NCBI GenBank assembly: GCA_009377585.1
Contig: WHTS01000019.1
Coordinates: 15,112 to 74,988 of the forward strand
DNA: 59,877 bases
Reading direction: 5' to 3'
From: Betaproteobacteria bacterium
Lineage (GTDB): Bacteria; Pseudomonadota; Gammaproteobacteria; Burkholderiales; WYBJ01
Each line of letters starts with the position of its first letter. Position 1 is the first letter of the stretch. The translations under genes and the position numbers were made by a program. Below are positions 1 through 59,877 of this stretch, in pieces. The notes beneath the pieces were generated by a model. That model did no database searches. It was not told the origin of the DNA and worked only from the letters and a program-made list of their open reading frames with translations.

Positions 1-125
1 GCGCGTTCGCGCAGCCCTTCATCGCGTTCGCGCAGCACCTCGGCACCGATCGTCTGCTGCGCCGCCGGCGCGGGGCAGTGCATGGCGACGGCAGCCAGCA
101 GGACAGCGGCCAGGAAGCGTCTCAC
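1..125 (-). CDS. Partial secreted protein of unknown function (5' end only)
   Basis: The reading frame starts at a GTG (125-123) whose first bases overlap the folA stop codon in a GTGA arrangement, so it looks translationally coupled to folA. The visible 41 residues begin with a basic n-region, a hydrophobic stretch and a small-residue cleavage region ending near APAAQQ, which is a typical Sec signal peptide. After it comes a charged segment with repeated RERDEGLRER-like character. The rest lies beyond the window, so no family can be assigned. It is probably the third gene of a thyA-folA operon. Confidence 0.55.
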   Translation of the reverse strand, partial: MRRFLAAVLLAAVAMHCPAPAAQQTIGAEVLRERDEGLRER

Positions 126-643
126 ACGACGTGCTCCGTGCCGGCTACGCGGTGGTAGATTTCGAGCACCCACGCAAGCGGATTGGTTGCGTCCGGCGGA
201 TGCGACTCGCTGCTCACGCAGCGCCACGCGGCCGGATCGACGTGCGGCATGAAGGTGTCGCCCTCGATGTCGATCTCGACCGTGGTGAGATAGATGCGCT
301 GCGCCAGCGGCAGTGCCAGGCGGAAAATCTCCGCGCCGCCGATGACGAAGATTTCCTCGTCCTGGGCAGCCAGGCCAAGCGCCTGCGGCAGCGAGGCGGC
401 GATCAACGCGCCCTGCACGCGCAAGTCCGGATTGCGCGTGACGATGACCGTGGTGCGCCCGGGAAGCAGCCGCCCGATCGATTCCCAGCTCTTGCGCCCC
501 ATGACGATGTGATGGCCCATCGTGAGCTGCTTGAAGCGAGCGAGCTCCGCCGGGATGCGCCACGGAATAGCATTGTTGCGGCCGATGACGCGGTTGCGGC
601 TCATCGCCACAATCAGCGAGATGCGCGGCTGCCCGGCTGCCAT
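122..643 (-). CDS. folA: Dihydrofolate reductase
   Basis: NADPH-dependent reduction of dihydrofolate to tetrahydrofolate in the cytoplasm, replenishing the cofactor oxidised by ThyA. The 173-residue protein has the family landmarks: an N-terminal ISLIVAMSRNRVIGRNNAIP segment (active-site loop), PWRIPAELARFK, the NADPH-binding MGRKSWES segment and VIGGAEIF near residue 100. Length is normal. It lies 12 bp downstream of thyA on the same strand and its stop codon overlaps the next start, so thyA-folA-unknown is a likely operon. Confidence 0.95.
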   Translation of the reverse strand: MAAGQPRISLIVAMSRNRVIGRNNAIPWRIPAELARFKQLTMGHHIVMGRKSWESIGRLLPGRTTVIVTRNPDLRVQGALIAASLPQALGLAAQDEEIFVIGGAEIFRLALPLAQRIYLTTVEIDIEGDTFMPHVDPAAWRCVSSESHPPDATNPLAWVLEIYHRVAGTEHVV

Positions 644-655
644 CGTCCGCGTTCG

Positions 656-1450
656 CTAGACGGCGACCGGCGCCTTGATGGCCGGATGCGGATCGTAGCC
701 GACGAGCTCGAAATCCTGGTAGCGGAACGCGAACAGATCGTCGATTGCGGGATTGAGCCGCATGCGCGGCAGCGCGCGCGGCGTGCGTACAAGCTGTTCG
801 CGCGCCTGCTCGAGATGGTTCAGATAAAGATGGGTGTCGCCGCAGGTATGGATGAATTCGCCCGGCCGCAAGCGGCACACCTGCGCGATCATCAACGTGA
901 GCAATGCGTAGGAGGCGATGTTGAACGGCACGCCCAGGAACAGATCGGCGCTGCGCTGATAGAGCTGGCAGGAAAGGCGCCCGTCCGCCACGTAGAACTG
1001 GAACAGCGCATGGCACGGCATCAGCGCCATCCGCGGCAGGTCGGCCACGTTCCAGGCCGAGACGAGCATGCGGCGCGAATCCGGGTTGGTCTTCAGCTCC
1101 GCCAGCACCTGTGCGATCTGGTCGATGTGGCGGCCGTCGGGCGCGGGCCAGGAGCGCCATTGATGGCCGTAGATCGGACCCAGGTCGCCGCGCCCGTCGG
1201 CCCATTCGTCCCAGATGGTGACGCCGTGCTGCTTGAGATAAGCGATATTGGTGTCGCCGGCGAGGAACCAGAGCAGCTCGTGCACGATGGACTTCAGGTG
1301 CACGCGCTTGGTCGTGAGCAGCGGAAAGCCGCGCTCGAGATCGAAGCGCAGCTGCGGGCCGAACACGCTCAAGGTGCCGGTCCCGGTGCGGTCGCTCTTG
1401 CGGCTGCCGTGCTCCAGCACGTGGCGCATCAGGTCGAGATATTCGCGCAT
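656..1450 (-). CDS. thyA: Thymidylate synthase
   Basis: Converts dUMP to dTMP using methylene-tetrahydrofolate. The 264-residue length equals that of the Escherichia coli enzyme, and the catalytic cysteine in [12 protein letters not shown] falls at residue 146, the same number. RTGTGT near the N-terminus (phosphate-binding loop) and the [20 protein letters not shown] segment are intact. It is divergent from aroC with a 67-bp gap and is the first gene of the folate operon. Confidence 0.97.
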
Positions 1451-1517
1451 GCGGTCGGTTCCAGGGGTTCGACGCTATGTTAAACTGCTCCGCCGATTCC
1501 ATCGAGTGGCCTCTAGC

Positions 1518-2681
1518 ATGTCCGGCAATACCCTCGGTCGGCTCTTCTGCGTGACCTCCTTCGGCGAGAGCCACGGTCCGGCCATCGGATGCGTGGTCGA
1601 CGGCTGTCCGCCCGGCCTGGCGCTCGGCCCCGAAGACATCCAGAAAGAGCTGGACCGGCGCAAACCCGGCACCTCGCGCCACGTCACGCAGCGGCGTGAG
1701 GACGACATCGTCGAGATCCTCTCGGGCGTGTTCGAAGGCCGCACCACCGGCACGCCGATCGGGCTCATCATCCGCAACGTCGATGCGCGCAGTCGCGACT
1801 ACAGCAAGATCGCGGATCTGTTCCGTCCCGGGCACGCCGACTACACCTACTGGCAGAAGTACGGCATCCGCGACTATCGCGGCGGCGGCCGGCAATCGGC
1901 GCGCGAGACCGCGGTGCGGGTGGCCGCCGGCGCGATCGCGAAGAAGTGGCTCAACGAGCGTTATGGCATCGTCGTACGCGGCTACCTCGCCGCGCTGGGG
2001 CCCAACGTGGTCGCGTTCAAGGACTGGGAGACGGTGCATCGCAATCCGTTCTTCGTCGCCGACGAAGCCGTCGTTGCCGAGCTCGAAGCCTTCATGGACC
2101 GGCTGCGCAAATCGGGGGATTCGTGCGGCGCGCGCGTGAACGTGGTCGCGCACAACGTGCCGGTCGGCTGGGGCGAGCCGGTGTACGACAAGCTCGATGC
2201 CGACATCGCCTACAACATGATGAGCATCAACGCGGTCAAGGGCGTGGAGATCGGTGCCGGCTTCACTGCGGTGACGCAGAAGGGCACCGAGCACTCGGAC
2301 GAGATGTCGCCCGAGGGTTTTCTCTCCAACAATGCGGGCGGCATTCTCGGCGGCATTTCGACCGGGCAGGATGTCGTGGTCAGCATCGCGATCAAGCCGA
2401 CCTCGAGCATCCGCCTGGAGCGCCGGACCATCGACAAGCAGGGCCAGGCGGGGAGCATCGAAACGCACGGCCGTCACGATCCGTGCGTCGGCATCCGCGC
2501 CACGCCGATCGCCGAAGCGATGCTCGCGCTCACGCTCATGGACCACGCGCTGCGCCACCGCGCGCAGAACGCCGACGTCGAATGCGCCACGCCGCGCATC
2601 GCGAGCCTCGCGCCGGAAGCGGTGATCGCGCAACTGCGCGCGGCCGAGCGGGTGGAGAACCCGGAGCCCGACGAAGCCTGA
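1518..2681 (+). CDS. aroC: Chorismate synthase
   Basis: Last step of the shikimate pathway: 5-enolpyruvylshikimate-3-phosphate to chorismate, needing reduced FMN. The 387-residue protein shows FGESHG (residues 15-20), [20 protein letters not shown] and a GGRQSARET segment, all signatures of the family. The open frame extends upstream to 1248 through thyA, but the family start [10 protein letters not shown] at 1518 gives the normal length. The next gene follows after 22 bp. Confidence 0.96.
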
Positions 2682-2703
2682 TGCGCTCGCGCGCCGCCGT
2701 GCC

Positions 2704-3849
2704 GTGAGCCGCAGTCTGTATTGGCGGCTGGCGGGCTTCTACTTTTTCTACTTCGCCTACATTGGCGCGTTCGCGCCTTACTTCTCGCTCTACCTCGATG
2801 CGCTGGGCTACGGCGCGGCGCTGATCGGTCTGCTGCTGGCCTTGCCGCAGGCCATGCGCATTGTTGCCGCCCATCTCTGGGCCTATCTCGCCGATCGCTA
2901 TCGCAGCCGCGTGCGCGTGACCTGCCTCGCCGGCCTCGTGGGCACGATCACGTTTGCCGGCGTGTTCGCCGGCACCCAGGTCGCGTGGCTCGCGCTCTGC
3001 CTGGCGCTGTGGAGCTTCTTCTGGAGCGCGGCGCTGCCGCTCATGGAGACGACCACGCTCGACCACCTGGCGGGGCGCAGCGGCTACTATGGCCGCATCC
3101 GGCTATGGGGCTCGATCGGCTTCATCGTCGCGGTGATCGGCGTGGGCTGGCTGCTCGATCGCAGCCCCATCGTCGTGCTGCTGTGGATACTGGGCGCGAC
3201 CATGGTCGGCATCCTGATTTCGACCTGGACCGTGCCCGAGCCCGGCTTGCACGAGGAGGAGAAGCACGCGGCCGAGCCGATCCGCAACGTGCTGCGGCGA
3301 GCCGACGTCATCGCGCTCATCGCCGCCTGCTTCATGATGGCCGTGGCGCACGGGCCTTACTACACCTTCTTCTCCCTGCACCTGGTCGCTCACGGTTACA
3401 GCAAAACCGCGATCGGCTGGTTGTGGGGCGTGGGCGTGATCGCCGAGATCGCGGTGTTCGCCGCGTTGCCCTGGCTGTACCGCAGTTTCAGCGCGCAGCG
3501 CCTGCTGGCCGCGAGCTTCGTGCTGGCGGTGCTGCGCTTCGTCCTGATCGCCTGGTTCGCGGACGTGGCCCTCGTGCTCTTTTTCGCGCAACTGCTGCAC
3601 GCCGCCACCTTCGGCGTATTCCATTCCGCCGCGCTGGCGCGCGTGCAGGAATTCTTTCGCGGACCCAACGCCTCGCGCGGCCAGGCCGTTTACTCCAGCC
3701 TCTCTTTCGGCCTGGGCGGGACCCTCGGCGGCCTGGGCAGCGGCGTGGCCTGGGAGCGCGTGGGCGCCGGCTGGACCTTCAGCGCCGCGGCGCTGTGCGC
3801 GCTGCTAGGGCTGGTGCTGCTCGCTGCCGTGCGGCCGCGGAGGGGGTGA
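2704..3849 (+). CDS. MFS transporter, MFS_1-like / HcaT-type
   Basis: A 381-residue integral membrane protein with about 12 hydrophobic segments. The N-terminal region (FYFFYFAYIGAFAPYFSLYL, then LWAYLADRYRSRVRV, resembling the MFS loop 2-3 signature) resembles the 3-phenylpropionate permease/nucleoside-type MFS_1-like family found beside aroC in many betaproteobacteria. Substrate cannot be read from the sequence. The start is a GTG at 2704, because the nearby ATG at 2681 is out of frame and hits a stop after eight codons. Probably co-transcribed with aroC. Confidence 0.8.
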   Translation: MSRSLYWRLAGFYFFYFAYIGAFAPYFSLYLDALGYGAALIGLLLALPQAMRIVAAHLWAYLADRYRSRVRVTCLAGLVGTITFAGVFAGTQVAWLALCLALWSFFWSAALPLMETTTLDHLAGRSGYYGRIRLWGSIGFIVAVIGVGWLLDRSPIVVLLWILGATMVGILISTWTVPEPGLHEEEKHAAEPIRNVLRRADVIALIAACFMMAVAHGPYYTFFSLHLVAHGYSKTAIGWLWGVGVIAEIAVFAALPWLYRSFSAQRLLAASFVLAVLRFVLIAWFADVALVLFFAQLLHAATFGVFHSAALARVQEFFRGPNASRGQAVYSSLSFGLGGTLGGLGSGVAWERVGAGWTFSAAALCALLGLVLLAAVRPRRG

Positions 3850-3853
3850 TACG

Positions 3854-3882
3854 TTCAGGCTCCGGATGAGTTGTGACATAAT
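3854..3882 (+). promoter_or_regulatory. Candidate sigma-70 promoter for the leu operon
   Basis: TTCAGG (3854-3859) and CATAAT (3877-3882) are separated by 17 bp and lie 31 bp before the leuC start. The -10 is good and the -35 is weak. No leucine-leader peptide or attenuator is evident in the 63-bp gap. Confidence 0.4.
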
Positions 3883-3912
3883 TTCCTGCTTTCACCCGCA
3901 TCCGTCATCGCC

Positions 3913-5331
3913 ATGAGCGCCAAGACACTCTACGACAAGCTTTGGGAGAGCCACCTCGTCCGCCAGGACGCCAACGGCACGGCTCTCATCTATATCGACC
4001 GTCACCTCGTGCACGAGGTGACGAGCCCGCAGGCCTACGAGGGGCTGAAGCTCGCCGGGCGCAAGGTCTGGCGCACCGAGTCGGTCGTGGCCACCGCCGA
4101 CCACAACACCCCGACGCGCGACTGGGACCAGGGGCTCGACGGGATGCGCGATCAGATCGCCAAGCTGCAGGTCGTGACCCTGGACAAGAACATCAAGGAG
4201 CACGGCGCGAAGGCGTACTACCCCTTTCTGGATCAGCGCCAGGGCATCGTGCACGTGATCGGGCCCGAGTTGGGGGCGTCGCTGCCCGGCATGACCATCG
4301 TCTGCGGCGACTCGCACACGAGCACGCACGGGGCGCTGGGCTGTCTCGCATTCGGCATCGGCACGAGCGAGGTCGAGCACGTGCTCGCGACCCAGTGCCT
4401 GGTGGCCAAGAAGACCAAGATCATGCTCGTCAAAGTCGAAGGCGAGACCGGCCCGGGCGTCACCGCCAAGGACATCGTCCTCGCCGTCATCGGCAAGATC
4501 GGCAGTGCGGGCGGCTCGGGCTATTCCATCGAGTTCGGCGGCTCGGCGATCCGCGCGCTCAGCATGGAGGGGCGCATGACCGTGTGCAACATGTCGATCG
4601 AGGCGGGCGCGCGCGCCGGCATGGTTGCGGTCGACGACAAGACCATCGAATACGTGCGCGGGCGGCCGTTCGCGCCCAAGGGCGAGCAGTGGGAAAAGGC
4701 AGCCGCGTACTGGCGCACGCTCACGAGCGACCCGGATGCGAAGTTCGACAAGGTGGTCGAGATCGATGCTGGCGCGATCCAGCCGCAGGTGACGTGGGGC
4801 ACCAATCCGCAGATGGTGGCGCCGATCGACGGCCGGGTGCCGGATCCTATGCAGGAGCCCGATCCGACCCAGCGCGAGTGGATGCAGCGCGCGCTCAAGT
4901 ACATGGGCCTTGCGCCGAACACGCCGATCGCCGAGATCGCCATCGACAAGGTCTTCATCGGGTCGTGCACCAATTCGCGCATCGAGGATCTGCGCGCGGC
5001 CGCGGCCGTGGCGCGTGGCCGCAAGGTGGCAAGCTCGGTGAAGCTCGCCCTGGTGGTGCCGGGCTCGGGGCTGGTCAAGCGCCAGGCCGAGGCCGAGGGC
5101 CTGGACAAGATTTTCGTCGAAGCCGGATTCGAATGGCGCGAACCGGGCTGCTCGATGTGCCTGGGCATGAACGAAGACCAGATCGGGTCCGGCGAGCGCT
5201 GTGCGTCCACCTCGAATCGCAACTTCGAGGGCCGTCAGGGCGCGGGCGGGCGCACCCATCTGGTGAGCCCCGCCATGGCTGCGGCGGCTGCGGTCGCCGG
5301 GCGCTTCGTCGACGTGCGCACGCTGCAATAG
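3913..5331 (+). CDS. leuC: 3-isopropylmalate dehydratase large subunit
   Basis: With LeuD it isomerises 2-isopropylmalate to 3-isopropylmalate in leucine biosynthesis. The 472-residue aconitase-family protein keeps the three [4Fe-4S] ligands: C352 in GSCTNSR and C413/C416 in [21 protein letters not shown] near residues 130-145 is a substrate-binding signature. leuD follows after 10 bp, with no entericidin-like small gene between them as some relatives have. Confidence 0.97.
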
Positions 5332-5341
5332 AGGACATCGC

Positions 5342-5980
5342 ATGGACAAGTACCAATCGCGCGAAGGACTGGTCGTACCGCTCGACCGCGCCAACGTCGA
5401 CACCGACGCCATCATTCCGAAGCAGTTCCTGAAAGCGATCGGGCGCAGCGGCTTCGGCCCCAACCTGTTCGACGAGTGGCGCTACCTGGACCACGGCGAG
5501 CCCGGCATGGACAACGGCAAGCGGCCGCTGAATCCCGATTTCGTGCTGAACCAGCCGCGCTATCGCGGCGCCCAGGTGCTGGTCGCGCGCGAGAACTTCG
5601 GCTGCGGCTCCTCGCGCGAGCACGCGCCGTGGGCGCTGCAGGATTACGGCTTCACCACCATCATCGCGCCGAGCTTCGCCGATATCTTCTTCAACAATTG
5701 CTTCAAGAACGGGCTGCTCGCGATCGTCCTGGACGCAAGAGTGGTCGACCAGATCATCAAGGAGGCGCAGGCCACACCCAACTATCGGCTTGCCGTCGAC
5801 CTCGATAGCCAGACCATCACCACCCCCGGGCGCCAGGAGCTGCGTTTCGACGTCGATCCGTTCCGCAAGCACTGCCTGCTGAACGGCCTGGACGAAATCG
5901 GCCTCACCCTCGAGCGCGCGGACGAGATCCGCGCGTTCGAAGCGAGGCACGAGGCTGCGCAGCCGTGGCTGTTCGCGTGA
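5342..5980 (+). CDS. leuD: 3-isopropylmalate dehydratase small subunit
   Basis: Swivel-domain partner of LeuC. The 212-residue protein has the [14 protein letters not shown] start motif, [14 protein letters not shown] (substrate loop) and the C-terminal [18 protein letters not shown] segment. Length is normal. It sits 10 bp after leuC and 19 bp before leuB in the same operon. Confidence 0.97.
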
Positions 5981-5999
5981 CGCCGATCCAGGCAAGGCG

Positions 6000-7064
<1,065 letters not shown>

Positions 7065-7099
7065 GCGGCGCCCGGTGCGAGACGAGAGATGGAACGGCA

Positions 7100-8218
7100 A
7101 TGAAAACGGACGTGGGATTCATCGGCTGGCGCGGCATGGTCGGCTCGGTGCTGATGCAGCGCATGCGCGAGACGGGCGACTTCGGGCGTATCGAGCCCGT
7201 GTTCTTCAGCACGTCCAGGCCCCTGCCGAAGCCACCGGACATCGACCGCGCAGTCGCCCCGGTTGCCGACGCTCACGATATCGAGCGCCTCAAAGCGCTG
7301 CCGGTGCTGGTCTCCTGCCAGGGCGGCGATTACACCAGCGAAGTCCACCCCAGGTTGCGAGCGGCCGGGTGGAAGGGCTACTGGATCGATGCCGCATCGC
7401 CGCTACGGATGAAAGACGATGCGACGATCGTGCTCGATCCGGTCAACCGGCCGGTGATCGACCAGGCGCTCGCCGCCGGCGGGCGCGACTACATCGGCGG
7501 CAACTGCACGGTGAGCCTCATGCTGATGGGTCTGGCGGGGCTGTTCAAGGAAGACCTGGTGGAATGGGCTACGGCCATGACCTATCAGGCGGCTTCCGGA
7601 GCCGGCGCGCAGCACATGCATGAACTGCTCGACCAGATGGGCGAGCTGCACGAGGCTGCGCGGCCTGCGCTCGGCGACCCGGCAGCCCGTATTCTCGATA
7701 TCGACAAGACGGTGCACGCCGCGATGCGCCGTGCCGACTTTCCGCGCCAGCATTTCGAGCACCCGCTCGCGGGCAGCGTGCTCCCCTGGATCGACAAGGA
7801 TCTCGGCAACGGCCAGAGCCGCGAGGAGTGGAAGGCGCAGGCGGAAGCGAACAAGATCCTGGGCAAGCGCAACGGTTCCGAAGTCATTCTGGACGGTATT
7901 TGCGTCCGTATCGGCACCATGCGCTGCCACAGCCAGGCGCTCACCATCAAGCTCAGGCGCGATTTGCCGCTGCCGGAGATCGAAAGCCTCATTGCAGGCG
8001 GCAACGAGTGGGTGAAGGTCGTGCCCAACGAAAAGGCAGCGACACTCAATGAGCTCACGCCCGCGGCCGTCAGCGGTTCGCTCGATATCCCGGTGGGGCG
8101 CTTGCGCAAGTTGCCGATGGGCGGGGAGTACCTGACGGCGTTCACCGTCGGCGACCAATTGCTTTGGGGAGCGGCTGAGCCGCTGCGGCGCATGCTCGAG
8201 GTGCTTCACACCCGATGA
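7100..8218 (+). CDS. asd: Aspartate-semialdehyde dehydrogenase
   Basis: Reduces aspartyl phosphate to aspartate semialdehyde, the branch point to lysine/diaminopimelate, methionine and threonine. The 372-residue protein has the NADP-binding [18 protein letters not shown] and the catalytic cysteine C136 in [12 protein letters not shown]. It is of the long gammaproteobacterial/betaproteobacterial type. Position between leuB and fimV is the classical order. Its stop codon is followed by a tandem-repeat region. Confidence 0.97.
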
Positions 8219-8234
8219 GGTGCGGTTGCGGCAC

Positions 8235-8331
8235 GGACCGGAACCCGGCTCCGGCGCAAGGACCGAGGCCGGTCCGAGCAAAAAGACCGGGGCCGGTGCG
8301 GGCAAAAGGACCGGGTCCGGTCCGATGCCAT
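8235..8331. repeat. Degenerate 24-bp tandem repeat, four copies, after asd
   Basis: Four units start at 8235, 8260, 8284 and 8308. Each begins (G/A)GACCG and carries a GGCCGGT/GTCCGGT core, with AAAA at the junctions of copies 2 and 3. Units are 24 bp, except 25 bp for the first. If read in the frame that opens at 8215, the repeat would give an eight-residue PVRAK(R/G)PG period. It fills much of the 263-bp asd-fimV gap. Confidence 0.75.
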
Positions 8332-8374
8332 AAACGCGGAATAGAGGGGAGAAACGGGCGAAGCCCGGCAAGCT

Positions 8375-8390
8375 GTGGCGTTTACGCCAC
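8375..8390. repeat. Short inverted repeat GTGGCG-TTTA-CGCCAC
   Basis: A perfect 6-bp stem with a TTTA loop in the asd-fimV gap. The core GGCGTTTACGCC recurs at 26488-26499 upstream of cysS. It may be a small hairpin or a protein-binding site. Confidence 0.4.
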
Positions 8391-8481
8391 GCGCATCATT
8401 CTTCCGATGCGTTACGGGGCTTGCGGCGATTCTTTAATGGGCCTCTTAGCTTGCATCGATAACCCCATGATGTTAGCTTAA

Positions 8482-11259
8482 ATGTGCCAAAAAACGATCA
8501 GGGTGGCGGGAGTGGGCAAGAAATCGTTAATTGCTTCGTTGGTCACGCTGGCCTTGGGGCTTTCGCCCGCCGCCGGATACGCCGCCGGTCTCGGCAGACT
8601 GACGCTCCATTCGGCCATCGGTCAGCCCCTGCGGGCGGACGTCGAGCTGGTCTCGGTGCGCCCCGATGAGTTTTCAACCCTGACGGCGCGGGTCGCTTCG
8701 CCCGACGCCTATCGCAACGCCAATATCAACTACAACTCGGCGCTCGTGGGCGCGCGTGCAACGGTCGAACGCCGTCCCGGCGGCGGCGCATACATCCGGG
8801 TGACGTCCGGCCGCCCGATCGAAGAGCCGTTCATCGATCTGCTGATCGAGCTCACCTGGAGTACCGGCCGGCTGGTGCGCGAGTACACGGCACTGGTCGA
8901 CCCGCCCGGTTTTGGCAGCACCCAGGTCGCGACGCCGAGCGCGGTTCCCGCTGACCGGCCCGCGCTGGCAGCGCCCGTGGCTGCCCCGTCGGCTCGGGCA
9001 GCGGCGAGTCCGGTCGATAGCGGCGAGCGTACCTATGGGCCGGTGCAGCCGGGCGATACGCTGCGCAAGATCGCGACCGGGGCGAAGCCCGAAGGCGTGA
9101 GCCTGGATCAAGTTCTGGTGGGTATCTTTCGCAGCAATCCGGACGCGTTCATCAGCAACAACATGAACCTGCTGCGCACGGGGCGCATCCTGCGCATTCC
9201 GGATGCGGCCGAGCTGGGCAAGGTATCGAGCGCCGAAGCGGGCAACGAGATCCGTGTCCAGACCGCGGATTGGAAGGCGTACCGGCAGCGCGTCGCCGGC
9301 GCTGTTCCCGAGACTCCGGTGGCCGGCACGCGCGCCGCAGCCGGCAAGGTGACGACCAAGGTGGAAGAGACGGCGCCGGCCGCGCCGCCGGGCAAGGAGG
9401 TCGTCAAGGTTTCCAAGGGCGCGCCGGAGGCGGCTCCCGGCGCGGCCGACAAGGACCTGCAGGACCGCATCCGCGTCCTGGAAGAAGAGGCCACTGCGCG
9501 CGAGAAGACGCTCAAGGATTCGAACGAGCGCATCGCCTCGCTGGAAAAGACGCTGAAGGACATGCAGCGGCTGCTGGAGATGAAGAGCATCCCGGTGCCG
9601 CCGCCGGTCACTGTCGCGCCGCCCGCTGAGAAGCCCGAGCCCGCGCAGCCGCCAGTCGAGGCCGCCAAGCCGGATGCGCCCGCACCGGCCGTACCGCCGC
9701 TGACCGAAGCGAAGCCTGAAGCCGCACCGCCCGCGCCCCAACCGAAGGCGGAGGCGAAGAAAGCCGAACCGCCCCCGCCCCCGCCCCCGCCACCCCCGCC
9801 GGTCGAGGCATGGTACGAGGATCCGACGCTGCTGGGCGGCGCGCTGCTGGGGCTCGGTCTGCTGGGCGGGCTCGCCTACGTCATGGCGCGGCGCCGGCGC
9901 AGCGACGATCGGCTGACGGCAGAGCCGAGCTTGCGCACCGCGCCGGTCGCGGCGCCCTTGGGCCCGACGGCGGCGTCCGAAGCCGCCATGCCGATTGCGG
10001 ACGCGACCACAGAAATGCCGGCGGCGCCGGCGGCTGCAGCCGCCGTGGCGGGGGACGACGTCGACCCCATCCAGGAAGCCGACGTCTACATTGCGTACGG
10101 TCGCGACGCCCAGGCCGAGGAGATCCTGAAGGAGGCGCTCGCCAAGGATCCGACCCGGCAGGAGATCAGGCTGAAGCTGCTGGAGATCTACGCCGCGCGC
10201 AAGAGCAAGAATGATTTCAACGCCTTGGCGGAGGACCTGCACAAGTCGAGCCGTGGCCGCGGCGATACGTGGCTCAAGGCCGCGACCATGGGCTTCGCGC
10301 TCGATCCGGACAATGTTCTGTACGCGGCGGGCAAGGACAGCACCATCGCCTCGCCGGTCGGGGTGGCCACCGATGTCAACCTCGATTTCGACCTCGACAT
10401 GGTCACTGCGGCCGGCGCGCCGACCACCGTCACCGACCTGCCGCTCGACGCCGGCGAAGACCCGACGGTGAAGACCATGGCGCTCTCTCCCGAGCGCATG
10501 GAGGCGCTGCGCACCGAAGGTGCGGTGAGCACAAGACCGGCCACGGATACGCATCCGATCGTGCCCGACATCGATCTGACCGACCCCCATACCGCGCCCA
10601 AGACCGACATCACGCTCGATCCGGCGGCGCGTTCGGGCCCGATCACCGATCTGAACCTGGACCTGCCGAAGACCGCCACCGACTCGAACGTCATCGACTT
10701 CGAGTTCGACCCCGGTAAGACCATGAAGATCGAACCGGCCGCCGCGGCGGCTTTCGATCAGACGGTCATCATCTCGCCGGAGAACCAGGCGCAGGCGCGC
10801 GATCTCGGCGTCGAGATCGACCTGGGTTCGCTGGATGCTCCGGCGCCGACCATTCCGCAGGGCAGCGCCATGCCGCCGGTGACGGCAGCCGATACGACCG
10901 CGGACATCTCGTTCGATTTCGAGCTTCCGGCCCAATCGCCGCCGACGGCCGATATGGTAGTGCCGCCGACCGACATCAAGCTCGACGTGCCGGAGTTCAA
11001 GCCGGCGGATACCACCACCATCGATTTCGCGCTCGACACCGTGTCACTCGATCTGGGCGGCGCCGAGAAGTCCGAAGCTGCCGGCGCGCCCGCGCACGAC
11101 GATCACTGGTACGACGTCCAGACCAAGTTCGACCTGGCCAAGGCGTATCAGGAAATGGGCGACAAGGAAGGCGCACGCGAAATTCTGGCCGAGGTGATCA
11201 AGGAAGGCGACGCGCAGCAGCAGGCCGAAGCCAACGAGCTGCTGTCGAAGCTGGATTGA
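8482..11259 (+). CDS. fimV: FimV/HubP-type polar scaffold protein
   Basis: Inner-membrane protein with a periplasmic peptidoglycan-binding part and an acidic cytoplasmic part; the family organises cell-pole and type IV pilus functions. The 925 residues hold a signal sequence (about 1-35), the FimV N-terminal domain (GLGRLTLHSAIGQPLRADVEL), a LysM-like domain (about 185-245), a coiled coil (about 325-365), a proline-rich linker with a run of 12 prolines, one membrane helix (LLGGALLGLGLLGGLAYVMA, near 450-468) followed by RRRR, a long acidic linker and a C-terminal TPR cap (WYDVQTKFDLAKAYQEMGDK). The ATG at 8482 has no clear ribosome site; GTG at 8503 or 8512 are alternatives. asd-fimV-truA order supports the call. 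Confidence 0.9.
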   Translation: MCQKTIRVAGVGKKSLIASLVTLALGLSPAAGYAAGLGRLTLHSAIGQPLRADVELVSVRPDEFSTLTARVASPDAYRNANINYNSALVGARATVERRPGGGAYIRVTSGRPIEEPFIDLLIELTWSTGRLVREYTALVDPPGFGSTQVATPSAVPADRPALAAPVAAPSARAAASPVDSGERTYGPVQPGDTLRKIATGAKPEGVSLDQVLVGIFRSNPDAFISNNMNLLRTGRILRIPDAAELGKVSSAEAGNEIRVQTADWKAYRQRVAGAVPETPVAGTRAAAGKVTTKVEETAPAAPPGKEVVKVSKGAPEAAPGAADKDLQDRIRVLEEEATAREKTLKDSNERIASLEKTLKDMQRLLEMKSIPVPPPVTVAPPAEKPEPAQPPVEAAKPDAPAPAVPPLTEAKPEAAPPAPQPKAEAKKAEPPPPPPPPPPPVEAWYEDPTLLGGALLGLGLLGGLAYVMARRRRSDDRLTAEPSLRTAPVAAPLGPTAASEAAMPIADATTEMPAAPAAAAAVAGDDVDPIQEADVYIAYGRDAQAEEILKEALAKDPTRQEIRLKLLEIYAARKSKNDFNALAEDLHKSSRGRGDTWLKAATMGFALDPDNVLYAAGKDSTIASPVGVATDVNLDFDLDMVTAAGAPTTVTDLPLDAGEDPTVKTMALSPERMEALRTEGAVSTRPATDTHPIVPDIDLTDPHTAPKTDITLDPAARSGPITDLNLDLPKTATDSNVIDFEFDPGKTMKIEPAAAAAFDQTVIISPENQAQARDLGVEIDLGSLDAPAPTIPQGSAMPPVTAADTTADISFDFELPAQSPPTADMVVPPTDIKLDVPEFKPADTTTIDFALDTVSLDLGGAEKSEAAGAPAHDDHWYDVQTKFDLAKAYQEMGDKEGAREILAEVIKEGDAQQQAEANELLSKLD

Positions 11260-11301
11260 GATCGGCCGGCGGAATCTTTCGGCGCCGCTCGCCACTACAC
11301 G

Positions 11302-11329
11302 ATGCCCCCTGCGACGGGGGCATTTTCTT
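11302..11329 (+). terminator. Rho-independent terminator after fimV
   Basis: ATGCCCCC (11302-11309) pairs with GGGGGCAT (11316-11323) over a 6-nt loop and is followed by a T-rich tail TTTCTT. It lies 43 bp after fimV and ends just before truA, so truA probably has its own start of transcription or depends on read-through. Confidence 0.8.
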
Positions 11330-11337
11330 CTCCCCAC

Positions 11338-12123
11338 ATGCGCGTCGCCCTGGGAATCGAATACGACGGACGCTGCTTCTGCGGCTGGCAAAGCCAGCCC
11401 GACGGCTGCGGGGTGCAGGACGCGCTCGAGCGCTCGCTGGCTCAAATCTGCGGGCAGTTCGTGCGTGTTGCCGCGGCAGGACGCACCGACAGCGGCGTCC
11501 ATGCGACCGCGCAGGTCGTGCACTTCGACGCGCCGGTCGAGCGCCCGCTCAGCGCATGGGTGCGCGGCGTCAACAGCTCGCTCGACGACGGCGCCGCGGT
11601 GCTGTGGGCGCAGCCGGTTGCGCCGCAATTCCATGCGCGTTTCTCCGCCACCGGCCGCGGCTATACCTACCTCCTGCTCGATCGCGCCTCGCGGCCGGGG
11701 CTTGCGGCCGGCCGTGTCGGCTGGTTCCATCGCACGCTCGATGTCGGCCGCATGCAGGAAGCGAGCCGCCTGCTGCTCGGGGTGCACGACTTCAGCGCCT
11801 TTCGCGCCGCCGAATGCCAGGCGCAATCGCCCTCGCGCGAGCTGCGCAGGCTGGATATCGAGCGCCGCGGCGAGCTGATCGTCATGCGCTTCGCCGCCAA
11901 TGCGTTTCTGCAGCGCATGGTGCGCAATATCGTGGGCAGCCTCGTCTACGTCGGCAACGGCCGCCATTCGCCGCAATGGCTGGGCGAGCTGCTCGCGGGT
12001 CGCGAGCGCTCGGCCGCGGCGCCCACCTTCGCGCCCGACGGGCTGTATCTCACCGCGGTGGAGTACGATAGTGCCTGGGGGCTGGCTCTGCCATGCGCGC
12101 GCGAGCCCCTGATCATGGCCTGA
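11338..12123 (+). CDS. truA: tRNA pseudouridine(38-40) synthase
   Basis: Modifies U38-U40 in the anticodon arm of tRNAs. The 261-residue protein starts MRVALGIEYDGRCFCGWQ and has the catalytic aspartate D51 in AAGRTDSGVHATAQVVHFD. The frame opens earlier at 11302, but that ATG lies inside the terminator stem, so 11338 is chosen. It is 5 bp before trpF, the conserved truA-trpF pair. Confidence 0.95.
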   Translation: MRVALGIEYDGRCFCGWQSQPDGCGVQDALERSLAQICGQFVRVAAAGRTDSGVHATAQVVHFDAPVERPLSAWVRGVNSSLDDGAAVLWAQPVAPQFHARFSATGRGYTYLLLDRASRPGLAAGRVGWFHRTLDVGRMQEASRLLLGVHDFSAFRAAECQAQSPSRELRRLDIERRGELIVMRFAANAFLQRMVRNIVGSLVYVGNGRHSPQWLGELLAGRERSAAAPTFAPDGLYLTAVEYDSAWGLALPCAREPLIMA

Positions 12124-12128
12124 TCGCA

Positions 12129-12752
12129 ATGCCGACCCGAATCAAGATTTGCGGCATCACCCGCGCCGAGGATGCGCTTGCCGCCTGCGCGGCCGGCGCC
12201 GATGCGCTGGGGTTCGTCTTCCATGCGCCCAGCCCGCGCAACATCGCCCCGGACAGCGCGCGCGAGATCATCGCCAGGCTGCCGCCGTTCGTGAGCACGG
12301 TGGGCCTGTTCGTCGATCGCGCGGCTGCCGAAGTCGAGCGCGTGCTCGCGCGCGTGCCGCTCGACCTGCTGCAGTTCCACGGCGACGAAGCGCCCGAGCT
12401 CTGCGGGCGCTTCGGCCGGCCGTACTTCAAGGCCGTTCGCATGCGCCCCGAGGTCGATTTGCTAGAATACGCGCGCCGGTTCGGGCGCGCGCGCGGTCTG
12501 CTGCTCGATGCCTATGTCAGCGGCACGCATGGCGGCACGGGAACGCGTTTCGACTGGCGTCTCGTTCCGCCAAACCTGCCCCTGCCGATCGTGCTTTCCG
12601 GCGGGCTCACTGCGCAGAACGTCGGCGCAGCAGTGCGGGCCTTAAGGCCGTGGGCGGTGGACGTGAGCAGCGGTGTCGAGGCCGCCAAGGGCATCAAGGA
12701 TCCGCAGCGGATCCGCGACTTCATAGCAGGAGTACGACGTGCGGATGCATGA
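12129..12752 (+). CDS. trpF: Phosphoribosylanthranilate isomerase
   Basis: Third-from-last step of tryptophan synthesis, a TIM-barrel Amadori rearrangement. The 207-residue protein has [14 protein letters not shown] at the N-terminus, with the catalytic Cys in KICG, and the phosphate-binding [13 protein letters not shown] and [15 protein letters not shown] segments. The start at 12129 (rather than 12093) fits the family and follows the truA stop. Its end overlaps the start of trpB. Confidence 0.95.
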
Positions 12753-13938
12753 CCTTCCCGACGAGAAGGGCCATTTCGGGCGCTACGGCGGCGTGTTCGT
12801 CGCCGAGACCTTGATGGCGGCGCTGGAAGAGCTGAAGGACGCGTATTTCCGTTGCGCTGCCGATCCCGAATTCCAGGCCGAGATCGAATACGATCTCGAG
12901 CATTACGTCGGTCGCCCAAGCCCCATCTACCACGCCCGCCGCTGGTCCGATCATCATGGCGGCGCCCAGCTCTATCTGAAGCGCGAGGACTTGAACCATA
13001 CCGGCGCGCACAAGATCAACAACGTGCTCGGGCAGGCGCTGCTCGCCCGTCGCATGGGGAAAAAGCGCGTGATCGCCGAAACCGGCGCCGGCATGCACGG
13101 CGTGGCCGCGGCCACGGTCGCGGCGCGTTTCGGGCTGGAGTGCATCGTCTACATGGGCTCCGAGGACGTGAAGCGTCAGGCGGCCAACGTCGCGCGCATG
13201 AAGATGCTCGGCGCCGAGGTGGTCCCGGTCGAGTCCGGATCGAAGACCCTGAAGGATGCGCTCAACGAGGCGATGCGCGACTGGGTCACCAACGTGAGCT
13301 CCACGTTCTACATCATCGGCACGGTGGCGGGTCCGCATCCCTATCCCATGATGGTGCGCGACTTCCAGGCCATCATCGGACGCGAGTGCAAGGCACAGAT
13401 GATGGCGCTCGCGGGCCGCCATCCGGACGCGGTGATCGCCTGCGTCGGCGGCGGCTCCAATGCGATGGGCATCTTCCACGCGTATATCCCGGAAGCATCG
13501 GTGCGGCTGATCGGAGTCGAGGCCGCCGGCGAAGGCATCGAGACCGGCAAGCACGCGGCGACCTTGTGCGCCGGCACGCCCGGGGTTCTGCACGGCAACC
13601 GCACGTATCTATTGCAGGATGCCGACGGCCAGATCCAGGAAACGCATTCGATCTCGGCCGGGCTGGATTACCCCGGCGTCGGCCCCGAGCACGCATGGCT
13701 GCGCGACAGCCAGCGCGCCGAATACGTCGCCGCGACCGACGTCGAGGCGCTCGCCGCCTTCCATGCGCTGTGCCGGCTCGAAGGTATCATTCCGGCGCTC
13801 GAATCGAGCCATGCGCTGGCGCACGCGGCCAGGCTCGCGCCGACGCTGCCGAAGGATGCCATCATGCTGGTGAATCTCTCCGGGCGTGGCGACAAGGATA
13901 TGCACACGGTTGCCGCCCGTTCCGGCATGACGTTGTAG
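12739..13938 (+). CDS. trpB: Tryptophan synthase beta chain
   Basis: PLP enzyme joining indole to serine. The 399-residue protein has the PLP lysine K92 in [11 protein letters not shown] and the phosphate-binding GGGSNAMG segment. The GTG at 12739 is preferred because GCAGGAG lies 6 nt upstream; the ATG at 12745 would be 12 nt away. Either start overlaps the end of trpF, suggesting coupling. Confidence 0.96.
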
Positions 13939-13969
13939 TGAAGCTTCCACGGCCGAAGGCCCGAACGAC

Positions 13970-14770
13970 GTGTCCCGCATAGCCGCAACTTTCGAGCGCC
14001 TGCGCGCTGAAGGCCGCAAGGCGCTGATTCCGTATTTCACCGCCGGCGACCCCGATCCGGGCGCAACCGTCGCGATCATGCACGCGCTCGCGCAGGCAGG
14101 CGCGGACGTGATCGAGCTGGGCGTGCCGTTTTCGGACCCGATGGCCGATGGCCCGGTCATTCAGCGCTCGTCCGAGCGCGCGCTGGGCAAGGGCATGACG
14201 CTCGCCCGCATCCTCGAGCAGGTGAGCGAGTTTCGCCGCCGCGACCCGCGCACGCCGGTCGTCCTGATGGGCTATGCGAACCCGATCGAGGCGATGGGCT
14301 GCGAGCGCTTCGCCGAGCGGGCAGCGGCGAGCGGCGTGGACGGCGTCCTGGTGGTCGACTATCCCCCGGAAGAAGCGCAGGAGTTTGCCGGCTTGCTGGA
14401 ACCGCGCGGGATCGACTCGATTTTCCTGGTGGCGCCGACCACGACCGATGCCCGCATGCGCGAGCTGGCAGCGGCCGCGCGCGGCTATATCTATTATGTC
14501 TCGCTCACGGGAGTGACCGGCGCCTCGCATTTCGACCTCGCCCCGGTCGAGCAAAAACTCGAGCGGCTGCGCCAGGCGACGAACCTTCCGATCGGTGTCG
14601 GCTTCGGCATCCGCGACGGAGCGACGGCTCGCGCCGTGGCGCGCGTTGCCGATGCGGTTGTCATCGGCAGCGCGCTGGTGCAGCGGCTGGCCACTGCCGA
14701 TGCGGCGGGCGCGCCCGCATGTGCCGCCGAATTCGTGACGGGCATCCGCCAGGCGATGGATGCGCGGTAA
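13970..14770 (+). CDS. trpA: Tryptophan synthase alpha chain
   Basis: Cleaves indole-3-glycerol phosphate to indole, which is channelled to TrpB. The 266-residue TIM barrel keeps both catalytic acids at their usual positions, E49 ([12 protein letters not shown]) and D60 (MADGPVIQ). The start is a GTG at 13970. It is followed by a 129-bp gap with a dispersed hairpin repeat before accD. Confidence 0.96.
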
Positions 14771-14803
14771 CGAGCCGGGCATAGTGCCGGTGCGCCGACG
14801 CCG

Positions 14804-14845
14804 CGCTCCCTCACCCCCAACTCCTCTTTCGGAGGGAGAAGGGAG
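14804..14845 (+). repeat. Dispersed hairpin repeat, copy 1
   Basis: A segment beginning CGCTCCCTCACCCCCAACTC and ending GGAGGGAGAAGGGAG lies between trpA and accD. A related copy lies at 34395-34438 between coxL and coxM. Both read in the same direction as the flanking genes. This copy has a degraded stem compared with the second. Confidence 0.6.
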
Positions 14846-14899
14846 TGTGCAGCCCTGCGTGGATTCAGCCATGCTGCGAAAGCTCGCTGAGGAGCTGCA

Positions 14900-15772
14900 A
14901 TGAGCTGGCTGCAAAAGCTGCTTCCGCCGAGGATCAAGCGCGAGGACGGTTCGCCGCGCAAGGCCGTGCCGGAAGGATTGTGGTCGAAGTGCGAAGCGTG
15001 CGAGTCCGTTCTCTACCGCACCGAGCTGGAAAAGAACCTGTGGGTATGCCCGAAATGCGGCCATCATGGCCGTATCGGCGCACGCGCACGCATCGATATG
15101 CTGCTCGACCCGGAAGGACGCGACGAGATCGGCGCCGAGGTCACGCCGCTCGATCCGCTCAAGTTCAAGGACAGCCGCCGCTATCCCGACCGGCTGCAGG
15201 AAGCCCAGGCCGAAACCGGAGAAACCGATGCGCTGGTGGTCGTCCAGGGCAGCATCCTCACCGTGCCGGCGGTCGTGGCCGCGTTCGAATTTCGCTTCCT
15301 CGGCGGCTCGATGGGCTCGGTGGTGGGCGAGCGCATGGTGCGCGCAATCGACTGCTGCGTGGAGAGCCGCATCGCGTTCGTGTGCGTGGCGGCAAGCGGC
15401 GGCGCGCGCATGCAAGAAGGGCTCTTCTCGCTCATGCAGATGGCCAAGACCTGCACCGCGCTTACACGCCTGGCGGCGGCCGGGCAGCCGTTCATCTCGG
15501 TGCTGACCGATCCGACCATGGGCGGGGTGTCGGCGAGCTTTGCGATGATCGGCGACGTTGTGGTGGCCGAGCCGCGCGCGCTGATCGGATTCGCCGGTCC
15601 GCGCGTCATCGAGCAGACCGTGCGCGAGACCTTGCCCGAGGGCTTTCAGCGCGCCGAGTTCCTGCTCGAGCACGGCGCGATCGACATGATCGTCGACCGG
15701 CGTGAGCTACGAACGACGCTGGCGCGCACGCTCGCGCTTCTCACCCATCGGCCGGTGCCCGTGGCGCAATGA
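14900..15772 (+). CDS. accD: Acetyl-CoA carboxylase, carboxyltransferase beta subunit
   Basis: With AccA transfers the carboxyl group from biotin to acetyl-CoA, the first step of fatty-acid synthesis. The 290-residue protein has the N-terminal zinc finger C31/C34/C50/C53 and the crotonase-like core with [24 protein letters not shown] and [12 protein letters not shown] good ribosome site (GGAG) precedes the ATG. trpA-accD-folC is the conserved order. Confidence 0.96.
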
Positions 15773-15807
15773 GACGGCTCGCCACGCGAGCGTGGATTTG
15801 AGCTCGG

Positions 15808-17067
15808 ATGGACTCGCTCGCGCAATGGCTCGATCGGCTGGAGCGGCTGCATCCGCGGTCGATCGACCTGGGGCTCGAGCGGGCGGAGGCGGTGCGCGCG
15901 CGTCTGGGACTCGTCCTCGCCATGCCGTTGTTCGTGGTCGGCGGCACCAACGGCAAGGGCTCGGTGTGCGCGCTGCTCGATGCGATGTTGCGCTCGGCCG
16001 GCTACCGCAGCGGGCTCTATACGTCGCCTCACCTCTTGCGTTACAACGAGCGGGTGCGCATCGACGGCGCCGAGGCGAGCGATGCCGCGCTGGTCGGCGC
16101 GTTCGAGCGCGTGGATCGAGCCCGCGGCGATATCTCGCTCACGTATTTCGAGTTCGGTACGCTGGCGGCGGCGCTGCTGTTCGCCGAGGCTGCGCTCGAT
16201 TGCGCGGTGCTGGAGGTCGGCCTGGGCGGGAGGCTCGATGCGGTGAACGTGTTCGATGCCGATTGCGCGCTGCTGACCAGCGTCGACCTCGACCACACGC
16301 AGTACCTCGGCTCGACCCGGGAGGCGATCGGATACGAAAAGGCCGGCATCTTTCGTCCGGACCAGCCGGCGATCTGCGCCGATCCCGATCCGCCGGCCAG
16401 CGTCGTCGCGCAGGCACGCGGCCGCGGCGCCCGGCTGCTGCGTATCGGGCAGGATTTCGGTTACGTCGAGGGACACATGCAATGGCGCTATTGGGGCCCC
16501 GGCGGCAAGCGCTCGGGGTTGCCGTATCCCGCATTGCGCGGGGTGCATCAGCTGGCCAACGCGGCCGCTGCCATGACCGCGCTGGATCAACTGCATCAGC
16601 GACTGCCGGTGCCCATGCAATCGATTCGCACCGGGCTCGTAGCCGTGGCCTTGCCGGGGCGCTTCCAGGTGCTGCCCGGCCGGCCCGCGGTGATCCTCGA
16701 TGTGGCCCATAACGCACATGCGGCGCACGCGCTGGCGCGAACGCTGCGCAGCCACGGACGCCATGCGCGCACGTTCGCGGTGTTTGCAATGCTCGTGGAC
16801 AAGGATATCGGCGCGGTGATCGACGCCGTCAAGGACGCGATCGATTGCTGGCATGTCGCGTCGCTGCACGGCAGCCGCGGCACCGAGGCGGGCACGCTCG
16901 CCGCGTTGCTCGCTGCACGCGATCCCGGCAAGCCCGTAAGCAGCTTCGATTCGCCGCTGGCGGCGTTCCACGCAGCGCGGCGATGCGCGGGCGACGATGA
17001 TAGAATCGTCGTGTTCGGATCGTTCTACACGGTGTCCGATATCATGAGCGCGCTCGCCGCGCCGTAA
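15808..17067 (+). CDS. folC: Bifunctional folylpolyglutamate / dihydrofolate synthase
   Basis: Adds glutamate to dihydropteroate and to folates. The 419-residue Mur-ligase-family protein has the ATP loop VGGTNGKGSVCALLDAML, the YTSPHLLRYNERVRI signature and the D-x-A-H-N segment DVAHNAHAAHAL. Normal length. It supplies the same folate pool used by ThyA and FolA at the left end of the window. Confidence 0.94.
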   Translation: MDSLAQWLDRLERLHPRSIDLGLERAEAVRARLGLVLAMPLFVVGGTNGKGSVCALLDAMLRSAGYRSGLYTSPHLLRYNERVRIDGAEASDAALVGAFERVDRARGDISLTYFEFGTLAAALLFAEAALDCAVLEVGLGGRLDAVNVFDADCALLTSVDLDHTQYLGSTREAIGYEKAGIFRPDQPAICADPDPPASVVAQARGRGARLLRIGQDFGYVEGHMQWRYWGPGGKRSGLPYPALRGVHQLANAAAAMTALDQLHQRLPVPMQSIRTGLVAVALPGRFQVLPGRPAVILDVAHNAHAAHALARTLRSHGRHARTFAVFAMLVDKDIGAVIDAVKDAIDCWHVASLHGSRGTEAGTLAALLAARDPGKPVSSFDSPLAAFHAARRCAGDDDRIVVFGSFYTVSDIMSALAAP

Positions 17068-17127
17068 TCGCAGCAGCCCTGAGCTGCCCCCCTGAATTCG
17101 AACGCGCAAGGTCACTGAACCCAGCGG

Positions 17128-17748
17128 ATGGCAAGAGCAGCGCCGAGCGACGAGCAAGTCCAACTGCGTAGACGTGCCAGGCGTCGCCTGATCGGCGCCA
17201 TCGCGCTCGTGACCGTCATCGCCGTGGTGTTGCCCTGGGTGCTCGAACACGAGCCGCGTCCGAGCGAAGAAGAAATCGCGATCCAGATTCCCTCGCCCGA
17301 CGCCGGCAGCTTCGATGCGCGCTCGGCGGGCAAGGATTCCGCGCCGAATCCGGCTGGCACGGGCGAGCCTGCCGGCGCCGGCCGGGACGACGCGTTGCGC
17401 GCCGAGCAGGATAGGATTCTCGCCCCGCCCGAAAAGCCGAGCGCCGAGGACAAGCCGGAGACGGCAGCGGCCGAGCCGAAGAAGAAGGCGGCCGATTCAC
17501 GCGAATCGGCTGCGGCGAAGCAGTCGTTCGTGGTGCAGATCGCCGCACTCGCCGATGCCGACAAGGCGCGCGACATCCAGCAGGCGCTCGCGGCCAAGGG
17601 GCTCGAGGCGTACACCGAAAAAATCAAGTCGGCCAATGGCGACATGACGCGCGTTCGAGTCGGTCCCTTTCCCAGCCGCGAGGCCGCGGAGAAAGAGCGC
17701 ACGCGCTTGCAGGCGCTCGGCTTCGAGGGCAATGTCACCCCGCGCTGA
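17128..17748 (+). CDS. dedD: SPOR-domain protein, DedD-like
   Basis: A bitopic inner-membrane protein of the division septum; SPOR domains bind denuded peptidoglycan. The 206 residues comprise a short basic cytoplasmic tail (LRRRARRRL), one membrane helix (about 22-40), a proline- and charge-rich periplasmic linker and a C-terminal SPOR domain (about 129-206, KQSFVVQIAALADADKARD ... TRVRVGPFPSREAAEKERTR). Position between folC and cvpA is the classical dedD place. Confidence 0.85.
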   Translation: MARAAPSDEQVQLRRRARRRLIGAIALVTVIAVVLPWVLEHEPRPSEEEIAIQIPSPDAGSFDARSAGKDSAPNPAGTGEPAGAGRDDALRAEQDRILAPPEKPSAEDKPETAAAEPKKKAADSRESAAAKQSFVVQIAALADADKARDIQQALAAKGLEAYTEKIKSANGDMTRVRVGPFPSREAAEKERTRLQALGFEGNVTPR

Positions 17749-17769
17749 GCGCGGCTCGCGAAGCGCTGA

Positions 17770-18261
17770 ATGACCATCGTCGACTACGCCGTGCTCGCCA
17801 TCGTGGCGCTGTCGGTGCTGATCAGCGTGTGGCGGGGGGCGGTGCGCGAAATCCTCGCGCTCGGCGCCTGGATACTGGCCTTCCTGACCGCTCAGGCCTA
17901 TGCCGCCCCGGTTGCCGCGTATCTGCCGGCTTCGATCGAGAGTCCGGGCTTGCGTCTGCTGGCCGGTTTCGCGGCCGTTTTCGTGCTGGTCCTGCTCTTG
18001 ACGACGCTCGTTGCCGTCGCCATCTCCAGCTTGTTGCGCAGCGCCGGGCTGGGCCCCGTGGATCGCGGGCTCGGGGCGATTTTCGGCTTGGCGCGTGGTA
18101 TGCTCGTCGTCATTATTCTCGTGCTGCTGTGCGGGCTTACGGCCTTTCCGCGCACGCCTGCGTGGCGCGACGCGATGCTGAGCGCCCCGCTGGAGGCTGC
18201 TGCGGCCTCGGTCATGCCGCTTTTGCCCGACGAGCTGGCGCGGCGAATCAGTTTCGATTGA
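17770..18261 (+). CDS. cvpA: CvpA family membrane protein
   Basis: A 163-residue protein with four hydrophobic helices, starting TIVDYAVLAIVALSVLISVW and containing the family segment RGAVREILALGAWILAF. CvpA is known from colicin V production; its general cellular function is not settled. It sits 22 bp after dedD and 18 bp before purF, as in most proteobacteria. Confidence 0.9.
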   Translation: MTIVDYAVLAIVALSVLISVWRGAVREILALGAWILAFLTAQAYAAPVAAYLPASIESPGLRLLAGFAAVFVLVLLLTTLVAVAISSLLRSAGLGPVDRGLGAIFGLARGMLVVIILVLLCGLTAFPRTPAWRDAMLSAPLEAAAASVMPLLPDELARRISFD

Positions 18262-18279
18262 AAGCCTCCGGTATCTGAC

Positions 18280-19800
18280 ATGTGCGGAATCGTCGGGGTC
18301 GTCGCCAAAGGGGCCGTGAACCAGCTGCTCTACGATGCGCTGCTGGTGCTGCAGCACCGCGGCCAGGACGCGGCCGGCATCGTGACTTGCGAAGGGGCCT
18401 CGTTCCACATGCACAAGGGCTCGGGCTTCGTACGCGACGTCTTTCGTACCCGCGACATGCGCTCGCTGCTTGGGAACATGGGCATCGCGCATGCGCGCTA
18501 TCCGACGGCGGGCTCGGCCTGGGCCGCCGCCGAAGCCCAGCCTTTGTACGTCAATTCGCCGTTCGGCATCGTGCTGGCGCACAACGGCAACCTCACCAAC
18601 ACCGAACAGCTGAAGAACGAGCTGTTCCGCGACGACCTGCGCCACGTCAATACCAACTCGGACTCCGAGGTGCTGCTGAACGTGTTCGCGCACGAGCTGC
18701 AGATGGCGGTGTCGGGCCGGGCCATCGATCCGGCAACCGTGTTCCAGGCGGTGGCGGGCGTGCATCGCCGCTGCCGCGGCGCATACGCCGTGGTGGCGAT
18801 GATCGCGGGCTTCGGCCTGATCGCTTTTCGCGATCCGTATGGAATCCGGCCGATCGTGTTCGGGCGCGCGGAAACCGAGCGCGGCATGGAATACCTGGTC
18901 GCTTCGGAAAGCGTGGCGCTCGATACGCTCGGCTTCGAGCTCGTTCGCGACGTCGATCCGGGCGAGGCGATCCTGATCGATGCCGATGGCAACTTCTACA
19001 GCCAGCAGTGCGCGTCGCAGCACTCGCTCAACCCGTGCATCTTCGAGTACGTATATCTCGCCCGGCCGGATTCGCAGATCGACGGTATCTCGGTGTACCA
19101 GACGCGGCTCAACATGGGCGAGAGCCTGGCGCAGAAGATCAAGCGCGCCTACCGCCGGTTGGACATCGACGTCGTCATTCCGATCCCGGACTCGAGCCGC
19201 CCGGCCGCCATGCAGCTCGCCAAAGGGCTGGGGCTGCCGTATCGCGAGGGCTTCATCAAGAATCGCTACATCGGCCGTACCTTCATCATGCCGGGGAAGG
19301 CGGTGCGCAAGAAGTCCGTGCGCCAGAAGTTGAACGCCATCGCGCAGGAATTCAAGGGCAAGAACGTGCTGCTGGTGGACGATTCGATCGTGCGCGGGAC
19401 GACCAGCCGCGAGATCGTGCAGATGGCGCGCGAATCGGGCGCCCGGCGCGTGTTCTTCGCCTCGGCTGCGCCGCCGGTGCGCTATCCCAACGTCTATGGC
19501 ATCGACATGCCCACGCGCGAGGAGCTGATTGCCACCGGGCGCTCGAACGAGCAGATCGCGCGCGAGATCTGCGCCGACGAGCTCATTTATCAGGACCTGG
19601 AGGCCCTGGTCGAGGATGTGCGGCAGGTCAACCCGCGCGTGCCGGATTTCGAAGCCTCCTGTTTTTCGGGCCGCTATGTGACCGGCGACGTTACCCCGGC
19701 CTACCTCGCGGGCGTGGAGGCGCAGCGCCGGCATTCCGCGCCGCGCACTGAAGACAGCGGCAGCGGCCAGCTGGATCTCAACCTGGTGCTGACGGAGTAG
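18280..19800 (+). CDS. purF: Amidophosphoribosyltransferase
   Basis: First committed step of purine synthesis: PRPP plus glutamine to phosphoribosylamine. The 506-residue protein has the N-terminal nucleophile C2 (MCGIVGVV, no propeptide), the glutaminase domain and the PRPP loop VLLVDDSIVRGTTSREIV in the type I phosphoribosyltransferase domain. Length and cvpA neighbour are typical. Confidence 0.97.
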   Translation: MCGIVGVVAKGAVNQLLYDALLVLQHRGQDAAGIVTCEGASFHMHKGSGFVRDVFRTRDMRSLLGNMGIAHARYPTAGSAWAAAEAQPLYVNSPFGIVLAHNGNLTNTEQLKNELFRDDLRHVNTNSDSEVLLNVFAHELQMAVSGRAIDPATVFQAVAGVHRRCRGAYAVVAMIAGFGLIAFRDPYGIRPIVFGRAETERGMEYLVASESVALDTLGFELVRDVDPGEAILIDADGNFYSQQCASQHSLNPCIFEYVYLARPDSQIDGISVYQTRLNMGESLAQKIKRAYRRLDIDVVIPIPDSSRPAAMQLAKGLGLPYREGFIKNRYIGRTFIMPGKAVRKKSVRQKLNAIAQEFKGKNVLLVDDSIVRGTTSREIVQMARESGARRVFFASAAPPVRYPNVYGIDMPTREELIATGRSNEQIAREICADELIYQDLEALVEDVRQVNPRVPDFEASCFSGRYVTGDVTPAYLAGVEAQRRHSAPRTEDSGSGQLDLNLVLTE

Positions 19801-19863
19801 CGGGGGTGCATCGCAGCGAAATCGGATCGCGGCAGCAAAGCAGCAGCCGTGTCAACGCGGCGG

Positions 19864-19892
19864 TTGACAGCCCGGTCCGGCTTACGTAGGCT
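19864..19892 (+). promoter_or_regulatory. Candidate sigma-70 promoter for the metZ riboswitch transcript
   Basis: A perfect TTGACA (19864-19869) is 17 bp from TAGGCT (19887-19892). The predicted RNA start (about 19899) coincides with the 5' end of the SAM-II aptamer, which supports the assignment although the -10 is weak. Confidence 0.6.
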
Positions 19893-19898
19893 CTCAGT

Positions 19899-19957
19899 TC
19901 GCGCCGATTTGATGCTTCAGCTTGCGGGCGCGTAATAAATTCCGCTAAAGCGAGGGT
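19899..19957 (+). ncRNA. SAM-II riboswitch aptamer upstream of metZ
   Basis: The segment matches the SAM-II (metA motif) pattern closely. P1 is CGCGCC (19900-19905) with GGCGCG (19927-19932). The conserved GATTT (19906-19910), TAATAAAT (19933-19940), GCTAAAG (19944-19950) and AGGG (19953-19956) follow in order. SAM-II elements bind S-adenosylmethionine through a pseudoknot; GCTT (19914-19917) with AAGC (19948-19951) is one possible second strand. It precedes the methionine gene metZ, the expected context. Recognition is by eye from the consensus. Confidence 0.87.
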
Positions 19958-19974
19958 CGTAAGCCCGCTTTGGC
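19944..19974 (+). promoter_or_regulatory. Predicted antiterminator hairpin of the metZ leader
   Basis: GCTAAAGCG (19944-19952) can pair with CGCTTTGGC (19966-19974) over 9 bp with one G-U. This hairpin uses the 3' conserved strand of the aptamer and the 5' strand of the terminator, so it excludes both. This is the geometry expected for SAM-induced termination. Confidence 0.6.
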
Positions 19975-19997
19975 ATTGTGCCCAAGCGGGCTTTTGC
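19961..19997 (+). terminator. Rho-independent terminator between purF and metZ
   Basis: AAGCCCGCTT (19961-19970) and AAGCGGGCTT (19984-19993) form a perfect 10-bp stem with a 13-nt loop, followed by a short T-rich tail. It begins 4 nt after the SAM-II aptamer and precedes the metZ start by about 70 nt, so it is most likely the expression platform. It could also end purF transcripts. Confidence 0.8.
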
Positions 19998-20062
19998 ATT
20001 TCTGGCGGAGGACGAGACGAGTGCCGGGCCGGCCGCGGCCTGCCGGCATTCACGTGACGGTC

Positions 20063-21235
20063 ATGAGCGAAGACTACCAGTTCGAAACGCTGGCCGTGCG
20101 CGCCGGCATCCATCGCAGCCAGTTCGCCGAGCACAGCGAAGCGATGTACCTCACGTCGAGCTTCGTATACGAGAGCGCGGCACAGGCTGCAGCGCGCTTC
20201 GCAGAGAAGGAAGCGGGCTACATCTATTCGCGCTTCACCAATCCCACCGTCACCACCCTGCAGGAGCGGCTTGCGGCGCTCGAAGGCGCGGAAGCCTGCA
20301 TCGCGACGGCCTCAGGCATGTCGGCCATCCTCGCCTGCGCCATGAGCCTGCTGCAAAGCGGGGATCACGTCATCGCATCGCACAGCATTTTCGGTTCCAC
20401 GGTGCAGCTGTTCGGGGGCATCCTCAAGCGCTTCGGTATTGCCACCACGTTCGTGTCCCCGACCGATGTCGGGGCGTGGGAGAAAGCGCTCACTGCGCAG
20501 ACCAAGCTGCTGTTCGTGGAAACGCCATCCAATCCGCTGACCGAGATCGCCGATGTTGCGGCGCTGGCTCGGCTCGCCCATCGCGCCGGCGCGGCGCTTG
20601 CGGTCGACAACTGCTTTTGTACGCCCGCGCTGCAGCGTCCAATCGCGCTCGGAGCGGATATCGTGATCCACTCGGCGACCAAGTACCTCGACGGTCAGGG
20701 CCGCATCGTCGGCGGGGCCGTGCTCGGGCGGCGCGACTTCATCATGGGCTCGGTCTATCCCTTCATGCGCACGGCCGGCCCGACCCTGAGCGCCTTCAAC
20801 GCCTGGGTGATCCTCAAGGGGCTGGAGACGCTGCGCGTGCGTATGGAAGCGCATGCCGCAAATGCGGCCGAGCTGGCGCGCTGGTTGGAGAACCAGAGCG
20901 CGATCGAGCGGGTCTACTATCCGGGGCTGCCGTCGCATCCGCAGCACGAGCTGGCCATGCGCCAGCAGCGCAGCGGCGGCGGCATCGTGTCGTTCGATGT
21001 CCGGGGCGGCCGCGAAGGGGCCTGGCGCGTCGTGGACGCGACCCGCATGCTGTCGATCACGGCCAACCTGGGCGACACGAAGAGCACCATCACGCATCCG
21101 GCTTCGACCACCCATGGACGCATCAGCGCGGAAGCCCGGGCTGCAGCCGGTATCGGCGAAGGCCTCCTGCGCGTCGCCGTCGGGCTCGAAGCGATCGAGG
21201 ACATCAAGGCCGATCTCGCGCGCGGGCTGCGCTGA
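20063..21235 (+). CDS. metZ: O-succinylhomoserine sulfhydrylase
   Basis: PLP enzyme making homocysteine from O-succinylhomoserine and sulfide, the direct sulfhydrylation route to methionine. The 390-residue protein begins SEDYQFETLAVRAG and has IYSRFTNPT, ATASGMSAI and the PLP lysine K207 in HSATKYLDGQGR. A GTG at 20021 with GGAGG 9 nt upstream would add 14 residues and is a serious alternative start. It is controlled by the upstream SAM-II riboswitch. cvpA-purF-metZ order is conserved. Confidence 0.94.
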   Translation: MSEDYQFETLAVRAGIHRSQFAEHSEAMYLTSSFVYESAAQAAARFAEKEAGYIYSRFTNPTVTTLQERLAALEGAEACIATASGMSAILACAMSLLQSGDHVIASHSIFGSTVQLFGGILKRFGIATTFVSPTDVGAWEKALTAQTKLLFVETPSNPLTEIADVAALARLAHRAGAALAVDNCFCTPALQRPIALGADIVIHSATKYLDGQGRIVGGAVLGRRDFIMGSVYPFMRTAGPTLSAFNAWVILKGLETLRVRMEAHAANAAELARWLENQSAIERVYYPGLPSHPQHELAMRQQRSGGGIVSFDVRGGREGAWRVVDATRMLSITANLGDTKSTITHPASTTHGRISAEARAAAGIGEGLLRVAVGLEAIEDIKADLARGLR

Positions 21236-21284
21236 CCCGGGCTTGCGGCGACGGTTGATCCTCGCAATGCTGGGAGTTGCTGTC

Positions 21285-22001
21285 ATGTCGACACTGCCGC
21301 CGGACGAAGCCGCAGCCGCAGCCACGCAAGCGGCCCTTGCCGCCGAGCGCGACCGCATGGTCGGCGAGATCGCCCGGATGGCGCAGGAGACCGCTACCGA
21401 AACCGGACACGGCCGCTTCTCCGACGCGGTGATGAACGCAATGCGCACGGTTGCGCGCCACCGCTTCGTCGATCCGAGCCAGGAGCGCTCGGCCTACCGC
21501 AATCATCCACTGCCGATCGGCCGCGGCCAGACCATCTCGCAGCCTTACATCGTCGCGCTCACCACCCATCTGGTGATGCCACAGAAGCATCACCGGGTGC
21601 TGGAGATCGGGACCGGCTCGGGCTACCAGGCCGCGGTGCTGTGTGAGCTCGTGCAGCACGTGTACACGGTGGAGATCATCGAAACCCTGGGGCACGTGGC
21701 GCAGCGGCGACTCGCAGCGCTGGGCTATGGCAACGTTTCGGTGCGCATCGGCGACGGCCATGCGGGCTGGCCCGAGCATGCACCGTATGACGGCATCGTC
21801 GTCACCGCAGCGGCGAGCCATGTGCCGCCGGCACTGGTCGCGCAATTGAAGCCGGGCGGGCGCATGGCGATCCCGATCGACTCCCGGCTCGGCGGCCAGC
21901 AGTTCACCCTGGTCGAGAAAGCGATGGACGGCAGCATCAGCCAGCGCGCGGTGCTGCCGGTGATGTTCGTGCCGATGACCGGCGGCAAGCCGAAATCTTG
22001 A
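21285..22001 (+). CDS. pcm: Protein-L-isoaspartate O-methyltransferase
   Basis: Methylates isoaspartyl residues using SAM, starting repair of aged proteins. The 238-residue protein has RHRFVDPSQERSAYRNHPLPIG, GQTISQPYIVALTTHLV and the SAM motif VLEIGTGSGYQAAVL. The ATG at 21285 has GGGAG 8 nt upstream. The frame stays open upstream to a TTG at 21243, giving a possible signal sequence (RRRLILAMLGVAVM); periplasmic members of this family exist, so location is uncertain. It lies 49 bp after metZ, another SAM-linked gene. Confidence 0.92.
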   Translation: MSTLPPDEAAAAATQAALAAERDRMVGEIARMAQETATETGHGRFSDAVMNAMRTVARHRFVDPSQERSAYRNHPLPIGRGQTISQPYIVALTTHLVMPQKHHRVLEIGTGSGYQAAVLCELVQHVYTVEIIETLGHVAQRRLAALGYGNVSVRIGDGHAGWPEHAPYDGIVVTAAASHVPPALVAQLKPGGRMAIPIDSRLGGQQFTLVEKAMDGSISQRAVLPVMFVPMTGGKPKS

Positions 22002-22221
22002 GCAAATCGCGCCCAGCGGTTATCCTGCCTCCCCTCGCGGATTCTTCCAGGCAGGACCATGATTCGCCTCACGCCGCATGCAAGTGTTCGCGCCGCTGCC
22101 CGCAGCGGTTGGCTGCGCCGGCGAGCGGGCTGCCCGCCTCGGCCTCCCTCCTCGGGCTGAACGCGGTCACGTCGTGCACGTGGCGAGCCCTTTGTCCACC
22201 ACCGTCACCGAGGACTCACAC

Positions 22222-23334
22222 ATGAACCGACGCCGTTTCGTAAAGCTCGCAACCGCAGTTCCGCTCACAGTCACCGCCGCTTCCCTTGCGGGGTTCGTGC
22301 GCGATGCATGGGCTCAACAGAGAACGTATACGCCGCGCCCCGGGAAATGGCGCACTTTCGAGGTGACGACCCAGGTCGAGATCCTCTTCCCGGTAGGCGC
22401 GACCCGCATCTGGCTGCCGCTGCCTTCGGTCAATTCCGACTACCAGAAGTCGCTCGACAACAAGTGGAATGCGACCGGCGCGCAGACGCGCGTGACCGAG
22501 GACGGAAAATACGGTGCCAAGATGCTCGTGGTCGAGTTTCCGGCCGGCACGGCCAAGCCGGCCGTGCAGGTCGTGAGCCGCGTCTCCACCCAGGATCGGG
22601 CGGTGGATTGGTCGAAGAAAGGTGCTGGCGCCAAGGAGGATCCAGCGGCCCTCAAGCGCTGGCTGCAGCCCACCGAGCTGATACCGACCGACGGCATCGT
22701 GCGCAAGACGGCCGAGGCCGCCGTTCGCGGCAAGCAGGGCGATCGCGACAAGGCGCAGGCACTGTACGACTGGGTGGTGATCAACAGCCACCGCGAACCC
22801 AAGACGCGCGGCTGCGGGGTCGGCGACATCAAGGCCATGCTGGAAAGCGGCAACCTGGGCGGCAAGTGCGCGGACATCAATGCCTTGTTCGTGGGCCTGG
22901 CGCGCTCGGTCGGCATCCCGGCGCGCGACGTCTACGGCGTACGGCTTGCGCCGTCGGCTTTCGGTTACAAGACCTTGAGCGGCAACAGCGCGAACATCAC
23001 GCGCGCGCAGCACTGCCGCGCCGAAGTTCACCTCGCCGACTACGGCTGGGTGGCGATGGATCCGGCGGACGTAACCAAGGTCATGCGCGAGGAAACGTCG
23101 GAATGGATCAAGTCGCCCTCGCACGCGCTGGTCGCGCCGGTGAAGCAGGCGCTGTTCGGGGCATGGGAGGGCAACTGGCTTGCCTACAACGTCGCGCACG
23201 ATGTCGCGCTGCCTGGCGCCAAAGGGCCGAAGATCGGCTTCCTGATGTATCCGAACGCCGAGACCGAGAAAGAGCGCCTCGACAGCCTCGATCCCGCCAA
23301 CTTCAAGTACACGATCAGCGCGCGCGTCGTGTAG
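22222..23334 (+). CDS. Tat-exported transglutaminase-like protein
   Basis: A 370-residue protein with a twin-arginine signal (NRRRFVKLATAVPLTVTAAS, cleavage near DAWAQQ) and a transglutaminase/protease-like core. The catalytic triad is visible: C216 in GGKCADINALF, H270 in CRAEVHLADYGW and D280 in VAMDPADV. In bacteria this fold includes peptidases as well as cross-linkers, so substrate is open. The frame is open further upstream, but the Tat signal fixes the start at 22222. The TlpA-type gene starts 2 bp after its stop, suggesting a joint periplasmic role. Confidence 0.85.
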   Translation: MNRRRFVKLATAVPLTVTAASLAGFVRDAWAQQRTYTPRPGKWRTFEVTTQVEILFPVGATRIWLPLPSVNSDYQKSLDNKWNATGAQTRVTEDGKYGAKMLVVEFPAGTAKPAVQVVSRVSTQDRAVDWSKKGAGAKEDPAALKRWLQPTELIPTDGIVRKTAEAAVRGKQGDRDKAQALYDWVVINSHREPKTRGCGVGDIKAMLESGNLGGKCADINALFVGLARSVGIPARDVYGVRLAPSAFGYKTLSGNSANITRAQHCRAEVHLADYGWVAMDPADVTKVMREETSEWIKSPSHALVAPVKQALFGAWEGNWLAYNVAHDVALPGAKGPKIGFLMYPNAETEKERLDSLDPANFKYTISARVV

Positions 23335-23336
23335 CG

Positions 23337-23894
23337 ATGGCCGGGCTCGCCGCGCGGGCGGGTCGCTGCTGGGCTCGCCTGGGCTTGATCGTCGTGTTGG
23401 GGTTTGCGGGCGCGTCGCACGCCGCCGCGCCCGTGACCGGGAAGCTCGTCGTGCCGGCCACTGCAGCGGTCGCGCCACTGGAACTGCGCGACATGGCGGG
23501 AAAGCTGCATCGCCTGTCCGACTATCGCGGCAAGGTCGTGCTGGTGAACTTCTGGGCGAGCTGGTGCGAGCCGTGCCGCGACGAGATGCCGTCCATGAAC
23601 GTGCTCAAGCAACGCATGGACGGCATTCGCAAGGACGCCTTTGTCGTGCTCGCCGTCAACTACGCCGAAAACGAGATACGCATCGGCACGTTCCTGCAAC
23701 AGCAGCCGCTCGATTTTCCGGTGCTGCTCGATCCGTTCAGCGAGGTGTGGCGGGCGTGGAAGCCGGGATTGCTGCCGGCGAGCTTTCTGATCGGGCGCGA
23801 CGGAGGGCTGCGCTACAGGGTGCTGGGCGAGCTCGATTGGGCCGGACCCGAAGCCGAGCGGGCCGTGCGCGGCCTCATGCAGGAAAAACCGTAG
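23337..23894 (+). CDS. TlpA/ResA-type periplasmic thioredoxin
   Basis: A 185-residue thiol-disulfide oxidoreductase. It has an N-terminal hydrophobic signal (LGLIVVLGFAGASHAAA), the AhpC/TSA-thioredoxin core and the redox motif WASWCEPCRDEMPSM with C77 and C80. The cis-proline loop LLPASFLIGRDG is present. The start lies 2 bp after the transglutaminase-like gene, so the two are almost certainly co-transcribed; TlpA could keep the catalytic cysteine of its neighbour reduced (inference). Confidence 0.88.
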   Translation: MAGLAARAGRCWARLGLIVVLGFAGASHAAAPVTGKLVVPATAAVAPLELRDMAGKLHRLSDYRGKVVLVNFWASWCEPCRDEMPSMNVLKQRMDGIRKDAFVVLAVNYAENEIRIGTFLQQQPLDFPVLLDPFSEVWRAWKPGLLPASFLIGRDGGLRYRVLGELDWAGPEAERAVRGLMQEKP

Positions 23895-23908
23895 CTGCCA
23901 AGCGGCGC

Positions 23909-24631
23909 TCAGGTCCAGGGTTCGGCCGTACAGCCGCTCGCATCGCAGCGCAGATACGATCCGGCCCGGTACCAGTCGGCCAGCACCCAGCGCTCGCACA
24001 GCCGGCCGTCGATGCGGTATTCGTGACGCGCGGGGCGATGGGTGTGGCCGTGGATCATGCGGGTGCAGCCGCAGTCTCGGAAAGCCTGCTCCACCGCGCG
24101 CGGCGCCACGTCCATGATCTCGTCGCTCTTCTGCTTCTGGCTCGATTCGCTGTCGGCGCGAAGCCCCAGAGCGATTCGTCGCCGCTCCTCGATCGGCTGG
24201 CGCAGAAACTGCTGCTGCCACTGCGGCGCATGCACCTTGGCGCGGAAGGCCTGATAGTCCGCATCGTCCAGACACAGCGTGTCGCCGTGAAGCAGCAGGG
24301 TAGGCGTGGCTGCGAGCGCCACGATGCTCGGGTCGGGCAGAATTTCGAAGCCGGCCGCGCCGGCAAAGCGCTCCCCCAGCAAAAAATCGCGGTTGCCCGG
24401 CATGAAGAACACCTGGCAGCTCGAAGTGGCGAGTCCCGCCAGCTCGGCGGCGATCTCGGCGTGAAACGGATCGGCCAGATCGTCGTCGCCGATCCAGTAG
24501 TCGAACATGTCGCCCAGGACGTAGAAGCGCTGCGCACGCCGCGCATCGGCACGCAGCAACCGGATGAACGCGCCCGCCATGGCCGGGCGCTGCGGCGTCA
24601 GGTGCAGGTCGGAAACGAACAGGGCTAGCAA
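23909..24631 (-). CDS. lpxH: UDP-2,3-diacylglucosamine pyrophosphatase
   Basis: Lipid A pathway step releasing UMP to give lipid X, at the inner face of the inner membrane. The 240-residue calcineurin-like phosphoesterase has the metal motifs SDLHL, GDMFDYW, GNRDF, HGDT and HGHTHRP in order. Normal length. Last gene of the TPR-ppiA-ppiB-lpxH group; its 3' end faces the TlpA-type gene with a 14-bp gap. ppiB-lpxH adjacency is common in proteobacteria. Confidence 0.93.
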   Translation of the reverse strand: MLALFVSDLHLTPQRPAMAGAFIRLLRADARRAQRFYVLGDMFDYWIGDDDLADPFHAEIAAELAGLATSSCQVFFMPGNRDFLLGERFAGAAGFEILPDPSIVALAATPTLLLHGDTLCLDDADYQAFRAKVHAPQWQQQFLRQPIEERRRIALGLRADSESSQKQKSDEIMDVAPRAVEQAFRDCGCTRMIHGHTHRPARHEYRIDGRLCERWVLADWYRAGSYLRCDASGCTAEPWT

Positions 24632-24691
24632 GCACGCCTTCCGGCAAGTCGGCTCGATACCGCGTTTCGGCGCCAGCCGCGCTTCCGGTTT

Positions 24692-25186
24692 TCAGTCGGC
24701 CAGCTCGGCGCGCTCGATGACTACGTCGTCCTGCGGCACGTCCTGGTGGCCGGCACGCGAGCCGGTGCGAACCTTTCTGATGCGATCGACCACGTCCTGC
24801 CCCTCGGTCACCCGCCCGAATACGCAATAGCCCCAGCCTTGCGCGGTGGGCGCGCTATGGTTCAGGAAGTCGTTGTCCGCCAGGTTGATGAAGAACTGCG
24901 CAGTGGCCGAATGCGCATCGGACGTGCGCGCCATGGCGACGGTGTAGGCCTCGTTCTTCAGCCCGTTGTCGGCTTCGTTCTTGACCGCTGCGCGCGTGCG
25001 CTTCTGCTTCATCCCGGGCTCGAAGCCGCCGCCCTGGATCATGAAGCCGTCGATCACCCGATGGAAGACGGTGTTGTCGAAGTGCTGGTCGGCAACGTAC
25101 TGCTCGAAGTTCGCCACCGTGTCCGGCGCCTTTTCGGCGTCCAGCGCGAGGGTGATGACGCCGAAATTGGTGTGCAGTTTGACCAT
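24692..25186 (-). CDS. ppiB: Cytoplasmic peptidyl-prolyl cis-trans isomerase B
   Basis: Cyclophilin-type prolyl isomerase of 164 residues without a signal peptide. [20 protein letters not shown] and [16 protein letters not shown] are the catalytic core segments, with the active-site arginine in FHRV. The start at 25186 (MVKLHTNFG) is chosen over upstream in-frame starts lying in ppiA. It is a tandem paralogue of ppiA, 14 bp away. Confidence 0.95.
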
Positions 25187-25200
25187 GGCAGGCTCCGCCT

Positions 25201-25854
25201 CTAGCTGGTTGAAACGATGCGCACGCTCTTGATGACGATCGGTTCGAGCGGCACGTTCTGGTGGCCGCCGCGATTGCCGGTGCGCGCGGCGACGATCTTG
25301 TTGATCACGTCCATCCCCTGGGTGACGCGGCCGAACACGCAATAGCCGAACCCCTGCTGGGTCGGCCCGGTGAAATTGAGGAATTCGTTGTCGGCCACGT
25401 TGATGAAGAACTGCGCGGTGGCCGAGTGGGGATTGGGCGTTCGCGCCATCGCGACCGTTCCGGTGGTGTTCTTGAGCCCGTTCTGCGCTTCGTTGGCGAT
25501 CGGCTCGCGGGTCTTCTTCTGCGTCATGTCGGGGGTGAATCCGCCGCCCTGGACCATGAACCCCGGGATCACGCGATGGAAGATGGTGCCGTCGTAGAAC
25601 CGTTCCTTGGCGTATTGGAGAAAGTTCTCCACCGTCTTGGCTGCCTTATCCGCGTACAGCTCGATGCGGATGGTACCTAGGTTGGTCGACAATTCGACCA
25701 CCGGATTGGCGGCCCAGGCCGGAACTGCAGCCAGAAGCAGAAGTACGAGGCCGAGCCCGCAGCGGGAAAGCAGGGGAGAGGGGAGCTTCGTGTGCCCGCC
25801 AAGCGGGCAGATTCGCGGGTAGAGCGTCCGAAGCCAATTGTGTGCAGGGATCAT
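25201..25854 (-). CDS. ppiA: Periplasmic peptidyl-prolyl cis-trans isomerase A
   Basis: Secreted cyclophilin. The mature part ([17 protein letters not shown] onward) has [20 protein letters not shown] and [17 protein letters not shown] hydrophobic signal ([16 protein letters not shown]) precedes it, but after the ATG at 25854 there are about 29 residues before the hydrophobic core, unusually long. No nearer ATG/GTG exists, so this start is kept with caution. The G-rich part of the leader resembles the dispersed hairpin repeat seen elsewhere (a weak similarity). Confidence 0.9.
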
Positions 25855-25954
25855 GGGGTTTAGTTGCCTTGAATGTGGATTGGTTTCCATTCCGGGTGCG
25901 CGCTCGAGCCGCGACATGGGGCGGCGTGACCTGGACTCGCCGCTGGCCTGCCCG

Positions 25955-26458
25955 CTAACGGGCCAGAAGTTGTTCGGCGAGTTTCAGTTTTTCGCGCGTG
26001 CTGGTTGCCTTGGGGTCGAGCTTTGCGGCCTGCGCGTAGGCCCGGGCCGCCAGTTGGGCATAGACATCGCCCAGATTCTCATGCGCGAGCGCGTAGCCGG
26101 GATGCGCCAGCACGGCCGTTTCGAGCACGCGCCGTGCGTCGTCGTAGCGGCCTTTGGCCGCGTACAGCACGGCCAGGTTGTTGTAGGGCTCCGGCAACTC
26201 GGGCATGTCTTCGTTGAGCGCGCGGAAGACCGCGATCGCCTCGTCCGGCTTCTGCTGCTCGGTGAGGATCACGCCGCGCAGGAAGCGCCCGCGCGCGTCC
26301 TTGGGATTGTCCTTCAGATAGGCGTCGACGCGAGCCAGCGCCGCGGCGGGTTGCCCCTGGCGCAGCATCGCCCGCGCGTCGTCGACGCCGTCCGCCCACG
26401 CTGCCGAGAGCGGCAGCGCGGCCGCCAGAGCGAGCAGCGCAAGGCGAAAGAGAGGCAT
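25955..26458 (-). CDS. Secreted TPR-repeat protein
   Basis: A 167-residue protein with a signal peptide (PLFRLALLALAAALPLSAAWA) and about three tetratricopeptide repeats (for example PAAALARVDAYLKDNPKDAR, EAIAVFRALNEDMPELPEPY, DDARRVLETAVLAHPGYALA). TPRs mediate protein contacts; the partner is unknown. The start at 26458 is set by the signal peptide. It heads the minus-strand group with ppiA, ppiB and lpxH, and its upstream side holds the GTTTACG repeat array. Confidence 0.75.
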   Translation of the reverse strand: MPLFRLALLALAAALPLSAAWADGVDDARAMLRQGQPAAALARVDAYLKDNPKDARGRFLRGVILTEQQKPDEAIAVFRALNEDMPELPEPYNNLAVLYAAKGRYDDARRVLETAVLAHPGYALAHENLGDVYAQLAARAYAQAAKLDPKATSTREKLKLAEQLLAR

Positions 26459-26490
26459 CGTGCTATACTTTTTTTCGATCCGCGACCGGC

Positions 26491-26550
26491 GTTTACGCCG
26501 TGAACCCAGAGCGTTTACGCCGTAAACTTGTACGCGTTTACGACGTTGGA
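26491..26550. promoter_or_regulatory. Array of three GTTTACG-type operator-like sites
   Basis: Three 15-bp sites start at 26491, 26513 and 26536, i.e. 22 and 23 bp apart, about two helical turns. The middle one, GTTTACGCCGTAAAC, is a perfect palindrome about a central C. The first has one mismatch in the right arm and the third has only the left arm. The array lies 33 bp before the TPR gene and 120 bp before cysS, in their shared divergent region. Confidence 0.6.
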
Positions 26551-26669
26551 CCCGGCGGATTCTAGCAAGAACCCGAAAGCGCGCGCCAGCGAATGGGTCA
26601 GCCGCGCCGCAACTCGAGACGACGGCCGCGTTCGTCGATTCCCCTTCGATGCTGGGAGGCACCGGCGCA

Positions 26670-28040
26670 ATGCTCCGAATCCACAACACGCTCACCCGCA
26701 GCAAGCAGCCGTTCGTACCGATCGCGCCGCCCAAGGTCGCCATGTACGTGTGCGGGATGACGGTCTACGACTACTGCCACCTGGGCCATGCGCGCGTCAT
26801 GGTGGTGTTCGACGCGGTGGTGCGCTGGCTGCGCGTCAGCGGGTTCGACGTAACGTATGTACGCAACATCACCGACATCGACGACAAGATCATCAACCGG
26901 GCGCTGCAGAACAACGAGTCGATCGAGGCGCTCACCGAGCGTTTCATCGTCGCGATGGACGAGGACGCACAAGCGCTCGGCGTGATGAAGCCAAACTACG
27001 AGCCGCGCGCCACGCAGCACGTCGCGGGCATGCTCGCCATGATGGGAACGCTGGTCGAGCGCGGCATGGCGTACGCGATTCCCGGCGGCGACGTGTATTT
27101 CTCGGTGCGCGACTTTCCCGGTTACGGCAAGCTTTCCGGCAAGTCGCTGGAGGATCTGCGCGCCGGCGAGCGGGTCGACGTGGTGGCCGACAAGCGCGAT
27201 CCGCTCGACTTCGTGCTGTGGAAGGCGGCCAAGCCGGGCGAGCCCGCCTGGGACTCGCCCTGGGGAAAGGGGCGGCCGGGCTGGCATATCGAGTGCTCGG
27301 TCATGAGCGAGTACCACCTCGGCAGTCACTTCGACATCCACGGTGGTGGCCAGGATCTGCAGTTCCCGCACCACGAGAACGAGATCGCCCAGTCGGAGGG
27401 CGCGCACGGCCATACTTTCGTGAACTACTGGATGCACAACGGCTTCGTGCGCGTCGACGACGAGAAGATGTCGAAGTCGCTGGGCAACTTCTTCACCGTG
27501 CGCGAGGTGCTGGCGAAATACGACGCCGAGGTCGTGCGCTTCTTCATCCTGCGCGCGCACTATCGCAGCCCGCTCAACTATTCCGACCAGCACCTGGACG
27601 ACGCGCGCTCGGCCTTGACGCGGCTCTATACCGCGCTCAAGGGCACAGCGCCGGCGCAGACTGCGATCGACTGGAGCGAGCCGCACGCGGCGCGCTTCCG
27701 CGACGCGATGGACGACGACTTCAATACGCCCGAAGCGGTCGCAACCCTGTTCGAGTTGGCGAACGAAGCCAATCGACTGCACTCGGCCGAACATGCCGGC
27801 TTGCTCCGGGCGCTGGGCGGCGTCCTGGGATTCCTGCAGCGCGACCCGGTGCAATATCTGCAATCGGCGCCGGCCGATGCTGCCCTCTCGGCCGAGGACA
27901 TCGAAGCGAAGATCGGGCAGCGCGCGGCCGACCGCAAGGCGCGCGATTTCGCCGCGGCCGATCGCATCCGCAAGGAGCTGGCGGACGCAGGCGTGACGCT
28001 CGAAGACACCGCACAGGGCACCGTCTGGCGCCGGCAATGA
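26670..28040 (+). CDS. cysS: Cysteinyl-tRNA synthetase
   Basis: Charges tRNA-Cys. The 456-residue class I synthetase has the zinc ligand C28 in [14 protein letters not shown] (HIGH motif, 37-40), WHIECSVMS with the second zinc cysteine, and KMSKS (266-270). GGGAGG lies 10 nt before the ATG at 26670; the open frame to 26649 adds seven non-family residues. The last codons run into a 15-bp tandem repeat. Confidence 0.96.
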
Positions 28041-28087
28041 GCGCGCCGGCAATAAGTACGCCGGCAATAAGTACGCCGGCAAGGAGT
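28028..28087. repeat. 15-bp tandem repeat x4 at the cysS 3' end
   Basis: Four consecutive units of the type (G/A)CGCCGGCAATRAGY start at 28028, 28043, 28058 and 28073. Copy 1 contains the cysS stop codon; copy 4 carries AAGGAG, the likely ribosome site of the next gene. The units fill the cysS-unknown gene junction. Confidence 0.85.
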
Positions 28088-28098
28088 GGGTAGCGTCG

Positions 28099-29262
28099 AT
28101 GTCGCGGCTGATGCAGTCCCCGGTTGCAGCCTGCAGCGATTGGCAAGCGCTGCTTGCGTCGTTGCAGGCGCGACCCGGCGGCGCCGCGCTCGCCACAGCG
28201 CCGCTGCCGCTCTTGCGGGCAGTGCTGGCGGCGCCGGTCGCGGTAGCGCGCTGGATCGCCGAACGCGCGCCGCAGCTTGCCGCGAAGTCCGCACTGCATA
28301 TCCTGGTCGTGGGGGCCGAGAAGCTGGACGCGGTCGACCAGGGCCGCTGGTATCGGTTGTTGCCCGCGCTGCTGGGCGCCGATCTCGACGTGCGTGTTAC
28401 GCTGGTGGGCGATCGCCTCGATGCCGGCGCCCGTTCGCCTGTGCGCGCCTTGGCTCCGTCGCCGGCGGCACGCTTGCACGCCGGCTCGCTCGCAAGCTAT
28501 CTGGCCGCGCATAGCGCAGGAGCGCACGATCTGGTTTTCCTGTTTCATCCGGGTTTCCAGAAGCACCGGGGATGGTTGCACGACGCCAGCCTCGCCGCCT
28601 TGGTGGCCGCAGGCGTGCCTCTGGTCGCCAGTGCCTACGGGCAGGACGAATCCGAGGTGGATCGATGGGTGGCGCAATGCCATGGCTACTCGACACACGC
28701 CGAGACGCTGCTCAATCCATTCTGCCTGGACTTTAGCGATGCCGACTCGGCGCTGCATTGGGGACGGGCGCTGTGGCAGTTCGCAGACCGGATACCCGAT
28801 CCGGGCGCACAAGTGGACCATGTGCGGCTGGCACGGCTGGACCAGCTTTCGCGCATGGTCATGCACTCGATCGCGCTGGGCAACACGCCGCTTGCGCCCC
28901 AGGGAGCCATGGTCGCGATCAACGCTTCGAACGGCGCAAGCCGCAAGCTGATCTATCTCTTCGACGAGTATTTTCTCGATCCAGGCTGCAGCGACGTGCT
29001 CGCGCTGCGCGCGGGCGAGCTGCAGCGCGTCGTCACGCTGCCGGCGGCGGCGATCGCGGATTATCCGCACGGCGATGCGAGCGAGCTGGAGCGCGCCGTG
29101 TGGGCCGCGGCGATCAAGTCCGAGCACCTCATGGCCCACTATGACCTGCCCGTGGACGACGAAACGGGGCACGTTCTGGCGCGCGCGATGCACGCCGATC
29201 TCACGCAGAAGGTGGACGCGCTGCTCGAAGGTTGCCAACCCGACTTTCAGAGGTTGGGCTAG
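28099..29262 (+). CDS. Unknown protein, possible MSS51 C-terminal-like domain
   Basis: A 387-residue soluble protein with no signal or membrane helix. A segment with LHILVVGAEKLDAVDQGRWY, HDLVFLFHPGFQKHRGWL and GVPLVASAYGQDESEVDRW recalls the alpha/beta MSS51 C-terminal domain found in eukaryotic MYND proteins and scattered bacterial proteins; this is a recollection of pattern, not a search result. The C-terminal third (LIYLFDEYFLDPGCSDVLAL) is unplaced. A ribosome site AAGGAG in the upstream repeat is 12 nt from the ATG. Its stop codon overlaps that of the converging methyltransferase gene. Confidence 0.7.
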   Translation: MSRLMQSPVAACSDWQALLASLQARPGGAALATAPLPLLRAVLAAPVAVARWIAERAPQLAAKSALHILVVGAEKLDAVDQGRWYRLLPALLGADLDVRVTLVGDRLDAGARSPVRALAPSPAARLHAGSLASYLAAHSAGAHDLVFLFHPGFQKHRGWLHDASLAALVAAGVPLVASAYGQDESEVDRWVAQCHGYSTHAETLLNPFCLDFSDADSALHWGRALWQFADRIPDPGAQVDHVRLARLDQLSRMVMHSIALGNTPLAPQGAMVAINASNGASRKLIYLFDEYFLDPGCSDVLALRAGELQRVVTLPAAAIADYPHGDASELERAVWAAAIKSEHLMAHYDLPVDDETGHVLARAMHADLTQKVDALLEGCQPDFQRLG

Positions 29263-30128
29263 CGCGCCTCGTTTGTCAGCACGTACTCGCGATGGCCGAG
29301 GACGGCGTAGCCCAAGGCGTTGCGCTCGCAATAACTCCGGAATGCCGCTTCGGCGCCCGGGCAGAAGATCGACCCGTCGCACAGGATGACACCCCCGCTG
29401 CTCAAGCGCGGATGGAAATATGCGAGCGCTGCGAGCGTGGGCTCGTACAGTGTTACGTCCAGGTGCACGAAGGCCCAGGAGGACTCGGGCAACGACGACA
29501 GCACGGCCGGTATCCAGCCTGCGTGCACCGCCACGGCCGGAAACTCCGAGGCGAACGCGGCGCGCACGGCTTCCTCGGAGGCGTCCGTCTTGCCCGCCTC
29601 GAAGAACTCCGCCATGCGCACATCGCCATTTCGATCGGTATCGCGCACCGCGATGAGATCCTGCGCCACGTTGTGGCTGGTGCCGGAGAAGCTGTCGATC
29701 AGGTGCATCGCCTGGCCGTCGAAGGACGGCTGGCGGCTGCGCATGGCGCGGCAGAGCAGCAACGCGGTGGCGCCGCGATAGGCCCCGCACTCGGCCCTGC
29801 GGCCGGGCACGTCGAGCGTAGCCAGCAGATAGCGGCACAGCTGCGCGCGCGTATCGAAGCGCTGGAAGACGTTGAAGGGCGTGAGCACCGTGCCGGTCAC
29901 GCGCATGGCCTCGCGGTACATGTCGATGAACCGCTCGTCACCGATCCGGTAGTCGCCGAACAGGATATCCAGGTGCCGTTCGACCGGAGCCCGCCCATGC
30001 GCTTCGTACAGGCGGCGCTCCTCCTCAAGGGGCAGCTCCACTCGCGGAAGCTCCACTCGCGGCGTTGCAGGTCCGGCCCGGGCGACGCGGGCTCGCTGCG
30101 TCGCCTCGAACAATCGCTTCAGCAGCAT
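29259..30128 (-). CDS. TylF/macrocin-O-methyltransferase-like SAM enzyme
   Basis: A 289-residue class I methyltransferase. AECGAYRGATALLLCRAM matches the SAM loop, and FVHLDVTLYEPTLAALAYFH with LSSGGVILCDG is the characteristic TylF/CmcI-family metal and SAM region. Members methylate sugars or aromatic hydroxyls in natural products and cell-surface glycans; the substrate here is unknown. The start at 30128 is the first ATG giving the family N-terminus. A PRVEL PRVEL duplication lies near residues 22-31. Confidence 0.8.
   Translation of the reverse strand: MLLKRLFEATQRARVARAGPATPRVELPRVELPLEEERRLYEAHGRAPVERHLDILFGDYRIGDERFIDMYREAMRVTGTVLTPFNVFQRFDTRAQLCRYLLATLDVPGRRAECGAYRGATALLLCRAMRSRQPSFDGQAMHLIDSFSGTSHNVAQDLIAVRDTDRNGDVRMAEFFEAGKTDASEEAVRAAFASEFPAVAVHAGWIPAVLSSLPESSWAFVHLDVTLYEPTLAALAYFHPRLSSGGVILCDGSIFCPGAEAAFRSYCERNALGYAVLGHREYVLTNEAR
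30034..30063. repeat. 15-bp in-frame duplication in the TylF-like gene
   Basis: Two adjacent 15-bp units (AGCTCCACTCGCGGA and AGCTCCACTCGCGGC) encode PRVEL twice on the minus strand. Confidence 0.8.
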
Positions 30129-30148
30129 GCAGGCATTGGCGTCCGCGC

Positions 30149-30769
30149 TCAGGTCAGTGGCAGCATGACATGCTGCTGGTATGCCGGACGCTCGGTCAGG
30201 CGCAGGTACCAGGCTTCGACATTGCGCAGCGCGGGCCGCTCGACGTTCAGGGCGAACCAGCGATAGGCCGCGACTCCGAGTGGAATATCGCCCATGGTGA
30301 AGGTCGTACCGCCGAGGAACTTCTTGCCCGTGAGCTGAGCGTCGAGCAGCGCCAGGGCCTTGATGCAGCGAAGACGCGCGGCCTCGACCGCGGCCATGTC
30401 GCGCTTCTCCGGCGCGGTCCGGATCAGTTGCCAGAACACGACACGCAAGTCCGGCTCGAAGCTGGTGTGGTACCAGTCCATCCACTTGTCGACGTCGGCG
30501 AAGGCTCGCGGGCTTCCGGGCCACAGCGTGCCCAGCCCGTGCACGCCGCACAGATAACGCACGATGGCGTGCGATTCCCACAGAACCCAGTCGCCTTCCT
30601 CGATCGTGGGCACGCGAGCGTTGGGATTCTTGGCGAGATATTCCGGGGTATTGTTGATGCCGAACTCCATCCCGGCATCGATGCGCTCGAACTGGACGTT
30701 CAGCTCGCCGCAGCACCACAACACCTTCTGCACGTTGATCGAGTTTCTGCGCCCCCAGATTCTCAGCAT
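30149..30769 (-). CDS. Glutathione S-transferase family protein
   Basis: A 206-residue GST. The N-terminal thioredoxin-like domain has LRIWGRRNSINVQKVLWCC, NPNARVPTIEEGD (cis-Pro motif) and LWESHAIVRYL (glutathione gamma-glutamyl site); the helical C-terminal domain includes FTMGDIPLGVAAYRW. Substrate is unknown. The start at 30769 follows family alignment. The tylF-like gene starts 20 bp downstream on the same strand, so they may be co-transcribed. Confidence 0.88.
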   Translation of the reverse strand: MLRIWGRRNSINVQKVLWCCGELNVQFERIDAGMEFGINNTPEYLAKNPNARVPTIEEGDWVLWESHAIVRYLCGVHGLGTLWPGSPRAFADVDKWMDWYHTSFEPDLRVVFWQLIRTAPEKRDMAAVEAARLRCIKALALLDAQLTGKKFLGGTTFTMGDIPLGVAAYRWFALNVERPALRNVEAWYLRLTERPAYQQHVMLPLT

Positions 30770-30815
30770 GCCGGTTCCCCGCGCGGTATGGTGCGGCCAG
30801 TATAGCCGGATTGTC

Positions 30816-30845
30816 GAAAGAAACACCCCCGTGATCGCGGGGGTG
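30816..30845 (-). terminator. Rho-independent terminator closing the cox-type operon
   Basis: On the minus strand CACCCCCG and CGGGGGTG form an 8-bp stem (30838-30845 with 30824-30831) over a 6-nt loop, followed by TTTCTTTC. It lies about 50 bp after the coxG-like stop and before the GST gene. Confidence 0.85.
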
Positions 30846-30894
30846 CGGGCGAAACAGCGACGGCTCGTTGCCGGCCGGCCACGCCGGCCCCCGG

Positions 30895-31350
30895 TCAAGC
30901 CTCGCCGGAAGCGGTTACGTGCTTGTTGAAGGCGCTGAAGAACTGCTCGGCGAGCTTCCTTGCCGCGCCATCGATCAGGCGCGAGCCGATCTGGGCGAGC
31001 TTGCCGCCGACATTCGCCTTGACCGCGTATCCCAGGCGAGTCTTTTCGTCGCCTTCGGGCGTCAGATTCACCTGGGCGCTGCCGCGCGCAAATCCGGCCA
31101 CCCCGCCCTGACCCTCGAAGGCGAGGTTGTAGGATTCCGGCGGGTTCATGTCGGCCAGCTTGAGCTTACCCTTGAATCTGGCACTTACGGGGCCGACCTT
31201 GGCAGTCAGGACAACGTCGTATTCGTTCTCGCCGCTCGGCACGATCGATTCGCAGCCGGGGATGCACGCCTTCAGCACCTCCAGGTCGTTCAGCGCTTGC
31301 CAGGTTTTTTGCTGCGACACCGGGATTTGCTGCTCGCCGGTCATTTCCAT
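30895..31350 (-). CDS. coxG: CoxG-like SRPBCC-domain protein
   Basis: A 151-residue protein of the carbon-monoxide dehydrogenase subunit G family (START/SRPBCC fold). EMTGEQQIPVSQQKTWQALN, LKACIPGCESI and the ARGSAQVNLTPEGDEKTRL segment are typical. The family is linked to maturation or membrane association of molybdenum hydroxylases. Last gene of the operon, 18 bp after coxE and followed by a strong terminator. Confidence 0.85.
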   Translation of the reverse strand: MEMTGEQQIPVSQQKTWQALNDLEVLKACIPGCESIVPSGENEYDVVLTAKVGPVSARFKGKLKLADMNPPESYNLAFEGQGGVAGFARGSAQVNLTPEGDEKTRLGYAVKANVGGKLAQIGSRLIDGAARKLAEQFFSAFNKHVTASGEA

Positions 31351-31368
31351 CGTGGGGCCTCCGTTGTT

Positions 31369-32562
31369 CTACGTCATGGCTCTGGAGCTGCGCCCGGGCA
31401 GTGCGCGAAATACGCGCCCGAGATCGGCAAGGCTCGACAGATTGTGCGCCGGCAGAAAGTAATCCACGTAAGGGAGCATGCTGAGGATACCTGCCGCGCG
31501 CGGCTCGAAACCGGGGAATCGCAACAGCGGATTGAGCCACAGGAGCGAGGCGCAGGAAGCGCGCAAGCGGCGCATCTGGGCATCGAGGTCGCTGCCAACG
31601 CCTGCGTCCAGGCCGTCGCTGATGAGCAGAACGACACCGCCGCGGCTCAGCACCCGGCGCGACCAGCGCTGGTTGAATTCGCGCAGGCAGGCGCCGATGC
31701 GGGTTCCGCCCGACCAGTCGGGCACGGCCCGGCCGACCGCGGCCAGCGCCTGGTCGACGTCGCGCTCACGCAACGCCCGCGAGACATTGGTGAGGCGCGT
31801 GCCGAAAACGAAGGTGTGCATGCCGCGCCGGAGGCTGCCGAGCCCGTGCAGGAAGTGCAGCAGCATGCGGGCATAACGGGCCATCGAGCCCGAGATGTCG
31901 CACAGGACCACCAGGTCGCGCGGCTGGCTGCGCTGAATGCGGCGCCGGCGCACGATCCATTCACCGCCGTGCTTGAGGTTATGCCGCAGCGTTGCGCGCA
32001 GATCGAGGGCAGCGCCGCTCGTGTGCGGCCGGTAACGGCGGCTGGTGCGCAAGGGCAGCGGCAGATTGAGCTCGCGCAGAACCCGCTTCGCGCACCGAGC
32101 CTCGTCGGCCGACATGGATTCGAAATCCCGCTGCCGCAGCACTTCCCGCCGCGACGATGTCAGGGCGGCGTCGAGCGTGATCTCCTCGCCCCGAGGCGGC
32201 TGCTGGGAAGCATGGGCGCTGCGCAGTGCATCGGCCAGGCGGTTGCTCATGCGCTGCTCCGGCTGGCCTCGGGCAAGCGGCCCGGCAACTCTGGGCAGGC
32301 GCGCAGCGGGATTCGTGGCCGGGTGCGGTTGCCAGAAGAGCCGGAATGCTTGGTCGAACAGCTCGCGCTGCTCGGCGCGATCGATCAGGGTGGCGGCAAG
32401 CGCTGAACGCAGGTCGGCCCGGCGCTCCGGACCCACCCAGGCGGCCGCTTCCACCGCGGCCAGCGTCTTGTCCACGCCGACCGGCAGTCCGGCACGGCGC
32501 AGCAGGCGGGCGAAATGAACCACGTTGGCCGCAAGCCGGCTGGATTGCTCGGGTGCGTTCAT
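31369..32562 (-). CDS. coxE: CoxE-like von Willebrand factor A protein
   Basis: A 397-residue VWA-containing protein (DUF58/CoxE type). The metal-ion-dependent adhesion site DISGSMARYARM is intact and is followed by GTRLTNVS and LLISDGLDAG. In CO dehydrogenase clusters CoxE works with the MoxR ATPase CoxD to mature the Cu/Mo or Mo active site. Its start is 1 bp after the coxD stop. The start at 32562 excludes upstream codons lying in coxD. Confidence 0.88.
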   Translation of the reverse strand: MNAPEQSSRLAANVVHFARLLRRAGLPVGVDKTLAAVEAAAWVGPERRADLRSALAATLIDRAEQRELFDQAFRLFWQPHPATNPAARLPRVAGPLARGQPEQRMSNRLADALRSAHASQQPPRGEEITLDAALTSSRREVLRQRDFESMSADEARCAKRVLRELNLPLPLRTSRRYRPHTSGAALDLRATLRHNLKHGGEWIVRRRRIQRSQPRDLVVLCDISGSMARYARMLLHFLHGLGSLRRGMHTFVFGTRLTNVSRALRERDVDQALAAVGRAVPDWSGGTRIGACLREFNQRWSRRVLSRGGVVLLISDGLDAGVGSDLDAQMRRLRASCASLLWLNPLLRFPGFEPRAAGILSMLPYVDYFLPAHNLSSLADLGRVFRALPGRSSRAMT

Positions 32563-32563
32563 G

Positions 32564-33463
32564 CTATGCCATGGCGGCGGGCAGCTCGGCCAGGATGCGA
32601 GCGGCTTCGGCGCCGCGAACGCGGGCCATGTCGTCCTGGTATTTGAGCAGCGCCCCCAGCGTGGCATCGGCCGTGGGCGCATCCAGCTCCGAACGGTCCA
32701 GCGCCACGATCGCATTGCACCATTCGATGCTTTCGGCAATGCCGGGATTCTTGAACAGTTCCAGCGTGCGCAACCGCTGCACGAACGCGACCACCTGGCG
32801 CGCCAGCGTCTGCGCCGCGGCCGGCGCCTTGCGCCGCAGGATCTCCAGCTCGCGCTCCGCTTCCGGGTAGTCGATCCAGTGATAGAGGCAGCGGCGCTTG
32901 ACGGCATCGTGGATCTCGCGCGTACGGTTCGACGTAAGCACGACGATCGGTGGCGTCGGCGCCTTGAACACCCCGAGCTCCGGCACGCTCACCTGGAAGT
33001 CCGACAGAACCTCCAGCAGGAAGGCCTCGAACGGCTCATCGGCGCGGTCGAGCTCGTCGATCAGCAACACCGGTGCGGGCAAGTCGCCGAAATCGATGGC
33101 CTGCATGAGCGGGCGGCGCAGCAGGAAGCGCTCGCTGAAAAGCTCGTTGGCGATCGCCTGGCGCGACTTCACGCCGGATGCTTCCGCCAGGCGGATCTCC
33201 AGCATCTGGCGCGAGTAATCCCACTCGTAGAGCGCCGAGGAAACATCCAGACCCTCGTAGCACTGCAGCCGCACCAGCCGCGTATCGAGACCCTGCGCCA
33301 GGACCTTCGCCACCTCGGTCTTGCCGACACCGGCTTCGCCCTCCAGGAACAGCGGCCGGCCCATGCGCAGGGCGAGGTACACCACGGTCGCCAGGCTGCG
33401 GTCGGCGACGTAGTCGGCGCGCGCGAGCAGTTCGAGCGTGGTATCGACGGAATCGGGCAACAT
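32564..33463 (-). CDS. coxD: CoxD-like MoxR AAA+ ATPase
   Basis: A 299-residue MoxR-family ATPase with Walker A GEAGVGKTEVAK, Walker B VLLIDELDRAD and sensor-1 VVLTSNRTREI. In related clusters it is a chaperone that, with the VWA protein CoxE, activates the apo-hydroxylase. It directly precedes coxE with a 1-bp gap, a classic MoxR-VWA pair. Confidence 0.92.
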   Translation of the reverse strand: MLPDSVDTTLELLARADYVADRSLATVVYLALRMGRPLFLEGEAGVGKTEVAKVLAQGLDTRLVRLQCYEGLDVSSALYEWDYSRQMLEIRLAEASGVKSRQAIANELFSERFLLRRPLMQAIDFGDLPAPVLLIDELDRADEPFEAFLLEVLSDFQVSVPELGVFKAPTPPIVVLTSNRTREIHDAVKRRCLYHWIDYPEAERELEILRRKAPAAAQTLARQVVAFVQRLRTLELFKNPGIAESIEWCNAIVALDRSELDAPTADATLGALLKYQDDMARVRGAEAARILAELPAAMA

Positions 33464-33538
33464 GGGGTCGCAACGGGTAGCCGACGATCATAGCATTCAG
33501 CGCCGGGCGCCTCGGCGCGGAAGCGAGACAGATCTCGC

Positions 33539-34378
33539 TTAGATCTTGGCCGCCTGCTCGACGGCGCGCTGCGCCATCACCGTGACCAGGTGCGCGCGAT
33601 AGTCGGCCGCCGCGTGCATGTCGGCGTTGAGGCCTTCGGCGGGCAGCACGATCTTCTCGATCGCCTTGGGCGTGAAGTCCTTGGCCAGCACCTTCTCCAT
33701 GCGCTTGGCACGGAAAGCGCACGGGCCGGCGCCCGTCACGGCCACGCGCACGCCGCTGGCGGTATCGCAGACGAACACGCCGACCAGCGCGAAGCGCGAG
33801 GCGGGCTGGCGGAACTTGGCATATCCGGCGCGCAGGGGCTGCGGGAAATCGACCCGCAGGATGATCTCGCCCGGCTTGAGCGCGGTCTCGAACAATCCCA
33901 GGAAGAACTTGTCGGCCGCGATCTCGCGCTTGTTGGTGACTACGGTGGCGCCGAGGCCCAGCACGGCGGCCGGGTAGTCCGCGCCGGGGTCGCTGTTGGC
34001 GAGCGAACCGCCCAGGGTGCCCTGGTTGCGCACCTGCCGATCGCCGATGCCGGCCGCCAGACGGGCAAGCGCCGGGATCGCGCGCTGCACCTCGCGCGAT
34101 GCGGCTACTTCCGCATGGCGCGTCATGGCGCCGATCGACACGACATTGTTGCCGGCGCGGATGCCGGCGAGCTCCGCGATGCCGGAAAGGTCGACCAGGA
34201 ACGGCGTCTGCGCCAGCCGCATCCGCAGTGCGGGCACCAGGGTCTGGCCGCCCGCCAGCAGGCGCGCTTCGGCATTGCGGCGCAGCGCCGCGGCTGCGTC
34301 TTTCAGCGATTCCGGCCGGGCGTAGTCGAAGGCATACACGGTGCGCTCCCTATTGAGTATCCGGAAAGGGGCTGACAT
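33539..34378 (-). CDS. coxM: Molybdenum hydroxylase FAD-binding (medium) subunit
   Basis: A 279-residue FAD-binding subunit of the xanthine oxidase/CO dehydrogenase family. The FAD motif LLAGGQTLVPALRMRLA and the second motif TLGGSLANSDPGADYPAAVL are present. It passes electrons from the 2Fe-2S subunit to the acceptor. The ATG at 34378 is used; a GTG 13 codons later would give a start closer to some relatives. A dispersed hairpin repeat sits 17 bp upstream. Confidence 0.92.
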   Translation of the reverse strand: MSAPFRILNRERTVYAFDYARPESLKDAAAALRRNAEARLLAGGQTLVPALRMRLAQTPFLVDLSGIAELAGIRAGNNVVSIGAMTRHAEVAASREVQRAIPALARLAAGIGDRQVRNQGTLGGSLANSDPGADYPAAVLGLGATVVTNKREIAADKFFLGLFETALKPGEIILRVDFPQPLRAGYAKFRQPASRFALVGVFVCDTASGVRVAVTGAGPCAFRAKRMEKVLAKDFTPKAIEKIVLPAEGLNADMHAAADYRAHLVTVMAQRAVEQAAKI

Positions 34379-34394
34379 GCCGCTTTCCGCAGGA

Positions 34395-34438
34395 CGCTCC
34401 CCTCTCCCTTTGGGAGAGGGGCTGGGGGTGAGGGAGCG
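34395..34438 (-). repeat. Dispersed hairpin repeat, copy 2
   Basis: On the minus strand it begins CGCTCCCTCACCCCCAGCCC and contains a perfect hairpin CCCCTCTCCC-AAA-GGGAGAGGGG. It matches 14804-14845. It lies in the coxL-coxM gap in the sense orientation, where such a stem could stabilise the upstream part of the mRNA. Confidence 0.75.
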
Positions 34439-34464
34439 AGCTGTGAGGCATTTGCGGAAGCTCG

Positions 34465-36840
34465 CTAGGTTTTCGCCGCCCGGCCCTGGGGCGCGGATCG
34501 GATCGCACGCCACACGGTCTGCGGCGTCGCGGGCATGGGCAGATCGCGAATCCCGAGCGACCACACCGCATCGGTGATCGCGTTCATGACCGCGGCCGGT
34601 GCGCCGATGGCGCCCGCTTCGCCGCAGCCTTTCACGCCCAGCGGATTGTGCGTGCACGGGGTTTCCTTGAGCGCCACGTCGAAGCTCGGCAGGTCGTCGC
34701 TGCGCGGCAAGGCGTAGTCCATGAGCGATCCGGTCAGCAGCTGTCCGCTCTCGGCATCGTACACGCAGCCTTCGAGCAGCGCCTGGCCGATGCCCTGTGC
34801 GAGCCCGCCGTGCACCTGGCCCTCGACGATCATGGGATTGATCACCTTGCCGAAGTCGTCGACCGCGGTGAAGCGCTCGATGCGAGTCTCGCCGGTCGCC
34901 GGATCGATCTCGACTTCGCAGATGTGCGTGCCGGCGGGGAAGGTGAAATTGGCCGGGTCGTAGAACGCGGTTTCGTCGAGCCCTGGTTCGAGCTTGTCCA
35001 GCGGGTAGTTGTGCGGGACGTAGGCGGTGAGTGCGACCTGCGCGAACGGCACGCTGCGGTCCGTGCCCGCGATGGTGAATTTGCCGTCGACGAACTCGAT
35101 GTCGGTGTCGGCGGCCTCCAGCAGGTGCGCGGCGATCTTCTTGGCCTTGGCGATCACTTTGTCAGCCGCGCGCACGATGGCCGTGCCGCCCACCGCGATC
35201 GAGCGCGAGCCATACGTTCCCATGCCGAAGGCGATGCGGCCGGTATCGCCATGCACGATATCGACGTCGCCCAGCTCGATGCCGAGCCGATCCGCGACCA
35301 CTTGCGCGAACGTCGTCTCGTGCCCCTGGCCATGGCTGTGCGAGCCGGTGAACACGGTCACTTTCCCGGTCGGGTGCACGCGCACTTCGCCGGCTTCGAA
35401 CAGGCCCGCGCGCGCGCCCAGCGAGCCCGCGACATTGGACGGCGCGAGCCCGCAAGCCTCGATGTAGGCCGAGTAGCCGAGGCCGCGCAGCTTGCCGCGC
35501 GTCTGGGCTTCCTTGCGCCGCTCCTCGAATCCGGCCGCGTCGGCGATCCGCATCGCCTCGGCCAGCGTCGCCTCGTAGTTGCCGGTGTCGTAGCACAACG
35601 CGACCGGCGTCTGGTGCGGAAAGCTCGTGATGAAATTGCGCCGCCGCAGCTCCGCCGGCGCGATCTTCATTTCGCGCGCCGCGGTCTCGACCAGCCGTTC
35701 CACCACGTAGGTCGCTTCCGGCCTGCCCGCGCCGCGATAGGCATCGACCGGCGCGGTGTTGGTGAAAACCGCGGCCACCTCGCAATAGATCTGCGGCGTG
35801 GCGTACTGGCCGGAGAGCAGGGTGGCGTAAAGAATGGTCGGGATGCAGGGGGCGAAAGTCGAGAGGTAAGCGCCCATCGCGGCCGTGGTATGCACGCGCA
35901 TGGCCAGGAACTTGCCCTCGCGATCGAGCGCGAGCTCGGCCTGGGTGACGTGATCGCGGCCGTGGGCGTCGGCGAGGAAGGCTTCGCTGCGCTCCGCGGT
36001 CCACTTGATCGGCCGCTCGACCTGGCGCGAGGCCCAGGTGAGCACCGTCTCTTCCGGGTAGAGGAAGATCTTCGAGCCGAAGCCGCCGCCGACATCGGGC
36101 GAGATGACGCGCAGCTTGTGCTCGGGCAAGTTGAGCACGAAAGCGCTCATCAGCAGGCGCTCGACGTGCGGATTCTGCGAGGTCACGTGCAGCGTGTAGC
36201 TGTCCTCGCCCCGGTTGTAGGCGGCGACCGCGGCCCGCGGCTCTATGGCATTCGGTATCAGGCGATTGTTCACGAGCTCGAGCCGGGTGACGTGCGCTGC
36301 CTGGGCGAACGCGGCGTCGACCGCCTGCTTGTCGCCGATCGACCAAACGAAGCAGGTGTTGTCGGGCGCCTCGTCGTGGACCGGCGGCGCACCGGCCGAG
36401 CGTGCCTTGGCCGGATCGACTACCGCGGGCAGCACCTCGTAGTCCACCACGATCTTCTCGGCCGCGTCCTTGGCCTCGTTCAGGGTTTCGGCGATCACGA
36501 CCGCGACCGCATCGCCGACGTAGCGTGCCTTGCCCGTGGCGAGCGGCGGATGCGGCGGCTCCTTCATCGGCTGGCCGTTCACGTCGGTGATGAGCCAGCC
36601 GCAGGGCAGTCCGTTTACCTTGCCGTCCAGGTCGGCGCCGGTGATTACCGCCGCGACGCCCGCCGCCGTCTTTGCAGCCGCCACGTCGATGGCACGGATG
36701 CGCGCGTGCGCGTGCGGCGAGCGCAGGAAATACGCGTGCAGCTGGCTGAGCAGCTGCACGTCGTCGGTGAACAACCCCGCTCCGGTGAGGAAGCGATAGT
36801 CTTCCTTGCGCGGGATGGCTTGGCCGATGGTGCTGGTCAT
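34465..36840 (-). CDS. coxL: Molybdenum hydroxylase large subunit, form II CoxL type
   Basis: A 791-residue molybdopterin-binding catalytic subunit of the xanthine oxidase family. The active-site loop reads AYRGAGR (367-373), the form II signature; true CO dehydrogenases (form I) have AYRCSFR with the Cu-binding cysteine. [14 protein letters not shown] and the C-terminal [18 protein letters not shown] with the catalytic Glu are intact. So the enzyme is expected to be active on an unknown substrate, not proven CO. Its ATG overlaps the coxS stop in ATGA. Confidence 0.93.
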
Positions 36841-37316
36841 GGTTTGCCTTTCATCGCGCTGGCGCCGCTCAATACCGCCTTCACGATGTTGTGATAGCCG
36901 GTGCACCGGCACAGATTGCCGTCCAGGCCGTTGCGCACGTCGGCTTCCGTGAGGTTCGGCTGCGAGCGGACCAGGTCGATCGCGTTCATTACCATCCCTG
37001 GCGTGCAAAACCCGCACTGCAGGCCATGGTGCTGCCGAAATGCGGCTTGCATGGGATGCAGGTCGCCGCCGCCGGGCGCAACGCCTTCGATCGTCGTCAC
37101 CTCCGCGCCCTGCGCCTGCAGCGCGAGCAGTGTGCAACTTTTTACGGCCCGGCCGTTCAGGTGCACGGTGCAGGCGCCGCATTGCCCGGTGTCGCAGCCG
37201 ACGTGAGTGCCCGTGAGGTGCAGGTGCTCGCGCAGCAGCTGCACCAGCAGCATGCGCGGCTCGACCTCGGTCGACACGGGCTTGCCGTTGACATTGAGGG
37301 AGAGGGAAATTGCCAT
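36837..37316 (-). CDS. coxS: Molybdenum hydroxylase 2Fe-2S (small) subunit
   Basis: A 159-residue iron-sulfur subunit. The plant-ferredoxin-type cluster motif [10 protein letters not shown] and the second cluster pair CGFCTPGM and [10 protein letters not shown] are all present. It relays electrons from the molybdenum site to FAD in CoxM. The start at 37316 ([14 protein letters not shown]) is preferred; upstream in-frame codons run through the 28-bp tandem repeat. First gene of the operon. Confidence 0.94.
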
Positions 37317-37345
37317 GCATCCTCCTGCGGCAGCATCGGTGATGG

Positions 37346-37429
37346 GCTGCCCAGGGGCAGCCCATCGTGCTCGACTGCCCAGGGGCAGTCCATCGTGTTC
37401 GGCTGCCAAGGGGCAGCCGGTGGCGCGGC
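37346..37429. repeat. 28-bp tandem repeat x3 with palindromic core, upstream of coxS
   Basis: Units start at 37346, 37374 and 37402. Each has a core of the type GCTGCCCAGGGGCAG that can fold into a hairpin; around copy 1 the stem extends to GATGGGCTGC / GCAGCCCATC (37341-37350 with 37357-37366, 10 bp). Copies 1 and 2 share CCATCGTG(C/T)TCG after the core, and copy 3 has diverged. It lies 25-110 bp upstream of the coxS start, where the operon promoter should be. Confidence 0.85.
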
Positions 37430-37622
37430 CGGATTGTTGTGTTTGGCTCGAAGGTCGACCGCGAACGTATGCTAGCCCGAAGGGTCAGGGGGTGTAAACA
37501 CGCGTCCGGCTCGATCCGTCCGCGGTGCCGAAACGCGCCCCGATCTGTCGCCGCTTCGACACGAGGCTGACCCGATCCCGACATGGTCTTACGGCACGAT
37601 TTACGGCGGCAAATAGCACGAG

Positions 37623-37638
37623 TGTGATTCAGATCACG
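37623..37638. promoter_or_regulatory. CRP/FNR-type or enhancer-like palindrome
   Basis: TGTGATTCAGATCACG contains GTGAT-TCAG-ATCAC, a perfect 5+4+5 palindrome matching the CRP consensus TGTGA-N6-TCAC. Its centre is about 77 bp upstream of the predicted sigma-54 start, a usual place for an upstream activator site. Confidence 0.55.
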
Positions 37639-37680
37639 CCGGGCGCAGCCGTAACGTGGACGGGCCGGCCGCTATCGCCG

Positions 37681-37696
37681 CGGCACGCGACTTGCG
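37681..37696 (+). promoter_or_regulatory. Sigma-54 (RpoN) -24/-12 promoter
   Basis: CGGCACGCGACTTGCG fits TGGCACG-N4-TTGC except for the first T. GG is at 37682-37683 and GC at 37694-37695, with exact spacing. The predicted start near 37707 leaves a 31-nt leader to the ATG at 37738. Confidence 0.75.
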
Positions 37697-37737
37697 ATAG
37701 AGGCCAGCAGAGATCGATGCGATCCGAAAGGAAAGGG

Positions 37738-37941
37738 ATGATGGCGGGGCAGATGGCAAGCTTGGAGCAGGTGATCGGACAGTTCCGGCGCATGCTGCCG
37801 GAAGAAAGCGCAACCGCGCGGGCGATCGATCGGCAGGAGCCGTGGGAGCGGATCGCGCTCAATGCGGTCGATGACGGTTACATCGAGTTCGCCAACGAGC
37901 TGGGCAGCTTCATCGAAGTCTGCCTGCGACGCAACACCTAG
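37738..37941 (+). CDS. Small protein of unknown function
   Basis: A 67-residue acidic, soluble protein (MASLEQVIGQFRRMLPEESA ... FANELGSFIEVCLRRNT). No family is recognised. AAGGA about 7 nt upstream of the ATG at 37738 gives a good ribosome site, and the upstream sigma-54 promoter is correctly placed for it. The PEP-CTERM gene follows after 90 bp, so the two may form one transcript. Confidence 0.55.
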   Translation: MMAGQMASLEQVIGQFRRMLPEESATARAIDRQEPWERIALNAVDDGYIEFANELGSFIEVCLRRNT

Positions 37942-38000
37942 AGATCCTCATGGATCTGCCTGCTTCTGGAGCGGGCGACGTATCCCGGAGCAACCACGAA

Positions 38001-38020
38001 CGGTCCGCTCGAACGGACCG
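38001..38020 (+). repeat. Hairpin before the PEP-CTERM ribosome site
   Basis: CGGTCCG and CGGACCG form a 7-bp stem with a 6-nt loop, ending 1 nt before GGAG (38022-38025), the likely ribosome site of the ATG at 38032. It could influence translation. Confidence 0.4.
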
Positions 38021-38031
38021 CGGAGAACGAC

Positions 38032-38880
38032 ATGCGCAGCATCATCGCGGGCAGCCTGACGGCGCTCGCACTTTGCGGCCCAGCTTTTGCGGGCCCGATC
38101 GTAGACGGAAGCGTGGCCGACTGGGGCATCACAGTCGGTGACGGCAACAGCAGCGACTTCTCCAGCCCCGCGGTGGCGAACGTCATCAAGCTCTACACCG
38201 CGCTCGAGGACAACAACGATTTGGCCGGCGATTCGGGCGCTCTGGGGCCCCATTTCGGCGGCCAGAACTACGACGTCGAATTCATGGGCGTCGCGATCGA
38301 CAGTTCACGCCTGTACATCGCCGTCGTCACCGGCCAGCGTCCGGACAATGGCTTCGCTCGCTTCAGTCCCGGGGACATCCGGATCGTTGCCAACAACGGA
38401 GCCGTATATGGCATCGAGGTAGGCGGCGGCGCGGGCGGGGTCGCGGGCGGGCTCCTCACCGAAGGCGGCGGCGCGGCGGGCTCCACCTACAGCCTGAATG
38501 GCAACGGCTTCACCATCGGTTACGCCGACAGCCTGCGCACGGTGGGATCGATCTGGAAAGACCCGACCTGGTTGCTCGACCCCATTGCCTCCGAGGCCGA
38601 AGTGCAGATGGCAAACGCCGGCGGCACTCAGGTCGGCATGGCGGATTTTGCGTATACGCGCAACGCCGATCCGACCACGCAGCACTCGGTGATCGAGCTG
38701 TCGATCGATCGCGGCATCTTCGTCGGCGCAAGCGAACTGGACATCTACTGGGCGCCGAGCTGCAACAACGACGTGCTCGAGGTCCAGGACGATCTCCCGG
38801 CACGAGTGCCGGAACCCGGCACGCTGGGCACGCTCGCGGCCGGCCTGCTGGCATTGCGATGGGTACGCCGGCGGCGTTAG
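38032..38880 (+). CDS. PEP-CTERM sorting-domain protein
   Basis: A 282-residue secreted protein. It has a signal peptide (RSIIAGSLTALALCGPAFA), a glycine- and asparagine-rich body with no recognised domain, and a C-terminal sorting signal VPEPGTLGTLAAGLLALRWV followed by RRRR. Such proteins are processed by exosortase at the inner membrane and exported to the cell surface or matrix, usually with exopolysaccharide. No exosortase lies in the window. GGAG is 6 nt before the ATG. The locus is bounded by a sigma-54 promoter and a strong terminator. Confidence 0.88.
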   Translation: MRSIIAGSLTALALCGPAFAGPIVDGSVADWGITVGDGNSSDFSSPAVANVIKLYTALEDNNDLAGDSGALGPHFGGQNYDVEFMGVAIDSSRLYIAVVTGQRPDNGFARFSPGDIRIVANNGAVYGIEVGGGAGGVAGGLLTEGGGAAGSTYSLNGNGFTIGYADSLRTVGSIWKDPTWLLDPIASEAEVQMANAGGTQVGMADFAYTRNADPTTQHSVIELSIDRGIFVGASELDIYWAPSCNNDVLEVQDDLPARVPEPGTLGTLAAGLLALRWVRRRR

Positions 38881-38905
38881 CCGACAAGCAGACCGATCCC
38901 CCTTG

Positions 38906-38929
38906 CCCCGCGAAAGCGGGGTTTTTTTT
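38906..38929 (+). terminator. Rho-independent terminator after the PEP-CTERM gene
   Basis: CCCCGC-GAAA-GCGGGG (38906-38921) is followed by eight T residues. A textbook GNRA-loop terminator 25 bp after the stop. Confidence 0.95.
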
Positions 38930-39082
38930 GGTTCCGGCATCACGTCGCCTTCGTTCGCGACATGAGCCTGCACCGAAATCCGCTTGTATCAGCTCACTTT
39001 GTTGGCTGATCCAGTATCGCGGGATTTTGGTTGCGGCGGTGGGCTATATACTGATCGTCGTACTATTCCGGCTCGAAGGCGT

Positions 39083-40231
39083 ATGAAGATCACCGCGATC
39101 AAGACCCACCCGATTTCCATCCCGCTGGACGAAGCATCGTGGACGGCGCACGAGGCGCACGATCACGCGACCAACATCCTGGTCGAGGTGCGCACGGACG
39201 AGAGTCTTTGCGGCGTCGGGCAGATCCACGCCGGCCCCATGGCCGAGGTATGCAAGTGGGTCGAGCGCCTGGGCGAAGTGGCGCGCGGCATGGACCCGCG
39301 GGCGCATACGGAGATTTGGGATGCGCTGTTCGCGTTGACTTCGCCCCGGCCCGGAGCGATGCCTGCGCGGCCGGGCGTCATCGCGCCGTTGCCGCGCAGC
39401 GCACGGCCGCAGATCATGGCGGCGATCGGCGGCATCGACATCGCGCTCTGGGACATCAAGGGCAAGGCCGCAGGCCAGCCGGTCTACAAGCTGCTGGGCG
39501 GGGAGAAGCGCCCGGTCTTCGTCTATGCCACGGGCGGTTACTACCGGGCGAGCGCCGAGCCGAACGCCTGTGCCGATGAGCTTGCCGGCTTCGTCGCGCG
39601 CGGCTTCAAGGGCGTCAAGCTCAAGTGCTGCGGGCTTGCCATGGATACCGAAGTCGAGCGCATTCGCGCCACCCGTGAAGCGATCGGCCGCGATACGCTC
39701 TTCATGCTCGACATGAACGCGCCCTACGATCTGGCGCGCTGCATCGAATTCGCCGGCCGGGTGGAGCCGTTCTCGATCCATTGGCTGGAGGAGCCGCTGC
39801 ACTGGTACCTGCAGCCGGCGGATTTCAAGCGGCTCGCCGAAGCCACGCCGATACCGCTCGCGCACGGCGAGCGCGAGCTGACCCGTTTTACGGTGCGCGA
39901 CTTTCTTGCCTGCGGCGCGCTCCGCTACGTGCAGTTCGATTCCACCCGCGCAGCTGGCTTCACCGAATCGGTGCGTATTGCGCACCTGGCCGAGCAGTTC
40001 GGCGCGCGCATCGCCCCACACCAGGTGCCGGAGGTGCACGCGCATCTGTGCGCTGCGTTTCCGGGCGCGTCCTTCGGCGTCGAGGTGAACGGCAACCCGA
40101 AGCGCAACCCGGTGTGGGAGGGCATGTACCGGGAACGCGCCCGCATCGAGGCGAGCTACGTCGAGCTGAACGACAAGCCCGGCTTCGGCGTCGAGATCGA
40201 TTGGGACTTCGTCGCCCGGCACAAGGCGTGA
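39083..40231 (+). CDS. Mandelate racemase / enolase-superfamily enzyme
   Basis: A 382-residue enolase-superfamily protein. The KxK catalytic motif occurs in GFKGVKLKCCG, the metal ligands in FMLDMN, WLEEPL and AHGERE, and the general-base histidine in IAPHQVPEVH. This pattern fits the mandelate racemase subgroup, which includes sugar-acid dehydratases and racemases. Substrate cannot be read. The start at 39083 gives the family N-terminus MKITAIKTHPISIPL. The neighbouring acyl-CoA synthetase and TctC genes suggest organic-acid catabolism. Confidence 0.87.
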   Translation: MKITAIKTHPISIPLDEASWTAHEAHDHATNILVEVRTDESLCGVGQIHAGPMAEVCKWVERLGEVARGMDPRAHTEIWDALFALTSPRPGAMPARPGVIAPLPRSARPQIMAAIGGIDIALWDIKGKAAGQPVYKLLGGEKRPVFVYATGGYYRASAEPNACADELAGFVARGFKGVKLKCCGLAMDTEVERIRATREAIGRDTLFMLDMNAPYDLARCIEFAGRVEPFSIHWLEEPLHWYLQPADFKRLAEATPIPLAHGERELTRFTVRDFLACGALRYVQFDSTRAAGFTESVRIAHLAEQFGARIAPHQVPEVHAHLCAAFPGASFGVEVNGNPKRNPVWEGMYRERARIEASYVELNDKPGFGVEIDWDFVARHKA

Positions 40232-40326
40232 TCGACGTAGGATTCATGCCTGCGACTCCATAGAGGGAAGCAGCGCGGAGCTGCGCGCAGGCTCGGACCC
40301 GGCCCGGTGCTTCGAGTCGTCGTTCG

Positions 40327-42477
40327 TCAGCGCAGCTCGCCGGTGCATGCATCGGCCAGGCGCACCAGCGCGTCGACTGCAACCACGCCCTCGGCTGCCA
40401 CGATCAGCGGATTGATTTCCGCCTCCAATACCGTCGCGTCGCACGCGAGCAGCGACAGGCGATGAATGGTCTGCGCGAACGCGCTCAGGTCGCCGGGCGG
40501 CCGGTTGCGAAGGCCGCGCAGCGGCGCCATCGGAAGGCCGCGCAGCGGCGCCAGCGCAGGCACTTCGCCGATCATGGCAGCGGCGGTGGCGATGCTGACG
40601 GGCGCCAGGCGAATCGCGGGATCGCCGCAGAATTCGGCCATGCTTCCGCCGGCGCCGACCAGCACGATCGGGCCGACCTGCGGGTCGCGGCGAAAGCCGA
40701 CGATCGCCTCGCCCAGGCCACGCTGCATCGCCTGCACCAGCACCCCGTCGATCCGTGCATGCGGACGGAGCGAGCGCGCGCTGGCCAGGATCGCATCGAC
40801 CGAACGAGCCAATGCGGCCGCATCCGCAATGTCGAGCAGCACGCCGCCCAGATCGGTTTTGTGGGCGATATCGCGCGACAAGAGCTTCGCCGCGACCGGG
40901 AACGGCAGGTCGACCGGGTCGGCGCCGCTTTGCACCACGCACGCAGGCGCGAACGGAATGCCGACGGCAGCAAGCACTTTCGCTGCTTCGTACTCGTTCA
41001 ACCACCCGCCGCCGGCTGCCCGGATCGCGGCACGCAGGACGCGCGCAAGGGTTTCGGGCACCCGTGCGCGCGGCTGCGGCGCATGCCAATCGAGATACGC
41101 CTGGATCGCGCTGGCGCACGCTTCGGGCGTACGAAAGGCCGCCACGCCGTGCTCCTCGAGCAACAACAGCGCACGTTCGGCGCGCGGGCCGACGAAAACG
41201 GCGAGCGGTTTCCCACCCCGCTTTGCCGCCAGTACGCGTTCGCGAACCGAGTCCGGCGCGTAGGCCGCGTTGGATCCCTGCACGGCGAGCACCAGATCGC
41301 AATGATCCGATGCGATCAGCTCGTCCAAAACGGCGGCATAAGCACCGCCGTCGGCACGGCCCATCGGCAGATCGATCACCCGAGCATCCGTAGTGCGAAT
41401 ACGCCGGGCAGCGAGATTTTCGACCACGTGCGCAGGCGGCGGCGCGAGTGCGATGCCGGATAGCCCGAGCCGATCCACCACCATCGCGGCCGCGCCGCCG
41501 CTCACGGTCACTGTGCCGACGCGGCGGCCGGCGGGCGGCCGATGGCCGAGCACCAGCTGCGCCGTTTCGAACAGTGCCTCGAACACGTCCACGCATAGGA
41601 TGCCGTTCGCATGAAAAAAAGCCTTCGCGACGCGCGCATCGGCCGCCAGGGTTCCGGTGTGCGTGGCGGCAGCTTCCCGCCCGGCCGCGGATCGGCCCAG
41701 CATGAACGCGATCACCGGCTTGTCTGCCTGGAATGCCCGCTGGGCGGCTGCTGCCAGGATATCCGCATCGCGCAGCGCCTCCAGGAAAAGCAGGATGGCG
41801 CGGGTATCGGCGTCGTCGACCAGCAGATGCGTCAGCTCGCCGACCGCGAGGTCGCATTCATTGCCGACCGAGATCAGCTTGGAGAAGCCGAGTCCGCGCT
41901 CCTGCGCCCGCGTGACGATCGCGCCGAGCATCGAGCCGCTTTGCGATATCACGCTCAAAGCCCCGGGCCGCAGGGTCTCGTGCTCGAAAACGGCGTTGGC
42001 GGAGAGCGCGAAGTTGCCGCAGACGTTGATGAGGCCGAGGCAGTTCGGTCCGATCAGGCGCATCCCCGCGGCTCGGGCCACGGCGACGATTGCGTCCTGG
42101 CGGCGCCGGCCGCGTGCACCGGTTTCGCTGAAGCCGGCACTCAGGATGGTCGCGACCTTCACGCCGGCCGCGGCGCAATCCTCGATCGCCTGGGGTACCG
42201 CCACGGACGGCAGCATGACGAAGGCGTGATCGGGTGCTTCGGGTACGGCGGCCAGCGACTGGTAGGCGCGTTCGCCGGCGATGCGATCCCCCGTCGGGTG
42301 GATCGGGACGATGCTGCCGTTGTAGCCGTGGCGGCGCAGCACCCGTTGCGGGCGGGAGGTCAGCCGGGATGGATCGTCGGATGCACCGACCAGTGCGATT
42401 GCGTCGGGGCGAAAGACAACGCTTGCCAGCTGCGCGCGTTGCGCGGCCTCCTCAGTTGACCTTGATCCCGACATCAC
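40327..42477 (-). CDS. ADP-forming acyl-CoA synthetase (acetyl-CoA synthetase-like)
   Basis: A 716-residue single-chain NDP-forming acyl-CoA synthetase. Order: CoA-binding Rossmann domain (AIALVGASDDPSRLTSRPQR), succinyl-CoA-ligase-like domains with the phosphohistidine in ATHTGTLA, then a C-terminal ATP-grasp domain (EYEAAKVLAAVGIPFAP, INPLIVAAEGVVAVDALV). It couples acid activation to ATP. The start overlaps the end of tctC by 26 bp, so coupling is likely. A 24-bp in-frame duplication (APLRGLPM APLRGLRN) lies near the C-terminus. Confidence 0.88.
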   Translation of the reverse strand: MMSGSRSTEEAAQRAQLASVVFRPDAIALVGASDDPSRLTSRPQRVLRRHGYNGSIVPIHPTGDRIAGERAYQSLAAVPEAPDHAFVMLPSVAVPQAIEDCAAAGVKVATILSAGFSETGARGRRRQDAIVAVARAAGMRLIGPNCLGLINVCGNFALSANAVFEHETLRPGALSVISQSGSMLGAIVTRAQERGLGFSKLISVGNECDLAVGELTHLLVDDADTRAILLFLEALRDADILAAAAQRAFQADKPVIAFMLGRSAAGREAAATHTGTLAADARVAKAFFHANGILCVDVFEALFETAQLVLGHRPPAGRRVGTVTVSGGAAAMVVDRLGLSGIALAPPPAHVVENLAARRIRTTDARVIDLPMGRADGGAYAAVLDELIASDHCDLVLAVQGSNAAYAPDSVRERVLAAKRGGKPLAVFVGPRAERALLLLEEHGVAAFRTPEACASAIQAYLDWHAPQPRARVPETLARVLRAAIRAAGGGWLNEYEAAKVLAAVGIPFAPACVVQSGADPVDLPFPVAAKLLSRDIAHKTDLGGVLLDIADAAALARSVDAILASARSLRPHARIDGVLVQAMQRGLGEAIVGFRRDPQVGPIVLVGAGGSMAEFCGDPAIRLAPVSIATAAAMIGEVPALAPLRGLPMAPLRGLRNRPPGDLSAFAQTIHRLSLLACDATVLEAEINPLIVAAEGVVAVDALVRLADACTGELR
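40509..40556. repeat. 24-bp in-frame duplication in the acyl-CoA synthetase
   Basis: A 21-base identical stretch starts at 40509 and again at 40533, period 24 bp, duplicating eight residues (PLRGL core) in the ATP-grasp part of the protein. Confidence 0.8.
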
Positions 42478-43432
42478 GGGCGACCTTGCCCCACTTGGCT
42501 GACTCGGATTCGAGGTACTCGGCGAGTTCCTGCGGCGTGCTGCCGGTTCCGGTCACGCCGTCACCCTTGAGCCGCTGCAGGACCGCGGGATCGCGGACGA
42601 TGCGCACGAGCTCGCTATTGAGCCGTGCGACGACCGGCTGCGGGGTTCCCGCCGGGGCCATCATGCAATTCCACGAGCTTGCGTCGAAATTCGAGATACC
42701 GCTTTCGAGGAACGTCGGGACTTGCGGCAGCGCTTCGACCCGCCGCGGGCCCGTCAATGCGACGCCGCGCACTTTCTCGTTCCTGATGTGCGGCACCGAG
42801 GCGAGCAGCGTGCCGAACATGACCTGGACCTGGCCGGCAACGAGGTCGGTCAGCGCCGGTGCTGCGCTCTTGTACGGCACGTGCACCATGTTGATTCCCG
42901 CAACCGACTTGAACAGCTCGCCGGCAAGGTGCCCCGAGCCGCCGATACCCGAGGAGGCATAGTCGAGCGCACCCGGCTTCGCTTTCGCCAGCGCGACGAA
43001 CTCCTTCACCGAGCGCGCGGGCAGCACCGGATGCACCATCAGCATCACCGGCTGCTGGGTGAGCTTGGTGATCGGCACGAAATCCTTGAACGGATCGTAG
43101 GGCAGCTTGCTGTGCGTGTGCGGCGCCATGGCAAGCGAGGTGATGCCGCCGATGTAGAGCGTGTAGCCGTCGGGGGCCGAGCGCGCGGCGGCCTGCGCGC
43201 CGATGGTTCCACCGCCGCCGGCACGGTTGTCGACGATGAACTGCTGTCCCATGGACTCCGTCAGGCGTTGCGCGAGCAGGCGTGCGAGGATGTCGGTCGG
43301 CCCGCCCGCCGAAAACGGCACGATGATGCGTACCGATCGAGAGGGATAGTGTTGTGCGTGGATGGCGCCGGCGGCGGCAAGCAAAATGAATAGACCGACC
43401 AGGCTGGCGCCCCGGTGTTTGAGCCCAAGCAT
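42452..43432 (-). CDS. Bug/TctC-family periplasmic solute receptor
   Basis: A 326-residue extracytoplasmic binding protein with a signal peptide (LVGLFILLAAAGAIHAQ). YPSRSVRIIVPFSAGGPTDILARLLA and VDNRAGGGGTIGAQ are the hallmark ligand-binding loops of the tripartite tricarboxylate receptor family, greatly expanded in betaproteobacteria. Ligands are typically carboxylates. No TctA/TctB membrane genes are nearby, an orphan arrangement common in the family. The acyl-CoA synthetase gene overlaps its 3' end. Confidence 0.92.
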   Translation of the reverse strand: MLGLKHRGASLVGLFILLAAAGAIHAQHYPSRSVRIIVPFSAGGPTDILARLLAQRLTESMGQQFIVDNRAGGGGTIGAQAAARSAPDGYTLYIGGITSLAMAPHTHSKLPYDPFKDFVPITKLTQQPVMLMVHPVLPARSVKEFVALAKAKPGALDYASSGIGGSGHLAGELFKSVAGINMVHVPYKSAAPALTDLVAGQVQVMFGTLLASVPHIRNEKVRGVALTGPRRVEALPQVPTFLESGISNFDASSWNCMMAPAGTPQPVVARLNSELVRIVRDPAVLQRLKGDGVTGTGSTPQELAEYLESESAKWGKVARDVGIKVN

Positions 43433-43610
43433 GATTTCCTCCTCCGGGCGTCGGTCGCTGATTCGATGCGAATCGAAATCATCGTGCCGCCGCAGTGTGC
43501 GTGATCAGGGAGCAATCGAGCGTATTGGCTCGGCGGAAGAGTGTCAATGCGCCGGTCGGTGGGTGCCTCCGATTATCATGGTGCTGCGCTTCCAGGTAAG
43601 TCTTCGCCGT

Positions 43611-43659
43611 AAAGTGAAGCGTTTTTTTGGGGCTACGTCCCAAAAAACTCCTTCACTTT
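43611..43659. repeat. Long inverted repeat at the dnaJ 3' end
   Basis: AAAGTGAAG (43611-43619) pairs with CTTCACTTT (43651-43659), and inside it TTTTTTGGG pairs with CCCAAAAAA. In dnaJ mRNA the stem includes the last nine codons (DKVKEFFGT) and the stop. The T-runs are inside the stem, so it is not a canonical terminator; it may protect or end the message. Confidence 0.75.
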
Positions 43660-44742
43660 ATCCATCCAGGAGCGGGCACGCGGGTTGTGCTCGCCATCGT
43701 GCGAGGCGCTGATCTCTTCCAGCTCCTGCAGCAGCTCTTTCTGCCGTGCCGTCAGGTTCACCGGCGTTTCCACCACCACGTGGCACATCAGATCGCCGTG
43801 CTGGGCCGAGCGCACGCCCTTGATACCCTTGCCGCGCAGGCGAAAGATCTTGCCGGTCTGCGTCTCGGACGGGATACGGATCTTGGCCGATCCGTCGAGG
43901 GTCGGAATCTCGATATCGCCGCCTAGCGCGGCGGTCGTGATGCTGATCGGCATCTCGCAGTGCAGGTCGTTGTGGTCGCGCGTAAAGACGGCGTGTTGCG
44001 CGATATGCATCACGACGTAGAGGTCGCCCGGCGGACCGCCGTTGGTGCCGGCCTCGCCTTCGCCGGAGAGCCGGATGCGGTCGCCTTCGTCGACCCCGCT
44101 CGGAATCTTGACCGAAAGGGTCTTGTGCTTCTTCACGCGCCCGGCGCCATGACAGGTGCCGCACGGCGTGGGCACGACCCGACCGCTGCCGTGGCATTTG
44201 GGGCAGGTCTGCTGTATCGAGAAAAAGCCCTGCTGCATGCGCACCTGGCCCACGCCACCGCAGGTCGGGCAGCTCACCGGCTGCGTACCGGGCTTGGCGC
44301 CGGTGCCATGGCAGGTTTCGCATTCCTCCAGCGCCGGGATGCGAATCTTGGTTTCGGTGCCGCGCGCGGCCTCCTCGAGGCTGATCTCGAGGTTGTAACG
44401 AAGATCGGCGCCGCGATAGACGTTGGAGCGACGCCCGCCGCCGAAGATGTCGCCGAAGATGTCGCCGAACGCATCGGCGAAGTTGTTGAAGCCGCCTGCG
44501 CCCGCGCCCACGCTCGAATCGACTCCGGCATGGCCATACTGGTCGTATGCCGAGCGCTTGTGCCCGTCGCTCAGGATCTCGTAGGCTTCCTTGGCCTCCT
44601 TGAAATGCTCCTCGGACTTCGGATTGTCCGGATTGCGGTCCGGATGAAACTTCATCGCCAGGCGGCGATACGCCTTCTTCAGGTCGTCGTCCGAGGCATC
44701 GCGGTTGACGCCCAGTATCTCGTAGTAGTCTCTTTTGGCCAT
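43633..44742 (-). CDS. dnaJ: Chaperone DnaJ
   Basis: Hsp40 co-chaperone that delivers substrates and stimulates DnaK ATPase. The 369-residue protein has the J domain with HPD in [10 protein letters not shown], a Gly/Phe-rich segment ([14 protein letters not shown]), four zinc-binding CxxCxGxG repeats ([32 protein letters not shown]) and the C-terminal substrate domain. The start at 44742 ([11 protein letters not shown]) is standard. Separated from dnaK by a 464-bp gap holding a MITE-like element. Confidence 0.97.
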
Positions 44743-44766
44743 CGTCTCTTGGGGCAATCGATCGGG

Positions 44767-45073
44767 CTAGCCCGGATATTTCATCGGGGCACGGGAGTTC
44801 GCCGGGAATTCGCGAACGTATACGTTCGCGCCGGCGAACGGCGAGTCGAGTTGCGAGCCAGTTTGGGCTCGGCCGTCGCAGCCAAAGCCGGACCCGGCGT
44901 AGTCGTTTGCCAGCCTATTGGCAAGACGGACATGCCCAAAATGGCCGCAAATCGGCCGCCAGCGCCCGTGCAGGCCGGCGTTCAAATCGTACTTGGCGAC
45001 CACTCGCTCAATCACTTCATTACGCAAAGCGTTGGTTCTCATTCGGGCCGACCTGGTGAAATATCTGGGCTAG
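44767..45073. mobile_element. Candidate MITE or IS remnant with terminal inverted repeats
   Basis: The left end CTAGCCCGGATATTTCATCG (44767-44786) matches the reverse complement of 45052-45073, which reads CTAGCCCAGATATTTCACCA, at 17 of 20 positions. The ends enclose 307 bp with no recognisable transposase. Size and structure fit a non-autonomous element. Confidence 0.6.
44811..44830. repeat. 20-bp perfect palindrome in the dnaK-dnaJ gap
   Basis: CGCGAACGTATACGTTCGCG is fully self-complementary. It lies inside the candidate MITE near its left end. It may be a subterminal transposon site or an operator. Confidence 0.7.
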
Positions 45074-45206
45074 GCTGCGACATGAAGCAGAAAGCGCGCC
45101 GGACTGCTTATAGCAGAACGCGGCACGCGAACGGCACAAGGGTACGGCGACTCGGGCCGCCGTACCCTGCATCCATTCGCTTCTTCGCTGTCTCCCTCGC
45201 CGTGAT

Positions 45207-47132
<1,926 letters not shown>

Positions 47133-47230
47133 GGTCGTTTCCTAACTGTACTGTCAGCGAATGATTTCGTCACCGGCATGAAAACTGCGCCCATTCTCGG
47201 CCGCACCATGCCCATGCAAGTGGTGAATGA

Positions 47231-47257
47231 ATTTGGGGTTTGGCGAGCAATTTCAAG
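47231..47257 (-). promoter_or_regulatory. Sigma-32 heat-shock promoter of dnaK
   Basis: On the minus strand CTTGAAA (47257-47251) is followed after 12 bp by CCCCAAAT (47238-47231). The -35 is a perfect match and the -10 near-perfect. The -35 overlaps the grpE stop codon (47255-47253). Confidence 0.85.
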
Positions 47258-47798
47258 CTAGGCTGCGCTTTGGCGCCGCGACCGAGACCAAGGCCGGCCG
47301 TATCACCCGATCGTGCAGCGCGTAACCCTTCTGCAACACCTGAACGACGGTGTTCGGCTCGGCGTCGGCTTCGACCATCGTCATCGCCTCGTGCCGGTGC
47401 GGATCGAACTTCTCGCCCACCGGGTTGATCTCGGTGAGGGTGAACTTGTCGAAGACGGCGTCGAGCTGCTTGAGCGTCAGCTCGACGCCGCCGCGCAAGC
47501 TTTCGACCGTGTCGTTCTGCGCGGCAAGGGCTGCCTCCAGGCTGTCCTTTACGGGCAAGAGCGAATTGGCGAAGCTCTCGACCCCGAACTTGTGGGCGTT
47601 TGCAACGTCGATTTGCGCGCGTTTGCGTACGTTTTCAGCGTCGGCCTTGGCGCGCAGCCACGCGTCGTGGTGCTCCTGCGCCTGCAATTCGGCCTTGCGC
47701 AGCAACTCGTCCAACCCCGGCATGCTGTCGGCCGCCGTCCCGGCGCCTTCCGCAGCGTCGCCGTAACCTTGCGAAAACTTGTCATCATCTTGATTCAT
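47253..47798 (-). CDS. grpE: Nucleotide exchange factor GrpE
   Basis: Releases ADP from DnaK. The 181-residue protein has an acidic N-terminus, a long coiled coil ([20 protein letters not shown]) and the C-terminal beta domain with [16 protein letters not shown] and the [18 protein letters not shown] signature. Its own sigma-32 promoter lies just upstream, and a second one inside its stop codon serves dnaK. Confidence 0.96.
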
Positions 47799-47839
47799 AG
47801 AATATTCCTGCCTGGCTTATGCGCTGACCTTCTGCGGCC

Positions 47840-47868
47840 ACATGGGGCCGCCGGTTTGCAATTTCAAG
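47840..47868 (-). promoter_or_regulatory. Sigma-32 heat-shock promoter of grpE
   Basis: On the minus strand CTTGAAA (47868-47862) and CCCCATGT (47847-47840) are separated by 14 bp. Both boxes match the consensus CTTGAAA / CCCCATNT exactly. The start would fall about 35 bp before grpE. Confidence 0.9.
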
Positions 47869-47893
47869 CCGCCGAGCCGAAGCCGAAGCGCGC

Positions 47894-49093
47894 TCAGCCT
47901 TTGGCGCCGAGCGCCAGCGCACGAGCGCGGCCGGCCGCGAGCGCGGCTGGGTCCTCCGGAGCAAGCCACCCGTGCAGGTTATCGGCCGCGATGTCGGTCA
48001 GCGCCTTGATCCAGTCGTCGCGCTCGTTCAGGCACGGGATGTAATGAAAGGCCTGCCCGCCGGCACGCAGGAAGGCCGACTTGCCTTCCAGGGCGATCTC
48101 TTCCAGCGTCTCCAGACAGTCGGACACGAACCCGGGACAGATCACGTCCACCCGCGCGGTTCGGCTGCGTCCGAGCTCCGCCAGCACGTCCGCCGTGTAC
48201 GGTTGCAGCCAGCGGGCGCGACCGAAGCGCGACTGGAATGCCACCCGATACCGCTCGCCAGGCAGCGCCAACGCTTCGGCCAGGAGTCTTGCCGTCGCCT
48301 GGCATTCGCAGTGGTAAGGATCACCGCGATCCAGCGTGAAGCGCGGGACGCCGTGAAAGCTCATGACCAGCAGGTCGGGCCGCCCCGTCTGCATCCAGTA
48401 GTCGCGCACACTCTGGGCCAGGGCGGCGATATAGCCGGAATGGTCGTGAAAGTGCTTCACGAACCGAAGCGCCGGAACGTTTCGCACCCTCGCGATCGTT
48501 GCGTGCACGGCGTCCATCACCGAGCCGGTCGTGCTGCCCGCGTACTGCGGATAGAGGGGAAGGATCAGAATACGATCGCAGCCGCGCGCGCGCAGTGCAT
48601 CCAATCCCTGCGCAAGCGACGGCGAACCATAGCGCATTGCCCATTCGATTTCGATGCGGCCGCCATGGCGCTCACCCAGATGGCGCTCACCCAGATGGCG
48701 CTCACCCAGATGGCGCTCACCCAGATGGCGCTCACCCAGATGGCGCTCACCCAGATGGCGCTCACCCAGATGGCGCTCACCCAGATAGCCGCGCAGCATG
48801 ACGGCCTGGCGGGCGGTATGGACCAGAAGTGGAGAGCCTTCGCCGCTCCAGATCGCGGCGTAGCGCCGGGCGGATTTGCGCGGGCGGGTCGTCAGGACGG
48901 TTGTATGGAGCAACGGAAGCCACAGGACGCGCGGCAATTCGACCACGCGTGGGTCGGACAGGAACTCGCGCAGATAGCGCCGGAGCGCCGGCGCGGTCGG
49001 CGCTTGCGGGCTTCCCAGGTTGACCAGGAGAATTCCAGGGCTGGATGCCGTGCCGTGACGAAACGGCGGCTCGGGTCGGTAGTGCGCCATCAA
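47894..49093 (-). CDS. hemH: Ferrochelatase with an LGERH x8 insertion
   Basis: Inserts Fe2+ into protoporphyrin IX. Family motifs are intact: [14 protein letters not shown], the catalytic histidine in [34 protein letters not shown] and [15 protein letters not shown] with the catalytic Glu. The 399-residue length is about 40 more than usual, exactly the size of a perfect pentapeptide array LGERH x8 (about residues 104-143), placed after the [11 protein letters not shown] helix where relatives have a short surface loop. Gene order hrcA-hemH-grpE links heme synthesis to the heat-shock cluster. Confidence 0.94.
48665..48784. repeat. 15-bp tandem repeat, eight perfect copies, inside hemH
   Basis: Eight identical copies of ATGGCGCTCACCCAG (plus strand) occupy exactly 120 bp, encoding LGERH repeats on the minus strand. 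Copies differ by no base, so the array is recent or kept uniform. Gain or loss of a unit changes protein length by five residues without a frameshift. Confidence 0.97.
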
Positions 49094-49139
49094 CCAGGCC
49101 GCAGCCGCACGCTCTGTTGCGGCCGCGCCCGAGCCACGC

Positions 49140-50174
49140 TCAATCCTCGGCGCGCACGCGGTTGGACAGGGCGCTCGAAAGCAGCTTCGCGGTGATGTCG
49201 ACGATCGGAATGACGCGCTCGTACGCCATCCGGGTAGGGCCGATCACGCCCACCGTGCCGACCACCTGGCCGTCGACTTCGTAGGGCGCGGTCACGACGC
49301 TGCACTCGTCCAGCGGCACCAGGCCCGACTCGTTGCCGATGAAAAGCTGCACCCCGTTTGCGCGGCTGGACAAGTCCAGCAGCTTCAGCAACTCGGTCTT
49401 CTTCTCGAACAGGCCGAACAGCTGGCGCAGGCGCGCGAGATTGGACGAGAGGTCATCGACCTCCAGAAGATGGCCTTCGCCCGAGATCACCACGTTGTCG
49501 ACCGGATCGGAAACCGCCTGGCTGCCCGCTTCCAGTGCGGCCGTCATCAGCCGCGACATGTCGGCGTGCAGCTCCTGCAGCTCGCCGCGGATACGAACCC
49601 GGATCTCTTCGAACTGCAATCCGGCGTAATGCTGGTTGACGAAGTTGGTCGCTTCGGTGAGCTCGCTCGGTGAATAGGCGCGGTCGGTGAAAATGATGCG
49701 GTTCTGAACGTCGCCCTCCGGCGTGACGATGATCAGCAGCACGCGCTTGTCGGTGAGATTCAGAAACTCGATGTGGCGAAAGGCGATGCTGCGCCGTTTC
49801 GGCGCCAGCACCACGCCGGCGAAACGCGTCAGATCCGACAGCAACTGCGACGCCGAGCTCATCATGCGCTCGATGCTGTCGGGCTGAATCTGGCCTTCGA
49901 GGTGGCTGATCTCGAGCTCGGCCAGCGGGCGCACCTTGAGCAGCGTGTCGACGAAGAGGCGGTAACCGCGCGCGGTCGGCACGCGTCCGGCGGAGGTGTG
50001 CGGGCTCGCGATGAAGCCCATGTCCTCCAGGTCGGCCATGATGTTGCGGATGCTTGCCGGGCTCAACTCCAGTCCGGAGTAGCGGGAAAGCGCGCGCGAG
50101 CCCACCGGCTGGCCTTCGGCGATGTAGCGTTCGACCAGGGTCTTCAGCAAGGTCTGCGCGCGGTCGTTCAGCAT
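49140..50174 (-). CDS. hrcA: Heat-inducible transcription repressor HrcA
   Basis: DNA-binding repressor of chaperone genes at CIRCE operators. The 344-residue protein has the N-terminal winged helix ([38 protein letters not shown]), the GAF-like core and the C-terminal [19 protein letters not shown]. No CIRCE element (TTAGCACTC-N9-GAGTGCTAA) was seen in this window, so its targets are probably elsewhere (for example groESL). Divergent from nadK. Confidence 0.95.
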
Positions 50175-50352
50175 GAGACCATTCTACCGTCTCGCGCTCG
50201 TCCGGCAAGCCAATGCTCGTTTTTTGCCTTTGCGACATGGACGCCGGGTAGCCGCGCCTCTATGCTGTCGGGCTCGAAGGAAGTCTTGGCGCCGGCAAGC
50301 ATGCCGCGCGCATGGAGGGGCGAACGGCCAAGGGGTGAACGTTTCGCCAGCA

Positions 50353-50399
50353 GCCGTATGCACCGTTTGGGTTGCGCGACGGCAACCGCGGCATACGGC
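50353..50399. repeat. Imperfect inverted repeat in the hrcA-nadK gap
   Basis: GCCGTATGC (50353-50361) pairs with GCATACGGC (50391-50399), with an inner stem GTTGC / GCAAC (50371-50375 with 50382-50386). It lies in the 271-bp divergent region, 47 bp before nadK. A cruciform or operator is possible; no function is assigned. Confidence 0.4.
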
Positions 50400-50445
50400 C
50401 TGAAGTCCGGGACAGGATGCGCGGCCTGCCCTTACAATCGGCCGC

Positions 50446-51318
50446 ATGAGCGCTTCGTTCGCCACCGTCGGTCTCATCGGCAAATACAACAGTCCCGATA
50501 TCGCCGAGCCGCTGCTCAAGCTCGCCAATTACCTCGATGCGCGCGGTGTGCGCGTGTTGCTCGACCGGCTCACCGCGGGTCACGTCGGGCAGACACGCTA
50601 TGCCGTGCTGCCGCTCGACGAGGTGGGCCGCCAGGCAGAGCTCGCGATCGTGATCGGCGGCGACGGCACCATGCTCAACATCGCGCGCACCTTCGCGCCG
50701 TTCGATACCGCGCTGGTGGGCGTGAATCTCGGCCGGCTGGGCTTTCTCACCGACATCCCGCTCGATGCCATGTGCGAGACGATCGGCATGATCCTCGACG
50801 GTTCCTACACGGTGGAAGAGCGCATGCTGCTCGCCGCCGAGGTCTATTCGGACGGCGCCCGCCGCTTCCAGGTGCTGGCGTTCAACGACGTGGTGGTGAG
50901 CAAGGGCGTCAAGGGCGGCATGATCGAGTTCGACGTCCGCATCGACGGCCAGTTCGTCTACACGCTGCGCTCCGACGGCATCATCGTCGCTTCGCCCACG
51001 GGCTCGACCGCGTACGCTTTGTCTTCCGGCGGCCCGATCCTGCACCCGTCGGTGCGGGTGATGGCGCTCGTGCCGGTGTGCCCGCACACGCTGTCCAATC
51101 GTCCGATCGCGGTGTCGAGCGATGCCACAGTGGAGATCACGATGCGCTCGGCTCCGGATGCGCTCGCGCACTTCGACAACCACTCGCACTTCGCCCTGCG
51201 CGACGACGATCGCCTGCTGGTGCGGCGCTTCGATCACTTCACGCGCCTGCTGCATCCGCCCGGTTACAGCTACTACCACATGCTGCGGGAGAAGCTGCAT
51301 TGGAGCGAGACCTACTAG
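50446..51318 (+). CDS. nadK: NAD kinase
   Basis: Phosphorylates NAD to NADP. The 290-residue protein has the GGDGTMLNIAR motif near residues 70-80, FNDVVVSKG and the SPTGSTAYALSSGGPI substrate loop. Normal length. Same strand as recN, 59 bp upstream, an order conserved in betaproteobacteria. Confidence 0.96.
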   Translation: MSASFATVGLIGKYNSPDIAEPLLKLANYLDARGVRVLLDRLTAGHVGQTRYAVLPLDEVGRQAELAIVIGGDGTMLNIARTFAPFDTALVGVNLGRLGFLTDIPLDAMCETIGMILDGSYTVEERMLLAAEVYSDGARRFQVLAFNDVVVSKGVKGGMIEFDVRIDGQFVYTLRSDGIIVASPTGSTAYALSSGGPILHPSVRVMALVPVCPHTLSNRPIAVSSDATVEITMRSAPDALAHFDNHSHFALRDDDRLLVRRFDHFTRLLHPPGYSYYHMLREKLHWSETY

Positions 51319-51377
51319 TGCCGCTGGGCTCGCGCGCCGCGGGCTGCGGGCACAACAGGCGTATCGCCTGAGCGCGA

Positions 51378-53060
51378 ATGCTCAAGCGCATCGCCATCCG
51401 CGACTTCGTCATCGTCGAGCACTCGGTGCTCGAGTTCGACGCCGGCTTCACGGTCCTCACCGGGGAAACAGGCGCCGGCAAGTCGATCCTTATCGATGCC
51501 CTGTCGTTGCTGCTCGGCGAGCGCGCCGATGCGGGCATGATCCGGGCCGGCGCCAAGCAGGCCGAAGTGAGCGCCGAATTCGAGCTCGAGCGAAACGCCG
51601 AAACGCTCGCCGCCTGGCTTGCCGAGGCGGGGCTGGAGGGCGATCCGGGCATCTGCCTCGTGCGCCGGAGCGTGGAGACGGGCGGGCGTTCGCGCGCCTT
51701 CGTCAACGGCCACGCGACCACCGTCGCGCAGTTGCGCGAACTGAGCGAGATGCTGGTCGACATCCACGGCCAGCACGCGCACCAGTCGCTTACGCGCCCC
51801 GCAGCCCAGCGGGAATTGATCGATGCCTACGCGGGCTGTGTCGATCTCGCCCGGGAAGTGGGCGCGCTCTACCGCCGCTCGAGCGAGCTCGAGTCGCGTT
51901 ACGCGGCCGCCCGCAGCGATGCCGCACGCCTCGCGCTCGAGCGCGATGAGCTGCGCTGGCAGGCAGCCGAGCTGGAGCGTCTGGACTTTCAGCCGGAGCC
52001 GTGGGCCGAGCTCAATGCCGAGCACGTGCGCGCAGCCAATGCGGCGAGCCTGATCGAAGCCGCGTCGGCTGCGATCGAAACGCTGGCGGACGGCGAGCTT
52101 GCCGCGACGCGCCTGATGGCTACCGTTGCAAGCCGTTTGAGCCGGGCTGCCGAGCTCGATCCGGAGCTGGCCGCGGTGCTCGAGATGATTGAGGGCGCGC
52201 AGATCCAGATCGGCGAATCGGTGCACGAGCTGGAGCGTTACCGCTCACGCCTGGACATCGATCCGGCGCGGCTCGCCCAGATCGAGAGCCGGCTGCAAGC
52301 CGTGCACGATGCCTGCCGCAAGTTCCGTCTTACGCCGCAGGCGCTGCCAAGCGCCTTGCAGGCGGCGCAGGCGCGGCTGGCCGAACTGGAGCACGATCTC
52401 GATCTGAGCCGGCTCGAACGCGAGATCGCGGAAGCCAAAGCGGCGTATCGGCCACTTGCGGCCAAGTTGACTGCCGCCCGGCGCAAGGCGGCGGCGAAGC
52501 TCGGCCGCGAGGTGACGAGCGCGATGCAAGAGCTTGCGTTGAGCGGCGGGCGCTTCGAGGCCGCCATCGAGCCGCTGGCCGAAGCCACGGCGCACGGCAT
52601 GGAGCGAATCGAGTTTCGCGTCGCCGCACATGCGAGCGTCGATCCCGGTCCGTTGGCGAAGGTCGCGTCCGGCGGCGAGCTGTCGCGGCTGAGCCTCGCG
52701 ATCCAGAGCGCGCTCATGCAGGTCGCGCAGGTGCCCACGCTCATCTTCGACGAGGTCGATGCCGGCATCGGCGGGCGGGTGGCCGAAATCGTCGGCCGGA
52801 TGTTGCGGCGGCTGGCCCTGCGCCACCAGGTCATGTGCGTAACCCACCTGGCTCAGGTCGCAGCCTGCGCCGAGCACCATTGGCGTGTCAGCAAGGACGA
52901 GCACGGAGGTGCGGTCGCGAGCCGCGTGCAGCGACTGGACGGGTCGCTGCGGGTCGACGAGCTCGCGCGCATGCTGGGCGGGCTCGAGATCACGCGCGCC
53001 ACACGCGAGCACGCCACCGAGATGTTGCGCGCAGCGAGCCGGTGGGCGGCGTCATCCTGA
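51378..53060 (+). CDS. recN: DNA repair protein RecN
   Basis: SMC-like ATPase acting in double-strand-break repair. The 560-residue protein has Walker A GETGAGKSILIDALSLLLG, a long coiled-coil middle, the ABC signature VASGGELSRLSLAIQSAL and Walker B LIFDEVDAGIGG. Full length. Its 3' end faces fur with a 35-bp gap. Confidence 0.95.
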   Translation: MLKRIAIRDFVIVEHSVLEFDAGFTVLTGETGAGKSILIDALSLLLGERADAGMIRAGAKQAEVSAEFELERNAETLAAWLAEAGLEGDPGICLVRRSVETGGRSRAFVNGHATTVAQLRELSEMLVDIHGQHAHQSLTRPAAQRELIDAYAGCVDLAREVGALYRRSSELESRYAAARSDAARLALERDELRWQAAELERLDFQPEPWAELNAEHVRAANAASLIEAASAAIETLADGELAATRLMATVASRLSRAAELDPELAAVLEMIEGAQIQIGESVHELERYRSRLDIDPARLAQIESRLQAVHDACRKFRLTPQALPSALQAAQARLAELEHDLDLSRLEREIAEAKAAYRPLAAKLTAARRKAAAKLGREVTSAMQELALSGGRFEAAIEPLAEATAHGMERIEFRVAAHASVDPGPLAKVASGGELSRLSLAIQSALMQVAQVPTLIFDEVDAGIGGRVAEIVGRMLRRLALRHQVMCVTHLAQVAACAEHHWRVSKDEHGGAVASRVQRLDGSLRVDELARMLGGLEITRATREHATEMLRAASRWAASS

Positions 53061-53095
53061 GGCGCGAGTCGGCCACCGAAACCGCCGGAAAGTGT

Positions 53096-53527
53096 CTAGC
53101 CGTGCGAGCCCGGCTTGTGCGGACAATCCGGCTTGGTGCAATCGACGTACAGCGACAACGAGTGCTCATGGATGCTGAAACCGCGTTCGTGCGCGATGCG
53201 CTCCTGACGCTTCTCGATCTCCGCGTCGTAGAATTCTTCCACGCGCCCGCATTGCAGACACACCAGGTGATCGTGATGACCGCCCTGGTTGAGCTCGAAT
53301 ACCGCCTTGCCGCTTTCGAAGTGGTGGCGTATGAGCAGCCCGGCCTGCTCGAACTGCGTCAGCACGCGATACACGGTGGCCAGTCCGATATCGAGCCCTT
53401 CCTGCATGAGCAGCCGATAGATATCGTCGGCGCTCATGTGACGCACGCTCGCATTCTCGAACAGATTGAGGATGCGCAGCCTCGGCAGGGTGGCCTTGAG
53501 GCCGCTACTTTTGAGATTGGGGTTCAT
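53096..53527 (-). CDS. fur: Ferric uptake regulator Fur
   Basis: Iron-responsive repressor. The 143-residue protein has the winged-helix N-domain (ATLPRLRILNLFENAS, GLATVYRVLTQFEQAGLL), the metal-site histidine cluster HHDHLVCLQCGRVEEF and a C-terminal CTKPDC zinc pair. fur-bamE divergence is conserved in betaproteobacteria. Confidence 0.96.
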   Translation of the reverse strand: MNPNLKSSGLKATLPRLRILNLFENASVRHMSADDIYRLLMQEGLDIGLATVYRVLTQFEQAGLLIRHHFESGKAVFELNQGGHHDHLVCLQCGRVEEFYDAEIEKRQERIAHERGFSIHEHSLSLYVDCTKPDCPHKPGSHG

Positions 53528-53553
53528 CGCCGCGTCCCGGATGGGTTCAGGCT

Positions 53554-53581
53554 ATCATATTGAGTTTACGCACCCTTGCAA
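53554..53581 (-). promoter_or_regulatory. Candidate sigma-70 promoter of fur
   Basis: On the minus strand TTGCAA (53581-53576) and TATGAT (53559-53554) are separated by 16 bp, 27 bp before the fur ATG. No clear Fur box overlaps it. Confidence 0.5.
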
Positions 53582-53596
53582 ATCAAGACGAACCCC

Positions 53597-54085
53597 ATGC
53601 CGGCTGCGCGTTACTGCCGCTTGCTCGCTGTCGCGGCGGGTATCTGCCTGACGCTGGGCGCCTGCCAGAAGGTGCCGATGCTGCCTGGTCTGAAGCCGTA
53701 TCGGATGGACATCCAGCAGGGCAACGTGGTCACGCAGGAGATGGTAGCGAAATTGAAGCCCGGAATGACGCGCCAGCAGGTGCGCTTCGTAATGGGCACG
53801 CCGCCGATCGCCGATGCGTTTCACCAGAACCGCTGGGACTATGTCTACTACCTCAACAAGGGCGGCCAGGTGGTCGAGCATCGGCGCCTCGTTCTGCTGT
53901 TCGATGGCGATACGTTGAAGCGCATCGAAGGCGACGTGGTCCCGATGGCCAATGCGGAGCGCAAACTCGCGGGCCAGACGCACGAGAAGTCCGACTCGAA
54001 ATCGGACTCGGAGCAAAAGCCGGGCACCGAAACGGCCGAGGAAAAAGGCTTCTTCGGCCGCTTGCTGGACAAGATCGGGTTGTAA
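53597..54085 (+). CDS. bamE: Outer membrane assembly lipoprotein BamE
   Basis: Component of the Bam complex that inserts outer-membrane proteins. The 162-residue precursor has a lipobox LTLGAC with acylated C23, then [39 protein letters not shown] and WDYVYYL, the SmpA/OmlA signature. The C-terminal tail is low-complexity ([12 protein letters not shown]). The ATG at 53597 is preferred to an upstream in-frame TTG at 53576. Confidence 0.95.
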
Positions 54086-54095
54086 GGGCGCCACG

Positions 54096-54890
54096 ATGAA
54101 AGTTGCGATCGCGGGCAGCGGCGGACGGATGGGCCGGGCATTGCTGGAAGCGGTCTTGAACGCACCGGGTCTCGACTTGCATGCGGCGCTCGAAGCGCGC
54201 GGCCATCCGGCCGTGGAGAAGGACGCGGGGGAGCTGATCGGCTCGCCCTGCGGCGTTCCGGTCAAGGCCGACCTCGCCGCCATCGCAGGTAGCGACGTGC
54301 TGATCGATTTCACCCGGCCCGAAGGCACGCTGGCGCACCTGAGCGCTTGCCGTAGCCATGGGGTGAAGATGGTCATCGGCACGACCGGGTTCTCCGCCGA
54401 CGAAGGCGCTTCGATCGCGAAGGGTGCCGGCGACATCGCGATCGTCATGGCGCCGAACATGAGCGTGGGGACCAACCTCGCGTTCCGGCTCATCGCGCAA
54501 GCCGCCCAGGTGCTCAACGACGGCTACGACATCGAGATCATCGAAGCGCATCACCGCCACAAGGTCGATGCCCCCTCGGGAACAGCGTTGAAGATGGGTG
54601 AGATCATCGCCGCAACGCTCGGCCGCGATCTCGCGGCGTGCGCGGTCCACGGCCGCCACGGCGTCACCGGAGAGCGCGATCCGAGATCCATCGGCTTCTC
54701 CGCGATCCGGGGCGGGGACATCGTCGGCGACCACACGGTGCTCTTTGCCGGCGGCGGCGAGCGGGTCGAAGTGAGCGTCAAGGCCTCCAGCCGGGCGACG
54801 TACGCGCAAGGTGCCATACGTGCCGCGCGCTGGCTGCAATCGAAGCCGTCGGGACTGTTCGACATGCAGGACGTGCTCGGCCTGCGCTGA
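54096..54890 (+). CDS. dapB: 4-hydroxy-tetrahydrodipicolinate reductase
   Basis: NAD(P)H-dependent step in lysine/diaminopimelate synthesis, downstream of Asd. The 264-residue protein has [18 protein letters not shown] (nucleotide site), [11 protein letters not shown] and the [20 protein letters not shown] catalytic segment. The start at 54096 is the family start, 10 bp after bamE. Confidence 0.96.
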
Positions 54891-54933
54891 GCCCCTTCGG
54901 TAGTCGGGTAGTTGTTTCGGTAGGCGTCGTCGT

Positions 54934-54963
54934 TTGCCCGCCTCGCGGGGCGTCGGATATAAT
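54934..54963 (+). promoter_or_regulatory. Sigma-70 promoter of carAB
   Basis: TTGCCC (54934-54939) is 18 bp from a perfect TATAAT (54958-54963), 69 bp before the carA start. Confidence 0.65.
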
Positions 54964-54975
54964 TTCCCGACTTCG

Positions 54976-55004
54976 AGCGGGATGGGCCGATGGCGCATCC
55001 CGCT
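54976..55004 (+). promoter_or_regulatory. Leader hairpin in the carA 5' region
   Basis: AGCGGGATG (54976-54984) pairs with CATCCCGCT (54996-55004) over 9 bp with an 11-nt loop, right after the predicted RNA start and 19 nt before the ribosome site. No T-run follows, so it is not a terminator; it may stabilise or regulate the mRNA. Confidence 0.5.
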
Positions 55005-55032
55005 TCGCATGTCTGTTGCCTCCGGAGCTCGC

Positions 55033-56158
55033 GTGTCGAAACCTGCCATCCTCGCCCTCGCCGACGGAACGGTGTTCCGTGGCGTATCCATAGGCGCCGA
55101 TGGGATCGCCTGCGGCGAAGTCGTATTCAATACCGCGATCAGCGGTTATCAGGAAATCCTCACTGATCCCTCCTACTGCAACCAGATCGTCACACTCACG
55201 TACCCGCACATCGGCAATACCGGCGTCAATGTCGAAGACGTGGAGGCGAGCCGCCCGCAGGTCGCCGGACTGGTGATCCGCGAGTTGGCGCTCGCGCCGA
55301 GCAGTTGGCGCAAGAACCTCGCCCTGGACGAGTACCTGCGCCAATACGGCGTGGTCGGCATCGCGGGCATCGACACGCGCAAGCTCACGCGCCTGTTGCG
55401 CGATCAGGGCGCGCAGGCGGGCTGTGTCATGGCCGGGCGGATCGACGAAGCCGAAGCGCTCGCCACCGCGCGCGCGTTCCCGGGACTCTCCGGCATGGAT
55501 CTCGCAAAAGTGGTGACTTGCTCCGAGCAAGGCTGCTGGGACGAGACCGAGTGGCAGCTCGGGTCGGGCTATGGGCGGCAGAGACAGCCGAGGCGCCGGG
55601 TGGTGGCCTACGATTTCGGCGTCAAGCGCAACATCCTGCGCAAGCTCGCCACGCGCGACTGCGAGGTGAAGCTGGTGCCGGCGCAGACCAGCGCCAGGGA
55701 GGTGCTGGCGCTTCATCCCGACGGCGTCTTCCTCTCCAGCGGGCCGGGCGACCCCGAGCCGTGCGGCTACGCCATCGAGGCGATTCGCGAGCTGCTCGAT
55801 ACGCGCATCCCGGTATTCGGCATCTGCCTGGGGCACCAGCTCATGGGATTGGCTGCCGGAGGGCGCACGCGCAAGATGAAGTTCGGCCATCACGGCGCCA
55901 ACCATCCGGTGCTCGACGTCGATACCAAGCGGGTGCTGATCACGAGCCAGAATCACGGTTTCGAGGTTGCGTCCGATACATTGCCCGCGAACACCCGTGT
56001 CACGCACGTATCGCTGTTCGATGGCAGCCTGCAAGGCTTCGCCTTCACCGACCGGCCGGCGTTCTGCTTCCAGGGCCACCCCGAGGCGAGCCCGGGCCCG
56101 CACGACGTCGACTACCTGTTCGATCGGTTCGTCGACATGATGGACAGGAAAGACGGGG

Positions 56159-56175
<17 letters not shown>
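55033..56175 (+). CDS. carA: Carbamoyl-phosphate synthase small subunit
   Basis: Glutamine amidotransferase subunit feeding ammonia to CarB for arginine and pyrimidine synthesis. The 380-residue protein has [17 protein letters not shown], the nucleophile C265 in [15 protein letters not shown] and GHPEASPGP with the catalytic His-Glu. The GTG at 55033 has GGAG 5 nt upstream and gives the family start [14 protein letters not shown] at 55009 is an alternative. Its end overlaps carB. Confidence 0.96.
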
Positions 56176-59400
<3,225 letters not shown>

Positions 59401-59404
<4 letters not shown>

Positions 59405-59877
59405 GGCGCATACCGGTCACTATCAACGGGGCAGAACAGCTCAAGAGCGAGCTGCAGCGGCTGAAGACGGTCGAACGCCCGGCGGTCATCACCGCGATCG
59501 CCGAGGCTCGTGCGCACGGCGATCTGTCGGAGAACGCCGAATACGATGCAGCCAAGGAGCGCCAGGGCTTCATCGAAACCCGCATCGCCGAAGTCGAAGC
59601 CAAGCTCGGCAATGCGCAGGTGATCGATCCGGGTCGGCTGGACGCGGACGGGCGCTGCGTGTTCGGCGCGACCGTCGAGCTGGAAGACATGGATGCGCGC
59701 CAGGTCATGACCTATCAGATCGTCGGCGAGGACGAGGCGGACCTCAAGCAGGGCAAGATCTCGATCAGCTCGCCGATCGCGCGCGCGCTGATCGGCAAAT
59801 ACGCCGGCGACGTGGTCGAGGTCAATACCCCGGGCGGCACGCGCGAGTACGAGATACTCGAAGTCAAATACGTCTAG
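59401..59877 (+). CDS. greA: Transcription elongation factor GreA
   Basis: Rescues backtracked RNA polymerase by stimulating transcript cleavage. The 158-residue protein has the N-terminal coiled coil with the acidic tip [19 protein letters not shown] and the FKBP-like C-domain ([23 protein letters not shown]). The ATG overlaps the carB stop (ATGA). The stop codon is the last three bases of the window. carB-greA is a conserved pair. Confidence 0.97.

Follow-up and report, generated by a model that had tools for sequence, protein, structure and literature searches.

A SAM-II riboswitch that very likely controls metZ by SAM-induced transcription termination, and its probable place in a beta-proteobacterial methionine regulon

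The closest described systems are the SAM-II riboswitches of the Rfam family SAM_alpha (RF00521). Many of them carry putative terminators, and near-consensus promoters were noted a few nucleotides before P1 (Corbino 2005). The majority are transcriptional according to Huang and Lilley (2018). In S. meliloti, the SAM-II leader of metZ is predicted to terminate transcription on SAM binding and the RNA levels agree; in the metA leader, no SAM-driven action is predicted for the terminator below the aptamer, and stabilisation of the RNA when SAM is high was put forward for both leaders (Scheuer 2022). Tandem SAM-II are also known, with 44 examples (Sherlock 2022). According to Leyn 2014, SAM_alpha occurs only in Rhizobiales and Rhodobacterales. 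The same report describes a new RNA element of beta-proteobacteria, metXZ, which lies before metXW or metZ and consists of two region pairs that form a pseudoknot, followed by a terminator; it precedes metZ in Methylophilales and Nitrosospira and metX in most others. Finally, RF02424 (Bp2_287) is an Rfam sRNA family whose source paper reports it near purF, metZ and metX and proposes that it is a cis element of methionine genes.

Here we analysed a stretch of 59,877 nt (hereafter, the window) from a Betaproteobacteria bacterium (contig WHTS01000019.1), in which the leader of metZ had been predicted to combine promoter boxes, a SAM-II aptamer, an antiterminator and a terminator. All these pieces were found where the original prediction had placed them (Table 1). 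The leader shares with SAM_alpha, as published in 2005, the P1 and P2 pseudoknot, the GAUUU/UUGC/GCUAAA core, a promoter a few nucleotides before P1, a terminator and a methionine gene. It differs in P2, which is C/G-rich in the Rfam consensus, whereas P2b of the window would be CUUC/GAGG with a bulged A. It resembles the S. meliloti metZ leader in having a SAM-II aptamer, a terminator, the same gene and a predicted SAM-induced termination that yields a short RNA, the difference being that S. meliloti is an alpha-proteobacterium. The tandem SAM-II and SAM-II/SAM-V riboswitches of Sherlock 2022 also have a SAM-II with a terminator as first unit, but the window has a single aptamer. The idea that termination is unusual for SAM-II is contradicted by these reports (Corbino 2005; Huang and Lilley 2018). 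Since promoters at P1 and terminators were published in 2005, the majority of the class is transcriptional and S. meliloti metZ is a precedent, the design is not new in kind. We consider it very likely that this SAM-II riboswitch controls metZ by SAM-induced transcription termination, i.e. as an OFF-switch. It is a textbook switch, and its value lies in joining separate records.

Table 1. Positions of the metZ leader elements and neighbouring genes in the window.
Feature	Position	Strand	Evidence
purF, amidophosphoribosyltransferase, upstream neighbour	18280..19800	+	TIGR01134, 522.5 bits
-35 box TTGACA	19864..19869	+	sequence; TTGAC 32-40 nt before P1 in 96/143 loci
-10 box TAGGCT, weak (3/6 bases of TATAAT), 17-nt spacer	19887..19892	+	sequence
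SAM-II aptamer	19900..19957	+	R1, 75.0 bits; RF00521 match 19891-19965, 35.1 bits
P1 5' strand CGCGCC	19900..19905	+	R1 match, folding
Loop L1: GAUUUG, variable part with P2b 5' strand, UUGC core	19906..19926	+	RF00521 and R1 matches
Possible outer antiterminator helix, 5' strand; partner 19977-19992 in longest folds	19919..19932	+	folds; enrichment
P1 3' strand GGCGCG	19927..19932	+	R1 match, folding
Pseudoknot P2 3' strand GCUAAAGCGAG; bases 1-9 are the antiterminator 5' strand	19944..19954	+	P2 covariation in relatives; antiterminator enrichment
Terminator 5' arm	19961..19970	+	sequence, folding
Antiterminator 3' strand CGCUUUGGC	19966..19974	+	sequence, enrichment, folding
Terminator 3' arm	19984..19993	+	sequence, folding
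Imperfect U-tract UUUUGCAU	19992..19999	+	sequence
Shine-Dalgarno-like GGAGG, fits GTG 20021 in frame with ATG 20063	20007..20011	+	sequence; inference
metZ, O-succinylhomoserine sulfhydrylase (ATG 20063; GTG 20021 possible)	20063..21235	+	NF006003, 713 bits; TIGR01325, 586.7 bits; both over cut-off

Judged by its sequence, the element is a SAM-II aptamer, the only one in the window. RF00521 matched it at 35.1 bits when searched on 19780-20080 (301 nt, E 1.5e-6) and with E 8.1e-6 on the whole genome. The Infernal search proposed as a check thus recovered the predicted class, but 0.9 bits short of the gathering cut-off of 36, and an Rfam scan of the whole window at gathering cut-offs gave zero matches. 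Our own model R1 gave 75.0 bits (E 8.5e-18), and its next-best match in the window only 15.4 bits. R1 has 48 rows, 36 of them present in loci obtained by searching public genome contigs with a pattern and 12 from other loci only; no row comes from the seven loci of the window's genus. The pattern search had kept the inner P1 and GCTAAAGCG constant in 36 rows, which leaves the outer P1 pair and the outer P2b pairs as the main source of covariation information. Read in this way, P1 and P2 covary in the 48 aligned relatives: 89.2% of the cells are paired, the score is 0.163 against 0.076 in shuffled alignments (0/500 as high), and both sides have changed in 47 cells against 21.9. Pairing falls to 28.6-46.6% when the partners are slid by 1 to 3 columns. 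Column tests agree on the outer P2b pairs (pair -5 × 3 at z 5.8). The duplex energy of the whole P2b segment did not stand out from that with permuted partners (-2.84 own, -2.73 permuted; 36/200 reached the own value).

A linker, read from the sequence, separates the P1 3' strand from GCUAAAGCGAG. The core bases GAUUU, UUGC and GCUAAA are all present in the aptamer; we take the UUU of L1, UUGC and GCUAAA to be the SAM contacts in the SAM-II crystal structure. Hence, covariation of P1 and P2, core bases and methionine-gene context all place the element in SAM-II, with the RF00521 score below gathering level. The SAM-V model RF01826 had no match on 19780-20080 at E up to 10. A spermidine variant class was considered as a SAM-II relative and rejected, as it belongs to SAM-I. 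The sub-threshold RF00521 score could also point to a leader peptide or another attenuator with a coincidental aptamer match, and the Trp_leader model does reach 18.7 bits, the terminator being its best-matching part. This explanation is barely credible, given that a SAM-II-type model built from other loci reaches 75.0 bits, that the pseudoknot covaries in relatives and that methionine genes lie downstream.

The RNA is predicted to start at or next to 19900, in line with the initial proposal of a start at the first base of the aptamer. A consensus promoter scan of the region listed none. Upstream DNA was long enough for a comparison in 143 non-redundant loci, the window's own among them. In 96 of these, TTGAC lies 32-40 nt ahead of P1 base 1, against a mean of 1.1 and a maximum of 5 in mononucleotide shuffles. 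The distance peaks at 36 nt (37 sequences), and the TTGACA of the window also lies 36 nt before aptamer base 1. A -10-like NANNNT at a spacer of 16-18 nt is found in 76 of the 96, a raw count.

The switch itself is predicted to work during transcription, which would begin at P1 base 1. When SAM is scarce, 19944-19952 (GCUAAAGCG) would pair with 19966-19974 once the latter is made, hiding half of the terminator 5' arm, and the polymerase would continue into metZ. At high SAM, the ligand would close the P2 pseudoknot and sequester 19944-19954. The terminator would then fold and transcription would end, with a predicted RNA 3' end at about 19994-19999. The antiterminator has nine pairs, one of them G-U, and its 3' strand has five bases in common with the terminator 5' arm, so that the two structures are mutually exclusive. 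Exclusion had been claimed for all the parts. It holds for antiterminator and terminator. Within the aptamer, it is the pseudoknot strand that the 9-bp antiterminator competes with, whereas P1 and the antiterminator coexist: the minimum of the leader folded to 19980 has both (-29.5 kcal/mol). Besides its outer arms, the terminator holds an inner GGC/GCC stem. The U-tract reads UUUU GC AUUU, with only four U ahead of the GC. A consensus terminator scan of the region listed none, probably because its allowed loop is short.

If the antiterminator is functional, it should recur in related leaders. We collected 156 loci, five of which lacked the core by regular expression; 155 cores were found, 154 were parsed and 144 remained after redundancy had been removed on the basis of shared 6-mers. 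Of these 144, 107 have a terminator-like hairpin and a T-rich tail downstream of the aptamer. The non-redundant set still contains related species, so that shuffles leave shared ancestry in place. A helix of at least nine pairs covering GCUAA was present in 26 of the 107 terminator-bearing loci, the window included (dinucleotide shuffles: mean 1.2, maximum 5). With at least six pairs the count was 41 (10.7, maximum 18), which leaves 66 loci without such a helix. In a run with a null of 10.9, 32 of the 41 helices overlapped the terminator 5' arm, 4 involved the loop only and 5 reached the 3' arm. The excess depends on the gene. It is found for metZ-like genes (23/41; null 4.8, maximum 12) and for other genes (14/41; null 4.2, maximum 9), but metX shows no clear excess (4/25; null mean 1.6, maximum 5). 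Hence, the antiterminator design is clear for metZ and is not shown for metX by this route. All four metZ leaders collected from the window's genus have an antiterminator of 9-10 pairs.

A second, outer helix running through L1 was tested for its GCUUG/CAAGC part, which in the window pairs 19920-19924 with 19983-19987. At least seven Watson-Crick pairs were found in 11/107 loci (null 1.2, maximum 4), a weaker enrichment than that of the inner helix. Both helices occur together in 12 loci and are nested in 11. Two other counts were discarded: an antiterminator made with the P1 3' strand, rarer than expected (10/107 observed, 17.9 expected), and a count without the GCUAA requirement (at least nine pairs in 42/144, null 6.1%), which poly-T matches had inflated.

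Folding of the leader is consistent with a switch that acts on the nascent RNA, with energies that exclude the pseudoknot and SAM. In stepwise folding, P1 is present at 19940 to 19960, absent at 19964 and back at 19968-19972. It is joined by the antiterminator at 19976-19984, gives way to a longer antiterminator at 19988 and stands with the terminator at 19992-19996, before the long antiterminator fold returns at 20000-20004. The longer alternative folds break P1 by pairing 19919/19920-19932 with 19977-19987/19992. For the leader to 19993, the terminator state is at -39.8 kcal/mol versus -36.6 for the antiterminator state; to 20004, the long antiterminator fold is slightly better (-41.0 vs -40.4). 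To mimic the bound state, 19944-19954 was kept unpaired; the probability of the terminator pair 19965-19989 is then 1.000. Without ligand, the equilibrium of the leader to 19998 also favours the terminator pair (0.997, and 0.003 for the antiterminator pair). Since the leader is terminated at equilibrium without SAM, switching must be kinetic and occur during transcription.

The same equilibrium would be expected if the SAM-II aptamer preceded a constitutive terminator, such that a short RNA is made, metZ is limited and the main effect of SAM is on the stability or translation of the RNA. The terminator of S. meliloti metA, which is not predicted to be SAM-driven, offers a precedent (Scheuer 2022). 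We find this unlikely, because an antiterminator of 9 bp that makes use of the aptamer core greatly exceeds chance in the loci compared and is kept in the genus, and because the Shine-Dalgarno-like GGAGG of metZ sits 3' of the terminator, beyond the aptamer. SAM-induced termination before metZ, as put forward originally, is thus supported by comparison and folding, the response to SAM itself being a prediction. As for the start of metZ, GTG 20021 appears better placed behind GGAGG than ATG 20063.

The genome encodes a second SAM-II copy, before metX (RF00521, 31.9 bits). The frame after metX is presumably metW-like, as judged by eye. MetX is assigned to the succinyl type by NF047916 (667 bits), which suits a partner O-succinylhomoserine sulfhydrylase. 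Hence, the window copy (metZ) and the second copy (metX) both precede genes of homocysteine synthesis. Across 60 genomes, our own included, RF00521 matches 26 at E 1e-3 but only 7 over its cut-off, and R1, some of whose rows were taken from these genomes, matches 43. The RF00521 cut-off thus looks strict for this clade.

SAM-II elements were also seen before other genes. A cluster of 14 loci has one before a gene that looks metH-like by eye, a 60-residue fragment of which matches PF02574 at 16.2 bits, below cut-off. Others precede genes for homoserine O-succinyltransferase, SAM synthetase or amino-acid kinases. Four cores lie in MAG contigs titled Acidimicrobiia or Planctomycetota. Ten loci (L156, L157, L165-L167, L169, L174, L176, L178 and L179) carry SAM-II variants in which an additional hairpin, by eye about 12-38 nt long, separates the P1 3' strand from the AAAU of loop L3; the 'SAM-II long loops' model RF01726 had no match in L157-L176 at E up to 0.1.

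These observations bear on the metXZ element. SAM-II lies before metX in contigs of Herminiimonas, Herbaspirillum, Thauera, Zeimonas and Rhodocyclus, and before metZ in those of Nitrosospira, Novimethylophilus and Methylophilales HTCC2181, in agreement with the distribution given for metXZ; no Burkholderia- or Ralstonia-named leader is among the named contigs. Only 3 of 10 named contigs (these eight and two more) pass the RF00521 cut-off, which would explain why Leyn 2014 missed SAM_alpha in beta-proteobacteria. Their element has the same position upstream of metXW or metZ, a two-pair pseudoknot, a following terminator and overlapping species groups. It differs in having been published as new and with no ligand in the description. 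On this published description and on the gene and species pattern, metXZ is very probably SAM-II. The predicted ligand of an RNA element published without one would then be SAM. In the literature on metXZ and riboswitches, the word metXZ occurred only in Leyn 2014 among the matches listed.

The second record is RF02424, which matches the minus strand of the window at 19865-19996 (22.9 bits, E 0.0026). The locus might accordingly encode an antisense sRNA of this family, but the score is far below the membership score of 70. Moreover, matches elsewhere are mostly antisense to SAM-II: 6/6 in relatives and, in the family of Herbaspirillum sp. ST 5-3, at least 34 of 45 among the matches listed (4 show no SAM-II, at three loci, and 7 lie beyond the R1 matches listed). 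The source paper used reverse transcription with oligo(dT), which is not strand-specific, and its own suggestion was a cis element of methionine genes. An antisense sRNA is therefore highly improbable. RF02424 and SAM-II share the identical DNA stretch near purF, metZ or metX and differ in the strand that was modelled. As RF02424 reads mostly the strand antisense to SAM-II, this Rfam family was probably modelled on the wrong strand; for its part, the RF00521 cut-off loses many members in this clade.

We consider it likely that these records belong to a beta-proteobacterial SAM-II methionine regulon that the catalogues have split or missed. The metXZ element and RF02424 would be the SAM-II transcription switch of metX and metZ, and a sister variant, widespread in one large family, would control metK translation by an anti-Shine-Dalgarno helix. 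This variant is a second, SAM-II-related motif, GAGUUAA...CAACUUGC...GCUAAAGCGUCG, with UUAA and CAACUUGC. We checked 37 loci where it stands alone, i.e. the 30 best of the family of Herbaspirillum sp. ST 5-3 and 7 from relatives. Of these, 35 have metK within 700 nt (34/36 distinct, as L193 and L222 are the same DNA), the exceptions being another gene (L207) and a contig edge (L218). In most of the metK-motif loci the match lies near position 1500. Model R2 matches 142/145 genomes of that family, a count that takes in ordinary SAM-II as well as the metK type, since R2 matches both.

The pseudoknot of the second motif covaries in 18 rows, mostly tandem copies (score 0.269 vs 0.089, 0/500), with two of five measures no better than shuffling (350/500 and 474/500). 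In 31 loci (30 of the 37, after removal of five near-copies and the two lacking metK, plus L102), the segment that follows the aptamer pairs with the Shine-Dalgarno region of metK: the mean longest helix is 7.16 with the own partner and 6.31 with permuted ones (0/500). This anti-Shine-Dalgarno helix covaries, e.g. AGGCUC/GAGCCU. Seven metK loci were scanned with Rfam, and the highest-scoring match to the second motif was RF00521 in one locus (20.9 bits, E 0.78). According to Leyn 2014, metK had no known regulator in beta-proteobacteria and their own search for one failed; the metK leader variant would fill this gap stated in print. A narrow literature search on metK, riboswitches and Burkholderia-related bacteria gave no description of the variant among the matches listed.

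The second motif also occurs in tandem, after a SAM-II and its terminator. Of 17 such cores, 16 have a first-type core 97-184 nt upstream by script, and the 17th (L153) has one seen by eye; as the loci were chosen for the first motif, this count is no frequency. Tandem SAM-II as such is not new, being already in Sherlock 2022, and we dropped it as a novelty. In seven tandem units the second motif precedes other genes, named by eye; they include metZ (L024) and genes for short proteins starting with MFDC or MYDC and for an HD-domain-like protein. Two of the metK loci also have an SAH riboswitch (RF01057) on the minus strand within 1.5 kb of the metK leader, at 122-229 in L194 (52.1 bits) and at 94-177 in L199 (55.4 bits).
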